Shown here one piece after another: positions 1-64,000 of a stretch of DNA of 64,000 bases (its first letter is position 1; each line of letters opens with the position of its first letter). Source of the DNA: Salinicoccus halitifaciens (GTDB lineage Bacteria; Bacillota; Bacilli; Staphylococcales; Salinicoccaceae); contig NZ_JAJNCU010000001.1 in NCBI RefSeq assembly GCF_021026095.1, positions 434,001 to 498,000 on the forward strand, read 5' to 3'. Under the pieces are notes generated by a model. It worked only from the letters and a program-made list of their open reading frames with translations, did not search any database and was not told the origin of the DNA. The position numbers and the translations under genes are program-made.

Positions 1-1878
1 TTCACACCGCTGATTAAAAAAATCGAAGAGGTGTCAGGAAAAACATACGGTGAAGATGATGCCCGGGATGCTGCGTTCAAAGTGATCAGTGACCATATCA
101 GGACGGTCAGCTTTGCGATTGCGGACGGTGCCCTGCCGTCGAATGAAGGCCGGGGTTATGTGCTCCGCCGCCTGCTGCGCCGCGCCGTCAGATTTTCAAA
201 AGAGCTCGGCATCAATGAAGCGTTCATGTTCTCGCTTGTCGATACGGTGGCGGATATCATGGAAGACTTTTACCCGAACGTCAAGGAGAAGAGCGACTTC
301 ATCAAGGAGGTCGTGAGGAAAGAGGAGGAACGCTTCCTGTCCACTCTGGATGAAGGCATCCGCATTTATGAGTCATTCAGAGCATCCGTAAAAGACACTA
401 CAGGCGTCATTTCAGGCGAAGATGCATTCAAGCTGTATGACACATACGGGTTCCCTTATGAACTCACCAAGGAATATGCAGAGAATGACGGCCTCACCGT
501 CGATGAAGAAGGATTCATGGAAGAGATGAAGAAGCAGAGGGAACGTGCAAGGAGTGCACGCAAAGCGGGCGAATCAATGCAGGTCCAGTCCAAAACACTG
601 GCAAACTTCACCAAACCGAGCACTTTTACGGGCTACAGCTCGATGAATGAAGAGGCGGAACTCCTTCTGATCGTAAAGGATGACGAGGCGCTCGATTCGT
701 ATGACGGTGAAGAAACCGTTGAACTCATCTTCGACAGGACACCGTTTTACGCGGTGAGCGGCGGTCAGATCGCAGATACCGGCGTGATCAAAAATGATAC
801 GGCGGAAATTCATGTCGAAGGGGTCTACAAGGGGCCGAACAACCAAAACGTCCATATCGCAAGGGTCGTGAGCGGCGCCGTCGAAGCAGGGGAGAGATAC
901 CGCCTGCATGTCAATGAGGAAAAGCGCAGATTCATTATCAAAAACCACTCTGCAACGCATTTGATGCATCAGGCATTAAAGGATGCGGTCGGTGAGCATG
1001 CCAACCAGGCCGGTTCACTTGTTGAAGCGGAGCGACTCCGTTTCGACTTCTCCCACCTGAACCCTTTGACCGAAGAGGAGATCAGGACGATTGAAGATGC
1101 GGTGAACGAAAGGATATACGAAGGCCTCGACGTGAGAATTTCCGAAATGCCGATAGAAGAGGCAAGGGAAAAGGGTGCGATGGCTTTATTCGGTGAAAAA
1201 TACGGGGATGTCGTGCGTGTCGTCGATATGGAAGAATACTCCGTTGAACTGTGCGGCGGTATCCACGTCCGTAATACCGCGGATATCGGGCTTTTCAAAA
1301 TCGTTTCCGAAACAGGCATCGGCGCCGGCATCCGCAGGATCGAGGCGGTCACGAGCAGATATGCCGTCGAATACTACAAGGAAAAAGAGAAGCTGATTGG
1401 GGAAGTGGCATCCAGCCTTAAAGTCAAAGAAGAGAACATCACCAAGAAAATCACCCAGCTGTATGATGAAAGAGCTGCATTGAAGCAGGAGATCAAGGAA
1501 CTGAAGTCCGCTTCAGCGAAGGAGAAATTGTCGGATCTCAAAGACATCAAGCAGGAAGTGGGCGGTGTCGAGCTGATCGCAACTGAAGTCGATGCGAAGA
1601 ACGCAAAGGAACTCCGGTCGGTCATGGATGATGTGAAATCGGCCAACCAGGATGCCGTCATCGCGCTCGGCAGCGCGTCGGATGGAAAAGTCTCACTCGT
1701 CGTCACCGTGCCGAAGGACCTGACGGATAAGTTCAAAGCCGGGGACATCATGAAAGGCATGGCTGAACGCGTCGGCGGAAAAGGTGGCGGCCGGCCGGAT
1801 ATGGCCCAGGGCGGCGGCACCAAGCCTGCCAATTTAACAAAAGCATTACAGTTTGTTAACGAGTATATTAATAACTAA
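1..1878 (+). CDS. alaS: Alanyl-tRNA synthetase, 3' part (5' end outside window)
   Basis: Charges tRNA-Ala in the cytoplasm. The frame is open from base 1, so this is the last 625 residues of a protein normally near 875 residues; the class II catalytic core lies upstream of the window. Visible are the end of the tRNA-recognition region, the editing domain with its zinc motifs HSATH (HxxxH) and CGGIH (CxxxH), a charged coiled-coil stretch, and the Gly-rich C-Ala domain near the C-terminus (GGKGGGRPDMAQGGGT). A GTG at 31 is internal and not the true start. The gene is followed after 60 bases by the yrzL-ruvX-yrzB group, the usual order in Bacillus and Staphylococcus. Identity is very secure. Confidence 0.97.
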   Translation, partial: FTPLIKKIEEVSGKTYGEDDARDAAFKVISDHIRTVSFAIADGALPSNEGRGYVLRRLLRRAVRFSKELGINEAFMFSLVDTVADIMEDFYPNVKEKSDFIKEVVRKEEERFLSTLDEGIRIYESFRASVKDTTGVISGEDAFKLYDTYGFPYELTKEYAENDGLTVDEEGFMEEMKKQRERARSARKAGESMQVQSKTLANFTKPSTFTGYSSMNEEAELLLIVKDDEALDSYDGEETVELIFDRTPFYAVSGGQIADTGVIKNDTAEIHVEGVYKGPNNQNVHIARVVSGAVEAGERYRLHVNEEKRRFIIKNHSATHLMHQALKDAVGEHANQAGSLVEAERLRFDFSHLNPLTEEEIRTIEDAVNERIYEGLDVRISEMPIEEAREKGAMALFGEKYGDVVRVVDMEEYSVELCGGIHVRNTADIGLFKIVSETGIGAGIRRIEAVTSRYAVEYYKEKEKLIGEVASSLKVKEENITKKITQLYDERAALKQEIKELKSASAKEKLSDLKDIKQEVGGVELIATEVDAKNAKELRSVMDDVKSANQDAVIALGSASDGKVSLVVTVPKDLTDKFKAGDIMKGMAERVGGKGGGRPDMAQGGGTKPANLTKALQFVNEYINN

Positions 1879-1895
1879 CTTAATGGGGGCTTAAG

Positions 1896-1904
1896 TGATA
1901 TAAT
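1896..1904 (+). promoter_or_regulatory. Extended -10 promoter for yrzL-ruvX-yrzB
   Basis: TGATATAAT is an extended -10 element (TGnTATAAT) located 35 bases before the yrzL start. No convincing -35 lies 17 bases upstream, which is common for extended -10 promoters. Prediction from sequence only. Confidence 0.5.
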
Positions 1905-1938
1905 GGGGACAAATCAATAGGGAGTTAGGAGTGCTTGT

Positions 1939-2202
1939 GTGGGACAATTTGATGAGACTGTACAATTCAATGTAGATGAATCCCGGGCGAAACATGTCAA
2001 AGAGATACTGACCAACGTTTACAAAACTTTGGAGGAAAGGGATTATAATCCGGTCAATCAGCTGGTCGGCTACCTTCAGAGCGGAGATCCTGCATACATC
2101 CCCCGCCAGAATGAAGCGAGGAATCAGATCCGCCACGTCGATCGTGATGAAATCATCGAAGTGCTGGTCAGGACTTATGTCGACAGTGAAATAAATGACT
2201 AA
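1939..2202 (+). CDS. yrzL: IreB/YrzL family regulatory phosphoprotein (UPF0297)
   Basis: An 87-residue protein of the IreB family. In Enterococcus the homologue IreB is a substrate of the Ser/Thr kinase IreK and influences cell-wall stress tolerance; elsewhere its role is poorly known. Length and sequence (start [10 protein letters not shown], conserved [14 protein letters not shown] near the end) match the family. The start is GTG at 1939 with TAGGAG eight bases upstream. It lies between alaS and ruvX as in most Firmicutes, and its last eight bases overlap ruvX, so the two are probably translationally coupled. Confidence 0.93.
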
Positions 2203-2629
2203 AGTGCTGGGTCTGGATGTCGGGACGAAGACGATAGGTGTTGCGATCAGTGATGCATTCGGCTGGACGGCGCAGGGTCTGACCACCCTGAAGATCGATT
2301 ATGACAAGGGGAAATACGGACTGGAAGAAATTGCCCGGATCGTAGAAGAGCATGATGTATCATCAGTGGTCGTCGGCCTGCCCAAAAATATGAACAACTC
2401 CATCGGGGAAAGCGGAGAGCGATCATTACATTTTAGTGAAATGCTTGCGAATCATATACCAAGTGTTAAAATAATCATGTGGGATGAACGCTTGAGTACT
2501 GTTGGAGCAGAACGGACCTTACTTGAAGCTGATGTGTCACGTAAAAAACGCAAAGCCGTAATAGATAAGATGGCTGCAGTATTCATACTGCAGGGCTATC
2601 TTGACAAACCGGCAAAAGGAGAGCTGTGA
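2195..2629 (+). CDS. ruvX: RuvX/YqgF RNase H-fold nuclease
   Basis: 144-residue RuvX/YqgF family protein, called a putative Holliday junction resolvase and also linked to 16S rRNA 5'-end processing in E. coli. The RNase H-fold signature is visible: [15 protein letters not shown] at the N-terminus with the first catalytic Asp, a central [11 protein letters not shown] loop, and MWDERLST with further acidic residues. Its ATG overlaps yrzL and its stop overlaps the possible GTG of yrzB, so the three genes form one tight operon. Confidence 0.95.
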
Positions 2630-2631
2630 AT

Positions 2632-2934
2632 ATGTCTCATGAATTGGATTTTAATAACGAAGAGGAACTGCTGACTTTATTTGACGAAGAAGGCAATGAG
2701 GTCCTGTACCGCAAGATGCTGGAATTCCATCACCCTGAATTCAACAAAGATTATATAATCCTGGCGGAAGAAGGCAACTTCGAAGATGAAGAAGGGGATA
2801 TCGAACTGATCCCGATGATAAATGTGCCGGACGAAGATGGCGACGGCGGCAGATTTTTACCCGTGGAAACAGATGAAGAATGGGACATGATTGAAGAAGT
2901 TGTAAATACTCAGATGGATGAGCCGGAAGAGTAA
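2632..2934 (+). CDS. yrzB: DUF1292 family acidic protein (UPF0473, YrzB)
   Basis: A roughly 100-residue, very acidic cytoplasmic protein of the DUF1292 family, with no established function. Family features are the [15 protein letters not shown] segment and a C-terminal [10 protein letters not shown] motif. Start choice: GTG at 2626 overlaps the ruvX stop, but ATG at 2632 sits at better spacing from AGGAG, so 2632 is preferred. It ends the yrzL-ruvX-yrzB operon at a strong terminator. Confidence 0.9.
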
Positions 2935-2950
2935 AAAACGAATGATTCAA

Positions 2951-2985
2951 AAATAGCTTCCAATTAAAATTGGAAGCTATTTTTA
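2951..2985 (+). terminator. Rho-independent terminator after yrzB
   Basis: A long hairpin with arms AAATAGCTTCCAA and TTGGAAGCTATTT around a short AT loop, followed by T residues. It separates the yrzL operon from mltG. Confidence 0.85.
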
Positions 2986-3002
2986 AAGATAAGGAGTCTT
3001 GT

Positions 3003-4130
3003 ATGAGTAGATATGATGATATCAGATTTTCAAAAAATGTATCTTCCTTTCTGTCATTGATCATCATCGGCCTGCTGACGATCGGTGTGATAGTGGCGGC
3101 CATTTTTGCCTACCTTTACATTTCATCGATCGGTGAGCCGCTGGATGCGAATTCCGAGGAGACTCAGGAGGTCACCATAGAACAGGGCTCATCAGCAGGA
3201 ATGATCGGCGAACAGCTGGAAGAGCAGGGCATTATAGATAACAGCAGAATGTTTGAAGTATATTTGAGGTTGAACAGCATCACCGACTACCAGGCGGGCG
3301 AATATGAGCTTTCCCCGGCCATGGATTTCGAGCAGATCGCAAAGACGCTCGAAACGGGGACGATTTATGAGGAAGTCCAGTACAGGGTGGCAATCCCGGA
3401 AGGCTACAATGTGGAGCAGATCGCCTCACAGCTCAGCCAGAATCTCCCCGTCGCTGAAGAGAGGTTCATGGAGCTGATGGAGGACACTGAATTCATAGAG
3501 TCCCTGATGGAGGAGTATCCGGATATGCTCACCGATGAAATTCTTGATGAAGAGGTAAAATTCCCGCTGGAAGGTTACTTGTTCCCGGCGACATATGACA
3601 TCACCGAAGAAGAACCGGGAGTGGAGAACATCATCAGGCAGATGCTCGACGCAACACAGGTCAACAGCTTCCAGGTCTACAATTCAGTTGAGGACGTCAC
3701 CATCAATTACGAAGGGGAGCAGGAGTCTTTATCGTTCCATGAATTTCTGACTTTCGCCTCCCTGATCGAGATGGAGGCAACTTCGCTCGCCGACCGCTCG
3801 ATGATAGCGAGCGTATTCTTAAACCGGATGGCTGAAGTGCCTGCCATGCCTCTGCAGACCGACCCGACGGTGCTTTATGCACTGGGTGAGCATCAGGAAC
3901 GCACATTGTTCGAAGATCTTGAAGTTGAAGATCCTTACAACACCTACCTGAATACGGGGCTGCCGCCGGGCCCGATCTCATCACCCGGCATGGAGTCGAT
4001 ACAGAGTGCGATGAACCCGAGCAACACCGACTATTTCTACTTCCTTGCCGACAGTGAAGGCAATAACCATTTTGCCGAGACATTTGAAGAACATATCGAG
4101 AACAGGGAGCAATATATCAACAACCAGTAA
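3003..4130 (+). CDS. mltG: Endolytic murein transglycosylase MltG (YceG-like)
   Basis: Membrane-anchored lytic transglycosylase that cleaves nascent peptidoglycan glycan strands and sets their length. 375 residues. A cytoplasmic N-terminus is followed by one transmembrane helix (about residues 18-42), a LysM-like subdomain, and the YceG catalytic domain with the expected Glu in LASLIEMEATS and the conserved LQTDPTV and TGLPPGPISSPG motifs. The start is ATG 3003 behind AAGGAG; a TTG at 2970 in the same frame lies inside the preceding terminator and is rejected. A terminator follows the gene. Confidence 0.95.
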   Translation: MSRYDDIRFSKNVSSFLSLIIIGLLTIGVIVAAIFAYLYISSIGEPLDANSEETQEVTIEQGSSAGMIGEQLEEQGIIDNSRMFEVYLRLNSITDYQAGEYELSPAMDFEQIAKTLETGTIYEEVQYRVAIPEGYNVEQIASQLSQNLPVAEERFMELMEDTEFIESLMEEYPDMLTDEILDEEVKFPLEGYLFPATYDITEEEPGVENIIRQMLDATQVNSFQVYNSVEDVTINYEGEQESLSFHEFLTFASLIEMEATSLADRSMIASVFLNRMAEVPAMPLQTDPTVLYALGEHQERTLFEDLEVEDPYNTYLNTGLPPGPISSPGMESIQSAMNPSNTDYFYFLADSEGNNHFAETFEEHIENREQYINNQ

Positions 4131-4183
4131 AATCATTCTTTTCAATAAGTGAATAGTGTGGTACCATGTTCTTTAATGAATGC

Positions 4184-4218
4184 ACAACTGATAACTTTTG
4201 TTATCAGTTGTATTTTTT
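4184..4218 (+). terminator. Terminator between mltG and trmR
   Basis: Perfect 12-bp hairpin (ACAACTGATAAC / GTTATCAGTTGT, loop TTTT) followed by ATTTTTTG. It ends only 15 bases before the trmR start codon, so it could act as an attenuator for trmR as well as an mltG terminator. Confidence 0.85.
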
Positions 4219-4233
4219 GTATGTGGTGATTAT

Positions 4234-4860
4234 ATGAATATTGCGCAATATGTAAAAAGTCTGAATGTCGTCGAGGAGCACTATCCCGACGTTTATTCCT
4301 ATGCAGTGGATAACAGGGTCCCGATCATAGACAGTGATGCTTTGGCAGCGCTTAAGCATCTCATCAGGATCAAAGGGGCGAAGACATACATGGAAATAGG
4401 TACGGCAATCGGCTACAGCGGCCTGCATCTGTTATCTGTATATGATGACTCCCATCTGATCACCATGGAGAAGGATCGCGATGCCTACGAAACTGCCGTT
4501 GAAAATTTTTCAAGGTATGGAGTCGCATCCAGGGTGGATGCCTATCTGGGTGACGCAAAGACGATGGAATTGAATATGGAAGAAGAGTCGGTCGACTTGT
4601 TATTTATAGATGCATCAAAAGGCAACAACCAGCTTTTCTTTGACAAGTTCAGCCCATTTGTGAAAAATGACGGCCTGATCGTGGTGGACAATATACTTTT
4701 AAGGGGTCTGGTCACCGAAGATGATATCGCCGGCAGGAACAAAAGGAAGCTGAAGGAAAAAGTGGATGCCTTTAATCAGCATATGAGTCAAAGTGATTAT
4801 CCCACATCATTTCTCCCAATAGGTGATGGGTTATTAGTTATTTCAAAAAGTCAGGTGTAG
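4234..4860 (+). CDS. trmR: tRNA 5-hydroxyuridine methyltransferase TrmR (YrrM)
   Basis: 208-residue class I SAM-dependent O-methyltransferase. The Bacillus orthologue YrrM/TrmR converts 5-hydroxyuridine to 5-methoxyuridine at wobble position 34. SAM-binding motif EIGTAIGYSG and acidic loops (FIDASK, VVDNILL) are present, as in the catechol-O-methyltransferase-like family. The start is ATG 4234; upstream frame extension lies inside a terminator hairpin. In Bacillus the next genes are the yrrN/yrrO hydroxylation peptidases (trhP1/P2); here udk follows directly after three bases. Confidence 0.9.
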   Translation: MNIAQYVKSLNVVEEHYPDVYSYAVDNRVPIIDSDALAALKHLIRIKGAKTYMEIGTAIGYSGLHLLSVYDDSHLITMEKDRDAYETAVENFSRYGVASRVDAYLGDAKTMELNMEEESVDLLFIDASKGNNQLFFDKFSPFVKNDGLIVVDNILLRGLVTEDDIAGRNKRKLKEKVDAFNQHMSQSDYPTSFLPIGDGLLVISKSQV

Positions 4861-4863
4861 AAG

Positions 4864-5487
4864 ATGAATAAACCAACGATTATCGGCATTGCAGGAGGCA
4901 CCGGGTCAGGCAAGACCTCGGTGACAAGAAAAATCATCGCTTCCCTTGAGGAGCATGACATCACCCTGATAGAACAGGATTATTACTATAAGGATCAAAG
5001 TCATAAGACGATGGAAGAACGGCTGAAGACGAACTACGATCATCCTTTCGCATTCGACAATGATCTTCTGATTGAGCATGTGAAATCATTGATCAACAGG
5101 GAAAGCGTGGAAATACCGACATATGATTATGTCAATCATACTCGCAGTGATAAGACGATCAAAATCGAGCCTAAAAACGTGATCATCATCGAAGGCATCT
5201 TTGCCTTGGAGAATGAGCAGCTGAGGGACTTGATGGACGTCAAAATTTATGTGGATACCGATTCGGATATACGCATACTGCGGCGCCTGTCGAGGGACAT
5301 CAAAGAACGCGGCCGTTCGATGGATTCGGTGATCAACCAGTATTTGACGGTTGTAAGACCGATGCATCTGCAGTTCATCGAACCGACAAAGCGCTTCAGT
5401 GACATCATCATCCCCGAAGGCGGGGAAAATATTGTTGCAATCGATATCATAACCACGAAAATAAGAAGCTTGATCAAAAAATTATAA
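4864..5487 (+). CDS. udk: Uridine kinase
   Basis: 207-residue uridine/cytidine kinase of pyrimidine salvage, phosphorylating uridine with ATP or GTP. The P-loop GGTGSGKTS lies at residues 10-18, followed by the uridine-binding DYYYKD and YDHPFAFD motifs and the lid arginines in [13 protein letters not shown]. Length equals the family norm. It sits between trmR and greA, as in other Firmicutes once yrrN/yrrO are discounted. Confidence 0.97.
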
Positions 5488-5522
5488 AAATAAAAGTAAA
5501 GTTTTACGGAGGGTTTTTTAAT

Positions 5523-5999
5523 ATGAACAATAACAAAGAATATCCAATGACTCAGAGCGGTTACGAGAAATTACAGGAGGAACTCGAACATCTCCTGACG
5601 ACCAAGCGTCCGGAAGTGGTCGAGAAAATCAAAGTGGCAAGGAGCTTCGGTGACTTATCGGAGAACTCCGAATATGACGCCGCGAAAGATGAACAGGGCT
5701 TCGTCGAACAGGAGATCACCAAAATCGAAGAGATGATCCGTCATGCAAAAATCATTGAGGACAACGGCGACAACAACACTGTCCAGCTCGGCAAAACAGT
5801 CACTTTCACTGAACTGCCTGATGGGGATGAAGAACAGTACCAGATCGTCGGCAGCGCGGAGGCCGATCCTTTCGAGGGGAAAATATCCAATGAATCACCG
5901 ATGGCGCAATCACTGCTTGGAGCAAACCTGGAAGATGAAATCAACGTGCCCCTTCCGAACGGTTCATCCATGAAAGTGAAGATTGTTTCAATTGACTGA
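5523..5999 (+). CDS. greA: Transcription elongation factor GreA
   Basis: 158 residues. Rescues backtracked RNA polymerase by stimulating transcript cleavage. The N-terminal antiparallel coiled coil carries the acidic tip ([13 protein letters not shown], about residues 42-54), followed by a FKBP-like C-terminal domain. ATG 5523 is preceded by CGGAGGG. Its last bases overlap the presumed start of mtnN. Confidence 0.97.
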
Positions 6000-6705
6000 T
6001 CAGAGCAGCGGAAGAGTCATAGGCATCATCGGTGCCATGAAGGAAGAAGTGGAAATCCTGAAAAGTTGGATGGATATCAGGGAGACTTCCTCCATTGCAC
6101 ATTCCGAGGTCTACTCAGGCACGCTTGAGTCCAAAAATATCGTCCTGGTTGAAAGCGGCATCGGCAAAGTGAATTCCACACTGATCACTGCACTGCTCAT
6201 CGAAAGGTTCGGTGTCGATATGGTGATCAACACCGGAGTGGCCGGAGGATTATCCAAAGCGCTCGATGTCACCGACATGGTCGTCTCCACTGAAGTCTGC
6301 TACCACGACGTGGACGCAACCGAGTTCGGCTACGCATTCGGACAGGTGCCCGGCATGCCGGAATACTATACGGCAGATGAAAATCTCGTCACTGCCGCAC
6401 TCAGTGTGCTGCAGGGGAACGAAGCGGTGAACATCGGCAGCGGCCTGATCGTCAGCGGGGATTCGTTCATCGCCGGCGAAGACCAGAAGGCGGAGATATT
6501 GGGGCGTTTCGGGGCAGGTCTTGCCGTGGATATGGAATCAGCGAGCATCGCCCAGACATGCCACCAGTTTGAAGTGCCGTTCATCATCATCCGATCGATC
6601 TCCGACAAAGCCGGGGAGAAGGCGGACATGACATATGATGAATTTTTGGGGAAAGCTTGTATAAATTCATCTGAAGCTGTAAAATTATTATTAAATGAAC
6701 TGTAA
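5992..6705 (+). CDS. mtnN: 5'-methylthioadenosine/S-adenosylhomocysteine nucleosidase
   Basis: Hydrolyses MTA and SAH to adenine plus the thioribose sugars, recycling SAM by-products and feeding autoinducer-2 synthesis. Motifs: GIGKVNS, NTGVAGG, VSGDSFI with the catalytic Asp region, and the substrate-binding [11 protein letters not shown]. The start is uncertain. TTG at 5992 (overlapping greA) is chosen, TTG 5983 is also possible, and family members normally begin exactly at the codon that is ATA here (6019), preceded by GGAAGAG. The protein is about 228-240 residues depending on start. Confidence 0.93.
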
Positions 6706-6720
6706 TATGGAGGGACCATA

Positions 6721-6819
6721 ATGACTTTATTAATGATTTTATCAATTATAGCGACAGTTATAATTGGATACGTCATTTACCGCGACACCGAAACCGAAGA
6801 TAATGATATCATTGAGTAA
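6721..6819 (+). CDS. Small single-pass membrane protein, unknown function
   Basis: A 32-codon frame: a hydrophobic helix (residues 2-20, leucine/isoleucine-rich) followed by a polar acidic tail, RDTETEDNDIIE. It is preceded by a consensus ribosome-binding site (GGAGG, 8 bases before ATG), starts 15 bases after mtnN and ends directly before a strong terminator, all of which argue that it is translated. I do not recognise the family. It could be a small regulator of a membrane complex or a toxin-like peptide, but nothing in the sequence decides this. Confidence 0.7.
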   Translation: MTLLMILSIIATVIIGYVIYRDTETEDNDIIE

Positions 6820-6822
6820 AAG

Positions 6823-6852
6823 AAAAGCACCTTAAAATTTAGGGTGCTTTTA
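6823..6852 (+). terminator. Terminator after the small membrane ORF
   Basis: Hairpin AAAAGCACC / GGGTGCTTTT with an AT-rich loop; the right arm supplies the T-run. Ends the greA-mtnN-small ORF unit. Confidence 0.85.
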
Positions 6853-6901
6853 TTAATGTGATAAAATAGAATAAATTAGTTTAGAGGGGAAAGCTTTTAA
6901 A

Positions 6902-7420
6902 TTGATCAAAAAGTATTTTTTACCGACCTCGTATGTGGAGGATTTTACGAAAATCACCCCGGCAAGGCTGGATCAGCTGGATGTCAGGGGAATCATCATC
7001 GATCTGGACAATACTCTTGTCGGCTATGACGAAATGAATGCGGATGACCGCGTACTGGATTGGATCGATTTGATGAGGGAGAACGGCATCAAAGTGACCA
7101 TCGTCTCGAATGGCAAGGAGAAGCGGGTCAGCCGGTTTGCCAAGCCTCATGACATCGATTACATCTTCAATGCAAGGAAACCATTATCACGGAACTATAA
7201 AAAAGCCATATCGGCAATGGGCATTCCCCCGCAGCATATCATCATGGTGGGAGATCAGCTGATGACCGATATACTCGGTGCGAACCTCATCGGCATAAAA
7301 AGCATACTGGTCATGCCCGTTAAAAGCAAAGATGGCTTTGCGACCCTTCTGAACAGGAGAATCGAAAAGTTCATCATGAAATATTTCAGAAAAAAAGGAT
7401 TGCTGGTCAAGGAGGACTAA
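6902..7420 (+). CDS. yqeG: YqeG family HAD-type (IIIA) phosphatase
   Basis: 172-residue HAD superfamily phosphatase. The catalytic motif I DLDNTLVG (about residues 36-43) and motif III GDQLMTDILGAN are intact. The physiological substrate is unknown; some YqeG relatives act on phosphatidylglycerophosphate, and the family is broadly conserved next to yqeH. Start is TTG 6902 with GAGGGG upstream at rather long spacing (about 13 bases). It is the first gene of the yqeG-to-methyltransferase operon. Confidence 0.9.
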   Translation: MIKKYFLPTSYVEDFTKITPARLDQLDVRGIIIDLDNTLVGYDEMNADDRVLDWIDLMRENGIKVTIVSNGKEKRVSRFAKPHDIDYIFNARKPLSRNYKKAISAMGIPPQHIIMVGDQLMTDILGANLIGIKSILVMPVKSKDGFATLLNRRIEKFIMKYFRKKGLLVKED

Positions 7421-7423
7421 TTA

Positions 7424-8530
7424 TTGAGTGAATTAAAATGTATCGGCTGCGGCGCTGAGCTGCAGTCTGAAAATGAGAATAAAAAAGGTTATATACCCGA
7501 GAGCGGTTTGAAAAGGGAGGACGCCATCTGCAGAAGGTGCTACCGCCTGAAACATTACAATGAAATCATGGATGTGGACATCGACTCCGGCGAGTTCATG
7601 ACGATGCTGAATTCCCTCTACGAAGTGGACGGGCTCATCATCAAGGTGATCGATGCTTTTGATATCAGTGCAAGCCTGATACCTTCATTCAACCGCATCG
7701 TCGGCGATAAGAAAGTCATCGCGGTCATCAATAAGACGGACCTTCTGCCGAAATCCACGAATATCAACAGGCTGATCCACAGGGCCAAGCTGATGCTTAA
7801 GGAGAACGGGATCACTGCTGTCGAGACGGTCGCAATCAGCGCCTTGAAAAACGATGGGCTGGACCGGCTAATCGACACGATGACGAAGCATGCCCGCGGG
7901 AAGGATGTCTATGTCGTCGGCACCACGAACGTCGGGAAGTCGACGCTCATCAACCAGCTCATCAGGATGACCACCGGCGATGCCGATGTCATCACTACGA
8001 GCAGATTCCCGGGCACGACCCTCGATCTGATTGACATCCCGCTGGATGGGAATGCCTTCATCTATGATACACCTGGGGTGATTGTACCGAGCCAGATGGC
8101 ACATTTCGTCCCCAAAGATGATTTGAAGCACATCACACCTTCAAAAGAGATCAAACCTGTCACTTTCCAGCTTGAAAGCGGCCAGACGCTGTTCATATCA
8201 GGTCTTGCGCGTGTGGATTTTGAATCGGGGGAAAAGAACAGCTTCACCGTATATGCATCCAACCAGCTGACGCTGCACAGGACGAAGACAATCAATGCGG
8301 ACGACTTTTATGAAAAGCATTATAACGGACTACTGGCACCTCCGGAGATCGACTCACCGGTACTGACGGAGGATGGTAAGCTCCACACATTCGATGTGAA
8401 CGAAGACAGTGATATTGAAATCAGCGGCTATGCATTCATCAGCATTTCGGCAGGCGCTACGGTCTCTGTCCGTGTTCCAAGCGGTGTCGATGTGAATTTA
8501 AGACAAACAATCTTCAAAGGTGGTTCATAA
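7424..8530 (+). CDS. yqeH: Circularly permuted ribosome-biogenesis GTPase YqeH
   Basis: 368 residues. Required for 30S subunit assembly in Bacillus. An N-terminal zinc finger (CIGC...CRRC) precedes the GTPase domain, whose motifs occur in permuted order: G4 (NKTD) before the P-loop G1 (GTTNVGKST) and G3 (DTPG). A C-terminal RNA-binding-like domain follows. The start is TTG 7424 with AAGGAGG upstream, only four bases after yqeG. Confidence 0.96.
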   Translation: MSELKCIGCGAELQSENENKKGYIPESGLKREDAICRRCYRLKHYNEIMDVDIDSGEFMTMLNSLYEVDGLIIKVIDAFDISASLIPSFNRIVGDKKVIAVINKTDLLPKSTNINRLIHRAKLMLKENGITAVETVAISALKNDGLDRLIDTMTKHARGKDVYVVGTTNVGKSTLINQLIRMTTGDADVITTSRFPGTTLDLIDIPLDGNAFIYDTPGVIVPSQMAHFVPKDDLKHITPSKEIKPVTFQLESGQTLFISGLARVDFESGEKNSFTVYASNQLTLHRTKTINADDFYEKHYNGLLAPPEIDSPVLTEDGKLHTFDVNEDSDIEISGYAFISISAGATVSVRVPSGVDVNLRQTIFKGGS

Positions 8531-8532
8531 GC

Positions 8533-9342
8533 ATGAATTTTGCCGTAATCGGATCTCCGATCGAGCATACACTCTCACCCATGATCCATAATGCCAATTT
8601 CAGGGCGCTCGGTCTTGATGATACTTACCGGGCCCTGCACGTCACGCCGGGCGACCTCAAGTCCATCAGGGACATTGCAGAGCAGCATGAGCTTGACGGT
8701 TTCAATGTCACGATCCCCCATAAAGAAACAATCATGGAGCATCTTGATGATATAGACCCAAGGGCGCTTGAAGTCAATGCCGTCAACACCGTGATGGTCA
8801 GGGACGGGCGCCTTACCGGTTTCAACACGGACGTGACGGGGTATAAACAGGCCTACATTGAACGCTTCGGTGATACACCGAGGAATGTCCTCATCCTCGG
8901 CGGCGGCGGTGCCAGTAAGGCAGTATACCGTGCACATCGTGAGATAGGGGATGACATCACCATATATGCACGCCGTCCTGCAAGTTTTGAAACTTTCCAG
9001 GACCGGAATTTCACTGAAATATCCACTTTCGACAGTCTCGGGCATTTTGATGTGATCATCAATACGACGCCCGTCGGCCTGAAGAATGAAGATCTCTTTG
9101 ATATCATGAAGTTCCCGAAAAGTGCGGTCACGGAAGAGACGATAGGTGTAGATCTGATATATAATCCGTATAAAACACCGTTCCTTGAAGCTTTTCAAGA
9201 TGAAAAAGCGATGAACGGTCTTGCCATGCTGGTCAACCAGGGTCTGCATGCATTTGAAATATGGCATGACGATAAATATAAAGGCAATTACAAAGCCGTA
9301 TATGAAGAATTGAATAAAAAGTTCGGAGGTGAGATGAATTGA
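8533..9342 (+). CDS. aroE: Shikimate dehydrogenase
   Basis: 269 residues. NADPH-dependent reduction of 3-dehydroshikimate in aromatic amino acid synthesis. The N-terminal substrate domain has SPMIHN and NVTIPHK with the catalytic Lys, and NTDVTGY; the Rossmann domain has the GGGGASKAV nucleotide loop. It is embedded in the ribosome-assembly operon yqeH-aroE-yhbY, a conserved Firmicutes arrangement without obvious functional link. Confidence 0.97.
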   Translation: MNFAVIGSPIEHTLSPMIHNANFRALGLDDTYRALHVTPGDLKSIRDIAEQHELDGFNVTIPHKETIMEHLDDIDPRALEVNAVNTVMVRDGRLTGFNTDVTGYKQAYIERFGDTPRNVLILGGGGASKAVYRAHREIGDDITIYARRPASFETFQDRNFTEISTFDSLGHFDVIINTTPVGLKNEDLFDIMKFPKSAVTEETIGVDLIYNPYKTPFLEAFQDEKAMNGLAMLVNQGLHAFEIWHDDKYKGNYKAVYEELNKKFGGEMN

Positions 9343-9635
9343 CGACATTATCATCCAAAAATATAAAGCAGCTGAAAAAAGCTTCGCATCACCTGAATCC
9401 TATCTTCCAAGTGGGGAAAAACGGCGTGACTGATAATTTCATCGAGCAGATCGATGATGTGCTCGAAAAAAGGGAACTGCTCAAAATTTCTGTACTTCAG
9501 AACTGTCTTGAAGACAAGGAAGATATCGCAAAAACGGTCAGTGAGGCGACAAACAGCAACGTAGTGAGCATCATCGGCAACACGATCATCCTTTATCGGG
9601 AATCCAATACGAATAAGAAGATAGAACTGTCATGA
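9339..9635 (+). CDS. yhbY: YhbY/YqeI CRM-domain RNA-binding protein
   Basis: 98-residue single CRM domain protein that associates with pre-50S ribosomes. The family signature LNPIFQVGKNGVTDNF is at residues 18-33. The start is TTG 9339, overlapping the aroE stop by four bases with GGAGGTGA upstream; its own stop overlaps nadD. Translational coupling along this operon is very tight. Confidence 0.95.
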   Translation: MTTLSSKNIKQLKKASHHLNPIFQVGKNGVTDNFIEQIDDVLEKRELLKISVLQNCLEDKEDIAKTVSEATNSNVVSIIGNTIILYRESNTNKKIELS

Positions 9636-10207
9636 AGATAGGAATATTCGGCGGGACTTTCGATCCCATCCATATCGGCCATATCATCTCCGTCATGGAA
9701 GTGAAGCTGAAGTTCGGCCTCGATAAAGTCATCTTCATCCCCGCCCGGCAGTCGCCGCATAAGGAGACGGTGCCGTCGGCTGATGATGACCGGGTCACTA
9801 TGGTGGAGAAGGCGATAGCCGGGTATGGTGATTTCCATATGGACAGCGTGGAGCTTGACAGAAAAGGCGTGAGTTACACTTACGACACAGCCGTTTATTT
9901 AAAGGAGAAGTATCCCGGGGATGAACTTTTTTTCCTGATGGGGACGGATCAGTATCAAAGTTTTGAGAAATGGTACAGGTATGAAGACCTGCTTGAGATG
10001 ATGAAATTCATAGTGATGATGAGACACAGTGATGATATGGAAATCGCATCACCTTTCATCCGTGCGGACCAGCTGGTGGTGGAGGTTTCCTCCACCCTCA
10101 TCCGCAGGCGCATTGGAGAAGGTCTGCCATTCAGGCATTTCCTGCATGCATCGGTCTACGAATACATTAAGGAGAATGCACTATATGAAACACAAAGCAG
10201 CACTTAA
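9632..10207 (+). CDS. nadD: Nicotinate-nucleotide adenylyltransferase
   Basis: 191 residues. Makes deamido-NAD from NaMN and ATP, an essential NAD synthesis step. It shows the nucleotidyltransferase (T/H)xGH motif in GGTFDPIHIGHI and the C-terminal SSTLIRRRI (ISSTxxR) motif. It overlaps the next gene, yqeK, by 23 bases. Confidence 0.97.
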   Translation: MKIGIFGGTFDPIHIGHIISVMEVKLKFGLDKVIFIPARQSPHKETVPSADDDRVTMVEKAIAGYGDFHMDSVELDRKGVSYTYDTAVYLKEKYPGDELFFLMGTDQYQSFEKWYRYEDLLEMMKFIVMMRHSDDMEIASPFIRADQLVVEVSSTLIRRRIGEGLPFRHFLHASVYEYIKENALYETQSST

Positions 10208-10754
10208 GTTAATCGAAGATAAACTGCCGCAGAAAAGATATGATCACTCTGTAAGAGTTGCAGAGACCGCAAAGGAAATGGCCGGCATTTTTGGGGCGAA
10301 CAGAGATAAGTGCTATCTTGCCGGCATACTCCATGATTATTCCAAATATGATGATCTTGGGAGCATGTACCAATATGTGACGAAATACAATCTGGACCCG
10401 GCATTGCTCGCCTTCAATTCAGAGCTGCTGCACGGCCCGGTCGCCGCGACGATCATGCGTTTTGAACATGGCGTCAAAGACGAAGACATCTACTATGCGA
10501 TCGCAAACCATACTTCCGGCCGGCCGCAGATGCTGCTTGTGGAGAAGATCATTTATGTTGCGGACTACATCGAACCGGAAAGGGACCAGCCGGGTGTCGA
10601 AGAAATCAGGGAGCTCGTCTTTGAAGAAAAGAACCTGGATTTGGCAATATATGAAATTACCAGGATGACACTGAAACATCTGCTGAAAAAAAATCGGCCG
10701 ATTTATAATAGGACGATCGAATGTTACAACTATTATAATATGGTCAAGGAGTGA
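10185..10754 (+). CDS. yqeK: HD-domain hydrolase YqeK (Ap4A hydrolase family)
   Basis: 189-residue HD superfamily metal-dependent phosphohydrolase. Members of this family are described as symmetrical diadenosine tetraphosphate hydrolases in Gram-positives. HD motif residues are in HSVRV, LHDYSK and HTSGRP. ATG 10185 with AAGGAG upstream inside nadD is chosen over earlier starts in the same frame, which would only translate nadD antiframe sequence. Confidence 0.94.
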   Translation: MKHKAALKLIEDKLPQKRYDHSVRVAETAKEMAGIFGANRDKCYLAGILHDYSKYDDLGSMYQYVTKYNLDPALLAFNSELLHGPVAATIMRFEHGVKDEDIYYAIANHTSGRPQMLLVEKIIYVADYIEPERDQPGVEEIRELVFEEKNLDLAIYEITRMTLKHLLKKNRPIYNRTIECYNYYNMVKE

Positions 10755-10758
10755 AGGA

Positions 10759-11100
10759 ATGAATAGCGAAGCATTACTCGAATTGATGGTTGAAGCATGT
10801 GATAATAAGCGTGCTGAAGATATAATGACTTTTGACGTCAAAGAAACAAGTTCGGTGACAGACTATTATATCATCTGCCACGGGAATTCCGACCGCCAGG
10901 TCCAGGCAATCGCCGATGAGATAAAGGAGCAGGCCAAGGAAAATGATCTGGAACCGCTCGTTGAAGGCTACAGTGAGGGAAAGTGGATATTATGTGACCT
11001 GAACGACGTCATCGTCCATGTATTCCACAGGCCGGAGAGGGAATATTACAATCTGGAACGGTTGTTTAAAAACGGTGAGCATGTCGATGGCAGAATTTAA
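10759..11100 (+). CDS. rsfS: Ribosomal silencing factor RsfS
   Basis: 113 residues. Binds ribosomal protein uL14 and blocks subunit joining when nutrients are scarce. The DUF143 signature is clear: DVKETSSVTDYYIICHGNS and the conserved EGYSEGKWILCDLNDVIVHVFHRPEREYYNLERL-type C-terminus. It overlaps the following methyltransferase by 14 bases. Confidence 0.97.
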   Translation: MNSEALLELMVEACDNKRAEDIMTFDVKETSSVTDYYIICHGNSDRQVQAIADEIKEQAKENDLEPLVEGYSEGKWILCDLNDVIVHVFHRPEREYYNLERLFKNGEHVDGRI

Positions 11101-11821
11101 TCACAATGAGAGTGCCATCGGCCGCTTCTATAATGAACTCACATATGATATCCCTTATGATCTGTGGCTCGATATCATATCCCATTTCAAGGGGAAGGCG
11201 GGCTCGGTCCTGGATATCGGCTGCGGGACGGGCCGGCTGACAAGCCAGCTTGATTTCCAGACGAGATACGGGATGGACATATCCGAACCGATGCTTGAAA
11301 TCGCAAAGCGGGAAAATGAAGATATAAATTATTTCCAGGCGGATATGAGAGACTTCAATCTGGATATGACATTCGATATGGTCACTGCGACGGTGGACGT
11401 CCTGAATTACCTGGAGGATGAAGATGAATTCATCACCACACTGAAAAATGTGAATGATCATCTGAATGATGATGGTGTGTTCATCTTCGACATACACAGC
11501 AAATACAAGATGGAAAACGACTTCAATGATATGATCTACACGGACGACACTGAGCATATCACGTACATCTGGCACGCCCTTAAAGGAGAGGCCCCGCTGT
11601 CCGCAGTGCATGAAATGACATATTTCATCATAAATGATGAAGGCCTTTACCGACGGATGGATGAAACTTATATCCAGAGGACATATGAGCATAAGGATGT
11701 CATTAAAATGATCGAAAAAGCGGGTCTGTACCTGGATACTGCTTTCAGTGATTTCGATATAAACAACTCTGTGACCACGGTTTGTGACAGGATATTTTAT
11801 ATCGTCAAAAAGGCTTTGTGA
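11087..11821 (+). CDS. yqeM: SAM-dependent methyltransferase, YqeM family
   Basis: 244-residue class I methyltransferase with motif I LDIGCGTGRLT. Substrate unknown; the protein always follows rsfS in Bacillus and Staphylococcus, suggesting a ribosome or tRNA role, though this is only context. ATG 11087 (spacing seven bases from GGTGAG) is preferred to ATG 11081. The stop codon is inside the terminator hairpin that ends the yqeG operon. Confidence 0.9.
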   Translation: MAEFNHNESAIGRFYNELTYDIPYDLWLDIISHFKGKAGSVLDIGCGTGRLTSQLDFQTRYGMDISEPMLEIAKRENEDINYFQADMRDFNLDMTFDMVTATVDVLNYLEDEDEFITTLKNVNDHLNDDGVFIFDIHSKYKMENDFNDMIYTDDTEHITYIWHALKGEAPLSAVHEMTYFIINDEGLYRRMDETYIQRTYEHKDVIKMIEKAGLYLDTAFSDFDINNSVTTVCDRIFYIVKKAL

Positions 11822-11843
11822 CGAATAGTTGCAAAGTTTTTTT
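11814..11843 (+). terminator. Terminator at the end of the yqeG-yqeM operon
   Basis: Nine-pair hairpin (two G-U pairs) with loop GAATA, followed by seven T residues; the left arm contains the yqeM stop codon. Confidence 0.75.
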
Positions 11844-11883
11844 GAATTATTTTATTTATTTGAAGAAAAAATAAATCAAAAAC

Positions 11884-11937
11884 GGCATTTTCCTCCTAAT
11901 ATAGTAAAGGGCTTTTTTAAGGAGATGGGAAAATGCT
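11884..11937 (+). promoter_or_regulatory. Hairpin masking the comEA ribosome-binding site and start
   Basis: GCATTTTCC (11885-11893) is perfectly complementary to GGAAAATGC (11928-11936), which contains the comEA ATG, and the adjoining TCCT (11894-11897) pairs with AGGA (11920-11923) of the Shine-Dalgarno. In RNA this would hide both the ribosome-binding site and start codon. Seen directly in sequence; the regulatory role is inference. Confidence 0.55.
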
Positions 11938-12568
11938 TAAGGAATACTATGAGAAGTACAAAGAACACCTGACACTGGTCAGTGCAGGCACCGCCGGATT
12001 GATGACCGTCCTGTTCATCGCAAGTATATTCTTCGACGGAGGCGGTAAAGTCAGCGTCAATGAAACACTTGTATCTGAAGCTAGCGATGTGCATGAAGCG
12101 GAGGTGGCGGACACAGTCATTGAAACGGCCCCCACCCATGTCATGGTGGAAGTGAAGGGGGCTGTCAAAAATCCCGGTGTTTTTGAGGTGCCGCAGGATG
12201 CCAGGGTGACGAACGTTTTAAGCCTGGCCGTAGTGTCGGAGTCCGCCGACCTCATGACCGTCAACCAGTCCGAAAAGGTCAGGGATGAGATGGTGATCTA
12301 TGTGCCAGAGCAGGGGGAGATTGAAGACCCTCCGCTTCCCGGCGGAGAAAACATCCAGGGCATAGAGGCGGAAATACTCGTCAATATCAATACTGCAACT
12401 GCGGAGGAGCTCACTATCTTAAACGGCATCGGTGAGAAGAAGGCCCAGCTCATCGTGGAATACCGCGAACAAAACGGCTTGTTCATGGCCAAAGAGGATT
12501 TGATGAATATAACAGGCATCGGTGAAAAAACTTTTGACAGCCTGGAACCATATATTACAATAGAATAA
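11933..12568 (+). CDS. comEA: Competence DNA receptor ComEA
   Basis: 211 residues. Membrane-anchored receptor that binds double-stranded DNA during transformation. N-terminal transmembrane helix at about residues 17-37, an acidic linker, an SLBB domain (VEVKGAVKNPGVFEVPQDARV), then tandem helix-hairpin-helix DNA-binding motifs (NINTATAEELTILNGIGEKKA and MNITGIGEKTF). It is first of comEA-comEB-comEC. The gene has a good AAGGAG site that is buried in a predicted hairpin. Confidence 0.95.
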   Translation: MLKEYYEKYKEHLTLVSAGTAGLMTVLFIASIFFDGGGKVSVNETLVSEASDVHEAEVADTVIETAPTHVMVEVKGAVKNPGVFEVPQDARVTNVLSLAVVSESADLMTVNQSEKVRDEMVIYVPEQGEIEDPPLPGGENIQGIEAEILVNINTATAEELTILNGIGEKKAQLIVEYREQNGLFMAKEDLMNITGIGEKTFDSLEPYITIE

Positions 12569-12582
12569 AGGCGGGATGATGG

Positions 12583-13044
12583 ATGAGGATAGACTGGCAT
12601 GAATACTTTTTGGCGCAGAGCCATTTGCTCAGGCTCAGATCGACTTGTGAACGGCTGAAAGTCGGTGCTTTGATCGTTAAGGACAACAGGGTGATCGCAG
12701 GCGGCTACAACGGTTCCGTCTCGGGTGAGGCCCACTGCATCGATGTGGGCTGTTATATCGAGGGCGGACACTGCATACGGACGATACATGCTGAAATCAA
12801 CGCATTGCTCCAATGCTCGAAGTTCGGGGTCTCGACTGAAGGATCAAGTGTATACGTCACCCATTTCCCCTGTGTGCACTGCACGAAGTCGATGATACAG
12901 GCCGGGGTGAAGAACATATATTACGCGGAAGATTATAAAAATCACCCGTATGCTATCGAACTGCTTGAAAAGACCGGCGTCAATTATATAAAAATCGAAC
13001 TGGACCTGCAAAAAGTGGCCGGTTATTTTGAAAACTTCAGATGA
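12583..13044 (+). CDS. comEB: ComEB, deoxycytidylate deaminase family
   Basis: 153-residue zinc-dependent dCMP deaminase-like protein. The zinc motif is TIHAEINAL (HAE) and PCVHCTK (PCxxC), and an additional set of Cys/His residues (C, C and C around residues 51-62) is typical of dCMP deaminases. It is located in the comE operon as in Bacillus, where ComEB is not essential for DNA uptake. Its stop overlaps the comEC ATG. Confidence 0.95.
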   Translation: MRIDWHEYFLAQSHLLRLRSTCERLKVGALIVKDNRVIAGGYNGSVSGEAHCIDVGCYIEGGHCIRTIHAEINALLQCSKFGVSTEGSSVYVTHFPCVHCTKSMIQAGVKNIYYAEDYKNHPYAIELLEKTGVNYIKIELDLQKVAGYFENFR

Positions 13045-15281
13045 TTGCATTCTACATATTCCTGTCGTTCATAACCGGTTGCATAATCGTAAAAAGCCCA
13101 TTGCTGGGCTTATTTTTTTTGGTCATTTTAAGTATTTCATGTGCCAGGAGGCTTGGGCGCAGGCAAATCCTATGGTTCCTGCCTGTTGTCCTGCTGCCCA
13201 CTTCATTTTTAAATGGTGGCGGGCAGGAGGCGCCTCCGGCAGTAATTGAAGAAATCACGATCATCGATTATAAATATTACCGCGATGAGGTACACTATGT
13301 CGTATCGAGCGGCGGGGAGACGTATGAACTGTTCACGGAAAACCCCGTATTGGAATCGATCGGCACACATTGCACCGGCAGATTCGATATCGCAGCAGTC
13401 AGGGAGCAGAGGAATTTCCTGAAGCAGGACGATGCACTGCGCCTGACCGTGAATGACCTCAAAGGAAGGATATACCTGGAGACGCTTGAAGGAGAGCGCT
13501 GCATTGAGCAGGATAAGGATTTTGGGATGTGGCTTGCGCAGCTGAGGAACCTCTATATGCAGAAGGTGCTGGACTATACGGATCACAGTTATAAGTTTGA
13601 CCTCCTCACGCTCACGGTCGGTAATAAAAGTTATATCGAAAATGATTTCTTCGACTCATTGCAGAAACTCGGGATATACCATCTGTATGTCATCTCCGGT
13701 ACGCATGTCGCTTTCATCACGGCAGTGCTTTACTTCGCCTTCAGGAAAATGAGGATGACTTCAAGGACCGTGAAGGTGCTGCTCATCCTGTCGCTCGTCA
13801 TGTTCTACATGCTGAACATATTCAGCCCGAGCGTCTTCAGGTCCGTCTTCATGGCCGTCATGCTCATCCTCACTTCATTCTTCAGGAAGAAGCCGTACTT
13901 GACTGTAATATCACTCACCGCGCTGATACAGGTTGCATTCAACCCGTACATAGTGTTCCATGCAGGTTTCCAGCTGTCGTATATCACGACCTATTTCATC
14001 TTGCTGAGCCGGCCATTCCTGCATGGCAACACACCGATTGTGCAGCTCATCCAGATTACACTGATCGCCGAAGTGTCCACACTTCTGGTCATTCTGCTCC
14101 AGTTCAATGAAATCAGCATCAGCGGGATCGTCATGAATATGATGTTTGTGCCTTTATTTTCGATGGTCGTCTTCCCGATGGTGATTTTGTTCCAGTTCTT
14201 GCTTTTGCTGCCTTATGTGCCTGCAGTCGATTATTTGTATAATATGGTGTTTTCAGTCCTCCAGGAGGTGATATATTTCCTCGCCAATATCATAAGGCAC
14301 CGGTTTTCAATAAAAAATCTGATCGACCCGGTATATATTGCGATTGCCGGACTCAGCTACATGATGGCTGTGAACATCTGCAGATTGAAGTTCTTGAAGG
14401 CATGCCTGCAGGGCGGGATTTTCATGACGGTGATTTTCGCAGCCAATGCCCTGGACAGGGATGATTTCACATTCACCATGATAGATGTGGGCCAGGGGGA
14501 TGCTTTCCTGATAGAAGACCATATGAGCGGCGCCGCGGTCCTGATAGATACGGGCGGCGAGTTCACCTTCGGGGAGCGGGAGTCCATGCTTGCTGAAAGG
14601 ACTGTCCTGCCGTATCTGAAGGAGAGGGGCATCGATGACATCGATCTCTTGATACTCAGTCATATGGATATCGATCATGTGGGGGAAGTGGGGGATGTGC
14701 TGGATAAGAAAAATGTGAGGAACCTGCTCGTCAACATTGATGACCCGAAATATGAGGAGTGGTCGGAAGACTACATCCACGGTATGTACAACGGGAATAT
14801 ACTGAGGTCGGAAGATGTGAGGGACATTACAGCAGGGCATATTCATATTGAAAATCTGACACTCGAAAATGATTACCGGCCAGCCGATTCAAATGACACT
14901 TCAATCGTCCTGAAAGTGACGCTCGGCCATTATGATTTCCTGATGACAGGGGATGTCACTGAAGCGATGGAGAGAAGGCTTGCAGAGGCACATGGAAGCC
15001 TTGAAGCGGATATTTTGAAACTCGCACACCACGGCTCGGATACATCGAGCAGTGCAGAATTCCTGGAGCTCGTGAAACCGGATCATGTTCTGATTTCGGC
15101 CGGCGCAGGCAACCAGTACGGCCATCCGCACAAAGAAGTCCTTGAGAGGGTGGCGCATACCAATATTTTAAATACCGCAGAAGCCGGCATGGTACAATTG
15201 AATATCCGCGGGGAATCATTATGTTTCACGAGCCGGCTCGATGAATCACTGGATGGATGCATAAAAAAAAGAGCTGAATGA
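13041..15281 (+). CDS. comEC: DNA-uptake channel ComEC/Rec2
   Basis: 746-residue polytopic membrane protein that forms the channel for single-stranded DNA import. N-terminal membrane segments and DUF4131-like region, a central Competence domain (HLYVISGTHVAFITAVLYFAF and many helices, residues about 220-480), and a C-terminal metallo-beta-lactamase domain with LSHMDIDHVGE (HxDxDH), believed to degrade the non-transported strand. Full length and intact, so the DNA-uptake machinery appears functional at this locus. Confidence 0.95.
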   Translation: MIAFYIFLSFITGCIIVKSPLLGLFFLVILSISCARRLGRRQILWFLPVVLLPTSFLNGGGQEAPPAVIEEITIIDYKYYRDEVHYVVSSGGETYELFTENPVLESIGTHCTGRFDIAAVREQRNFLKQDDALRLTVNDLKGRIYLETLEGERCIEQDKDFGMWLAQLRNLYMQKVLDYTDHSYKFDLLTLTVGNKSYIENDFFDSLQKLGIYHLYVISGTHVAFITAVLYFAFRKMRMTSRTVKVLLILSLVMFYMLNIFSPSVFRSVFMAVMLILTSFFRKKPYLTVISLTALIQVAFNPYIVFHAGFQLSYITTYFILLSRPFLHGNTPIVQLIQITLIAEVSTLLVILLQFNEISISGIVMNMMFVPLFSMVVFPMVILFQFLLLLPYVPAVDYLYNMVFSVLQEVIYFLANIIRHRFSIKNLIDPVYIAIAGLSYMMAVNICRLKFLKACLQGGIFMTVIFAANALDRDDFTFTMIDVGQGDAFLIEDHMSGAAVLIDTGGEFTFGERESMLAERTVLPYLKERGIDDIDLLILSHMDIDHVGEVGDVLDKKNVRNLLVNIDDPKYEEWSEDYIHGMYNGNILRSEDVRDITAGHIHIENLTLENDYRPADSNDTSIVLKVTLGHYDFLMTGDVTEAMERRLAEAHGSLEADILKLAHHGSDTSSSAEFLELVKPDHVLISAGAGNQYGHPHKEVLERVAHTNILNTAEAGMVQLNIRGESLCFTSRLDESLDGCIKKRAE

Positions 15282-15288
15282 TCAGCTC
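15263..15288 (-). terminator. Minus-strand terminator for yqzM, overlapping the comEC stop
   Basis: GAGCTGA-ATGA-TCAGCTC hairpin with eight A residues on the left, which become a U8 tail for minus-strand RNA. There is no plus-strand T-run, so it serves yqzM and not comEC. Confidence 0.8.
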
Positions 15289-15305
15289 CCTTGATGATTA
15301 TGGTC

Positions 15306-15446
15306 TTACCACAGTCTGCCTACGATTTCGAATACGTGGGCGATGACGTAGATGACTGTAAGGCCGAGGAATCCGACAACAAAAGCCAAACCGGAGTCCA
15401 CAATGTCATTATTTTTTGATTGCACATTCTTTTCGAATTTATTCAT
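15306..15446 (-). CDS. yqzM: YqzM-like small membrane protein
   Basis: 46 residues, transcribed against its neighbours between comEC and holA. The sequence starts MNKFEKNVQSKNNDIVDSG and continues with one hydrophobic helix (residues about 21-41) ending VGRLW. This matches Bacillus YqzM in sequence and in its position between comEC and yqeN. The start is supported by AGGGGG upstream. Function unknown. It has its own terminator overlapping the comEC 3' end. Confidence 0.85.
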   Translation of the reverse strand: MNKFEKNVQSKNNDIVDSGLAFVVGFLGLTVIYVIAHVFEIVGRLW

Positions 15447-15539
15447 TGAGAAAACCCCCTAAACTATTCATCATCTATTATAGGATAATTTACGAATAAA
15501 AGCTATAATAGATTCATGATTTAATACGGAGTGAACGGA

Positions 15540-16502
15540 ATGAACCTTATACAAGTGATTTATGGAACGAATGCGATACGTATAGAAGAAGAGGCCGGGC
15601 AGCTTGCCAAGGAATATCTGGACGAAGTGGATGAATTCAGCCTGGTATCATTGAACTACAGGGAGACAAGCGTGGAAAGCATCATTGAAGAAGCACAGAC
15701 CCTCCCTTTCTTATCGGACAGGAAAGCGATCATCCTGAATGATGCATTTTTACTGACCGGAGCCAAGGTGAAAAGTGATGTTGAACATAATATGGATTTA
15801 TTTCTGGATTATATAAAGAACAAGAATGACGATACCCTTCTGATCTTCAAAGTGTTCAATGAGCAGCTGGATAAGCGGAAAAAGATCACCAAGCTCATCT
15901 TGAAAGAAGGCGCAGTGACAGAAGTGAAGGAAATGACGGAGCCTGAGATAAAGGATTTCATAAGAAGTCAGGTGGAAGACGAGGGCATGGATATCGACGA
16001 GCCGGCACTCGGCATGTTCCTCGAGAGGACGGGGATCAGCTATGGCAATGTCAGAAGCGAGCTCGAAAAGCTCCTGCTTTATGCTGAGGGGAGGATCACC
16101 GAGAGTGATGTTGCGGAAGTGGTGAGCATGAGCATGGAGCAGAACATATTCCAGCTGACCGAACACGTCCTAAACGGCCGTAAGGAAGCGGCAGTGCACC
16201 TGGTCAGGCAGCTCATCCTGCAGAAGAACGAACCGATCCAGCTGCTGCATCTGATCATCAGCCAGTTCAGGCTGCTGTACCAGGTCAAGCTGCTGGCAAA
16301 TGAAGGTTTTGCACAGGATTATATGGCGAAGCATCTTAAAGTGCATCCGTACAGGGTGAAGCTTGCACTGCGGGAAGCGAGGAAGCACAGGCAGGATAAG
16401 CTGGAGGAGAAGATGGTCATGTGCCGCAATATGGATTATAAATTCAAATCCAGCTACCTTGACCGTGAGACACTCTTTGAACTTTTCATAATGGAAATTT
16501 GA
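15540..16502 (+). CDS. holA: DNA polymerase III delta subunit
   Basis: 320 residues. Clamp-loader subunit that opens the beta sliding clamp. The AAA+-like N-terminal domain (YGTNAIRIEEEAG) and C-terminal collar domain (QFRLLYQVKLLA, HPYRVKLALREA) are recognisable, and the length is typical. ATG 15540 has GGAGTG at good spacing; a GTG at 15531 is within that site. A bidirectional terminator shared with rpsT follows. Confidence 0.94.
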   Translation: MNLIQVIYGTNAIRIEEEAGQLAKEYLDEVDEFSLVSLNYRETSVESIIEEAQTLPFLSDRKAIILNDAFLLTGAKVKSDVEHNMDLFLDYIKNKNDDTLLIFKVFNEQLDKRKKITKLILKEGAVTEVKEMTEPEIKDFIRSQVEDEGMDIDEPALGMFLERTGISYGNVRSELEKLLLYAEGRITESDVAEVVSMSMEQNIFQLTEHVLNGRKEAAVHLVRQLILQKNEPIQLLHLIISQFRLLYQVKLLANEGFAQDYMAKHLKVHPYRVKLALREARKHRQDKLEEKMVMCRNMDYKFKSSYLDRETLFELFIMEI

Positions 16503-16510
16503 GCATAAAA

Positions 16511-16536
16511 AAAACCTTCTTGTAAAAGAAGGTTTT
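16511..16536. terminator. Bidirectional terminator between holA and rpsT
   Basis: AAAACCTTCTT-GTAA-AAGAAGGTTTT: A-rich on the left and T-rich on the right, so it can end transcription from both converging genes. Confidence 0.9.
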
Positions 16537-16780
16537 ATTTAGCCATTAACTTTGATTTCATACGTGATGCTTTATTAGAATGAATTAAGTTTTTCTTGTT
16601 AGCTTTGTCCACCTGCTTGACAGCATATGAAACAAGCTCGTCAGTATTCCCGGCATTTTCGGATTTTGCAGTTTCCGCGCGTTTCACTGCAGTCCTCATG
16701 GCATTCTTTTGAGCAATGTTTGATTCTTCAGCTTTTTGACTTGATTTGACTCTTTTGATTGCTGATTTAATATTAGGCAT
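16535..16780 (-). CDS. rpsT: 30S ribosomal protein S20
   Basis: 81 residues, basic. Primary 16S rRNA-binding protein. It begins MPNIKSAIKRVKSSQKAEE and ends KASRMKSKLMAK, as in staphylococcal S20. The start at 16780 is supported by GGAGGTGA; upstream frame to 16858 is promoter and leader. Convergent with holA, divergent from lepA. Confidence 0.97.
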   Translation of the reverse strand: MPNIKSAIKRVKSSQKAEESNIAQKNAMRTAVKRAETAKSENAGNTDELVSYAVKQVDKANKKNLIHSNKASRMKSKLMAK

Positions 16781-16829
16781 AACGTCACCTCCACAATTTA
16801 GTTGTACAACTTTAATTGCAACAAGATGT

Positions 16830-16858
16830 ATTTTACCAAACAACCATGCAAGATGCAA
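16830..16858 (-). promoter_or_regulatory. rpsT promoter
   Basis: On the minus strand TTGCAT, a 17-base spacer and TAAAAT. The leader that follows contains the palindrome GTTGTACAAC (16801-16810). Confidence 0.75.
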
Positions 16859-16876
16859 TAACCAAGCCGAAATGAA

Positions 16877-16905
16877 TTGAAGAAAATGCGGAACATTGAT
16901 ATAAT
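16877..16905 (+). promoter_or_regulatory. lepA operon promoter
   Basis: TTGAAG, a 17-base spacer and TATAAT, with TGA giving an extended -10. Back to back with the rpsT promoter. Confidence 0.8.
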
Positions 16906-16939
16906 ATTGACATTCGATTGAACAGAAAGTTGGGTACTA

Positions 16940-18763
16940 ATGACAGATAATGAACGCAGGGCCAGACAAGAGAAAATCAGGAACTTTTCAATTATTGCCC
17001 ATATAGATCACGGTAAGTCCACATTGGCTGACCGTATACTGGAAAATACAAAATCAGTGGCAGGCCGCGATATGAAGGAACAGCTGCTGGATTCAATGGA
17101 TCTGGAACGTGAACGGGGCATCACCATCAAACTGAATGCAGTTCAGCTGAAGTACACGGCAAAAGACGGCGAAGATTACATCTTCCACCTGATCGACACC
17201 CCGGGTCACGTGGACTTCACTTATGAAGTATCACGCTCCCTTGCAGCCTGTGAAGGTGCCATACTTGTCGTGGACGCTGCACAGGGCATCGAGGCGCAGA
17301 CGCTCGCGAACGTCTATCTTGCGCTCGACAACGATCTTGAGCTGCTGCCTGTCATCAACAAGATTGATCTGCCGGCAGCAGATCCCGGGCGTGTCGCCCA
17401 GGAAGTCGAAGATATCATCGGGCTTCCGAAGGAGGATGCGGTCCTTGCGTCCGCAAAGTCGAATATCGGCATCGAAGAAATTTTGGAAGCGGTCGTCGAG
17501 ATGGTCCCGCCGCCGGAAGGTGATGTCACGGCACCTCTGAAGGCGCTGATATTCGACTCGATGTTCGACCCGTACAGGGGGGTCATCTCATCCATCCGGG
17601 TCAAAGAGGGCGTCGTAAAGCCGGGGGATAAGATTAAGATGATGGCGACGGGGAAAACATTCGAGGTTGCGGAAGTCGGGATCAACACCCCGAAACCGAT
17701 GCCGGTTTCGGAACTCTCGGTCGGCGATGTGGGTTATATCGTCGCTTCAATCAAAAATGTCGGGGATTCACGGGTGGGGGATACCATCACCCACGCAGAC
17801 AATCCGGCAGCCGAGCCGCTCGCCGGCTATAAGAAGATGAACCCGATGGTCTTCTGTGGAATGTATCCGATAGATTCGAACCAGTACAACGACTTGAGGG
17901 AAGCCTTCGAGAAGCTTGAGCTGAACGATTCCTCCCTCCAGTACGAGCCTGAGACGTCACAGGCGCTCGGTTTCGGCTTCAGGACAGGTTTCCTGGGCCT
18001 TCTGCATATGGAGATCATACAGGAGAGGATAGAGCGTGAGTTCGGCATCGACCTCATTGCAACCGCACCATCGGTCATCTACGAAGTCACGATGACGGAC
18101 GGTTCTGTCATGAAGGTGGACAACCCTGCCCAGATGCCGGATCCCCAGAAGATCGAAAAGATCGAGGAACCTTATGTAAAAGCACAGATCATGGTCCCGA
18201 ATGATTATGTCGGTGCGGTGATGGAGCTCAGCCAGAAGAAGCGCGGCAACTTCGTCACGATGGACTATCTGGATGACATCAGGGTCAATATCATCTATGA
18301 AATACCGCTTTCGGAGATCGTCTTTGATTTCTTCGATATGCTGAAGTCGAATACGAAAGGCTATGCATCCTTCGATTATGAACTCATAGGATACCGCGAG
18401 AGCAAGCTCGTCAAGATGGATATTTTATTGAACAATGAAAAAGTGGATGCCCTCAGCGTCATCGTCCACCGGGATTTTGCATATGAACGCGGTAAAAATA
18501 TCGTTGATAAGCTGAAGACGCTCATACCGAGGCAGCAGTTCGAAGTGCCGGTCCAGGCAGCGATCGGACAGAAGATCATTTCAAGGACAAATATCAAATC
18601 GATGGGCAAGAACGTACTCAGCAAATGTTACGGCGGGGATATCAGCCGTAAGCGTAAGCTGCTTGAAAAGCAAAAAGAAGGTAAAAAGAAGATGAAATCC
18701 GTCGGTTCTGTGGAGATTCCGCAGGAGGCATTCCTGTCGGTGCTCAAAATGGATGAAGATTGA
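16940..18763 (+). CDS. lepA: Elongation factor 4 (LepA)
   Basis: 607 residues. Translational GTPase that acts on stalled or misassembled ribosomes. GTP-binding motifs [17 protein letters not shown] and NKIDLP, EF-G-like domains, and the LepA-specific C-terminal domain ([16 protein letters not shown] region). Full length. A short terminator separates it from hemW. Confidence 0.98.
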
Positions 18764-18765
18764 AG

Positions 18766-18790
18766 AAGCCACATTTTGTGGCTTTTAATT
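18766..18790 (+). terminator. Terminator between lepA and hemW
   Basis: AAGCCACA-TTT-TGTGGCTT followed by TTAATTTTG; the weak T-tail may allow read-through into hemW. Confidence 0.65.
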
Positions 18791-18808
18791 TTGTTAGGAC
18801 GTGTAAAA

Positions 18809-19927
18809 ATGAAAAGCTTGTATATTCATATTCCATTCTGCAACCGGATATGCACTTATTGCGACTTTACGAAAGTGCTCATCAAAAACCAGCCGGTTGA
18901 CGATTATATAGACGCATTGATCATGGAAATGAAGACACTGGAACATAAAGATTTCAAAACGGTTTATGTGGGGGGAGGCACTCCGACAGCATTGAGTGAG
19001 GCGCAGCTCGAGCGCCTGCTCGGATTCATCTCGGAAAATTTCACGGTTTCCGGAGAATATACTTTTGAGGCGAATCCCGACGAAGTGACGACCGGGAAAC
19101 TGGACCTGTTGAAGAATTACGGCGTCAACAGGGTGAGTCTCGGGGTCCAGTCCTTCAATGACGATATATTGAAGGTGCTGAACAGAAGCCATGACTTCAA
19201 TGATATCTTCAGGAGCATCGATCATCTGGAGAAGATCGGGCTTTCAAATTATTCCATGGACCTCATGTACAACCTGCCGGGGGAGACCTTCAATGACATT
19301 GATACAAGCCTCAAATACGTGGAGGAATTGAAGCCGAAGCATATTTCATGGTATTCGCTGATCATAGAACCGCATACAGTCTTCTATAATGAGATTAAAA
19401 AAGGCAGACTGAAGATCGACGACGACAACAAGGAAGCGGAGAAATACATCCATGTGATGGACGGGCTGCAGGCACTCGGTTATCCGCAGTATGAAATCTC
19501 CAATTTCGCAGAACGGAAGTATGAATCAGAGCATAATAAGACGTACTGGCGCAATGACAATTATTACGGTGTCGGCGCGGGGGCGCACGGCTACATCAAT
19601 AATGAACGTTACTATAATGTCAAACCTGTCCCGCACTATATCAAATCGATGAATGAGAATCATTCGGCCGTCAAAGAAACCATCCTGCTTTCTGAAACCG
19701 AGAAGATCGAAGAGGAAATGTTCCTCGGCCTCAGAATGACCGAAGGTGTCTCCAAAAAACGTTTCAGGGACAAATACGGTGTCGGCATGGATGAATATTA
19801 TAAAGATGAGTTATCTTTCCTGAAAGATAAAAAATGGATCAAGGACGACGGCCGTCATATCGCCTTGACCGATTCCGGCAGGATGGTCGGCAATGAAGTG
19901 TTCATTGCATTTTTAAAGTCATCATAA
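18809..19927 (+). CDS. hemW: Radical SAM protein HemW
   Basis: 372 residues. HemW is a heme chaperone related to oxygen-independent coproporphyrinogen oxidase HemN. It has the radical SAM motif CNRICTYC (CxxxCxxC) near the N-terminus, GGGTPT, and the HemW_C domain. It lacks the HemN-specific N-terminal extension, so oxidase activity is unlikely. ATG 18809 is chosen because the earlier in-frame TTG/ATG region is in the terminator. Confidence 0.94.
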   Translation: MKSLYIHIPFCNRICTYCDFTKVLIKNQPVDDYIDALIMEMKTLEHKDFKTVYVGGGTPTALSEAQLERLLGFISENFTVSGEYTFEANPDEVTTGKLDLLKNYGVNRVSLGVQSFNDDILKVLNRSHDFNDIFRSIDHLEKIGLSNYSMDLMYNLPGETFNDIDTSLKYVEELKPKHISWYSLIIEPHTVFYNEIKKGRLKIDDDNKEAEKYIHVMDGLQALGYPQYEISNFAERKYESEHNKTYWRNDNYYGVGAGAHGYINNERYYNVKPVPHYIKSMNENHSAVKETILLSETEKIEEEMFLGLRMTEGVSKKRFRDKYGVGMDEYYKDELSFLKDKKWIKDDGRHIALTDSGRMVGNEVFIAFLKSS

Positions 19928-19941
19928 AATGAGCACAATCA

Positions 19942-19958
19942 ATTGACATACTTTGACC
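19942..19958 (+). promoter_or_regulatory. Possible CtsR operator overlapping the hrcA -35
   Basis: ATTGACATACTTTGACC resembles the CtsR tandem heptamer on its reverse strand (TTTGACY-NTN-TTTGACY) with three mismatches; the second heptamer is perfect. In S. aureus the dnaK operon is known to be controlled by both CtsR and HrcA. Confidence 0.45.
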
Positions 19959-19971
19959 AATTTGATAAATT
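19943..19971 (+). promoter_or_regulatory. hrcA-dnaK operon promoter
   Basis: TTGACA, 17-base spacer, TAAATT, immediately before CIRCE. Vegetative sigma-A type. Confidence 0.75.
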
Positions 19972-19975
19972 ATAT

Positions 19976-20002
19976 TTAGCACTCGATGATAGAGAGTGCT
20001 AA
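19976..20002 (+). promoter_or_regulatory. CIRCE operator (HrcA binding site)
   Basis: Perfect TTAGCACTC-N9-GAGTGCTAA inverted repeat just downstream of the promoter and 14 bases before the hrcA start codon. This is the defining HrcA operator; heat inactivates HrcA and relieves repression. Confidence 0.98.
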
Positions 20003-20015
20003 AGAGGTGAAGTCA

Positions 20016-21002
20016 ATGCTTACAAAAAGGCAAGAACTCATCTTATTTTTAATTGTGGATGAATTTCTGGCCGCCATGGTTCCCGTTAGTTCGAAGCAGA
20101 TTATTCAAAAATATCAACTCGATATTTCCAGTGCTACGGTTAGAAACGAAATGGTTAAGCTTGAAGCAATGGGCTTTTTGACAAAACCGCATACATCGGC
20201 AGGCAGAATACCTTCCAGAGAAGCACTCAAGTTCTACATTGGGAAATTGAGCGAAAAGCTGGATGAGAAATCACAGTCGGAACAGATTCACCTTAATTTG
20301 AAAAGTCATCACAATCCTGAAGATTTATCAAAAAGCACTGCTGAAAAAATCAGTGCACTGACCAATTATTTGACTGGCGTATCATTTACTGGTAAAGATG
20401 AAACAGTCAAGGGTATTTATTTCACTCCATTGAATGAAGGCATACTGCTTGTAATCATAGTTCTCGATTCGGGTAATATCAAGGAAATACCCGTAAAAAT
20501 GGATTACAATGTATCACTTGAAACATTGAAGATTCTCACCAACTATTTCAATCAGATCATCATGGATACGCCGTTGCAGGACCTTTCGGAACTGCTCCGG
20601 ACGTCATTGAAGAACACTGCGCTTGAATACACAGTGAACAGTGTCGCCGATCACATCAGGGAAGATCTCGACCAGCCGAGGAAATTCAGCGGCTACTCCG
20701 GATTCAACCATCTGATCCAGCAGATCAGCGAAGACACAGACACCCTGCGGGCTTTGTATGATGACCTGGAGGCCAAGCAGCTGGACAGCATCATCGATGT
20801 CACTGACAGTGACGGAGTGGATATATATCTTGGTGATGAATTGCCTGAAGATTATCATTCAATCTCGATCATCACAACAAACTTCAAGTTAGCCGGTTTT
20901 GATGGAAATCTTATGATTATAGGCCCTGAGATGATGGGCTATAAGAAAGTCATAAAATTGTTACATGCGATTAATAATCAGAGCACAAAAGGAAGTGAAT
21001 GA
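20016..21002 (+). CDS. hrcA: Heat-shock repressor HrcA
   Basis: 328 residues. Represses class I heat-shock genes by binding CIRCE; its activity needs GroEL. N-terminal winged helix-turn-helix (SSATVRNEMVKLEAMGFLTKPHTSAGRIPS), GAF-like middle domain and C-terminal dimerisation region. ATG 20016 follows AGAGGTGA; the earlier in-frame ATG at 19986 is inside CIRCE and rejected. First gene of hrcA-grpE-dnaK. Confidence 0.97.
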   Translation: MLTKRQELILFLIVDEFLAAMVPVSSKQIIQKYQLDISSATVRNEMVKLEAMGFLTKPHTSAGRIPSREALKFYIGKLSEKLDEKSQSEQIHLNLKSHHNPEDLSKSTAEKISALTNYLTGVSFTGKDETVKGIYFTPLNEGILLVIIVLDSGNIKEIPVKMDYNVSLETLKILTNYFNQIIMDTPLQDLSELLRTSLKNTALEYTVNSVADHIREDLDQPRKFSGYSGFNHLIQQISEDTDTLRALYDDLEAKQLDSIIDVTDSDGVDIYLGDELPEDYHSISIITTNFKLAGFDGNLMIIGPEMMGYKKVIKLLHAINNQSTKGSE

Positions 21003-21003
21003 T

Positions 21004-21705
21004 TTGTTCGACAACGACAACAATCAAAAAGTCAAAGATGATTTGACGGAAGAAGAAAAAGAGCAGATGCAGGAAGTGAAGGAAGATGCATCAGGGGAAG
21101 AAAAAGAGCAGAAACAGGACCTTGATGATCATTCAAAAGATCCGGCAGATGAGGAACAGGAAAACGATAATGAACAGGATTCAGCAGAAGACGAGAGTGA
21201 ACCGGTTCCGGAAAGCAGTGCTGTTTCAGAGGAAACGGCAGAGGAAGCCGATTCACATCAGCAGGAGCTGGAGCGCCTGAAGCAGGAAGCCCAGGAGTAC
21301 GAAGAGAAGTATTTGAAGCTCTACGCGGAATTTGAGAATTTCAAGCGCCGCAACAGACAGGAAATCGATCTCAACAATAAATACAAAGATCAGAAGTTCG
21401 CAGAAGATCTTCTCCCTGTACTGGATAACCTCGAGCGGGCGATGGCGATCGAAGGTGACAATGATTCATTCGCTTCACTGAAAAAAGGTGTCGAAATGGT
21501 ATATAACGAATTTCTGAACATCTTCAACAAGCGTGATATCACTGTCATTGAAGCGGAGGGCAAGGAATTCGACCCGAATTTCCATCAGGCAGTGATGACG
21601 GAACCTTCAGAGGAAGAATCCGGCATCGTCCTTGAAGAATTCCAAAAAGGCTACCAGCTGAAAGACCGCGTCATCCGCGCTTCCATGGTTAAAGTCAGCG
21701 AATGA
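21004..21705 (+). CDS. grpE: DnaK nucleotide exchange factor GrpE
   Basis: 233 residues. The N-terminal 90 residues are a low-complexity Glu/Gln/Asp-rich tail, followed by the long coiled coil (KQEAQEYEEKYLKLYAEFENFKRR) and the beta-wing domain with NPNFHQAV-like sequence (DPNFHQAVMTE). It starts with TTG at 21004, one base after the hrcA stop, with AAGGAAGTGA upstream. The acidic tail is longer than in E. coli but similar to staphylococcal GrpE. Confidence 0.96.
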   Translation: MFDNDNNQKVKDDLTEEEKEQMQEVKEDASGEEKEQKQDLDDHSKDPADEEQENDNEQDSAEDESEPVPESSAVSEETAEEADSHQQELERLKQEAQEYEEKYLKLYAEFENFKRRNRQEIDLNNKYKDQKFAEDLLPVLDNLERAMAIEGDNDSFASLKKGVEMVYNEFLNIFNKRDITVIEAEGKEFDPNFHQAVMTEPSEEESGIVLEEFQKGYQLKDRVIRASMVKVSE

Positions 21706-21738
21706 CCGGTGCAGTTTTACTGAAAGATAAATAATTAA

Positions 21739-23598
<1,860 letters not shown>

Positions 23599-23607
23599 TC
23601 ATTGATT

Positions 23608-23645
23608 AAAAGTCAAAGCCAATGCATTTGGCTTTGACTTTTTTA
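23608..23645 (+). terminator. Strong terminator after dnaK
   Basis: 15-bp hairpin (AAAAGTCAAAGCCAA / TTGGCTTTGACTTTT, loop TGCAT) with a following T-run. The right arm also contains a candidate -35 for dnaJ. Confidence 0.9.
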
Positions 23646-23656
23646 AATGTTATGAT
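23628..23656 (+). promoter_or_regulatory. Candidate dnaJ promoter overlapping the dnaK terminator
   Basis: TTGGCT, 17-base spacer, TATGAT. The -35 lies in the right arm of the terminator stem. A match of this quality may be fortuitous. Confidence 0.4.
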
Positions 23657-23679
23657 TTGGAAGTTGGAGGGAGATTCGG

Positions 23680-24804
23680 ATGGCTAAAAGAGACTATTAT
23701 GACATCCTTGGCGTCGAGAAAAATGCGTCGAAGGATGAGATCAAAAAAGCGTATCGTAAATTATCAAAAAAGTATCACCCGGACATCAACCAGGAAGAAG
23801 GTTCCGACGAAAAGTTCAAGGAAGTCGCGGAGGCTTATGAAGTCCTGTCAGATGAAGATAAGCGTGCCCAGTATGACCGCTTTGGCCATGAGGGCATGAA
23901 ATCACAGTTTGGCGGCGGGGGCGGCTTCCAGGGTGCAGGCGGCTTCGGCGGTTTCGAAGATATTTTCAGCTCATTCTTCGGCGGCGGGCGCCAGGCGGAC
24001 CCGAATGCCCCGAGAAAGGGTGACGATCTCCAATATACGATGACCATCGATTTTGAAGAGGCCGTATTCGGAGTGACCAAAACCATTTCCATCAAAAAGG
24101 AAGTCACATGTGATGTCTGTGACGGCCACGGCGCAAAGCCGGGTACATCTAAAAGCACATGCAGCATGTGCAGCGGCGCCGGACGCGTGGCTGTCGAGCA
24201 GAACACACCATTTGGACGCATCCAGACGGAACGTACATGTCCGACATGTCAGGGTACGGGTCAGGAGATCAAGGACCCTTGCAACAAATGTAAAGGTGCA
24301 GGTACAGTGACTAAAGATGTGGATATCGAAGTTACAGTACCTGAAGGCGTGGACAACGGCCAGCAGATCCGACTGCACGGCAAAGGTGAGCCGGGCATCA
24401 ACGGCGGGCCTGCGGGGGACCTCTACATCGTCTTCCGTGTGAGGCCGGATTCAAGGTTCACACGTGACGGGGATGACATCCACTATGAACTGCCGATTTC
24501 ATTCGCGCAGGCTGCACTCGGTGACGAAGTGAAAGTGCCGACGATCAGTTCCGAAGTCATGCTGACGATACCTGCGGGTACGCAGACAGGCAAACGTTTC
24601 CGCCTTAAAGAGAAAGGCGTCAAAAATGTACACGGCTACGGTTACGGTGACCAGTTCATCACTGTCAAAGTGGTGACCCCGACGAAGCTTTCCAATAGAG
24701 AGGTCGAACTCTTCAGGGAACTTGCGAAAGAAGGCGGGGAGACGATCGAAGAGCAGCAGGAGAACATCTTCGACCGCACCAAGCGCTTCTTTAAAGGAGA
24801 TTAA
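23680..24804 (+). CDS. dnaJ: Co-chaperone DnaJ (Hsp40)
   Basis: 374 residues. J domain with the HPD motif (KYHPDIN), Gly/Phe-rich linker ([19 protein letters not shown]), four CxxCxGxG zinc repeats ([32 protein letters not shown]) and C-terminal substrate-binding domains. It stimulates DnaK ATP hydrolysis. It follows dnaK by 81 bases with a terminator between them; prmA starts two bases after its stop. Confidence 0.99.
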
Positions 24805-24806
24805 AG

Positions 24807-25739
24807 ATGAAATGGCATGAAGTTGCAATTCATACAAAGGAAGATAATGAAGAGAGTCTTTCAGCTTACCTGAACACTTTATCGAAAGGTGTATCAATCG
24901 AGCATTCCATTGATATCTTAAGGCAGAAGATCACCAATTTCGATGAGAAATTCAAGCTGAACCCAAAGGATTATCCGGACTCCGATATCAGGATACTGGT
25001 CTATTTCGATGAAACCCAGGACGTTGAAACCATGATCGGGAAGATTGAAACTTTCATCTCGGAGGCGGACCTCGCGTCCAAAGAAGAGATCGATATTTCA
25101 CATAAGGTCATTGAAGAGTCCGATTGGGAAAACGAATGGAAGAAGCATTTCCACAGTTTCAGGGTTTCCGAGACATTTGTGATCGTGCCTTCATGGGAAA
25201 TGGATGAATACGAGTACCGGGAGAGGGACCGGCTCATCAAGCTCGATCCCGGGATGGCCTTCGGCACGGGGGATCACCCGACGACCAGCATGTGCCTCAA
25301 GTTTATAGAAAAGACGGTGAAACCCGGAAGCTCGGTCATTGATGTCGGCACGGGATCGGGAATCTTATCGATCGCCTCCCATATGATGGGGGCATCATCC
25401 GTGAAAGCGACCGATATTGATGAGTTATCCATAAAAGTCGCATATGAGAATTTTGTCATCAATGACTGCGAGCAGGCGATACGGCTGGAAACTGCCGATC
25501 TGCTTAAAGAGGAAGACGGCAGTTACGATATCGTCATCGCCAACATCCTTGCACACATCATTGAAGATATGGTTGAAGATGCGTATGAGAAATTGAATGA
25601 AGATGGATATTTCATCGCCTCCGGAATCATCTCTGAAAAACGCGATGAGATTACAGGGAAAATGACACGTGCCGGATTCCGCATTGTGGAAATCCTTGAA
25701 GAAGACGGCTGGGTAAGTATTTTAGCTGAAAAGGTATGA
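24807..25739 (+). CDS. prmA: Ribosomal protein L11 methyltransferase
   Basis: 310 residues. Trimethylates ribosomal protein L11. The N-terminal substrate-recognition domain precedes a class I SAM fold with DVGTGSGILSIAS and the NPPY-like loop (IVIANILAHI). It is linked to dnaJ and rsmE in the usual heat-shock operon extension. Confidence 0.96.
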   Translation: MKWHEVAIHTKEDNEESLSAYLNTLSKGVSIEHSIDILRQKITNFDEKFKLNPKDYPDSDIRILVYFDETQDVETMIGKIETFISEADLASKEEIDISHKVIEESDWENEWKKHFHSFRVSETFVIVPSWEMDEYEYRERDRLIKLDPGMAFGTGDHPTTSMCLKFIEKTVKPGSSVIDVGTGSGILSIASHMMGASSVKATDIDELSIKVAYENFVINDCEQAIRLETADLLKEEDGSYDIVIANILAHIIEDMVEDAYEKLNEDGYFIASGIISEKRDEITGKMTRAGFRIVEILEEDGWVSILAEKV

Positions 25740-25745
25740 TTTGCC

Positions 25746-26471
25746 ATGCAGAGATATTTTACATCCGAAAAATTGAACCTGAATGAACAATATGAAATAG
25801 AGAATGAAGATACGCATCATATGCTCAATGTGATGCGTTTTCGTGTTGATGACATGTTTGAAATGGTGGACGGCAAAAAGGCCGGCTACTTATGTAAGAT
25901 CATCGGGGTGGACGGCAGGAAAGTCTCTTACATGACCGAAGGGGGACTGGAGCCGAGTACTGAACCGCCTGTTGAAATCACAGTGGTGTGCCCGTTGCTG
26001 AAGGGTGAGAAATTCGAGTGGATGCTTCAGAAATCGACTGAACTCGGCGCCTCGGCATTCATCATTTACGAAGCTGACAGAAGTATCGTGAAGCTGGATG
26101 CGAAAAAAAGGGAGAAGCGTCTCGCGCGCTTTCAAAAAGTGGTCAGGGAAGCGAGTGAGCAGAGCAGGCGTTTCACCATCCCCGATATACGCTTCGAAGG
26201 GAAGCTCCACGCCATGGACTTCAATGATTATGATTCTGTCATCATTGCATTCGAAGGTTATGCAGGCCAGAAGGCAAAGTCTTTTTCAAATCTTGAGAGT
26301 ATACGCCCGGGCAGGAAGATCGCTTTCATATTCGGCCCGGAAGGCGGACTCACAGAGCAGGAAGTTGGGGCGGATACCTCTTTTGTGCCCCTCTCACTCG
26401 GGCCGAGGATACTCCGTGCCGAGACGGCGCCGCTTTATTTCCTTGCCGCCGTAAGCAGTATCGTGGAATGA
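25746..26471 (+). CDS. rsmE: 16S rRNA m3U1498 methyltransferase
   Basis: 241 residues. SPOUT-class methyltransferase with the PUA-like N-terminal domain and the C-terminal knot motif FGPEGGLTEQEV and LGPRILRAETA. Follows prmA by six bases. Confidence 0.96.
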   Translation: MQRYFTSEKLNLNEQYEIENEDTHHMLNVMRFRVDDMFEMVDGKKAGYLCKIIGVDGRKVSYMTEGGLEPSTEPPVEITVVCPLLKGEKFEWMLQKSTELGASAFIIYEADRSIVKLDAKKREKRLARFQKVVREASEQSRRFTIPDIRFEGKLHAMDFNDYDSVIIAFEGYAGQKAKSFSNLESIRPGRKIAFIFGPEGGLTEQEVGADTSFVPLSLGPRILRAETAPLYFLAAVSSIVE

Positions 26472-26478
26472 CGCGTAA

Positions 26479-26507
26479 TTGAATGACTTTTTATATTATG
26501 CTATTAT
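26479..26507 (+). promoter_or_regulatory. mtaB promoter
   Basis: TTGAAT, 17-base spacer, TATTAT, just after the rsmE stop. It suggests mtaB can be expressed separately from the heat-shock operon. Confidence 0.6.
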
Positions 26508-26546
26508 ATGTAAAGTTATCATAATACTTTATTAAAGAAAGATTTG

Positions 26547-27908
26547 ATGGTTATGAATGAAAAAACAATTGCTTTCCACACGCTTGGCTGCAAGGTCAAC
26601 CATTATGAGACAGAGGCGATGTGGCAGATATTCAAAGAAGACGGATACGAACGTATAGATTTTGAACAGAATGCCGATGTCTATGTAATCAATACATGCA
26701 CTGTGACCAACACGGGGGATAAGAAAAGCCGTCAGGTCATCCGCCGTGCCATCCGTAATAATCCGGATGCGGTCATCGCCGTGACGGGCTGCTATGCACA
26801 GACCTCCCCTAAGGAGATCATGGATATAGCGGGTGTGGACATCATCATCGGCACGGAGGACCGGGATAAACTGCTCGGGTATGTCAATCAATACCACCGC
26901 GAACGCCAGCCGATCAACGGCGTCAAAAATATCATGAAGAAGCGTACATATGAAGAAATGGATGTGCCTTATTTCACGGACCGCACACGTGCGACCCTGA
27001 AGATCCAGGAAGGCTGCAACAACTTCTGTACATTCTGCATCATCCCGTGGGCGCGGGGGCTGATGCGCTCACGTGATCCGCTGAAAGTCATTGAACAGGC
27101 ACAGAACCTTGTGGATCAGGGGTACAAGGAGATCGTCCTCACGGGCATCCATACCGGCGGTTACGGGGAAGACCTGAAAGATTACAACCTGGTCCAGCTT
27201 CTGCGTGACCTGGAACAGGTCGACGGCCTGAACCGCCTGAGGATCTCAAGCATCGAAGCGAGCCAGCTGACCGATGAGGTCATTGATGTCATCAGGGATT
27301 CAAATAAGATCGTAAGGCACCTCCATGTGCCGATACAGTCGGGCAGTGATACGGTCCTGAAACGTATGAGAAGGAAGTATACGATGGAATTCTTTGAATC
27401 CCGTATCGTGAAACTGAAGGAAATCATGCCGAATGTGGCGATAACGAGTGACGTCATCGTCGGATTTCCGGGGGAGACGGAAGAAGAATTCCAGGAAACT
27501 TATGATTTCATCAATAAGCATCATTTCTCCGAACTTCATGTCTTCCCTTACTCAATCAGGACCGGCACCCCGGCTGCGAGGATGACCGATCAGATCGATA
27601 ATGACACCAAAAACGAAAGGGTCAGAAGGCTGATCGACTTATCAGACCGCCTCGCACTCGAATATGCCGAAGGCTTCAAGGATGATGTCCTTGAAATCAT
27701 CCCGGAAGAGGTCAAAGACGGGAAATTGATCGGCCATGCTGACAACTATATGAAGATTGCCATCGATGCGGATGAATCTTTGACAGGAGAGCTCGTGAAA
27801 GTCAAAGTGACCGAAGCAGGATATCCGCTGAGCCATGGGGAAGTCGTCAAAGTGCTTGAGAAACCCATGGTCAAGAACTATGCCTATATTGAACGGACGA
27901 TCCAATAA
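26547..27908 (+). CDS. mtaB: tRNA t6A37 methylthiotransferase MtaB
   Basis: About 453 residues. Radical SAM enzyme that adds a methylthio group to t6A37 of tRNAs decoding ANN codons. N-terminal Fe-S domain begins [14 protein letters not shown], radical SAM motif is CNNFCTFC, and a TRAM domain closes the protein. Start choice among TTG 26544, ATG 26547 and ATG 26553 is uncertain because the upstream AAAGAAAG site is weak. Confidence 0.95.
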
Positions 27909-27951
27909 TCCAATCCGGAATGGATCTGAAAAAAAAACTGGAGGCAAAAAC

Positions 27952-28617
27952 ATGAAACTTTCAAAGTATATCGACCATACATTATTGAAACCTGCGGTGA
28001 CACAGGACGAGATATTCGAGCTCTGCCAGGAGGCGATGAAGCATGAATTCTTCAGCGTATGCATCAATCCTGCATGGGTCCAGACCGCTTCCGACATATT
28101 GGAGGACAGCGATGTCAAAGTGTGCACCGTCATCGGCTTCCCACTCGGCGCCTCCACATCCGAAGTGAAGGCATTTGAAACGATGAACGCCATCCAGAAC
28201 GGTGCCGATGAAGTGGATATGGTCATCAATATCGGCGCCCTCAAATCCGGCAATCACGACCTCGTCTATAATGACATCAAAGCGGTCTGCGATGCAGCCG
28301 GTACGGATGCGCTGGTCAAGGTGATCATAGAGAGCGGGCTCCTTGACGGTGATGAAATCGTCAGTGCCAGCAATCTTGCCAAAAAAGCAGGTGCCGATTT
28401 CGTCAAGACTTCCACCGGATTCAACGGGGAGGGCGCGAAAGTGGAGGATGTCGCTTTGATGCGCATGACCGTCGGCGAAGAAATGGGCGTTAAGGCGAGC
28501 GGCGGAGTCAGATCAGCTGAAGATGCCCTGAAGATGATAGAGGGCGGAGCGACACGCATAGGCGCTTCAAGCGGCATTGAAATCGTGTCAGGCGGATTGT
28601 CGGAATCAGACTATTAA
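27952..28617 (+). CDS. deoC: Deoxyribose-phosphate aldolase
   Basis: 221 residues. Class I aldolase that splits 2-deoxyribose 5-phosphate to acetaldehyde and glyceraldehyde 3-phosphate in deoxynucleoside catabolism. The Schiff-base lysine is in VKTSTGF and the second active-site lysine in [11 protein letters not shown] 27952 follows CTGGAGG. No other deo gene is adjacent; deoC sits between mtaB and rpsU, where I do not expect it in the common staphylococcal order. Confidence 0.95.
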
Positions 28618-28624
28618 AATTAAG

Positions 28625-28653
28625 TTGACCAAAAAACTTTGTTATATTATAAT
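28625..28653 (+). promoter_or_regulatory. rpsU promoter
   Basis: TTGACC, 17-base spacer, perfect TATAAT. The leader then forms a small hairpin, ACATAG-TAAAGG-CTATGT (28662-28679). Confidence 0.85.
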
Positions 28654-28716
28654 GTTTGAGTACATAGTAAAGGCTATGTGAGATTAACCTTTGGTTATTC
28701 GGAGGGAGGGAAATTT

Positions 28717-28893
28717 ATGACTAAAACATCTGTTAACAAGAACGAACCGATCGAAGATGCACTGCGTCGTTTTAAGCGTAATGTCTCTAAAAACGGCACT
28801 ATCCAAGAAGCCCGTAAAAGAGAATATTATGAGAAACCAAGCGTGAAACGCAAGAAAAAATCCGAAGCAGCACGCAAAAGAAAATTCAGATAA
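28717..28893 (+). CDS. rpsU: 30S ribosomal protein S21
   Basis: 58 residues, very basic C-terminus ([15 protein letters not shown]). It binds the 30S platform near the anti-Shine-Dalgarno. ATG 28717 follows GGAGGGAGG; the in-frame extension upstream is leader sequence. Has its own promoter and terminator. Confidence 0.97.
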
Positions 28894-28924
28894 AATATCC
28901 TCCCTCGGATAATTTATCATACAC

Positions 28925-28962
28925 GGACAGTACTATTATTTAATAGTGCTGTCTTTTTTTCA
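28925..28962 (+). terminator. rpsU terminator
   Basis: 12-pair hairpin GACAGTACTATT / AATAGTGCTGTC with one wobble, followed by seven T residues. Confidence 0.92.
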
Positions 28963-29030
28963 CATCTTGTCAGTACAGTTTATTTATTTTTGCATGGTAA
29001 GTATGTATAATGAAGGTGGAGGGGATTTGC

Positions 29031-29714
29031 ATGGCAAGGATTGATACATTTTTGGTTATGAATATTGTACATACATTCAGCGATGTTATTACCATGCCTG
29101 TAATTGCCTTTATACTGCTGGCTATTTTCATCATCGGACTGGTGATGCAGCTTTTCTCCGAACGATTCAATTTTTATGGCCTGCTTTCAATCGCCGCCAT
29201 GGTCTTATTTTTCTCCGGTCACCTTTTGACTGGTGAAAACAACCTATGGGCGCTTGCATTGTTTGTCCTCGGCTCTTTCCTGGTGATTGTAGAGTTTTTT
29301 GTAATCGGTACCTTTTTAGGGATAATAGGCATAATTCTCCTTTTGCTGAGCATTGTGCTGGTCAGTGGGAATATGATTCTTTATTCGATATTTCTGCTGA
29401 TTATAATCATTATTGCATCTTTTATGGTGGTGGGTCTTATCAAATCCAAGAAAAGAAAAATTCCATTTTTGAACAGGTTGATTTTAAGCGATGCGACCGA
29501 TGCCGAATCCGGCTATACATCATTTGATGACCGGTCCGATCTTCTCGGGGTCACAGCGAAGACTGTAACACCGCTCAGGCCGTCGGGGACGATACGGTAT
29601 GGTGAGAAGCGGATTGATGCTGTTGCGGAAGGGTCTTACATCCCTGCAGACACTGAAGTGAAGGTCATACTCATTGAAAGTTCGAGGGTTGTTGTACGTC
29701 CGATTGAAGAATAG
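29031..29714 (+). CDS. NfeD-family membrane protein (YqeZ-like)
   Basis: 227 residues. Several hydrophobic helices fill the N-terminal 140 residues, followed by a C-terminal OB-fold NfeD domain (LLGVTAKTVTPLRPSGTIRYGEKRIDAV). NfeD proteins partner with stomatin/flotillin proteins, and floA follows directly. ATG 29031 has GGAGGGG at suitable spacing; ATG 29010 would place it inside the coding region. The N-terminal ClpP-like protease domain of long NfeD proteins is absent. Confidence 0.88.
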   Translation: MARIDTFLVMNIVHTFSDVITMPVIAFILLAIFIIGLVMQLFSERFNFYGLLSIAAMVLFFSGHLLTGENNLWALALFVLGSFLVIVEFFVIGTFLGIIGIILLLLSIVLVSGNMILYSIFLLIIIIIASFMVVGLIKSKKRKIPFLNRLILSDATDAESGYTSFDDRSDLLGVTAKTVTPLRPSGTIRYGEKRIDAVAEGSYIPADTEVKVILIESSRVVVRPIEE

Positions 29715-29737
29715 ATTAATTTAAAGGAGAGTTTTAT

Positions 29738-30745
29738 ATGGATCTTATGTTTATAGGTGGCGGATTATTAACGGTCATATTCCTGATCGTTATAGTATTC
29801 ATCATCCTGTCGTTCATCCTGTCATTTGTCCCGGTCGGCTTATGGATTTCAGCCATTTCCGCCGGAGTCAAAGTGGGTATCTTCTCACTGGTTGGGATGC
29901 GTCTCAGACGTGTCAAGCCGAAACGTGTCATTGAACCGATGATCAAAGGTGACAAGGCAGGCATCAAGCTGACCGTCAATCAGCTGGAGTCACACTTCCT
30001 TGCGGGTGGTAATGTCGACAGGGTCGTCGATGCACTGATCGCAGCCCAGCGTGCAGATATCAACTTGACATTCGAGCGTTGTGCGGCAATCGACCTTGCA
30101 GGCCGTGACGTGTTGGAAGCGGTTCAAATGAGTGTCAATCCGAAAGTGATCGAGACACCATTCATTGCAGGTGTGGCAATGGACGGTATTGAAGTTAAGG
30201 CAAAGGCGCGCATTACTGTACGTGCAAACATTGAACGTCTCGTCGGGGGTGCCGGTGAAGATACGATCGTCGCCCGTGTCGGTGAGGGTATCGTCTCCAC
30301 AATCGGTTCTTCGAACAAGCATTCCGACGTATTGGAAAACCCTGACCGTATTTCCCAGACTGTACTTTCAAAGGGCCTGGACTCAGGTACAGCGTTTGAG
30401 ATATTATCCATAGACATTGCGGATGTGGATATCGGCAAGAACATCGGAGCCGACCTCCAGACAGAGCAGGCGGTGGCCGATAAGAACATTGCACAGGCTA
30501 AAGCTGAAGAGCGCCGGGCGATGGCCGTAGCGCAGGAGCAGGAGATGAAAGCCCGCGTTCAGGAAATGAGGGCGAAAGTTGTGGAAGCGGAGTCGAAAGT
30601 GCCGCTCGCTTTTGCTGTAGCGCTTGAAAACGGCAATATCGGAGTAAGCGATTATTATGATCTTAAAAACGTCGAAGCAGATACAAACATGAGGGATTCC
30701 ATCAATAAGATGACAGATCCGTCTCGTTCCAAAGATGAAGAATAG
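29738..30745 (+). CDS. floA: Flotillin-like protein FloA
   Basis: 335 residues. Scaffold of functional membrane microdomains. N-terminal membrane-inserted hydrophobic segment (about residues 1-30), SPFH/PHB-like domain, and a Glu/Ala-rich coiled region ([36 protein letters not shown]). Located with the NfeD protein upstream and a charged membrane protein downstream, the same trio as Bacillus yqeZ-yqfA-yqfB by position. Confidence 0.96.
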
Positions 30746-30756
30746 GGCGTGATATC

Positions 30757-31473
30757 ATGGAAGTATTACTGCCTCTGTTAATATTTGCAGGCGGGGTAAT
30801 ATATTCACTTATAGCCAGCAGCGGGAATAAGAATGAAGAAAAAAGAGATATCGATCCGGATAAAATGGAAAGGCCGGGACGCTCGGCCCCGAGACCCCGG
30901 CAGCCGGAGGCGGGAAGGCGGGAACAGGGTCCGCGCGGCATGTTCGACGAGATGAAGCGCGAGTTCCAAAGTGAATATGAAAAAGCCATGGGGCGCACTG
31001 CAGGAGATACCGCAGGCGGTCCTGCCGAGACCGGTCGGGAAGGGCCCGCAAGACCGACCCGTGAAGATGTCAGACGCCGCGTTGATGAAGAACGGCGGAA
31101 GTTTGAAGCTGATCGCCAGCGGGAGAAGAAAGAAGCCTCAATGCGGGAGCGCTCGCGCGCTGAGGTCAACCGGGACAGAAAACCCGTTGAGAGAAAACAG
31201 AGCGAAAGAGCGGAACGGGCAAGAGAAAGAGTCCGCACCGGTGCTGTGGAAACCAAAGCTGAGCCTGTGGGCGCAATCGGAGGCGTGGGTGGCGAAATCA
31301 CCGATGAGGTGCGTTATTCATATGGTGACGACCGGACTTCGATACATGAAAAAGGAAAGAAACAGAGAACTTCATTTTCATCCAAGGACCTCACATTTGA
31401 TAACAAAGCCATTGTGAATGGCGTCGTCTTCAACGAAATATTGGGGAAACCAAGATCTCGTACCCGTAAATGA
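30757..31473 (+). CDS. Charged, largely disordered membrane-anchored protein following floA
   Basis: 238 residues, family not firmly recognised. One N-terminal hydrophobic segment (residues 3-20) and then a long, highly charged Arg/Glu/Gly/Pro-rich region with coiled-coil-like stretches, ending in a more ordered tail (FDNKAIVNGVVFNEILGKPR). Starts 12 bases after floA, so it is likely co-expressed and may act with the flotillin at the membrane. Local codon use is richer in GC because of the many Arg codons. Terminator follows. Confidence 0.75.
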   Translation: MEVLLPLLIFAGGVIYSLIASSGNKNEEKRDIDPDKMERPGRSAPRPRQPEAGRREQGPRGMFDEMKREFQSEYEKAMGRTAGDTAGGPAETGREGPARPTREDVRRRVDEERRKFEADRQREKKEASMRERSRAEVNRDRKPVERKQSERAERARERVRTGAVETKAEPVGAIGGVGGEITDEVRYSYGDDRTSIHEKGKKQRTSFSSKDLTFDNKAIVNGVVFNEILGKPRSRTRK

Positions 31474-31477
31474 TATG

Positions 31478-31506
31478 ATGACACACAGCATTGTGTGTCA
31501 TTTTTC
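31478..31506 (+). terminator. Terminator of the floA operon
   Basis: ATGACACACA-GCAT-TGTGTGTCAT followed by TTTTC. Confidence 0.85.
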
Positions 31507-31560
31507 ATGTTTCAAACAGGCGGGATTAGAGAATATGATAAATGAGCAGGAGGTGTAGAT

Positions 31561-31839
31561 ATGAATGTGGATATTAAAAAAGGTGAAAACATGTTCTTTG
31601 TCGGAGAAGATGAACTGAATCCGGAAGCATTTGTTTCCTATGTAGTCGACGAGGACGGAGATTTCATCATCGACAGTACCCAGGTCGCCAATCAGTTGAG
31701 CGGTCAGGGCATCGGCAGTGCGCTGGTTAATATGGTGGTCGAGTATGCCAAGGAAGAAGATAAGAGGATCGTCCCGGCATGCCCCTTCGCAAGGGCAGTT
31801 ATGGAGAGGGAAGAAGATTCGAAAAAAATGATAAAGTGA
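31561..31839 (+). CDS. GNAT-like N-acetyltransferase (COG2388 type)
   Basis: 92-residue minimal GNAT fold. The acetyl-CoA pyrophosphate loop is LSGQGIGSALV, followed by CPFARAVMER, characteristic of the short YidJ/GTLF-type acetyltransferases. The substrate is unknown. It is a single-gene unit bounded by terminators on both sides, with GGAGGTG upstream of ATG. Confidence 0.85.
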   Translation: MNVDIKKGENMFFVGEDELNPEAFVSYVVDEDGDFIIDSTQVANQLSGQGIGSALVNMVVEYAKEEDKRIVPACPFARAVMEREEDSKKMIK

Positions 31840-31868
31840 AATAAGCTCATAAGGGCTTATTTTTTTAT
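31840..31868 (+). terminator. Terminator after the small acetyltransferase gene
   Basis: AATAAGCTC-ATAA-GGGCTTATT with one wobble, followed by TTTTT. Confidence 0.85.
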
Positions 31869-31963
31869 TGTGCAGGCTGTGCCAGACCCGGCGAATTTAT
31901 TGCAGACGGGTTTCTATAATGGTAAATTTAAGGTAACCACAAATAAATTAAAGGGGTTTGTAC

Positions 31964-32902
31964 ATGCCTAATATAATAAATATAGACAGTCTCGAGGAGG
32001 CCCAGGCGCTCATCGGGGCGAATGATGCACATATTACATTTTTGGAAGATATGTTCGATGTCACCATCCATACGCTCGGCAATGAGATTACAGTGAGCGG
32101 GCAGGATGATGATAATGTCGAACTGGCAGAGGATGTGCTCATTCATTTGCTTAAAATCATCCAGCGGGGGATGAAAGTGAATTTGAGGGATGTTCAATCG
32201 GCATCAACCATGGCGAAGAACGGGACGATTGAGTATCTCCTTGATCTATATAATGAAGTGATTGCCAAAGACAATAAAGGCAAGGGCATACGTGCCAAAA
32301 CCACCGGACAAAGACTATATATTGAAAACATCAAACGGAGTGACCTCACCTTCGGCATCGGCCCGGCGGGGACAGGCAAGACGTTTCTTGCTGTTGTGCT
32401 TGCATGCCAGATGCTGAGGGAAGGCCAGGTCAAACGGATCGTTCTGACAAGGCCTGCCGTCGAAGCGGGGGAAAATCTCGGTTTCCTGCCGGGGGATCTG
32501 AAGGAGAAGGTGGACCCTTATTTAAGGCCGTTATATGATGGCCTGCACACCGTCCTCGGGACGGAGCAGACTGACCGTCTGGTGGAGCGCGGCGTCATCG
32601 AAGTTGCACCGCTCGCCTATATGAGGGGACGTACATTGAATGATGCATTCTGTATCCTCGACGAAGCGCAGAATACTACAGAAATGCAGATGAAAATGTT
32701 TCTGACCCGCCTCGGCTTCGGCTCAAAAATGGTCGTCACGGGAGATGAGACGCAGATAGACCTGCCGGGGGCGACTAAAAGCGGCCTGATAGAGGCTGTG
32801 AGAAGGCTTGATGATGTAAAGGGCGTCGCCATCAACCGCATGGACGAAACTGATGTAGTCAGACATCCGCTTGTTTCAAAAATCATTAAAGCTTATGAAT
32901 AG
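31964..32902 (+). CDS. phoH: PhoH family ATPase
   Basis: 312 residues. Walker A GPAGTGKTF, Walker B FCILDEAQNTT, with an N-terminal KH-like domain. PhoH proteins are predicted RNA-associated ATPases and co-occur with YbeY, the next gene. ATG 31964 follows AAAGGGG; TTG 31958 is less likely. First gene of phoH-ybeY-dgkA-cdd-era-recO. Confidence 0.95.
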   Translation: MPNIINIDSLEEAQALIGANDAHITFLEDMFDVTIHTLGNEITVSGQDDDNVELAEDVLIHLLKIIQRGMKVNLRDVQSASTMAKNGTIEYLLDLYNEVIAKDNKGKGIRAKTTGQRLYIENIKRSDLTFGIGPAGTGKTFLAVVLACQMLREGQVKRIVLTRPAVEAGENLGFLPGDLKEKVDPYLRPLYDGLHTVLGTEQTDRLVERGVIEVAPLAYMRGRTLNDAFCILDEAQNTTEMQMKMFLTRLGFGSKMVVTGDETQIDLPGATKSGLIEAVRRLDDVKGVAINRMDETDVVRHPLVSKIIKAYE

Positions 32903-32911
32903 GGGTGCACT

Positions 32912-33376
32912 ATGCTGACAGTCGATTTTATAGATGAAGAAGAGTTTACTTCCGGAAGCGAAAGGGATGAAATCAGCCGTTTGCTGAACTTCGCCTACGA
33001 AGAGCTGGAAGCCGGTTCAGATGCGGAAATCAGTGTGTCGTTTGTTGACAATGAGGCGATACGTGAGCTCAACCATCAGTACAGGGATAAAGACCAGGTG
33101 ACTGATGTCATTTCATTTGCCATGGAAGATGATGAATTCAACCTGATACATGAAGAAGCACCGAGGGCGCTCGGTGACATCATCATCTCCACCGGCCGCG
33201 CCAGGGAGCAGGCGGAAGATTACGGGCACAGTTACCGGCGCGAGTTATTGTTCCTGTCACTTCACGGTTTCCTTCATCTGCTCGGATATGACCATATGGA
33301 AGAAGCGGATGAAAGAGAAATGAACCGGATGCAGGATGAGATCCTGGAAAAATTCGGTGTATCGAGAGATGAGTGA
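32912..33376 (+). CDS. ybeY: rRNA maturation endonuclease YbeY
   Basis: 154 residues. Zinc-dependent single-strand RNase involved in 16S 3' end maturation and ribosome quality control. The metal triad HGFLHLLGYDH (HxxxHxxxxxH) is intact. Its end overlaps dgkA by four bases. Confidence 0.97.
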   Translation: MLTVDFIDEEEFTSGSERDEISRLLNFAYEELEAGSDAEISVSFVDNEAIRELNHQYRDKDQVTDVISFAMEDDEFNLIHEEAPRALGDIIISTGRAREQAEDYGHSYRRELLFLSLHGFLHLLGYDHMEEADEREMNRMQDEILEKFGVSRDE

Positions 33377-33726
33377 GGATGAAGCGTTTTAAATATGCGC
33401 TTCAGGGGATCAGGGTCCTGTTTGATAAGGATCATCATTTCGCGGTGCATTTGCTGTTTGCTTTGCTTGTTGCAGCAGCCGGCTTTTTATTCGGACTGAA
33501 CACGCTGGAATGGCTTTTCATCATCGGTGCGGTCTTCATCGTGCTGATCAGTGAGGTCGTCAACACAAGCGTTGAGTATACGGTGGATCTCGTGACGGAT
33601 GAATTCCACGAGCTTGCAAAGCGTGCTAAGGACACTTCAGCCCTTGCTGTGCTGCTTGCATCGCTGTATGCGGCAATAACGGGATTGATCATCTTCATCC
33701 CGAAAATAATTGTTTTTTTTACTTAG
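33373..33726 (+). CDS. dgkA: Undecaprenol kinase / diacylglycerol kinase family
   Basis: 117-residue integral membrane kinase with three predicted helices. The signature EVVNTSVEYTVD carries the catalytic and metal-binding Glu residues. In Gram-positives this family phosphorylates undecaprenol, recycling the cell-wall carrier lipid. GTG 33373 overlapping ybeY is chosen; ATG 33379 has its SD too close. Confidence 0.94.
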   Translation: MRMKRFKYALQGIRVLFDKDHHFAVHLLFALLVAAAGFLFGLNTLEWLFIIGAVFIVLISEVVNTSVEYTVDLVTDEFHELAKRAKDTSALAVLLASLYAAITGLIIFIPKIIVFFT

Positions 33727-33738
33727 GAGAGTGAATAC

Positions 33739-34152
33739 ATGAACGACGGGATTTTTAAGGAAGAATGGCTGGCGGAAGCCATTGAAGCACAGAGCCGCGC
33801 CTACACACCTTACTCGAATTTCAATGTGGGTGCATTGCTTGTGACTGAAGATGACCAGTATATATACGGTGCAAATATAGAAAATGCATCATACCCCGCG
33901 ACGATCTGCGCTGAACGCAGCGCTTTGGTGAGTGCTTATTCGAACAACATCACGGAGTTCAAGGCACTCGTCGTCGTAACGGATTCGAATGAGGCAGCAA
34001 GCCCGTGCGGCATATGCCGCCAGGTCATGAAGGAGCTCTGCCACGATGACATGCCGGTATATCTGACCAGCAAAACCGGAAAAGTGATCAAACGCACAGT
34101 GGATGATCTGCTGCCGCTGGGCTTCTCAGGGAAGGATATGGAAAATGAGTGA
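33739..34152 (+). CDS. cdd: Cytidine deaminase
   Basis: 137 residues. Converts (deoxy)cytidine to (deoxy)uridine in salvage. The zinc site is CAERSAL and PCGICRQ, with the catalytic Glu in CAE. The stop overlaps the era start codon region by eight bases, giving coupling. Confidence 0.97.
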
Positions 34153-35053
34153 AGATAAATTCAAATCAGGCTTCATCAGCATCATCGGCCGGCCGAATGT
34201 AGGAAAATCAACCTTTATGAACAAAGTGCTGGGCCAAAAGGTTGCGATAATGTCCGATAAGCCGCAGACAACGAGGAATAAAATACAGGGTGTCTACACG
34301 ACCGGCCAATCACAGATGATCTTCATCGATACACCGGGCATCCATAAACCAAAGCACCAGCTCGGTGAGCATATGATGAAAGTCGCCCGCAATACACTGA
34401 GGGAGACGGAAGTGATCCTTTTCATCATCAATGTTGCAGAGGAAATCGGCAGGGGTGATGAATTCATCATCGAGATGCTTAAAAACACAACGACACCGAT
34501 CATCCTGGTCCTGAATAAGATAGATCTTGTACACCCCGATGATCTGATCAAACAGATTGAAGTATATAAAGATACGCTGGAATTCAGCGAAATCGTGCCG
34601 ATATCTGCACTGCAGGGCAATAATGTCGATAAGCTTCTTGAAGTCATAGAGAGCTACCTGCCCGAAGGGCCGATGTATTACCCTGAAGACAGGGTGACCG
34701 ACCACCCCGAGCATTTCATAGTCAGTGAGCTCATACGTGAAAAAGCACTGCATCTGACGAGCCAGGAAATCCCCCATGCCATCGGTGTGGAAGTGGAAAA
34801 GATGAAGGCGAATGAAGAAGGCGGCAAGGTACATGTGCAGGCCACGATCTATGTGGAACGTGAGTCGCAAAAAGGCATGGTCATCGGTAAGGGCGGCAAG
34901 ATGCTCAAGGAAATCGGCAAACTGGCAAGGGTCGATATAGAGAATCTTCTTGGCAGCAAAGTCTATCTTGAACTGTGGGTGAAAGTACAGAAGGACTGGC
35001 GCAATAAAACAAACTTCATACGTTCACTTGGCTACAGGGATGATGAATACTAG
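34145..35053 (+). CDS. era: Ribosome assembly GTPase Era
   Basis: 302 residues. Binds the 3' end of 16S rRNA and guides 30S maturation. GTPase motifs [23 protein letters not shown]-terminal KH domain with [16 protein letters not shown] 34145 within cdd is preferred; upstream in-frame sequence is only cdd out of frame. Confidence 0.98.
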
Positions 35054-35061
35054 GTGATGAG

Positions 35062-35832
35062 ATGATATATCAGCAAAAAGGCGTAATGATCCGGCAGACG
35101 AATTACAGTGAGTCCAGCCGGATCATTACTATTTTAAATGAAGATGGCGTGATGGTGCCACTGATGGCCCGCGGCTTCAACAAACCGAAAAGCCCGTTCA
35201 TCGTTCTACGGCAGGGTTTCAAGGAGGCGCTGTTCACCTATAACCGCTTCAAGGGCATCGGCACGCTGAACGAAGTGGATGTGATCTCCCACTTCAAGGG
35301 CATCAACGAGGATTTTGAGCTGTTCTCCTATGGCAGTTATATAATGGAATTTGTGACGCGTATATTGAATGACGAGGATGTTACGCCGAAGAACTTCGAA
35401 CTGCTTATGAAAGGTTTTAAATTGCTTGAAAAGAAGGAAGAAAACGAGAAAAATGCGACAACATCGATGGTGGCCATCAAGTTGATGCCTCAGTACGGCA
35501 TCGAAATCAATGTGGATGAGTGCGCACTTTGCGGAAGCAGGGCGTATGACACTTTCAGCCATTACTCATTTATATACCACAGTGTAATATGTGATCACTG
35601 CGCAAATGAGGAAACGCTGGAGCGGACGGTGAACATCGGCAACCGGATCATATATCTGGCTGCATATATGAAAAACGTCAAGCTGGATCTGATCAACTCG
35701 ATCAATGTCACCCCGGAAAACGGCAGACGGCTGCTGAATTTCACGGAACTGATCTATGATGAATATGCCGGGGTGTATTTCAAGGCAAGGAAGATGGTCA
35801 AAGGCATGACCGGCCCGGATGAGAGCTCCTGA
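35062..35832 (+). CDS. recO: DNA repair protein RecO
   Basis: 256 residues. Loads RecA onto SSB-coated DNA together with RecR. N-terminal OB-fold (VMIRQTNYSESSRIITILNEDG) and the C-terminal domain with Cys pairs CALC and CDHC that could bind zinc. Last gene of the phoH-era operon. Confidence 0.95.
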   Translation: MIYQQKGVMIRQTNYSESSRIITILNEDGVMVPLMARGFNKPKSPFIVLRQGFKEALFTYNRFKGIGTLNEVDVISHFKGINEDFELFSYGSYIMEFVTRILNDEDVTPKNFELLMKGFKLLEKKEENEKNATTSMVAIKLMPQYGIEINVDECALCGSRAYDTFSHYSFIYHSVICDHCANEETLERTVNIGNRIIYLAAYMKNVKLDLINSINVTPENGRRLLNFTELIYDEYAGVYFKARKMVKGMTGPDESS

Positions 35833-35861
35833 CTGTTCCATATATGAGACAGAAAGACATG

Positions 35862-35902
35862 AAAAAGAACAGGTGACGGATTTTCCATCGCCTGTTCTTC
35901 AT
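35862..35902. terminator. Terminator between recO and glyS
   Basis: 12-pair hairpin AAGAACAGGTGA / TCGCCTGTTCTT with one wobble. The A-run on the left gives minus-strand glyS a U-tail; the plus-strand tail is weak. Confidence 0.75.
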
Positions 35903-35911
35903 ATTGCTTGT

Positions 35912-37288
35912 TTAGAACTTGATTCTTTCCTTCAGGAAGCCGCTCACTTCATCAATCGGCATCCTCGTCTGTTCCATCGTATCCCTTTCACGCACTGTCA
36001 CCATGTTGTCCTCCAGTGAATCGAAGTCGAATGTGATGCAGTAAGGTGTACCGATTTCATCCTGACGGCGGTATCTCTTACCGATCGACTGTGATTCGTC
36101 AAACTCCACGTTGAAATCAGGTGCCAATTTTTCATAGACTTTGATGGCATCCTCACTCAACTTCTTAGATAACGGCAGGACTGCTGCCTTGAATGGCGCA
36201 AGACTCGGGTGGAATCTCATGACCGTCCTGGATTCACCGTTTTCGAGTGTTTCCTCCTCATAAGCATCACTCATGAAGGCGAGTGTCACACGGTCGAGTC
36301 CGAGAGCCGGCTCGATGACGAACGGGATGAATTTCTCGCCTGATTCCTGATCATGGTAAGTCATATCTTCGTTCGAGTGTTCCATGTGCTGCTTCAAGTC
36401 AAAGTTTGTACGGCTCGCAATGCCCCACAGCTCTCCCCAGCCGAACGGGAATTTATATTCGATATCCGTTGTGGCATTCGAATAGTGGGAAAGCTCATCC
36501 TCATCATGATCACGCATGCGCAGGTTGTCTTCTGCAAGACCGAGTTCAAGGAGCCAGTTCTGACAGAAATCTTTCCAGTATTTCTGCCATTCGACTTCGG
36601 TGCCCGGCTGACAGAAGAATTCAAGTTCCATCTGTTCGAATTCCCTCGTTCTGAAGATGAAGTTGCCCGGTGTGATTTCGTTACGGAATGATTTACCGAT
36701 CATGCCGATGCCGAAAGGCAGCTTTTTGCGCATCGTCCTCTGGACATTTTTATAGTTTACAAAGATGCCCTGGGCCGTTTCAGGACGCAGGAAAATTTCG
36801 TTTGTCGACGATTCCGTCACACCCTGGAATGTTTTGAACATCAGGTTGAACTGGCGGATGTCGGTGTAATCATGTGCACCGCAGGTCGGGCAGTTGATTT
36901 CACGCTCATCGATGATGTTTTTCATCTCATCGAAGCTCAAACCGTCGGCCACAAAAGTATCGTCTTCTTTTTGAACCACATTTTCGATGAGTTTATCTGC
37001 ACGGTGACGGCTTTTACATTCCTTGCAGTCGATCATCGGGTCATTGAAGTTGTTCAAATGTCCCGAAGCTTCCCATGTTTTCGGGTTCATGAGGATCGCA
37101 GCATCGACACCCACGTTGTACGGGGATTCCTGGATGAACTTTTTCCACCAGGCGGCTTTCACGTTGTTCTTAAGCTCGATGCCGAGCGGACCGTAGTCCC
37201 ATGTGTTGGCAAGGCCGCCGTAAATTTCACTTCCCGGGAATACAAATCCTCGTGATTTTGATAAATTGACAATTTTGTCCATGTCCAT
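35912..37288 (-). CDS. glyS: Glycyl-tRNA synthetase (homodimeric type)
   Basis: 458 residues. Class II synthetase of the alpha2 (eukaryote/archaea-like) type, as in Staphylococcus, unlike the GlyQ/GlyS pair of Bacillus. Motifs: [14 protein letters not shown] at the start, [25 protein letters not shown] (motif 2 region), and the anticodon domain with the [28 protein letters not shown] tail. The start at 37288 has AAGGAGTGG upstream. Expression is controlled by the upstream T-box. Confidence 0.98.
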
Positions 37289-37317
37289 AAATACCACTCC
37301 TTAAAATAATTTTGAAT

Positions 37318-37361
37318 ATAAAAAAGTCCCAGGACAGCCGATGAAATGCTGTCCTGGGACG
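37318..37361 (-). terminator. T-box terminator of glyS
   Basis: 13-bp perfect stem (GTCCCAGGACAGC / GCTGTCCTGGGAC) with a 9-base loop and U-run on the minus strand. It is mutually exclusive with the antiterminator formed by the T-box sequence. Confidence 0.95.
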
Positions 37362-37489
37362 AGTTTATACCCGCGGTTCCACCCAAATTAGTGTTTCCAC
37401 TCACTTTTAATATACAATTTCATGTTAAATAATTCATATATGCCATTTACAGATGTTAAGCTCACACCGTCCTTAACTCGCTTAAGCCC
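37318..37489 (-). promoter_or_regulatory. T-box riboswitch (tRNA-Gly) upstream of glyS
   Basis: On the minus strand the canonical T-box GGGTGGAACCGCGGG lies at 37384-37370, followed by the terminator. The Stem I apical element (AAGGACGGTGTGAGCTT) closely resembles that of known glycyl T-boxes. A GGC codon (37444-37442) followed by A is in the place of the specifier. Uncharged tRNA-Gly would stabilise the antiterminator. The lower half of Stem I is hard to draw because the best promoter overlaps it. Confidence 0.93.
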
Positions 37490-37518
37490 ATTATATAAAA
37501 TGTTAATTGGAAGTGCAA
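37490..37518 (-). promoter_or_regulatory. glyS promoter
   Basis: On the minus strand TTGCAC, 17-base spacer, TATAAT. A start about seven bases downstream of the -10 (near 37483) would leave a leader of about 195 bases. Confidence 0.75.
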
Positions 37519-37582
37519 ACATTTCATTGTATTTCTTTATCTTTCAAGATGTATTATAATTATTGATATTGGGAGTGAGGCC

Positions 37583-38200
37583 ATGGAACTGAACAGCAGG
37601 CAGGAAAAGATATTGAAAATCGTCAAGCAGCACGGACCGATAACCGGGAGCAAAATCGCTGAACAGCTGTCTTTGACAAGAGCAACTTTAAGGCCGGACC
37701 TTGCAATTTTGACCATGAGCGGTTATCTGGATGCCCGCCCACGCGTCGGGTATTTTTATACCGGCAAGGAACCGGAGGAAATATTAACCACCAAAATCCG
37801 GAATATTCTGGTCAGGGATGTACAAAGCCTGCCGATTTTGATCAAAGAGGACACATCCATCTATGAAGCCATTGTAAAGATGTTCCTTGAAGATGTGGGT
37901 ACATTGTATGCCATAGATGATGACAGGGAACTGGTCGGCGTCATATCCCGGAAAGACCTTCTGAAAGGCACGATGGGGAAGAATGATATCGAGAAGACAC
38001 CTGTGAGCATCATCATGACCCGCAAGCCCCATATCACGACATGCTATCCGAACGATCTTCTGATTTATGCGGCGAACCAGCTGATAGAAAAACAGATCGA
38101 TTCCATACCGGTAATAGATAAGGAAGACGGCAGAGAAGTGGTGATCGGCAGAATCACCAAAACCAATATCACAAGAGTGTTCGTCAATTTAATGGAATAA
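37583..38200 (+). CDS. ccpN: CcpN family transcriptional repressor
   Basis: 205 residues. N-terminal winged HTH ([31 protein letters not shown]) and two CBS domains that sense nucleotides. In Bacillus CcpN represses gluconeogenic genes gapB and pckA under glycolytic conditions. It precedes ppsR as in Bacillus (yqzB-yqfL), consistent with control of the pyruvate/PEP node. Confidence 0.93.
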
Positions 38201-38211
38201 GGAGTGTCCCT

Positions 38212-39036
38212 ATGTCTAATATAAAAATAATCATTGCATCGGACTCGGTCGGGGAAACAGGTGAACTTGTCGCAAAGGCTGCTTTGGCCCAGTTTGATAT
38301 AGACAGTACTTCCGATGTGCTGATCAAATATCCTTATATCGATTCCGAAGACAATATAGATGATGTCGTCGATCTTGCCAAAAGCAAGGGAGCGACTGTG
38401 GTTTTCACGATCATAACCCCGGAGCTCAGGCAGTATATCAAAGAAGAACTGAAGAAGGAAAATATTCCGTCGGTGGATGTGATGGGCCCCCTTATGTCGA
38501 TTTTGGAAGGCAAGACTGAAGCGGAGCCATATTATGAACCGGGCCGTGTGCATAAGCTGGACGAAGATTATTTCCAAAAGATTGAAGCGATCGAATTTGC
38601 AGTGAAATATGATGACGGCAAGGACGCAGGCGGTCTTGACAAGGCGGATATCGTCCTGATCGGTGTTTCAAGGACTTCGAAGACACCTTTGTCCCAGTAT
38701 TTGGCGCTGAAAAAATATAAAGTCATGAATATGCCCCTTGTGCCTGAAGTGACGCCGCCGAAAGAGTTGTTTGAAATCCCCAAGTCCAAATGCATCGGAC
38801 TCAGGATCAAATCCTCTTCACTCAATAAGATCAGAAAAGAAAGGCTGACCCAGCTGGGTCTGAAAGACACGGCAAGTTATGCCAGGGATGAAAGGATAGA
38901 AGAGGAATTAGCATATTTCGACTCGATCATTGAAAAGATAGGCTGTCCTGTCATCGATGTCTCTGAAAAAGCCATTGAAGAAACCGCAAATGAAATTATG
39001 AAATACGTTGATGGCAAAATAGATATCAAAGGGTGA
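38212..39036 (+). CDS. ppsR: Pyruvate, phosphate dikinase regulatory protein (DUF299)
   Basis: 274 residues. Bifunctional ADP-dependent kinase and Pi-dependent phosphorylase that switches PPDK or PEP synthase on and off. P-loop-like motif [15 protein letters not shown] at about residues 155-169 and N-terminal SDSVGETGE are family hallmarks. Co-transcribed with ccpN, 11 bases apart. The target enzyme gene is not in the window. Confidence 0.94.
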
Positions 39037-39042
39037 TGGCTT

Positions 39043-40788
39043 ATGAGTATCCCGCAGGAAACAATAGAATATGTCAGAGAAAGGACCGACATTACCGATC
39101 TGGTTTCTGGTTATCTCAAACTTGAGAAGCGGGGACGGAACTACGTCGGTCTTTGCCCTTTTCATGATGAAAAAACCCCCTCATTCAGTGTCAGTCCGGA
39201 AAAGCAGATCTGTCACTGTTTCGGTTGTAAAAAGGGCGGCAATGTTTTTCAGTTTTTAATGGAGATTGAAAACATCTCCTTCACAGAATCCGTGAAAAGG
39301 CTCGGGAAGCCGCTTGGAGTCGAAGTTTCTTCAAATGAGAGCAGGGTCGATGATGATGATATGCAGTTCATTAAAATGCATGAACATGTTTCAGATCTGT
39401 TCCATCACATTCTCATGCATACCAATGAAGGCAGCGAAGCCCTGAACTATCTTTTGGATAGGGGATTCAGCAGCGAACTGCTGAAGAAGGAAAAAATAGG
39501 TCTTGCGCCGAAGATGTCTTCGTTCACCAAAAATGCAATACTCGAGAAGGGTTTTACAGAAGAAGCGGCGTACAGTGCAGGCCTGCTTTCACGGAACGAG
39601 ACCAATTTCTCTTATTATGACCGGTTCGTCAACCGCATAATGATCCCGATAAAGAACCACCAGAACTATATTGTGGGATTCACTGCGAGAAGTCTGGACG
39701 GTTCAGAACCGAAATATTTGAACACCCCTGAGACGAAAGTATTCCAAAAACGGCATCTCATGTTCAACTTGAGCGATGCAAGGAAGTCCATCAGGAACCA
39801 GGATGAAATCATCCTGATGGAGGGCCACCTTGATGTATTGAAAGTCAAGTCGCTGAATATAGAGAATATAGTGGGGTTGATGGGCACCGCGCTGAGCGAG
39901 GAGAACATCAATCTGCTCAACCGTCTTGCCTCGAATGTAACGCTGATGTTCGACGGCGATGGGGCAGGCCAGCGGGCGACGGTGGATATAGGGGAGACTT
40001 TGCTGAAGCACGGACTGAACACATTCGTGATCCAGCTGCCCGGCGGGATGGATCCCGATGAGTACATCGAGAACAGCGGAGAAGAGAGTTTCCGTTATCT
40101 CGTAAAGAACGAGAAAAGGCATTATATCCACTTCCTTGCGGAGAAGCTGCTGAATGAAAGCATGCACAATGACCTGGCATTCTCACAAAATATCAACACT
40201 TTGACGGATCTGCTCACCTATGTGAATGATGACGCCATCAGGACAAGGCTCATACAGCATATCAGTGAGAGATACGGCATGGATAAATCTCAAATAGAAA
40301 GCAAACTTCCTGTTAGAACATCGCAAAAACGGGAAAGTGTTATACAACACACCGAAAGACTTTCCATCAGGGAAAAAAAGGAACGTTATTTCTTAAAAGC
40401 GCTCATGAACGATAAAAGCCTTTTCGAATATTCGAAAGACAGGGTGGACAGGGAAGTATTAACCTCAGACCATTATTATGGTATATTTAAAGGGTTGTGC
40501 AATTATTTTGACACTCAAGACACATTTGAAGTATCATCGTTTATCCACCAGCTTCCGCATGAACTGCTTGAAGTCGTTATAAATATTGATAATCTCAGTA
40601 TTCAAAGCGAAGTTTCGAGGGATGAAATCGATGATTACCTTGATGATTTGAGTGGAAAAAGAAACAGCGCCAAGGAAAAGCAGATTTTGTTCGCCCGCCT
40701 CAGGGAAGCCGAATCGGCCAATGACATCGATCTGCAGGCGCAGCTCATGCAGCAGCTTTTGGAAATCAACAGCAGATATAAAAGTTAG
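39043..40788 (+). CDS. dnaG: DNA primase
   Basis: 581 residues. Synthesises RNA primers. CHC2 zinc-binding domain ([11 protein letters not shown] and [10 protein letters not shown]), TOPRIM catalytic domain (EGHLDVL and FDGDGAGQ), and a C-terminal helicase-interaction domain. Forms the macromolecular-synthesis operon with rpoD. Confidence 0.98.
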
Positions 40789-40811
40789 TAATATATTTAG
40801 GAGGTACATTT

Positions 40812-41921
40812 ATGGCTGAAAATACCGTTGGGACAACTGGAAATAAAGAAGCGGAGTTGTTTACCTCAATTGAACAAGTTAAACAGGTACTACTTGAAAA
40901 AGGGAAAAAGGAAGGGCATCTGTCACATGAAGAAATCGCTGACAAGCTGGCGAACTTTGAGCTGGATGCAGATGCTATGGATGAATTTTTTGAAGAACTC
41001 GGTGAAAATGACATCCGTCTGATAAATGAAAAAGATGCCACAGATACAGATGAAAAATTGAACCTGCATGATATGAGTGCACCACCCGGCGTAAAAATCA
41101 ATGACCCGGTCCGCATGTACCTTAAAGAAATCGGCCGCGTCGACCTCCTCAGTGCTGCTGAAGAGGTGGAACTCGCCAAGAGGATCGAACAGGGTGATGA
41201 GGTAGCGAAAAGCCGCCTCGCAGAGGCCAACCTGCGGCTTGTGGTCAGCATCGCGAAAAGATACGTCGGACGCGGAATGCTCTTCCTCGACCTGATCCAG
41301 GAAGGTAATATGGGGCTAATCAAGGCCGTCGAGAAATTCGACTTTTCAAAAGGGTTCAAATTCTCCACGTATGCAACATGGTGGATCCGCCAGGCGATCA
41401 CGAGAGCGATCGCCGACCAGGCCAGAACCATCCGCATACCCGTCCATATGGTGGAGACGATCAACAAGCTGATCAGAATCCAGCGTCAGCTGCTTCAGGA
41501 CCTCGGCCGCGAGCCGCTTCCTGAAGAGATTGGTGAAGAGATGGATCTGCCTGCTGACAAAGTGCGTGAAATTCTTAAAATTGCACAGGAGCCCGTCTCA
41601 CTTGAAACACCGATTGGTGAGGAAGACGACAGCCATCTCGGTGATTTCATCGAAGACCAGGAAGCGCAGAGCCCTTCTGACCATGCAGCTTATGAATTAT
41701 TGAAGGAACAGCTGGAAGATGTACTCGATACACTGACCGACCGTGAGGAGAACGTTCTCAGATTGCGTTTCGGGCTGGATGACGGACGTACAAGAACGCT
41801 TGAAGAAGTCGGAAAAGTCTTCGGTGTCACGCGGGAAAGAATACGTCAGATTGAAGCGAAGGCACTCAGGAAGCTGCGCCATCCAAGCAGAAGTAAAAGG
41901 CTGAAGGATTTCATGGATTAA
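40812..41921 (+). CDS. rpoD: RNA polymerase primary sigma factor (sigma A)
   Basis: 369 residues. Regions 1.1, 1.2 ([11 protein letters not shown]), 2 ([28 protein letters not shown] and [17 protein letters not shown]), 3 and 4 ([21 protein letters not shown]). The many TTGACA/TATAAT promoters in this window are its expected targets. It follows dnaG after 23 bases. Confidence 0.99.
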
Positions 41922-41922
41922 T

Positions 41923-41948
41923 AATTACACATTAACGTGTAATTTTAT
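41923..41948 (+). terminator. Terminator after rpoD
   Basis: AATTACAC-ATTAAC-GTGTAATT followed by TTATC; a weak tail. Confidence 0.65.
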
Positions 41949-41961
41949 CTCTAAATTTATT

Positions 41962-41989
41962 TTGACATTGCTGATATTTGAGCTACAAT
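41962..41989 (+). promoter_or_regulatory. cccA promoter
   Basis: TTGACA, 16-base spacer, TACAAT. The -10 is embedded in the palindrome described next. Confidence 0.7.
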
Positions 41990-41999
41990 TATAATTGTA
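41984..41999 (+). promoter_or_regulatory. 16-bp perfect palindrome over the cccA -10, candidate operator
   Basis: TACAATTATAATTGTA is a perfect inverted repeat covering the -10 and the likely transcription start. The regulator is unknown; it does not have the odd-spaced 7-1-7 form of PerR or Fur boxes. Confidence 0.45.
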
Positions 42000-42028
42000 T
42001 ATGCATTAATATAAGGGAGGGTCAACAT

Positions 42029-42415
42029 TTGAATAAGAATCCGATTATACCATTTTTACTTATCATCTTTTTAGGTGTGGGTCTGGTGTTCCTGCTTTCT
42101 GCCCAAGGTGCAAACCAGGAGGAAGAAGGCGAGGAAGTTGCCACTGAAGAAAACGGCGAAGAAGGCTCGGAAGAAGAAGGTAATGGCGCTTCATCAGGTG
42201 ACGTCGACGCAGAAGGCGTTGCTCAGAACAGCTGTGCTTCATGTCACGGTGAAGATTTCTCAGGCGGTATGGGGCCGGCACTTGCAGGCACTGACTTGAG
42301 TGAAGAGGAGTTCACCGATATCGTCAGAAACGGGCAAGGTTCAATGCCAGCGTTCAGCGAAGACCAGGTGAGCGATGAAGAACTGACTGCAATGTATGAA
42401 ATGTGGGCAGAATAA
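42029..42415 (+). CDS. cccA: Membrane-anchored cytochrome c
   Basis: 128 residues. N-terminal transmembrane anchor (residues about 6-25), a Glu/Gly-rich acidic linker, then a small class I cytochrome c domain with the heme motif CASCH and the axial Met in GSMPAF. It carries electrons in the respiratory chain outside the membrane. The start is TTG 42029 with GGAGGG upstream. The position after rpoD corresponds to Bacillus cccA (cytochrome c550). Confidence 0.92.
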   Translation: MNKNPIIPFLLIIFLGVGLVFLLSAQGANQEEEGEEVATEENGEEGSEEEGNGASSGDVDAEGVAQNSCASCHGEDFSGGMGPALAGTDLSEEEFTDIVRNGQGSMPAFSEDQVSDEELTAMYEMWAE

Positions 42416-42426
42416 TATTTAACGGG

Positions 42427-42458
42427 AAACCTCCACGGATCGTGGAGGTTTTTATTTT
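42427..42458 (+). terminator. Terminator after cccA
   Basis: AAACCTCCACG-GAT-CGTGGAGGTTT followed by TTATTTT. Confidence 0.9.
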
Positions 42459-42472
42459 AAAGGATGGTTGGA

Positions 42473-43156
42473 ATGATAGATGAACGTTTGAAGTATGCAG
42501 CAAATCATATAAAGGGAGAAATCCTTGTAGATATCGGCTCCGATCATGCATACCTCCCAATCTATGCCATAAGGGAAGGCATGGCGGGCGGTGCGATTTG
42601 CGGTGAAGTCGCAGAGGGGCCTTATGAGGCTACATTGAAGAACATCGCATCATACGGCATGGAGGAAAAGATCGAGGCACGTCTTGGTGACGGGCTGCAC
42701 ATTTTGACTCCGGATGATGAAGTGGATACGATCACGATATGCGGGATGGGCGGACCGTTGATTGCCCGCATATTGACCGGGGGTTTTGAAAATGTCGGCG
42801 GTCATCCCCGCCTTGTCCTCCAGGCGAATAATCATATGTACCCTCTGCGGCAGGCAGTCGATAATCTGAATTACCGCATCGTCCATGAAAAAGTGCTGAA
42901 GCTCGGGAAGCATTTTTACGAAATCATCGTATGCGATTACGATGAAAACCGGAAAAGGATGTCGCAGAAGGAACTGCATTTCGGCCCTTTGAACCTTGTG
43001 GAGAGGGAAGAGGCGTTTCTTAAAAAAATCAAATGGGAATATGACCATCAGAAGAGGATATTTGAAAGTATCGACGGCGGCAGAAATCCGGATAAGAAAG
43101 AAGAAATTAAATCCAAAATCAAACTTTTAGAAGAGGTGTTGGAAGATGAAGATTAA
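42473..43156 (+). CDS. trmK: tRNA m1A22 methyltransferase TrmK
   Basis: 227 residues. SAM-dependent methylation of adenine 22 in tRNA. Motif I is VDIGSDHAYLP, followed by TICGMGGPLIARIL. ATG 42473 is chosen because AAAGGA is eight bases upstream; ATG 42464 is adjacent to that site. It overlaps nif3 by 11 bases. Confidence 0.95.
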   Translation: MIDERLKYAANHIKGEILVDIGSDHAYLPIYAIREGMAGGAICGEVAEGPYEATLKNIASYGMEEKIEARLGDGLHILTPDDEVDTITICGMGGPLIARILTGGFENVGGHPRLVLQANNHMYPLRQAVDNLNYRIVHEKVLKLGKHFYEIIVCDYDENRKRMSQKELHFGPLNLVEREEAFLKKIKWEYDHQKRIFESIDGGRNPDKKEEIKSKIKLLEEVLEDED

Positions 43157-44228
43157 GGAACTTTTACAGGAACTTGATGAGATCGCGCCTTTCAAGGACA
43201 GTGAGGACTGGGACAATACCGGCCTCCTCGTCGGTGATATGGAAGATGAGGTCACCGGCATCCTGACAGCCCTCGACTGCGCGCTTGAAACGGTCGATGA
43301 AGCAGTGGGTAACGGTTTTAATACAATCATTGCACACCATCCTTTAATTTTCCCGAAAATCTCGGCAGTGACTGAAGACTTCTACGGCAGGATCATCAGG
43401 AAACTGATCAAAAATGACGTCAACCTCATAGTGATGCACACGAACCTCGATCACCAGCCGGAAGGTGTCAGTCATATGATCGCCGAAGCCCTCGGGTTCA
43501 ACGGCACGGAAATACTGATCCCAAAAAAGTATGAACTGAAGAAATTGAGGGTCAACATACCAGCTGAGAACAAGGAAGAACTGAAACAGGGCCTTTCAGA
43601 AAGCGGTGTGGGCAACCAGGGTGATTACAGTGAGTGCTTCTTCGAATACCCGATCACCGGCCAGTTCAGGCCGAACGAGGATGCGAATCCACATATCGGC
43701 ACCAACAATGAGCTTGAAATCGTCGATGAATATATCGTCGAGGCAATATTCGAGTCCGATGAACAGGATAAGGTCATTGATGCATTATTGAAGGTTCATC
43801 CATATGAAGAGCCGGCATTTGATATATTCACGATCAACAACGTACCGAACAAGGGCCTCGGCGTGAAGTTCGATTACCAAGGTTCCCTCGAGTCATTGGC
43901 GGCGTTGATTGAGGAGAAGACCGGCGGAAGGATTGTAAACGCCGTGAAGGGAAATGATAAGGAAATATTAACGGCAGGCATCATCGGCGGCTCCGGGATG
44001 GGTTATGCAGACGATGCCTTCAGGCAGGGGATCGACGTGCTGATCACGGGCGATGTCAAATACCATGAAGCCTATGATGCAAAACTCCTCGGCCGCAACA
44101 TCATAGACGCCGGACACTATCTTGAGTCATTCATGGCAGAAGGTCTTGAAGATCTGATACGCCGTAAAATGGATATTAAAGTCGCTGCGAGCAAAGTGGA
44201 TACGGACCCATTCCAAAACAGAAAATAA
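43146..44228 (+). CDS. yqfO: Nif3-like dinuclear metal center protein (YqfO)
   Basis: 360 residues. NIF3/DUF34 family, annotated in some genomes as GTP cyclohydrolase 1 type 2, with real function uncertain. Metal ligands are in AHHPLIF, HTNLDH and the C-terminal DAGHYLESF. A CutA/PII-like domain is inserted in the middle (about residues 125-230), as usual in Gram-positives. Paired with trmK. Confidence 0.93.
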   Translation: MKIKELLQELDEIAPFKDSEDWDNTGLLVGDMEDEVTGILTALDCALETVDEAVGNGFNTIIAHHPLIFPKISAVTEDFYGRIIRKLIKNDVNLIVMHTNLDHQPEGVSHMIAEALGFNGTEILIPKKYELKKLRVNIPAENKEELKQGLSESGVGNQGDYSECFFEYPITGQFRPNEDANPHIGTNNELEIVDEYIVEAIFESDEQDKVIDALLKVHPYEEPAFDIFTINNVPNKGLGVKFDYQGSLESLAALIEEKTGGRIVNAVKGNDKEILTAGIIGGSGMGYADDAFRQGIDVLITGDVKYHEAYDAKLLGRNIIDAGHYLESFMAEGLEDLIRRKMDIKVAASKVDTDPFQNRK

Positions 44229-44240
44229 AAAACTATCCTT

Positions 44241-44287
44241 TTTACAGGATTTACACAATTTTTACATCCCCCTAATATACATTTACA
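44241..44287 (+). promoter_or_regulatory. PhoP-box-like repeats upstream of the phnD-like operon
   Basis: TTTACA occurs at 44241, 44250, 44261 and 44282; the pair at 44250/44261 has the 11-bp period of B. subtilis PhoP boxes (TT[A/T/C]A[C/T]A, N5). A degenerate CTAATA at 44272 fills the next register. Suggests induction by phosphate starvation; inference from the motif. Confidence 0.65.
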
Positions 44288-44356
44288 TGTTCACCATATC
44301 AGGTTAATAAACCACTGATATTATGTGAAGCAGTAATCATATTAGGAGGATTTTTT

Positions 44357-45277
44357 ATGAGAAGAATTGCTTTATTGTTGATGGGCGCATTATTTGCTGT
44401 TGTCCTTGGAGCCTGCAGCGCGCAGAGCGAAGCGGGGGATACAGTGGATGCTTCAGACGGTAACGGGGAAGCACGCGGTGATGACTGGCCCGAATCCGTG
44501 ACATTCGCTGTAGCGGGCATCGAAGGGCAGGAGGAATTGCTGCTGCGCTTTGAAGCGTTCGAGGAGACGATGGAGGACATGCTTGATACGGAGGTGGAAC
44601 TTTTTGCGCTTTCCGACAGGACCGTCTCGTCCACGGCACTGGAATACGGTCAGGTCGACATCGTACTGTCCGGACCATCTGAATACATATTATCAAAAGA
44701 AGCGAAACCTGAAATCGAGCTTGCCGGCGGTGTCCACAGGGCCGACGGACATTATCACGTCGTCTTCATCGCAAGTGAAGAAAGCGGGATTGAATCACTC
44801 GATGATGCAGTGGGCGAAACGATTGCCATGAAAGATACCGGTTCGACGTCCGGACATATCGGGCCGAGCGGCGTGCTGGTCGATGAAGGTTATGACCTGG
44901 ATGCAGATTTTGATATCCAGCTGCTGGGGGACAGCTCCCTTGAGGCACTGCTGAACGGTGAGGTTGATGTCATGGCGGACGGCGTCAAGCACTGGCATAC
45001 CATCCAGGAAGAAGGGCTTGAAGATGACTTCAGGCTGATTTATGAAGGGGAGCCGCTGCCGGCAGATCCGTTCATACTGAATGATACCCTGCCCGAAGAA
45101 TTTAAAGAAGAGTTCCTGAACATACTGATGGAAAATGAAGAAGAGGTGCTGGATGCGATATTATCCAGTGAGGAGAACGACAAATATGAAGACGGCGGCA
45201 TCATCGAAGTTTCCGATGAGGACTATGACAACATGAGGGAAACCTACGAAATTTTAGGCCTGGAGATCGAGGAATAA
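44357..45277 (+). CDS. phnD: PhnD-family phosphonate/phosphate-ester substrate-binding lipoprotein (copy 1)
   Basis: 306 residues. Signal peptide with lipobox LGAC (Cys about residue 21), acidic linker, then a periplasmic-binding-protein fold of the PhnD/PtxB type (FAVAGIEGQEELLLRFEAF, ALEYGQVDIVLSGPSEYI, MKDTGSTSGHIGPSG). It delivers a phosphonate, phosphite or related ligand to the PhnC/PhnE pair that follows; the exact ligand cannot be read from sequence. It is a paralogue of the lipoprotein at 53269-54159. Confidence 0.88.
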   Translation: MRRIALLLMGALFAVVLGACSAQSEAGDTVDASDGNGEARGDDWPESVTFAVAGIEGQEELLLRFEAFEETMEDMLDTEVELFALSDRTVSSTALEYGQVDIVLSGPSEYILSKEAKPEIELAGGVHRADGHYHVVFIASEESGIESLDDAVGETIAMKDTGSTSGHIGPSGVLVDEGYDLDADFDIQLLGDSSLEALLNGEVDVMADGVKHWHTIQEEGLEDDFRLIYEGEPLPADPFILNDTLPEEFKEEFLNILMENEEEVLDAILSSEENDKYEDGGIIEVSDEDYDNMRETYEILGLEIEE

Positions 45278-45278
45278 T

Positions 45279-46088
45279 ATGAATGCGATTGAAGTGAACA
45301 AAGTCAGGAAAGTCTACAATCAGCGGGATGTCGCATTGGATGGTGTATCGTTCACCATTAAAGAGGGTGAAAGTGTCGTCATACTCGGGCACAACGGTTC
45401 CGGGAAGTCCACGCTCTTCCGTACATTGACGGGATTCGAGGAACCGACCGAAGGGTCCGTCACATTACTCGGCCGGGAAGTGGACCCCGGGAAGCGGCGT
45501 CATCTGCGCGAAACCAGGAAGAAAGTCGGCATGGTATTCCAGGCTTTCGGCCTTGTCGATAACGTTTCGGTATTTCAAAACGTATTGTTCGGTGCATTGG
45601 GGCAGGTCAAGTTTGCACCGGCAACCTACAGCTTATTTGCTTCGGAAGCCCTTAGAACACGTGCAATGGAGTGCCTCGACAGGGTGGGTCTTGCCCACTT
45701 GTCGGAAAGGCGGGCGGACAGGCTTTCAGGCGGGCAGAAACAGCGGATCGCGATTGCGAGGATGCTCATGCAGGACCCGGAAATCATTTTGGCGGATGAG
45801 CCGATAGCAAGCCTCGATCCGAAAGCGGGCAGGGAAGTCATGGATCTGCTGGCCGACATCGCTGCTGAAAGGAACATCACGCTGCTGATGATCCTGCACC
45901 AGATTCCGATTGCCAAAAAATATGCCGACCGTTTCATCGCACTGAAAAATGGTGAAGTGTTTGCTGATAATAATGTCTCCGTCATCGATGAAGATTTTGA
46001 GACGGCACTTTTCGGCAGTGAGGGGCCAAAAGACCCTCCTGCTGACGAAAAACCCGGATCTATGGAACAGGAGGCTAAAAGCTTATGA
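45279..46088 (+). CDS. phnC: PhnC-like ABC transporter ATPase
   Basis: 269 residues. Walker A GHNGSGKST, signature LSGGQKQRIAIARML, Walker B ILADEPIASLDP and H-loop LHQ. Closest to phosphonate importers by organisation (D-C-E). The ATG is two bases after the phnD stop. The C-terminal 25 residues are a polar tail. Confidence 0.9.
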   Translation: MNAIEVNKVRKVYNQRDVALDGVSFTIKEGESVVILGHNGSGKSTLFRTLTGFEEPTEGSVTLLGREVDPGKRRHLRETRKKVGMVFQAFGLVDNVSVFQNVLFGALGQVKFAPATYSLFASEALRTRAMECLDRVGLAHLSERRADRLSGGQKQRIAIARMLMQDPEIILADEPIASLDPKAGREVMDLLADIAAERNITLLMILHQIPIAKKYADRFIALKNGEVFADNNVSVIDEDFETALFGSEGPKDPPADEKPGSMEQEAKSL

Positions 46089-46870
46089 GTCCGACGCCTC
46101 CAAAAAGATTTGAAAAGCCGTCGATCTGGTCTTTCATTCTGATACTCGTCGTTCTTCTGTTTCTCGTGACCGGCATCAATAATGCCAACATCACATTAAG
46201 CCGTGTAATCGGCGGCGTTATGAACATCGGGGATTTCCTGGCACAGGCCTTCCCGCCTGATTTCAGCCGTATCGGCCCGATAATGAGTGCCATGGTTGAA
46301 ACTTTCGAGATGGCGCTGGTGGGCACGCTGGCGGGTGTAATCATATCCATACCTGTTGCGCTCCTGTCTTCCAGGACGACGAATTCGATTTCATTCCTGC
46401 GCTCTCTGACGAGAGGGGCAGTGACGGTCATGAGGACTGTGCCCGACCTTGTATGGGCATTGCTCTTCGTGATTGCCGTAGGGCTCGGTCCTTTTGCAGG
46501 GATATTGACGATCACCATCGACACGATCGGCTTTTGTGCCAGGTTCTTCTCGGAAAGGATCGATGAGCTGGATAAGAAACCTAAAGAGGCGCTTGAATCC
46601 ACAGGATCCGGATATTTCGGTGTCATTACAGGTTCAGTGCTGCCGCAGGCCACCCCGTCATTTGTGGGTACAAGCCTGTTTGCACTGGAGAAATCGATCA
46701 GGGGTGCGACTGTTCTCGGCCTGGTCGGTGCCGGCGGCATCGGGGTTGAACTCAGTGCACAAATGTCACTGAGAAACTTCGATCAGGCATTGATGATCAT
46801 CATCATCATTTTGATACTTGTCCTGGTAGTGGAGAACATCTCACAGAGAATACGTGCAAAGTATATATAA
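46085..46870 (+). CDS. phnE: PhnE-like ABC transporter permease
   Basis: 261 residues with about six membrane helices. The coupling EAA-type loop is seen in KEALESTGSGYFGVITGSVLPQATPSF. Its ATG overlaps the phnC stop. Only one permease gene is present, implying a homodimeric pore. A strong terminator shared with ispH follows. Confidence 0.9.
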   Translation: MSPTPPKRFEKPSIWSFILILVVLLFLVTGINNANITLSRVIGGVMNIGDFLAQAFPPDFSRIGPIMSAMVETFEMALVGTLAGVIISIPVALLSSRTTNSISFLRSLTRGAVTVMRTVPDLVWALLFVIAVGLGPFAGILTITIDTIGFCARFFSERIDELDKKPKEALESTGSGYFGVITGSVLPQATPSFVGTSLFALEKSIRGATVLGLVGAGGIGVELSAQMSLRNFDQALMIIIIILILVLVVENISQRIRAKYI

Positions 46871-46875
46871 AAAGC

Positions 46876-46916
46876 AAAAGAGCATCCCTCCAGGTGAACT
46901 GGAGGGATGCTCTTTT
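46876..46916. terminator. Bidirectional terminator between phnE and ispH
   Basis: 18-bp perfect stem (AAAAGAGCATCCCTCCAG / CTGGAGGGATGCTCTTTT, loop GTGAA), symmetric A and T flanks for both converging units. Confidence 0.95.
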
Positions 46917-46920
46917 ATCA

Positions 46921-47883
46921 TTATTTCATAATTTCAACCGGTTTCGGTTTTTTGATTTTTGGAAGGATCTTATCTTTCGGCACCTTCGACTGAGGTGCTT
47001 CATATGACTCTTCATTGTATTTGTTCAAGTAATCAATCACTTCCCTGACGATCGGTGTCGGGGTGGAGGCGCCTGCAGTGACTGCAACCGAGTTGATGCC
47101 TTTCAGCCAGTCCGTATCGAGTTCACTGAGCGAGCTGATGCGGTATGCATTCGTGTGGGCGATTTCCTTTGATACTTGTGCGAGCCTGTTGGAGTTGTTG
47201 CTCTTCGGATCGCCGACGACGATCAGCAGCTCTGCCTGATCTGCCTGTTCGGCGACCGCTTCCTGGCGCACCTGAGTCGCCATGCAGATTTCCTGCTGGA
47301 CCTCGATATGCGGATATCTTCTCTTCAGCTCATCCATCAGGTGGCCGACGTCCCACTGGCTCATCGTCGTCTGGTTCGTCACAATCAATTTCCTCTCCTG
47401 CAGCACATCAGGCAGCAGTTCGATATCATCCATCGTCTCGACGAGATGCACGTGCTCAGGATTCACACCGACTGCACCTTCAGGCTCAGGATGCCCTTTT
47501 TTGCCGATGTATACGACATCGTATCCTTTTTCCGTCTTATCACGTATCAGATCATGCGTCACCTGGACGTCCGGGCAGGTCGCGTCAATGCAGGTGAGCC
47601 CCTTTTCCTTTGCCCGCCTTTTGACTTCAGGGGACACGCCGTGCGCCGTGAAAATCACAGTGCCTTCATTGATGTTTTCCAGGATTTCAAGCCTGTTCGG
47701 TCCGTCGAGCGTAACGATGCCATCCTCTTCAAAAGCGTCTGTCACATGTTTGTTGTGCACAATCATACCCAAAATATATATCGGCCTCGGCAATGTTTTG
47801 TCCATCGATGCATTCCTTGCGATGACCATGGCATCGACAACACCGTAACAATAGCCGCGTGGTGTTATTTTTATAATATCCAT
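46921..47883 (-). CDS. ispH: 4-Hydroxy-3-methylbut-2-enyl diphosphate reductase
   Basis: 320 residues. Fe-S enzyme for the last step of the MEP isoprenoid pathway, producing IPP and DMAPP. It shows [10 protein letters not shown] with the first cluster Cys, TFHGVSP-like ([10 protein letters not shown]), DATCPDV and AGASTP. The start at 47883 ([14 protein letters not shown]) fits the GAGGAGG spacing and family start better than 47892. A TATAAT at 47913-47908 could be its -10. Confidence 0.96.
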
Positions 47884-48024
47884 AGAGTACATTCCTCCTC
47901 AATAATCATTATACCTGTTCCCGCATCCAATTGAAATCATCATGAAGTCCGAAATTACATTATAGCATGTATTGTATATATCAGTTATAATTGAGTTCGA
48001 ATTCAATAATGAAAAGGTGATACT

Positions 48025-49338
48025 ATGAGTCACGCATTTAAACGTTTCAACTTTAATGATTCTTTACTTGAAGCCATTAAATCAATAAATTTCACACACC
48101 CGACACTGGTGCAGGAAAAAGTCATACCCAAAATCCAGAAAGGTGAGAACGTCGTTGCAATGAGTGAAACCGGCAGCGGTAAATCCCATGCTTTTTTATT
48201 GCCGATCATTGAAAGCATTGACGCGGGCCAAAACTCAACTCAATCTATAATTCTAGCACCTACAAGGGAACTTGCAAGTCAGCTGTTCCAGATGACCAAT
48301 GAGATCCTGGAGCATTACAGGGAAATCAGGACGACTTTATTCATCGGCGGGACGGATTTCAGCAAAGATGTTGAAAAGGCTGAAAAGTCGCCCCAGATCG
48401 TCATCGGCACCCCGACGCGCATCAAGGAGCTGATGCAGGAAGGTGCACTCAAGATCCGTCAGTCGAAGTCAATCGTCATCGACGAAGCCGACCTGATGAT
48501 CGACCTAGGTTTTCTGGAAGATGTGGACATCCTGGCAAATGCCCTGCAGGAGGAGGCACAGTTCCTCGTGTTCTCCGCCACAATCCCGGAAATGCTCCAG
48601 CAGTTCCTCCAAAAATATATCGGTCATGTTGAAACCATCATTATTGATCAGCCCAGGAATAAAGCTTCCATAGAATACCTGCTTGTCCCTGTAAAAGGGG
48701 ATGATAAGATGGCGAAAGTCAAAGAGCTGACAGATGTCATCACACCGTATATCGGAATCATTTTCGCAAATTCCAAAGCCCGGGCGGATGAACTGTTCGA
48801 CTATTTGAGGCAGGAGAACCTGAATGTCGGCATCTTCCACGGCGGCCTCAAGCCGCGTGAGCGGACCAAGGAAATCAAAAATATCAGGGAACTGAAGTAT
48901 GAGTGGGTCATAGCAAGTGATCTTGCTGCACGCGGCCTCGATATTGACGGTGCCTCCCATGTGATCAACTACGACATCCCGAGGGACATTGAATTCTTCA
49001 CACACCGTGTGGGCCGTGTCGGACGCGGACAGTATGAAGGTGTGGCGATCACGATTTATACGCCGGATGAAGAAGGACTGATCGATCAGCTTGAGAAGAA
49101 AGGCTATGAGTTCAGGCACGAGGACGTCAAACAGGGCGAGCTGCAACCGGTCAAATCACGGACTGCACGCGTCAACAGGAAAAAAAACCAGAAAGATATC
49201 GGCCAGGATCTGAAACATAAAGTCAGGAAGCCGAAGAAAGTCAAGCCGGGCTATAAAAAGAAGATGTCCAGAGAGCTCGGTGAATTGAAGCAGAAAGCAA
49301 GACGCCAGCATGCGAAAGCAGCGAAGAAGAAAAAATAA
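48025..49338 (+). CDS. cshB: DEAD-box RNA helicase CshB
   Basis: 437 residues. Cold-shock type RNA helicase. Motifs: Q region (FTHPTLVQ), I SETGSGKS, Ia [14 protein letters not shown] (VIDEADLM), [17 protein letters not shown]. Basic C-terminal tail ([26 protein letters not shown]-like) for RNA binding. It precedes nfo as in staphylococci. Confidence 0.95.
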
Positions 49339-49355
49339 TCGTTAAGGATGGTAAT

Positions 49356-50261
49356 ATGTTAATAGGATCACACGTCTCCATGAGTGGCAAAAAAATGCTT
49401 GAAGCAGCGAGTGAATCAGCTGCAGGCTACGGCGCCAATACATTTATGATCTACACGGGTGCGCCGCAGAATACACGCAGGAAAAAGATAGAAGACCTTA
49501 ATATTGAAGCGGGGAAGGCGCATATGGAAGCCCACGGCATCTCCAATATCGTCGTCCATGCGCCTTATATCATCAATATTGCAAACACCGTGAGGGACGG
49601 TGTCTTCGACCATGGTGTCGAGTTCCTGCAGGAGGAAATCGTACGGACCGAACACCTCGGCTCGAATCAAATCGTGCTCCATCCGGGAAGCCATGTCGGC
49701 GCAGGTGCGGATGAAGGGATCAAGTCGATCATTAAAGGGCTGAACGAGACACTGAGTGTGGAACAGGATGTCCAGATCGCACTTGAAACGATGGCAGGCA
49801 AAGGATCGGAAATCGGAAGGAATTTCGAAGAACTCGCACAGATCATCGACGGGGTCGAAAACAATGAACGCCTGAGCGTCTGCCTGGATACCTGCCACGT
49901 CCATGATGCAGGATATGATATCGTCAATGACTTCGACGGTGTACTTGAAGAATTCGATAAGATCATCGGCATCGACCGCATTAAAGTCGTGCATGTCAAT
50001 GATTCAAAAAACCCGGCAGGTGCACATAAGGACCGTCATGAGAACATCGGCTACGGCCATATCGGTTTCGATGCCCTCAGCTACATCATCAACCATCCGG
50101 AATTCAAATCGGTTCCAAAGATTCTGGAGACACCTTTTGTCGGAACGGATAAGAAGAATAAAAAGCCGCCGTATAAACATGAAATTGAAATGATCAAAAA
50201 GGGTGAATTCAATCCGAATCTGTTGACCGACATCAATCCTGTAATGGCGGAAGCAGAATGA
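49356..50261 (+). CDS. nfo: Endonuclease IV (AP endonuclease)
   Basis: 301 residues. Zinc-dependent AP endonuclease of base-excision repair. TIM barrel with metal-binding motifs [32 protein letters not shown] and [20 protein letters not shown]. Complete family signature set; last gene before a terminator. Confidence 0.98.
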
Positions 50262-50266
50262 TATCG

Positions 50267-50298
50267 AGCCGCAGCATTTAAAAAATGCTGCGGCTTTT
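50267..50298 (+). terminator. Terminator after nfo
   Basis: AGCCGCAGCATTT-AAA-AAATGCTGCGGCT followed by TTTCC. Confidence 0.88.
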
Positions 50299-50313
50299 CC
50301 GTAATCATTCCTA

Positions 50314-50342
50314 TTTACAGACCGTAATGGTTACGATATAAT
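50314..50342 (+). promoter_or_regulatory. znuC-znuB-zur promoter
   Basis: TTTACA, 17-base spacer, TATAAT. The spacer holds a Zur-box-like palindrome. Confidence 0.8.
50321..50337 (+). promoter_or_regulatory. Zur operator
   Basis: ACCGTAATGGTTACGAT contains the inverted repeat CGTAA-TGG-TTACG, the core of Gram-positive Zur boxes, placed between -35 and -10 of the operon that encodes Zur itself. Zinc-replete Zur should block this promoter. Confidence 0.85.
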
Positions 50343-50373
50343 AAAATGATCATTATTTTAAAGGAGCGATCGA

Positions 50374-51156
50374 ATGTCTGAACCGGTCTTTGAAATAAAA
50401 AATATTTCATACACCTATAAAGATAAACTTGAACATACACCTGCATTGAAAAATATAAATTTAAAGATTGATAAGGGTGACTTTGTAGCTCTTGTCGGGC
50501 CGAACGGCTCCGGAAAGACGACATTGATAAAATTGATCCTCGGCGCATTAAAACCGCAGCAGGGTGAAATCTATATCAACGGGCGGAATTATCAAAAGTA
50601 TGATGCCGGACAGGAAATAGGGTATGTCTCCCAAAAGTCCAACAGCTTTGCCAAAGGTTTCCCCGCATCTGTCAGTGAAGTGATCATGAGCGGCCTCACC
50701 AGGCAGAAAGGCCTTTTCAAAAAGTTTAAGAAAAAGGACCGGGAGAGGCTGGATGAAGTGTTGAGGCTTTTGGATATAGAGCATCTGAAGGATAAGAACA
50801 TCTCCTCATTGTCGGGCGGCCAGACCCAACGCGTTTTCATTGCAAGGGCCTTGATCAATGACCCGTCCATCCTTGTCCTTGATGAACCGACCGTCGGCAT
50901 CGACAATAAGCATGTCAAGGAATTTTATGAAGTGCTTTTGAAACTGAAGGAACGTTCGGTCACAATACTCCTGGTCACGCATGATATCGGGGTGGTCGTC
51001 GACCACGCGAATGAAGTTGCCTGCCTGAATGAACATCTTCATTTTCATGGCACCAACCATGAGTTCAAAAATCTGGGTGAGGCGGAACTTTCCAAAATTT
51101 ATGGGTTCCCTCTCCAGCTCGTCAGCCACGATCACGACAGGGAGTGCTGCGGATGA
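50374..51156 (+). CDS. znuC: Zinc ABC transporter ATPase
   Basis: 260 residues. Walker A GPNGSGKTT, signature LSGGQTQRVFIARAL, Walker B ILVLDEPTVGID. Metal-importer type (cluster A-1). His-rich C-terminus (HLHFHGTNHEF, SHDHDRECC) may bind zinc. First gene of znuC-znuB-zur; no substrate-binding protein gene is in this operon. Confidence 0.93.
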   Translation: MSEPVFEIKNISYTYKDKLEHTPALKNINLKIDKGDFVALVGPNGSGKTTLIKLILGALKPQQGEIYINGRNYQKYDAGQEIGYVSQKSNSFAKGFPASVSEVIMSGLTRQKGLFKKFKKKDRERLDEVLRLLDIEHLKDKNISSLSGGQTQRVFIARALINDPSILVLDEPTVGIDNKHVKEFYEVLLKLKERSVTILLVTHDIGVVVDHANEVACLNEHLHFHGTNHEFKNLGEAELSKIYGFPLQLVSHDHDRECCG

Positions 51157-52004
51157 TACAGGCACTCATGGATTATGAGTTCATAAGATACTCTTTCATC
51201 AGCGGCATCATTGCTGGTTTCATTGCACCGCTGATCGGGACTTTCATAGTGATCAGACGGTTGTCACTGATTGCGGATGCACTCAGCCATGTCACTCTCG
51301 GCGGGATTGCCTTCGGTGTTTATTTGTCTTCTGTCTTTGCCGTCACGATCAACCCGCTTATCACGGGAATCATATTCTCCATTTTAGGGGCACTCGGCAT
51401 AGAGCGGCTGCGCAATGTATATAAACACTACCAGGAGCTTGCCATCCCGATCATCATGAGTCTTGGCATAGCGGTGGGCATCGTGTTCCTCTCCCTTGCG
51501 AACGGCTTCAACCAGGATCTGTTTGGGTATCTGTTCGGGAGCATCAGTGCAGTGAGCTTCAATGATCTGATCCTGATTTCAGTCATCGGCATCATCGTCG
51601 TCGCTTTCATATTTTTATTGTATAAAGAACTGTTCATGGTTTCTTTCGATGAAGAGTATGCCAATGTCATGAAAATCAATAAATGGATTTACATCGCTTT
51701 CATCATCGTGGTGGCGCTCGTCATCAGCGCTTCAATGAGAATCGTTGGAATACTCCTCGTCAGTGCCCTGATGACACTGCCGGTGGCCAGTGCAATGAGG
51801 ATAACATCCAGCTTCAGGCAACTGATGACAGTCAGTGTGATTTTTGGGGAGATCTCCGTGATCACCGGCCTGATCCTGAGTTTTTACCTCAATATATCAC
51901 CTGGCGGCACGATCGTTTTGATTTCCATATTGATACTGCTTGGAACCATACTATTTAATCAGCTGGGGGTGAACCGGAATGGCAGAAGAGCTCAGGAAGT
52001 ATGA
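51153..52004 (+). CDS. znuB: Zinc ABC transporter permease
   Basis: 283 residues, ABC-3 family permease with eight or more helices (IGTFIVIRRLSLIADALSHVTLGGIAFG, motifs of the TroC/ZnuB family). ATG 51153 overlaps znuC by four bases and has GGGAGTG upstream; GTG 51144 is less likely. Confidence 0.93.
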   Translation: MIQALMDYEFIRYSFISGIIAGFIAPLIGTFIVIRRLSLIADALSHVTLGGIAFGVYLSSVFAVTINPLITGIIFSILGALGIERLRNVYKHYQELAIPIIMSLGIAVGIVFLSLANGFNQDLFGYLFGSISAVSFNDLILISVIGIIVVAFIFLLYKELFMVSFDEEYANVMKINKWIYIAFIIVVALVISASMRIVGILLVSALMTLPVASAMRITSSFRQLMTVSVIFGEISVITGLILSFYLNISPGGTIVLISILILLGTILFNQLGVNRNGRRAQEV

Positions 52005-52401
52005 GAACATGCTTAAGGATAACAAGCTGAAAATCACCGCAAGAAGAATGACGATGATTGAACTGTTTTTAAATGAAGACCGTTACTTAAGTGCGAAGGA
52101 AGTGCAGGAGAAGCTGCATTCAGTCTATCCGAGTCTGAGTTACGACACGATTTACAGGAATTTATATACTTTGAAGGAAATTGAAGTGCTTGAAAGCACG
52201 AATTTTGAAGGTGAGATGCAGTTTAAGATCGCCTGCTCCGACCACCATCATCATCACTTCATCTGCGAAGCATGCGGAGATACAAAAGTGATACGCTACT
52301 GCCCGTTTGAAACGTGGCAGAAGGAACTGCAGGATGTGGAGATTACGAACCATAAGGTCGAGCTGTACGGCTTTTGTCAAAGGTGCAGGACGTCCGCATA
52401 A
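51979..52401 (+). CDS. zur: Zinc uptake regulator, Fur family
   Basis: 140 residues. Winged HTH (SYDTIYRNLYTLKEIEVLE), regulatory metal site in the run DHHHHHF, and structural zinc Cys pairs CEAC and CQRC. It overlaps znuB by 26 bases. Context with zinc transporter genes and an upstream Zur box supports Zur rather than Fur or PerR. Confidence 0.93.
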   Translation: MAEELRKYENMLKDNKLKITARRMTMIELFLNEDRYLSAKEVQEKLHSVYPSLSYDTIYRNLYTLKEIEVLESTNFEGEMQFKIACSDHHHHHFICEACGDTKVIRYCPFETWQKELQDVEITNHKVELYGFCQRCRTSA

Positions 52402-52442
52402 AAAAGACTTCCGGGGTAAATCACCCCGGAAGTCTTTTTTTA
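52401..52442. terminator. Bidirectional terminator between zur and the TIM-barrel gene
   Basis: 17-bp stem (AAAAAGACTTCCGGGGT / ACCCCGGAAGTCTTTTT, loop AAATC) with extra T residues. Confidence 0.95.
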
Positions 52443-53249
52443 TCACTTTATTATTTCACTGTTCAGATGCTTCATCGCATGAAACGCCTCTTTCAGTACA
52501 GCTTCCGGGTCTTTTCCGTCATATGATTCATTGACGATCATTCCGGAATAGATTGAAGAGAGCACATGCATCACTTCTTCAAAGTTGATCAGATCCCGGG
52601 AGCTGCTGTTGAACGGCAGATGCATCTTTTCATGGTCCGCCTGGCTGATATGTACATTGAATACAGGCACATCGATTTTCCTGATATATTCCTCAACATC
52701 TCCCACACTATGGCAGTGGGCGAGATCGAGCGTCATTCCGATTAAAGGATGGTCCACGGCTTTGATCAGTCGGCACATTTCTGCGGCCGTGTTGATGAAT
52801 TCCTTCGGCCGTTTCTCCATATTCTCTATCCCGATTTTGACACCCGTTTTTTCGGCGTGATCCGCGATCTCCTTGAATGTTTCAATCTGCACCGGCCACA
52901 AGTCTTCGGGCTTATCCTTCGACGATGACATCCGCCCGGGGTGGAGGATGAGGAGTTCTGCACCGATATCCCTGCAGAATTCAAGTGTCTCTTTAGTCTG
53001 GCGTATGGATTCTTTTCTGATCCCGGGGTTGATTGATGTCAGGTTGACGTCCCTCACATCCGCATGGACCTGGTAATCGAACCGGTGACGGGACATCAGT
53101 TTTTTTATTTCCCGGGCGGACAGGCCGCTTTGATTCACATGGCCCATCCAGATTTCAACACCTTCAAAACCGGTATCACGGATCAACTGCAGGGCTTCTT
53201 CAAAAGGGAGATGCCGGATGACATCCGTCGAGGTTGCTATTTTAAACAT
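52443..53249 (-). CDS. Xylose isomerase-like TIM-barrel protein (sugar phosphate isomerase/epimerase family)
   Basis: 268 residues, AP_endonuc_2 superfamily. Candidate metal ligands fall at Glu in IGIENM, Asp in TLDLAHCHS, His in VHISQ and Glu in VNESYDG, the pattern of sugar isomerases and epimerases rather than of endonuclease IV (nfo is separate, at 49356). The start at 53249 is supported by AAGGAG. It is the last gene of rpiR-phnD2-TIM barrel. The substrate is unknown; the context suggests the compound imported via the PhnD-like protein. Confidence 0.82.
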   Translation of the reverse strand: MFKIATSTDVIRHLPFEEALQLIRDTGFEGVEIWMGHVNQSGLSAREIKKLMSRHRFDYQVHADVRDVNLTSINPGIRKESIRQTKETLEFCRDIGAELLILHPGRMSSSKDKPEDLWPVQIETFKEIADHAEKTGVKIGIENMEKRPKEFINTAAEMCRLIKAVDHPLIGMTLDLAHCHSVGDVEEYIRKIDVPVFNVHISQADHEKMHLPFNSSSRDLINFEEVMHVLSSIYSGMIVNESYDGKDPEAVLKEAFHAMKHLNSEIIK

Positions 53250-53268
53250 ATATCCATCTCCTTCCGCA

Positions 53269-54159
53269 TCATTCAAAATCGAGGCCGAGAAGCTCATATG
53301 CTTCCCTCAAACCGTCGTAGTCGCTGTCCTCTGCGCTGATGAATTCAGATTCACTGAACTTGTCATTCTCCCCGGTGCTGACGATGGCATCAATGAGCAC
53401 ATCTCCGTTCTCAATCATCTTCTCCTCCAAAAATTCGACGAGATCTTCAGGCAGGTGGGGGGAAGCGACGATCAGATCGTTCGGCAGTGCCGGACCTTCC
53501 GCGACCACATTGAAGATATCACCTTCTTCTTCAACAATATCTTCATAATTCAGGGCGGTAAGCGCCAGAGTGTCCGTTTCACCGGTCAAAAATGCCTCAT
53601 ACATCGTATCACCGAGCGTATATGCTTCAATGTCGTTCTCCACATCAAAGCCGGCATCATTAAACATCTTCATCGGCATGATATATGCACTGGTTGAACC
53701 GATATCACTCAATGCGATGCTTGCACCTTCCATATCTTCGATCGATTCGATTCCGCTGCCCTCATGTGAGATGATCACCGGTAGATAGCCGGGACGTGTC
53801 AGTGCAGCAATCGGTTCTGTATTCTCATCGGCCGAATCCATCATGACATATTCAGCACCGCCGGCAAATAAAAGATCCACCTGATCATATTCCATCGCAG
53901 TGACGGCAGTCGTACGGTTGGACAGGGCAAAAAATTCAACTTCCATATCGAGGGCATCTTCCAGTTCCGCACGGAACGGTTCGAACTCTGTGTGGAGCTG
54001 TTCCATTCCTTCTATATCGGCGGCACCGAACCTGAGCGTCTCGGGCCAGTCTTCGTTACCTCCGGTCTCCGCCTCAACTTCAGTATTTTCACCATTCACG
54101 CAGGCGGCAAGCAAAACAGTAATCATTGATACAAGTGTCAGATAAGCAAGTTTTTTCAT
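53269..54159 (-). CDS. PhnD-family substrate-binding lipoprotein (copy 2, no adjacent transporter)
   Basis: 296 residues. Signal peptide with lipobox LAAC, then a PhnD-like binding fold. It aligns along its whole length with the protein at 44357-45277 (DWPE...IEG, EVEFFALS-RT, EYDQVDLLFAG, GSGIESIED, DIGSTSAYI, TGENDKF, EAYELLGL). ATG 54159 (ten bases after GGAGG) is preferred to 54168. No ATPase or permease is beside it, so it may share PhnC/PhnE. Confidence 0.85.
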   Translation of the reverse strand: MKKLAYLTLVSMITVLLAACVNGENTEVEAETGGNEDWPETLRFGAADIEGMEQLHTEFEPFRAELEDALDMEVEFFALSNRTTAVTAMEYDQVDLLFAGGAEYVMMDSADENTEPIAALTRPGYLPVIISHEGSGIESIEDMEGASIALSDIGSTSAYIMPMKMFNDAGFDVENDIEAYTLGDTMYEAFLTGETDTLALTALNYEDIVEEEGDIFNVVAEGPALPNDLIVASPHLPEDLVEFLEEKMIENGDVLIDAIVSTGENDKFSESEFISAEDSDYDGLREAYELLGLDFE

Positions 54160-54164
54160 TGATT

Positions 54165-55022
54165 TCATTCCTCCATTTTAAAGTAATCCTCATTCAGATT
54201 TTTGATTTTGTTCATGTGTTCGTAAATGACTTCCTTCCTGTGGGAAGCCGACTCAAGCAGCAGTGCGTTTGATAGGGACATCGGCACACTCAGGGAATTC
54301 AGGGCATGATCCGGGCCGCGTGTGACATGCAGGACGGTATCTGCGTATTTCGTGATGTTGCCCTGCGCGTTTTCGGTCAGTGCAATCGACTGGATATTAT
54401 TTTCACGGGCGTACTTCAGTGCCAGCACCATTTCTTTATACTCCCTTTTGAAGCTGATGACGATGATCAGATCTTCATCTGTGAGTGTTGAGAGTGCTTC
54501 GATGAATTCGGTGCCGCCATTGATCAGGCATTTCGTCTTTATGCCCATCCTCTGAAGCCTGAAGTCATAGAAATATACGAGCGACTTGGAAATGCCGAGC
54601 CCTGCGAGCACTATACTTTTCGCTCTTGAAATTTTGAGGACCGATTCCTTTACGGACTCCATATCCAGAGACTGCATGAATGATGACATGACATCGATGT
54701 CCTTCAAAATTTGGGATTTGATGTTGTCATCATCACTTTGGAATCCCGAGAGGAAGGATTTCATCTTCATCGAAGGATCCAGGGCTTTATGCTGGACCGC
54801 CTGCATATCCCGTTTGAAGGATGAATAGTTTTCATAGCCGATTTTCTTTATGAACCTTGAGAGTGAGGCAGTGGAGACGCCGAGGTCCGAACTCAATTCC
54901 TCAATGTTCAAATAGACGAAATGGTTATCTTTTTTGATCAGCTCATCCGCGATCGCTTTTTGTCCTTTTGATAATGTGCCGTAATGGTCATCGATTCTTC
55001 GTATGATTGCAGATTTTATAAT
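54165..55022 (-). CDS. RpiR-family transcriptional regulator, non-standard start codon
   Basis: About 285 residues if translation starts at ATT 55022 (or ATA 55019). N-terminal HTH of the RpiR family (LSKGQKAIADELI, LNIEELSSDLGVSTASLSRFIKKIGY) and a C-terminal SIS sugar-phosphate-binding domain (SIVLAGLGISKSLV, LIVISFKREYKEMVLAL, SIALTENAQGNITKYAD). No ATG, GTG or TTG exists in frame between the upstream stop and an internal TTG at 54911, which would cut off the first HTH helices. AGGAGGG (55025-55031) lies just before ATT. It probably controls the two genes that follow. Confidence 0.85.
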   Translation of the reverse strand: MIKSAIIRRIDDHYGTLSKGQKAIADELIKKDNHFVYLNIEELSSDLGVSTASLSRFIKKIGYENYSSFKRDMQAVQHKALDPSMKMKSFLSGFQSDDDNIKSQILKDIDVMSSFMQSLDMESVKESVLKISRAKSIVLAGLGISKSLVYFYDFRLQRMGIKTKCLINGGTEFIEALSTLTDEDLIIVISFKREYKEMVLALKYARENNIQSIALTENAQGNITKYADTVLHVTRGPDHALNSLSVPMSLSNALLLESASHRKEVIYEHMNKIKNLNEDYFKMEE

Positions 55023-55088
55023 ATCCCTCCTCGCATCCGACTCAGCCTTGATTATAATTTACAAATATTTAAATAGTACCAGTGGTTC

Positions 55089-55105
55089 TGTAAAGAATAT
55101 GTTAA
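55089..55105 (-). promoter_or_regulatory. PhoP-box-like pair upstream of the rpiR cassette
   Basis: On the minus strand TTAACA (55105-55100), five bases, TTTACA (55094-55089): the exact B. subtilis PhoP repeat geometry. TATAAT at 55056-55051 or TACTAT at 55078-55073 could serve as -10. Confidence 0.5.
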
Positions 55106-55162
55106 GGATGCAAAAGGAATGCAAGTATTTTTCATTTGACGGAATATTCAATCAAATGACGA

Positions 55163-55191
55163 TAAAAAAGACATGGGATAAGACCCATGTC
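55163..55191 (-). terminator. ispG terminator
   Basis: GACATGGG-ATAAGA-CCCATGTC with A-run on the left, giving U6 on the minus strand. Confidence 0.85.
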
Positions 55192-55206
55192 CATTTAAAA
55201 GATATT

Positions 55207-56325
55207 TTATTTGTTTACAGAAGCTTCCTCTTTGGCGAGGCGCTCTTTTTCGTAATGTGCTTCCGCCAGGATGTCGATCTCTTTCTTCAGTTCCTCGACC
55301 ATCGTTTCTTCAGGCACTTTCCTGACCGTCTCGCCATGCATGAAGAGCAGGCCTTCGCCACGCGCACCGGCGATGCCGATATCCGCTTCCCTGGCTTCAC
55401 CCGGACCGTTGACGGCACATCCGAGCACCGCAACTTTTATCGGAGCTTTAATCGTGGAAATGTATTCTTCCACTTCATTCGCTATGGCGATCAGATCGAT
55501 TTCAATCCTTCCGCATGTCGGGCAGGCGATCAGAGTGGCTGCATTACTTGCCAGTCCGAAAGATTTCAGAAGTTCTTTTGCGACTTTGACTTCCTCCACC
55601 GGATCGGCCGACAGTGAAATCCTGAGTGTGCTGCCGATGCCGAGTGAAATGATTGCACCGAGTCCTGCAGCACTTTTGACTGTTCCGGCAAATAAAGTTC
55701 CGCTCTCCGTGATGCCGAGATGCAGCGGATAATCAAAAGCCTTGGCGGCTTTCGTGTATGCTTCGATCGCAAGGTTGACATCGGAGGCTTTCATTGAAAC
55801 GATGATGTCATGGAAATCGAGATCTTCAAGTATCTTGATATGGTGCAGTGCACTTTCCACCATGCCGTCTGCGGTAGGGTAGCCGTACTTTTTGATGATA
55901 TGCCTCTCCAGGCTTCCCGCATTGACCCCGATACGGATCGGAATGCCTTTTGCCTTACAGGCTTTGACGACTTCTTCCACACGTTCACGGCGGCCGATGT
56001 TGCCCGGGTTGATACGGATCTTATCAGCACCGCCCTCGACGGCGAGAAGCGCAAGTTTATAATCGAAATGTATATCCACAACCAAAGGTATGTTGATCTG
56101 TTTTTTAATTTCAGGAATTGCTAAAGCATCTTCTTCTCTCGGGCATGCCACTCGAACAATCTGACAACCGGCTTCTTCCAGACGTTTGATTTCAGCAACA
56201 GTCGCTTCCACATCATGTGTCTTGGTCGTTGTCATGCTCTGGATGACAATCTGGTCCTCACCACCGATGGTCAGGTCGCCGACCTTCACCTGTCTTGTTT
56301 TAGTACGATGTATAATTTCAGACAT
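55207..56325 (-). CDS. ispG: 4-Hydroxy-3-methylbut-2-en-1-yl diphosphate synthase
   Basis: 372 residues. Penultimate MEP pathway enzyme, carrying a 4Fe-4S cluster (CPTCGR and GCAVNGPGE). Begins [16 protein letters not shown] with conserved [15 protein letters not shown]. The start at 56325 has GAGGAG nearby; 56340 would lie over that site. Together with ispH this window holds the last two steps of isoprenoid precursor synthesis. Confidence 0.97.
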
Positions 56326-56358
56326 ATCCAAACTCCTCATATAAATACTTTCTTAAAT

Positions 56359-56394
56359 CATTTGTTATTATACTAAATATAACATTGAATTGTA
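56359..56394 (+). repeat. Duplicated motif, copy A (ispG side)
   Basis: TCATTTGTTATT at 56358-56369, a 10-base insert, then TAACATTGAATTGT (about 56380-56393). The same two blocks recur at 56538-56563. It covers the probable ispG promoter region. Confidence 0.7.
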
Positions 56395-56441
56395 ACCGTA
56401 ACGAATCGTTTAACTCAATCTTTACCAAATTTTAAAGGACC

Positions 56442-56552
56442 ATGATGCACATCTCATGCAGTATTTCAGCAGCTCCGGCCGGTAATGTTTATAAAAAACC
56501 ATACGAAGGTATGATTATGATGGAAGCTGAAACAATTCATTTGTTATTCTAA
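56442..56552 (+). other. Possible 36-codon ORF in the ispG-sodA intergenic region
   Basis: A frame starting at ATG ATG (56442/56445) behind AAAGGA, encoding about 36 residues beginning MMHISCSISAAPAGNVYKK. No homologue is recognised and composition is not diagnostic. Its end runs into repeat copy B. It could equally be non-coding sequence. Confidence 0.25.
56493..56515 (-). terminator. Minus-strand terminator-like hairpin in the ispG-sodA intergenic region
   Basis: As minus-strand RNA, AUCAUAC-CUUC-GUAUGGU followed by U5-6. The one non-Watson-Crick position is U-G on the minus strand but C-A on the plus strand, so only minus-strand RNA folds well. No gene is known to use it. Confidence 0.4.
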
Positions 56553-56563
56553 CATTGAATTGT
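56538..56563 (+). repeat. Duplicated motif, copy B (sodA promoter side)
   Basis: TCATTTGTTATT, one base, TAACATTGAATTGT. The second block contains the sodA -35 (TTGAAT) and, with the next two bases, an inverted repeat TAACA-N6-TGTTA. Confidence 0.7.
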
Positions 56564-56582
56564 TATATTTAATATGTAAAAT
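56555..56582 (+). promoter_or_regulatory. sodA promoter
   Basis: TTGAAT, 16-base spacer, TAAAAT, followed by GGAGGGG before the ATG at 56604. Confidence 0.6.
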
Positions 56583-56603
56583 CTTATTGGAGGGGAATTA
56601 ACT

Positions 56604-57206
56604 ATGGCTTTTGAACTACCAGAATTACCGTATGCATATGATGCATTGGAACCACACATTGACAAAGAAACTATGGAAATTCACCATTCTAAGCACCACA
56701 ACACGTACGTCACCAAATTGAACGATGCAGTGGAAGGAACGGATCTTGAATCCAAAGATATCGAAGAGGTCATCAAGAATCTGAACTCTGTACCTGAAGA
56801 TATCAAGACTGCAGTACGCAATAATGGCGGCGGACATTACAACCACTCATTATTCTGGGAGATGCTGACTCCTGATTCTTCCGAGCCGAGCGGTGACGTA
56901 AAAGACGCCATCGAATCAAAATTCGGTTCATTGGATGCTTTCAAAGAAGAATTTGAAGCAGCCGGCGCAGGTCGATTCGGTTCAGGCTGGGCGTGGCTGG
57001 TCGTCAACAACGGGGAACTTGAAGTTGTGTCTACACCGAACCAGGACAACCCGATCACTGACGGCAAAACACCGATCCTTGGTGTGGACGTGTGGGAGCA
57101 CGCATACTACCTCAAGTATCAGAACAAACGTCCTGAATACCTCAAAGCATTCTGGAACGTTGTTAACTGGGAAAAAGTGAACGAGCTTTATAAAGCTGCT
57201 AAATAA
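56604..57206 (+). CDS. sodA: Superoxide dismutase (Mn/Fe)
   Basis: 200 residues. Dismutates superoxide in the cytoplasm. Metal ligands: His in [12 protein letters not shown], His in NHSLFW, and Asp/His in [16 protein letters not shown]. Metal preference (Mn, Fe or cambialistic) cannot be decided from sequence here. Single-gene unit with its own promoter and terminator. Confidence 0.98.
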
Positions 57207-57221
57207 TATTAAATTGTCATG

Positions 57222-57249
57222 GACGGGGCTTGGGCCCCGTCTTTTTTTA
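57222..57249 (+). terminator. sodA terminator
   Basis: GACGGGGC-TTGG-GCCCCGTC followed by seven T residues. Confidence 0.95.
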
Positions 57250-57313
57250 TATCTATAAACGGCCTCCTGTGATAAAATGACGTTAGTATTTTTGTATTAA
57301 GGAATGAAGTCCA

Positions 57314-59503
57314 GTGAGAAGAGCTAAAGTTAAAAGTTTGGAAGCCATAAACAGGCAGACTTTAAGGGCCAGGATAAATATCATCATTTCAGTCATATTC
57401 TTTTTGTGCCTGATATTGATCTTCAGACTGGGATATCTGCAGATTGTGCAGGGTGATGAATACCAGGAAGAGATTGAAAATGCCCAGTATGTCGAGATCA
57501 ACCAGAGCGTGCCGCGCGGCGAAATCTATGACCGAAACGGGAACCTCCTTGTCGGCAATGAGTCGAGGCCGGCGATTTATTTTACGAGGCACAGAAATAT
57601 GAGCACATCTGAAATAATGGATGTGGCAGTCGAATTAAGCGAGTACATACAGATGGATATAGATACCATTTCACTCAGGGACAAGCAGGATTTCATCATC
57701 AACAATTATCCTGATGAAGTCAGCACTTTGATGAGTGATGAATATACGCTGCTCCAGGACGGCAATATCAGCAGGGCGGATTTCAATGAGGAATTCTACA
57801 ACAGGGCAGACGAGGACTTCGTCGATGATATTTTATCCGAGGAAGACCTGAACACCCTTGGCATATACGTGGAAATGGTGAATGCGCCGGAACTGAACCC
57901 TGCCATCATTAAAAATGAAGATGTGACGGAAGAGGAGTTCGCGAGCGTCAATGCAGCACTCGATGACCTTGAAGGCATCTCCACAGGCATGGACTGGGAG
58001 AGGTATTACCCTTACGACAATACGCTTAAAACCATATTCGGCGAAGTCTCTTCACCGGATGAAGGCCTGCCGAGGGAGATGCTTGAGGAATATCTGGCCA
58101 TGGGCTACTCCCGGAATGACAGGGTCGGGAAGACCTACCTCGAACTTCAGTATGAAGATGTACTGAGGGGTAAAAAGGAACAGGTCAAGTATTCGACCGA
58201 CAAGTCAGGTAAGATCATCGGACAGGAGACGGTGGAGAGCGGTGAACCGGGAGATGATCTGTACCTCACCATCGATATCGAACTGCAGCTTGAGCTGGAG
58301 GAACTTGCGGAACATCATCTGTCGTCCCTAAGGGAACTTGCTGAAGGTGTCAATGCGAGGGATGCGGTGACAGGAAGCATCGATTATACGATCATCCCGG
58401 AATATCTCGACACGGTGCTGCTCGTTGTCCAGGACCCGAACAACGGTGATGTGCTGGCCATGGTGGGTAAGCAGATCAACGAGGACGGGGAGATCGTCGA
58501 CTTCCATTACGGGACGTTGACTTCGACATTTGTGCCGGGATCCTCGATCAAAGGTGCCACTGTAGTGACCGGCTATCAGGAAGATGTACTCGAAGCAGGG
58601 GAGGTCATGCTGGATGAGCCGCTCCGTTTCAGCGGAGACAATCCAAGGACTTCCTTCTTCAACCGGAACTCACAGATCCCGATCGATGACCAGGAGGCGC
58701 TGATGGTGTCCTCCAACGTCTATATGTATAAGATCGCCCTGAGGCTTGCCGGACTGGAGTATGCCGAAGGCATGTCACTGCCGCACGATATTACGGCAGC
58801 GGGGCAGACACTCAGAAACGGCCTGAACCAGTTCGGGCTCGGTGTTTCCACAGGCATCGACCTGCCGAACGAGGCAACGGGGCTTTCACCGGATTTCGGA
58901 CAGTATCCGGCCAGCAACTATTTATATTTATCAATCGGGCAGTATGATACATACTCGGCCCTGCAGCTGAGCCAGTATGTGTCGACGATAGCGACCGAAG
59001 GCAAGCGGATGGAACTCAATCTCGCAAAAGAGGTGCGCGGCAGCAATGCCAACGATGAAGGGCCGGTTTTGAAGACTTTCAACCCGAGGGTCCTGAACAA
59101 TGTCAACATCTCGGATGATGAGTGGCAGCAGGTGCATGACGGTTTCTATGATGTGTTCAACACCCATGACCAGTCGACGGACCGTTACGGGACCGGCTGG
59201 GATGCATATCACGAACTTGAGCCGAAAGCTGCCGGCAAGACCGGGACGGCGGAAACATTCAAAGACGGCAATGACGTCTTCAACCAGACTTATCTGGGGT
59301 ATGCACCTTATGATGATCCGGATATGGCCTTTTCGGTCATATTCCCGAACATGCCGTACACCATACCATTCTTCCCTGCACAGTATTTCGGTGCGGATGT
59401 CGTCAATAAGTTTTATGAAATTGAATACGGCCAGGAGGAGAAAGCGCCTTTCGACTACGACCTCGACTGGTTCTATCCACAATTGGAATACGGGGACTAC
59501 TGA
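57314..59503 (+). CDS. Class B penicillin-binding protein (transpeptidase)
   Basis: 729 residues. One N-terminal membrane helix (about residues 22-42), PBP dimer domain starting VPRGEIYDRNGNLL, and a transpeptidase domain with the active-site Ser in SSIK (GSSIKGATVV), SSN in MVSSNVYMYK, and KTG in AGKTGTAE. It occupies the position of S. aureus PBP3 next to sodA and resembles the Bacillus PBP2A (PbpA) group. GTG start at 57314 with AAGGAATGAAG upstream. The motifs show no sign of beta-lactam-resistance-type remodelling that I can assess. Confidence 0.93.
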   Translation: MRRAKVKSLEAINRQTLRARINIIISVIFFLCLILIFRLGYLQIVQGDEYQEEIENAQYVEINQSVPRGEIYDRNGNLLVGNESRPAIYFTRHRNMSTSEIMDVAVELSEYIQMDIDTISLRDKQDFIINNYPDEVSTLMSDEYTLLQDGNISRADFNEEFYNRADEDFVDDILSEEDLNTLGIYVEMVNAPELNPAIIKNEDVTEEEFASVNAALDDLEGISTGMDWERYYPYDNTLKTIFGEVSSPDEGLPREMLEEYLAMGYSRNDRVGKTYLELQYEDVLRGKKEQVKYSTDKSGKIIGQETVESGEPGDDLYLTIDIELQLELEELAEHHLSSLRELAEGVNARDAVTGSIDYTIIPEYLDTVLLVVQDPNNGDVLAMVGKQINEDGEIVDFHYGTLTSTFVPGSSIKGATVVTGYQEDVLEAGEVMLDEPLRFSGDNPRTSFFNRNSQIPIDDQEALMVSSNVYMYKIALRLAGLEYAEGMSLPHDITAAGQTLRNGLNQFGLGVSTGIDLPNEATGLSPDFGQYPASNYLYLSIGQYDTYSALQLSQYVSTIATEGKRMELNLAKEVRGSNANDEGPVLKTFNPRVLNNVNISDDEWQQVHDGFYDVFNTHDQSTDRYGTGWDAYHELEPKAAGKTGTAETFKDGNDVFNQTYLGYAPYDDPDMAFSVIFPNMPYTIPFFPAQYFGADVVNKFYEIEYGQEEKAPFDYDLDWFYPQLEYGDY

Positions 59504-59533
59504 CCTGCCAGATATGATCTGGCAGGTTTTTTT
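59503..59533 (+). terminator. Terminator after the PBP gene
   Basis: CCTGCCAGAT-ATG-ATCTGGCAGG followed by seven T residues. Confidence 0.95.
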
Positions 59534-59543
59534 ATTCCCCGAA

Positions 59544-59582
59544 TTTACATAAACTTTACAATTCGTTCATTACACATTTACA
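59544..59582 (+). promoter_or_regulatory. PhoP boxes upstream of the pst operon
   Basis: Four hexamers in exact 11-bp register: TTTACA (59544), TTTACA (59555), TTCATT (59566) and TTTACA (59577). This is the PhoP binding arrangement known from B. subtilis Pho-regulon promoters, in front of the classic Pho-regulon operon. Confidence 0.85.
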
Positions 59583-59644
59583 TTCAACCGTTATTGTATA
59601 TATGTAACAGCAGTTACTACATTGACAATTGGAGGAATTTTAGT

Positions 59645-60718
59645 ATGAAGAAGAGCTTGTTTCTTACGGCTTTGCTTATGAGCTTGATGTTCATTCTTGT
59701 TGCCTGCGGTGGCGGGAACGGAGAGTCGGAAGAGGAGACTTCAGAGGAAGCGTCCACTGAAGAGTCGACAGATGAAGAAAGTGCTGAAGAAGGATCGGCG
59801 GACGAAGAATCCACTGAAGAAGAGGGTTCTGAAGATGAAAGTGCATCAAACGGAAACGGCCTTGCCGTAACGGGTGATGTCAACGAAGAAGACGACCAGA
59901 TCGTCGGTGAAGGTTCATCTACAGTATTCCCGATACTTAACGTTCTTGTTGAAGATTTCAACGCTGAATACGGCATTCCTGTCGAGCTCGGCGGCAACGG
60001 AACCGGTTCAGGTTTCAGTGCATTGATCGACGGTTCGGCACAGTTTGCGAACGCTTCACGTCCGATTGCCGACGAAGAGCAGCAGCAGCTTGACGATGCG
60101 GGTGTCGAGGTCACGGAAATGCTGATCGCCACCGATGGCCTGACTGTTGCAGTCAACCAGGAAAATGATTTCGTCGATTCACTGACTTTCGATGAACTGA
60201 ACACGATTTACAGCGGTGAAGCTTCAAGCTGGTCCGATGTGCGTGAAGATTTCCCGGACGAGCCGATCACTGCTTACGGTCCGGACCAGTCTCATGGTAC
60301 ACACGATTTCTTCAATGAAGAAGTGATGGATGAAGAAGGTGTTGAAGCTGAACTCATCCAGGATACCAACCAGGTCGTTTCTTCTGTAGTCGGTGATCCA
60401 AACTCAATCGGTTTCTTCGGTTATGCTTTCTACCTTGAAAATCAGGATACGCTGAAAGCAGTACCGATCCAGGGGCCTGAAGATGAGGAAGCAGTTGAAC
60501 CGACAAACGAGAATGTCATGACTTTTGAATATCCACTTTCCCGCCCGCTGTACTCTTATGTAAGCAACGAGGCTCTGGAAAATAATGAAACGCTTCATAC
60601 ATTCTTTGAATTCGTAGTAGTGAATTCAACTGAAGCTGCTGAAGCAGTCGGATATGTTCCACTTGAAGAAGATGCTCAACAGGAACAATATGACAAGCTG
60701 CCAAATACCGGGAACTAA
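59645..60718 (+). CDS. pstS: Phosphate-binding lipoprotein PstS
   Basis: 357 residues. Signal peptide with lipobox LVAC, a long Glu/Ser-rich linker (about residues 25-75), then the PBP-like fold with phosphate-binding loops (GEGSSTVFPI, GNGTGSGFSA, GPDQSHGTHDF). Captures inorganic phosphate for PstCAB. ATG 59645 follows TTGGAGGA. The acidic linker is unusually long and repetitive, similar to other lipoproteins here. Confidence 0.96.
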   Translation: MKKSLFLTALLMSLMFILVACGGGNGESEEETSEEASTEESTDEESAEEGSADEESTEEEGSEDESASNGNGLAVTGDVNEEDDQIVGEGSSTVFPILNVLVEDFNAEYGIPVELGGNGTGSGFSALIDGSAQFANASRPIADEEQQQLDDAGVEVTEMLIATDGLTVAVNQENDFVDSLTFDELNTIYSGEASSWSDVREDFPDEPITAYGPDQSHGTHDFFNEEVMDEEGVEAELIQDTNQVVSSVVGDPNSIGFFGYAFYLENQDTLKAVPIQGPEDEEAVEPTNENVMTFEYPLSRPLYSYVSNEALENNETLHTFFEFVVVNSTEAAEAVGYVPLEEDAQQEQYDKLPNTGN

Positions 60719-60741
60719 TCAGAAACCAGTATCATACTATC

Positions 60742-60769
60742 GGACGGGAGACCTTTGCCCGTCCTTTTT
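60742..60769 (+). terminator. Intra-operon terminator between pstS and pstC
   Basis: GGACGGG / CCCGTCC stem with 9-base loop and TTTTT. It probably acts as a partial terminator that keeps pstS expression above that of the membrane subunits. Confidence 0.75.
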
Positions 60770-60789
60770 GACTGAAAGTGAGGCAAATC

Positions 60790-61713
60790 ATGAGTAATTA
60801 TAATATACAAGAAATGATTCAAAAAAATAAATCCAATAAAGGTGCGGTCGTTGAAAAATCGATTCCTGTCATACTATTCCTTATTACATCTGTATCCATT
60901 TTAGCGACCATCGGCATCCTTTACACGCTGATCTCCCAGTCACTGGAATTTTTCAGCAGAGAATCATTCATGACATTCATCACATCCGCCAACTGGAGCC
61001 CGTACGGGGCAGAGCCTGAGTTCGGAATCTGGGCGCTGGTGATGGGCACCATGAAAGTGGTCGCCATCGCAACGGTTTTTGCGGTGCCTGTCGGCCTCGG
61101 CGCGGCGATCTACCTGAGCGAATATGCGACAGAGCGCGTCAGAAAGATCATAAAACCGATCCTCGAAGTGCTGGCGGGTATTCCGACAGTGGTGTACGGT
61201 TTCTTTGCGATCAACTTCGTGACGCCTGTACTTCAGTCGATCTGGCCTGAGATTTCATTATACAATGCCATCAGTGCGGGCCTTGTCGTAGGCATCATGA
61301 TCATCCCGATGATTGCGAGCCTGAGTGAGGACGCCATGAGCTCCGTACCAAACTCAATGCGTGAAGGTTCACTCGGCATGGGTGCGACAAGGCTTGAAAC
61401 GACGTTCAAAATCGTTTTGCCTGCCGCTGTATCGGGCATCATCGCCTCTATCGTCCTTGCAGTTTCAAGGGCGATCGGTGAGACGATGATCGTCTCCATC
61501 GCAGCGGGAAGTACCCCGAATGCAAGTCTTGACATTACATCATCACTCCAGACGATGACCGGCTTCATAGTGCAGATCACTTCAGGTGATGCGGCATACG
61601 GATCATCTCTTTATTTCAGCTTATTTGCAGTGGGAATGACATTATTCGTAATGACATTCACAATGAACATCATTTCGCAGTGGATAACGAAGCGGTACAG
61701 GGAGGAATATTAA
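60790..61713 (+). CDS. pstC: Phosphate ABC transporter permease PstC
   Basis: 307 residues with six or so membrane helices. Contains the coupling-loop region MREGSLGMGATRLETTFKIVLPAA and AVSRAIGETMIV. ATG 60790 with GTGAGG upstream is chosen over 60778. pstA starts at the base after its stop. Confidence 0.96.
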   Translation: MSNYNIQEMIQKNKSNKGAVVEKSIPVILFLITSVSILATIGILYTLISQSLEFFSRESFMTFITSANWSPYGAEPEFGIWALVMGTMKVVAIATVFAVPVGLGAAIYLSEYATERVRKIIKPILEVLAGIPTVVYGFFAINFVTPVLQSIWPEISLYNAISAGLVVGIMIIPMIASLSEDAMSSVPNSMREGSLGMGATRLETTFKIVLPAAVSGIIASIVLAVSRAIGETMIVSIAAGSTPNASLDITSSLQTMTGFIVQITSGDAAYGSSLYFSLFAVGMTLFVMTFTMNIISQWITKRYREEY

Positions 61714-62592
61714 ATGCAGCTCATCGATAAAAATGTAATCGCGAAAAAACGTTCCGGCCGACTGACGCTGAACAATGCCATGAAGTGGATATTCTTCCTC
61801 TGCACCATGGTCGGCTTGATTGTACTCGTGACACTCATCGTGGATACACTGATGGATGCCGTCGGCTATCTGAACATGGATTTCCTGACGAATTTCAGTT
61901 CTTCCAGGGTTGAATCAGCCGGATTCTACGGGGCGATCATCGGTTCACTCTGGCTGATGTTCGTGACCGTGCCCGTTGCGATTTTCCTGTCTGTGGCGAC
62001 TGCACTCTATCTTGAAGAATATGCACCGAAAAATAAAGTGACGGATTTCATCAAGATCAACATTTCGAACCTCGCAGGGGTGCCTTCAGTGGTGTTCGGC
62101 CTCCTCGGGCTTGCGATTTTCGTCCGTGCAATGGCGATGGGGAACTCGGTGCTCGCTGCAGGGCTTACACTCGCATTGATGATCCTCCCGGTCATCGTCG
62201 TCTCATCACAGGAGGCGATCCGGTCAGTGCCTTCAACTGTACGTGAAGCATCCATCGGCATGGGTGCGACAAAATGGCAGACGGTATCAAGGATCATCCT
62301 GCCGGCGGCAATCCCCGGCATCATCACGGGTATCATACTGGCAATATCACGTGCAATCGGCGAAACGGCACCACTCGTCGTCATCGGTGTACCGACGACA
62401 CTGCTCGTGACGCCTGACGGTTTCCTGGATTCCTTCCAGGCGATGCCGATGCAGATTTATGCATGGATCAAGATGCCGCAGGAAGAATTCCAGTATTTGG
62501 CGGCAGCGGGAATCATAGTGCTGCTTGCGATACTGATTTTGATGAACTCGGTCGCAATTTTCATCCGCAATAAATTTTCAAGACGTTATTAA
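61714..62592 (+). CDS. pstA: Phosphate ABC transporter permease PstA
   Basis: 292 residues. Pairs with PstC to form the pore. Coupling-loop VREASIGMGATKWQTVSRIILPAAIPGI and AISRAIGETAPLV are typical. No spacer to pstC. Confidence 0.96.
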   Translation: MQLIDKNVIAKKRSGRLTLNNAMKWIFFLCTMVGLIVLVTLIVDTLMDAVGYLNMDFLTNFSSSRVESAGFYGAIIGSLWLMFVTVPVAIFLSVATALYLEEYAPKNKVTDFIKINISNLAGVPSVVFGLLGLAIFVRAMAMGNSVLAAGLTLALMILPVIVVSSQEAIRSVPSTVREASIGMGATKWQTVSRIILPAAIPGIITGIILAISRAIGETAPLVVIGVPTTLLVTPDGFLDSFQAMPMQIYAWIKMPQEEFQYLAAAGIIVLLAILILMNSVAIFIRNKFSRRY

Positions 62593-62608
62593 TTTGGAGG
62601 GAACATAA

Positions 62609-63460
62609 ATGGTAAATATAATGGAAGCAAACACTATCACAAAAAATGCAGGCACAGCTGTGCTGGAGGACAGGGCGCATACGGGGACACAGGAAAGTGC
62701 CGAGCGGAAGCCTGTTTTCAAGACGAATAACTTCAACTTATGGTACGGCGATAACCACGCTCTGCAGGACATCAATCTCAGGTTCAACCAAAATGAAGTG
62801 TCTGCGATCATCGGCCCGTCGGGCTGCGGCAAGTCGACATTCGTCAAAGCGTTGAACCGCATGGTCGAACTTGTGCCGATCGTCAGAACCGAAGGTGAGA
62901 TACTTTACCGTGACCAGGATATCTTCAACCGTAAAATGACCGTTGAAGAATTGAGGACGAAAGTCGGCATGGTCTTCCAGAAGCCGAACCCGTTCCCGAA
63001 GTCGATCTATGATAATGTCGCATACGGTCCGCGTGTACACGGGATTCGTAAAAAGAAGATACTTGATGAAGTGGTTGAGAAAAGCCTGCGTGATGCGGCA
63101 ATATGGGACGAGGTCAAAGACCGCCTGAATGAAAATGCGTACGGCTTATCAGGCGGGCAGCAGCAGCGCATATGCATCGCAAGGGCGCTTGCCACTGAAC
63201 CGGATGTCATCCTGATGGATGAACCGACCAGTGCACTCGACCCGATTTCAACGACGAAAGTCGAAGACCTCATGCATGAGCTGAAGAAGAACTACAGCAT
63301 CATCGTGGTCACACACAATATGCAGCAGGCGGCGAGGGTATCCGATACGACGGCTTTCTTCTATCAGGGCTACGTGGTTGAACACGATGACACAAAAGTC
63401 ATCTTTGAAAACCCGAGGGATCAGAGAACTGAAGATTACGTTTCCGGAAGATTCGGGTAA
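62609..63460 (+). CDS. pstB: Phosphate ABC transporter ATPase PstB
   Basis: 283 residues. Walker [10 protein letters not shown], signature [15 protein letters not shown], Walker [15 protein letters not shown]-loop VTHNM. An N-terminal extension of about 35 residues precedes the core. GGAGGGA before ATG 62609. Confidence 0.97.
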
Positions 63461-63461
63461 T

Positions 63462-64000
63462 ATGTCCTACAGGGAAAAATATACAAACGACCTCCAGTCC
63501 CTGGTCAATGAAGTGATAGACCTCGGCCATATATGCTATGAGCGTCTGCAGGGGGCGACAGGCCTGCTCAGCAGGGAGGACATCACCCCGGCAAGGGAAC
63601 TGGTGGCGGGCGATAAGGAAGTCAACAGGCTGGAATATAACATCAACTCACATGCCGTTACACTGATCACGACACAGGCACCCGTCGCAACGGATACACG
63701 CATCATCATCTCAAGCATCAAGATCGCCTACGACCTTGAGCGGATCAGTGACAACATCAGCAACCTCGGCGAAGTGAGGAAACGCGTGAAAATCACGAAT
63801 GAAAAGCTGCTGCTACGCCTGAGCACGATGGAGCAGCTGGCTTCCCTGATGCTGAAGGACGTCTACACGGCTTATCAGGAGCAGGATGCTTCGCTGTGTG
63901 AGGAAGTTTATGAACGGGATAAGGATATCGACAGCCTGTTCGTCCACGTCACCACTTCCGATATATTCGAGGAGACGGATTTGTTCATCACCGGACAGAG
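63462..64000 (+). CDS. phoU: Phosphate signalling protein PhoU, 5' part
   Basis: Open from ATG 63462 to the window edge (179 codons), one base after the pstB stop. Begins MSYREKYTNDLQSL and shows the PhoU helical repeats with metal-binding-type motifs (SIKIAYDLERISDNISNL, resembling E/DxxxD). PhoU couples Pst transport to the PhoR kinase and limits uptake. Truncated by the window end. Confidence 0.93.
   Translation, partial: MSYREKYTNDLQSLVNEVIDLGHICYERLQGATGLLSREDITPARELVAGDKEVNRLEYNINSHAVTLITTQAPVATDTRIIISSIKIAYDLERISDNISNLGEVRKRVKITNEKLLLRLSTMEQLASLMLKDVYTAYQEQDASLCEEVYERDKDIDSLFVHVTTSDIFEETDLFITGQ

Follow-up and report, generated by a model that had tools for sequence, protein, structure and literature searches.

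A Candidate Pho-Regulon Cassette for Organophosphorus Uptake and Hydrolysis in Salinicoccus halitifaciens

We analyzed a 64-kb stretch of the Salinicoccus halitifaciens genome, hereafter the window, in which three minus-strand genes at 52443–55105 encode an RpiR regulator, a PhnD-type substrate-binding lipoprotein (SBP), and an AP_endonuc_2 TIM-barrel protein (TIM) as a single unit. We consider it fairly probable that this cassette is a Pho-regulon unit for the uptake and hydrolysis of an organophosphorus compound, with both the ligand and the reaction presumed. The phosphorus reading itself is well supported by promoter, protein family, and neighborhood evidence.

Under phosphate limitation, PhoP would bind a box at 55089–55105 and switch on the cassette together with pst and phnDCE. 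SBP, placed by its sequence in a phosphorus-binding family, would catch a phosphorus-bearing solute and, judging from an operon in Oceanobacillus rekensis, may deliver it to PhnC/PhnE of the phnDCE operon, which would then serve two binding proteins. Inside the cell, TIM would hydrolyze a phosphate ester at an endonuclease IV-like metal site, the substrate most likely being a diester, for instance a phosphodiester of a sugar or nucleoside. RpiR, as suggested by its SIS domain, would sense a sugar phosphate, either substrate or product, and tune the cassette.

Gene Organization and Distribution

The genes for RpiR (54165–55019) and SBP (53269–54168) overlap by 4 bases, and 19 bases separate the SBP stop from the start of TIM (52443–53249). 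The cassette sits between the convergent ends of zur (51979–52401, plus strand) and ispG (55207–56340, minus strand). A hairpin with flanking A and T runs at 52406–52434 likely acts as a bidirectional terminator of the convergent TIM and zur genes, and the predicted ispG terminator (55169–55192, minus strand) marks the upstream edge of the cassette. That the three genes form one unit, as originally predicted, is borne out by these coordinates, the overlap, the short gap, and the bounding terminators, and gene content likewise agrees with a binding lipoprotein that has no ATPase or permease gene inside the unit.

The cassette is present in 2/6 Salinicoccus genomes and in 2/157 genomes of the order. 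TIM was detected in the order in S. halitifaciens and S. kekensis (G005), with one further relative at 26% identity, and SBP was found in two of the 33 family genomes. In Salinicoccus G002, phnDCE is present (PhnE 95% identical), the cassette site is empty, and the gap between zur and ispG measures 65 bases, while three more congeners have neither the cassette nor this type of phnDCE. Given this distribution and the empty site, the cassette seems to have been gained or lost occasionally rather than conserved throughout Staphylococcaceae; conserved co-occurrence of the three families across Staphylococcaceae, proposed earlier as a check, was rejected on the TIM and SBP counts.

Evidence for Pho Control

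A PhoP-type box, TTAACA-N5-TTTACA (TTAACATATTCTTTACA), precedes the cassette at 55089–55105 on the minus strand, and TATAAT, a candidate −10 element, lies 32 bases after it (55051–55056, minus strand). We take such TTAACA/TTTACA repeats to be PhoP boxes; a literature search on this point returned nothing. The pattern TTHACA-N5-TTHACA was set on the window and then used unchanged on other loci. It had three exact matches in the 64 kb compared with 0.04 expected, and 0/100 shuffles gave three. These matches precede the cassette, phnD of phnDCE (44250–44266, plus strand), and pstS (59544–59560, plus strand), the last an internal control, and no others occur in the window. Across the whole genome, there were 12 matches compared with one for the reversed control. 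Two further genome matches precede a CDP-glycerol glycerophosphotransferase-like gene, and another, in reverse orientation, is 59 bases away from a phoP-like regulator, both genes being named from sequence reading.

S. kekensis and O. rekensis also have the box ahead of their cassettes. In 27 loci, the unchanged pattern yielded eleven exact matches, every one near the start of these phosphorus operons. Among TIM-family operons, several of which came from one family and are therefore not fully independent, 7/17 had a perfect box within 300 bases upstream and 12/17 had one matching at least 11 of 12 positions. In shuffled upstream regions, the corresponding frequencies were 0.13% and 3.6% per region, and in random 300-base windows from the same loci, with the real boxes included, they were 0.85% and 2.0%. 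The boxes of L091, L092, and L097 are on the opposite strand, and L091, despite its exact match, was excluded from the count, as the start of its first gene had not been placed. No box was found upstream of the TIM operons in Moorella, Kosmotogaceae, a spirochaete, L020, and L028, the operons outside Bacilli all being without one, and so Pho control has sequence support in only some Bacilli. A sigma-70 promoter scan of the cassette gave nothing above chance. Only two good promoter hexamers were present in it, which we counted against the Pho-regulon model. The PhoP-type repeat ahead of the unit was confirmed by the excess of exact matches and by its recurrence before TIM operons, and with a PhoP box in its promoter region the cassette resembles Pho-regulon members; its regulation by Pho is supported at the sequence level, with induction at low phosphate predicted.

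The Binding Lipoprotein

SBP has a lipobox (LLAAC) and matches the Pfam family Phosphonate-bd (PF12974) with 128.6 bits, above the gathering cut-off of 27. It scored below the NCBIfam equivalog PhnD (TIGR03431; 81.1 bits, cut-off 261.1) and the subfamily TIGR01098 (100.6 bits, cut-off 112.05), while its O. rekensis orthologue passes the latter with 125.4. Its closest sequence match was PtxB (5.1e-16), which was also the best fold match of the predicted model (pLDDT 76; Z 22.8, 2.9 Å over 249 residues), and HtxB was likewise indicated by sequence and fold. The GSTS motif, which we assume marks the oxyanion-binding helix position, was kept in all five aligned binding proteins. The claim that this lipoprotein belongs to a phosphorus-binding class therefore stands on its PF12974 match and on the PtxB matches in sequence and fold. 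The cassette resembles PhnCDE/PtxABC systems (PtxB, HtxB, PhnD) in its PF12974 lipoprotein with GSTS, its PhoP-type promoter, and the PhnC/PhnE homologues nearby, but differs in that SBP is an additional binding protein lacking C/E partners of its own, is coupled to RpiR and TIM, and falls under the NCBIfam PhnD cut-off.

The nearness of SBP to PtxB and HtxB, which bind phosphite and methylphosphonate, could also indicate a phosphonate or phosphite unit, in which SBP and PhnC/PhnE would import the compound, TIM would first remove an ester group, and a C-P lyase elsewhere in the genome would perform the cleavage; the presence at G000:C4 (L065) of a second phn transporter together with a phnL/phnM-like block is consistent with this. 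However, neither the cassette nor the O. rekensis neighborhood examined contains a C-P bond enzyme, and the PhnS2-type transporter swaps and phosphatase neighbors described below suit esters at least equally. The SBP model also matched GpxB (9lf9; Z 18.5, 5.7 Å over 250 residues), a PhnD-fold protein solved with G1P, indicating that the PhnD fold can hold phosphate esters. We therefore regard a dedicated phosphonate or phosphite unit as unlikely.

A Possibly Shared PhnC/PhnE Pore

The phnDCE operon (44357–46870, plus strand) lies ∼6 kb from the cassette and is complete with its own PhnD (44357–45277), a paralogue 40% identical to SBP, followed by the PhnC ATPase (45279–46088), the proposed shared motor, and the PhnE permease (46085–46870), the proposed shared pore. 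Adjacent ATPase and permease genes, missing beside SBP, are present in the O. rekensis operon, a row in which RpiR, SBP, TIM, PhnC, and PhnE are 51, 61, 57, 59, and 62% identical to their counterparts in the window. Against the second Salinicoccus phn operon, the O. rekensis C/E proteins reached 45 and 32–33%, such that the window phnC/phnE were their best matches among those compared. Mainly because this five-gene row has C/E closest, among those compared, to those of the window, the orphan SBP may use the motor and pore of phnDCE, and a single PhnC/PhnE pore common to SBP and PhnD is plausible. The earlier suggestion that the pore is borrowed from phnC/phnE 6 kb away is in this respect reasonable, with the correction that the pair lies within a complete phnDCE. 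SBP and PhnD differ near GSTS, for instance SAYIMP versus SGHIGP and LALTALNYE versus MADGVKHWH, and this divergence in neighboring stretches makes one common ligand improbable; thus, the two probably do not share a ligand. If the pore is shared, the cassette would be a case of two binding proteins from separate operons that may use one ABC pore.

An orphan lipoprotein might instead report an extracellular ligand without transport, or the cassette might be a regulatory leftover, as the lack of an ATPase or permease in the unit and its absence from most congeners could suggest. We consider this very unlikely given that purifying selection acts on each of the three genes relative to S. kekensis (dN/dS ∼0.10, 0.05, and 0.19 for RpiR, SBP, and TIM, respectively), that the O. 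rekensis SBP orthologue adjoins C/E, and that RpiR, a cytoplasmic HTH-SIS protein, has nothing that links it to the membrane.

The TIM-Barrel Enzyme

TIM matches AP_endonuc_2 with 149.3 bits, and its predicted model (pLDDT 89) was closest among solved folds to MJ1311 (PDB 3wqo), a D-tagatose 3-epimerase-like archaeal protein (Z 31.5, 2.1 Å over 261 residues, 24% identity), followed by an isomerase and ketose epimerases (Z 27–29). We know of no demonstrated function for MJ1311, and hence none can be transferred from it to TIM. In P0003 numbering (the count from Met plus one), His104, Glu143, Asp176, His179, His201, and His211 of TIM align with conserved ligand residues of the endonuclease IV encoded in the window itself, and His63 and Glu242 correspond to endonuclease IV by motif, His63 also in the profile alignment; here, the zinc ligands of endonuclease IV are as we assume them. 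None of these eight residues varies among 23 family members, and MJ1311 has all eight as well. Compared with the nine zinc ligands of endonuclease IV, TIM has eight, the Asp before the last His being replaced by Lys. Equivalents of His63 and His104 were absent from the isomerases Art22 and IolI and from the 5hmq barrel in profile alignments.

None of the curated NCBIfam models compared was reached: TIM scored 36.1 of 129.65 bits for nfo (endonuclease IV), 48.2 of 105 bits for CbiR, and, among epimerase/isomerase equivalogs, at best 60.4 of 300 for IolO. CbiR is a non-DNA phosphodiesterase that arose within the AP_endonuc_2 superfamily (PMC7733943). TIM shares with CbiR and endonuclease IV the barrel and the superfamily set of His/Asp/Glu metal ligands, but differs from them in falling under the curated cut-offs, in its neighbors (zur and ispG, no cobamide genes), and in the missing ninth endonuclease IV ligand. 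The endonuclease IV-like ligand residues and the CbiR precedent lead us to prefer a metal phosphoesterase over a sugar isomerase.

An isomerase or epimerase could nonetheless follow the same Pho-regulated uptake and feed a phosphorylated sugar to central metabolism, with RpiR sensing a sugar phosphate. The RpiR/SIS partner would fit such a role, as would the best folds, MJ1311 and ketose 3-epimerases (Z 27–31), the IolO epimerase as top NCBIfam match, and some distant TIM relatives (L024–L026) whose operons encode sugar transporters along with dehydrogenase and aldolase-like proteins. We find this doubtful given that TIM is far under every epimerase cut-off, that its invariant His63 and His104 align with endonuclease IV and are missing in Art22 and IolI, and that Bacillales TIM relatives lie beside PHP and SurE phosphatases. 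Because the endonuclease IV-type histidines are kept and relatives adjoin phosphatases, phosphate-ester hydrolysis is likelier than sugar isomerization, and TIM is more likely a metal phosphoesterase. Of the original description of a xylose-isomerase-like enzyme, the barrel is retained and an isomerase is the less likely function; the proposed system for sensing, capturing, and converting a phosphorylated sugar or phosphonate is supported in part, as regards phosphorus uptake, by the box and protein family.

Relatives of TIM and Their Operons

A three-sequence TIM alignment compared against 84,980 named genomes led to ten loci. After O. rekensis, the nearest TIM relatives were those of Alkalihalobacillus sp. 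BA299 and an Atopostipes MAG. There, cassette-type RpiR and TIM (the Atopostipes RpiR being a C-terminal fragment at a contig edge) flank a different transporter, whose components are a lipoprotein of the SBP_bac_6 type, a double permease, and an ATPase; a beta-CASP metallo-hydrolase gene comes after these transporter genes. Outside Bacilli, Moorella mulderi and a Kosmotogaceae MAG combine RpiR, a transporter of this SBP_bac_6/double-permease/ATPase type, and TIM, the Kosmotogaceae locus additionally encoding a phosphoglycerate mutase-like (iPGM-like) protein. In the TIM tree, Salinicoccus, O. rekensis, BA299, and Atopostipes form one clade (99/97) in which Salinicoccus and O. rekensis are nested together (100/98), a nesting that fits a swap of transporter type.

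Within the class, the TIM profile matched in 18/399 genomes (17 besides that of S. halitifaciens), mostly of one family. In all ten loci examined, nine of them from this profile search and one from another search, the neighbors of TIM include an ATPase, a double permease, and a lipoprotein, the last two being joined in L095. The corresponding transporters of other TIM loci scored best against the PhnS2/U2/T2 models, well below cut-offs, their binding proteins reaching about 120–140 of the 393 bits of the curated cut-off. AfuABC transports phosphorylated sugars (PMC4546632), and AepSTU transports 2AEP (PMC8316502); the transporters of TIM relatives resemble AfuABC and AepSTU/PhnSTU in these best scores, whereas the S. 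halitifaciens cassette carries no such transporter genes. The pairing of TIM with two unrelated organophosphorus transporters would narrow the ligand search to compounds carried by both.

Many Bacillales have operons that combine PHP phosphatase, TIM, SurE, and transporter genes. Gene lists, from a simple gene caller that missed some, included a PHP phosphoesterase gene in 8/10 and a SurE nucleotidase gene in 6/10 loci. The PHP proteins tested scored best, below cut-offs, against models of 3′,5′-nucleoside bisphosphate phosphatase and RNase RNM, and the SurE proteins beside TIM relatives pass TIGR00087. Phosphatase-type neighbors of TIM relatives thus comprise PHP, SurE, iPGM-like, and beta-CASP proteins. 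We tentatively propose, with somewhat less than even confidence, that TIM proteins may be a new phosphoesterase class, having a metal site like that of endonuclease IV and forming the fixed core of undescribed, transferable Pho-regulon operons, in which the transporter (PhnDCE or PhnSTU) and the phosphatases (PHP, SurE, beta-CASP, or iPGM-like) would be interchangeable. If this is true, the bacterial phosphorus cycle would gain a further enzyme family, providing a handle on the organic phosphorus compounds usable by salt-loving and soil Bacillales. In the open-access literature searched, neither the RpiR-PhnD-TIM combination nor the PHP-TIM-SurE operon was found described, which is weak evidence of novelty, and a 2023 phosphonate review makes no mention of an isomerase, a TIM barrel, or RpiR.

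The RpiR Regulator and Its Start Codon

RpiR combines the HTH_6 (PF01418, 37.9 bits) and SIS (PF01380, 65.9 bits) domains of the MurR/RpiR family, both above cut-off, in agreement with the SIS-domain RpiR-type regulator recognized originally. Its open frame extends from 55022, and in the S. halitifaciens genome the stretch from the preceding stop codon to the HTH has no canonical start codon. A Shine-Dalgarno sequence (GAGGAGGG) at 55025–55032 stands ahead of an in-frame ATA at 55019–55017, and the aligned codon likewise specifies isoleucine in S. kekensis and O. rekensis (both ATA) and in BA299 (ATC). From this, the AUA codon at 55019–55017 is the probable start of RpiR. A start at TTG 54911, given in the list of open reading frames, was rejected, as the HTH_6 match begins near the AUA codon and would lose its N-terminal part, and the codons upstream of this TTG are conserved. 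In S. kekensis and BA299, an upstream TTG lies in frame as well. In Staphylococcus aureus, AUA starts infC and ccpN and AUU starts cvfC1, each behind extended Shine-Dalgarno motifs, and output from non-AUG starts is ∼10–30% of that from AUG (PMC13009471). A weak AUA start, as predicted here from sequence, would probably hold the level of RpiR low. Compared with each other, the TIM-linked RpiR proteins scored 142–202 bits, and compared with other RpiR proteins, 42–74 bits.

At the apparent start of the RpiR regulator, an isoleucine codon was found in four genomes: AUA in the window, AUA in S. kekensis (L019) and Oceanobacillus rekensis (L034), and AUC in Alkalihalobacillus sp. BA299 (L031). In the window, this codon and a strong Shine-Dalgarno sequence occupy positions 55017-55032 (minus strand), a combination also present at the other three loci, and, judged from sequence, RpiR seems to have a conserved non-AUG start across these genomes.

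The last gene of the RpiR-ABC-TIM operon encoded a beta-CASP metallo-hydrolase resembling archaeal aCPSF1 in two genera (Atopostipes MAG, L030:4846-6126; L031:8459-9763). In the Kosmotogaceae MAG, a phosphoglycerate mutase-like protein (L036:2768-4342) had its match order swapped, with model positions 208-504 first and iPGM_N later; this may be a case of circular permutation, or else an artefact of the MAG. In the TIM operon of Moorella sp. UBA4076, two ORFs (L035:745-2800) that, judged from sequence, look like an IS607/IS605-type element interrupted the permease gene. A single 961-aa frame joined binding protein and permease in a wider-family TIM operon (L095:4027-6912).

The window genome (G000) encoded a second phn transporter, comprising phnC, phnD, and two phnE (L065, G000:C4:106000-118000), preceded by genes for a pair of ABC ATPases, an amidohydrolase of PhnM-like type, and a PHP protein; this block resembles the terminal part of a C-P lyase operon. 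On the same contig, two PhoP-type boxes (TTHACA-N5-TTHACA; L103/L104, G000:C4:1471-1549) preceded a CDP-glycerol glycerophosphotransferase-like gene, suggesting that teichoic acid genes are under phosphate control in this genome.
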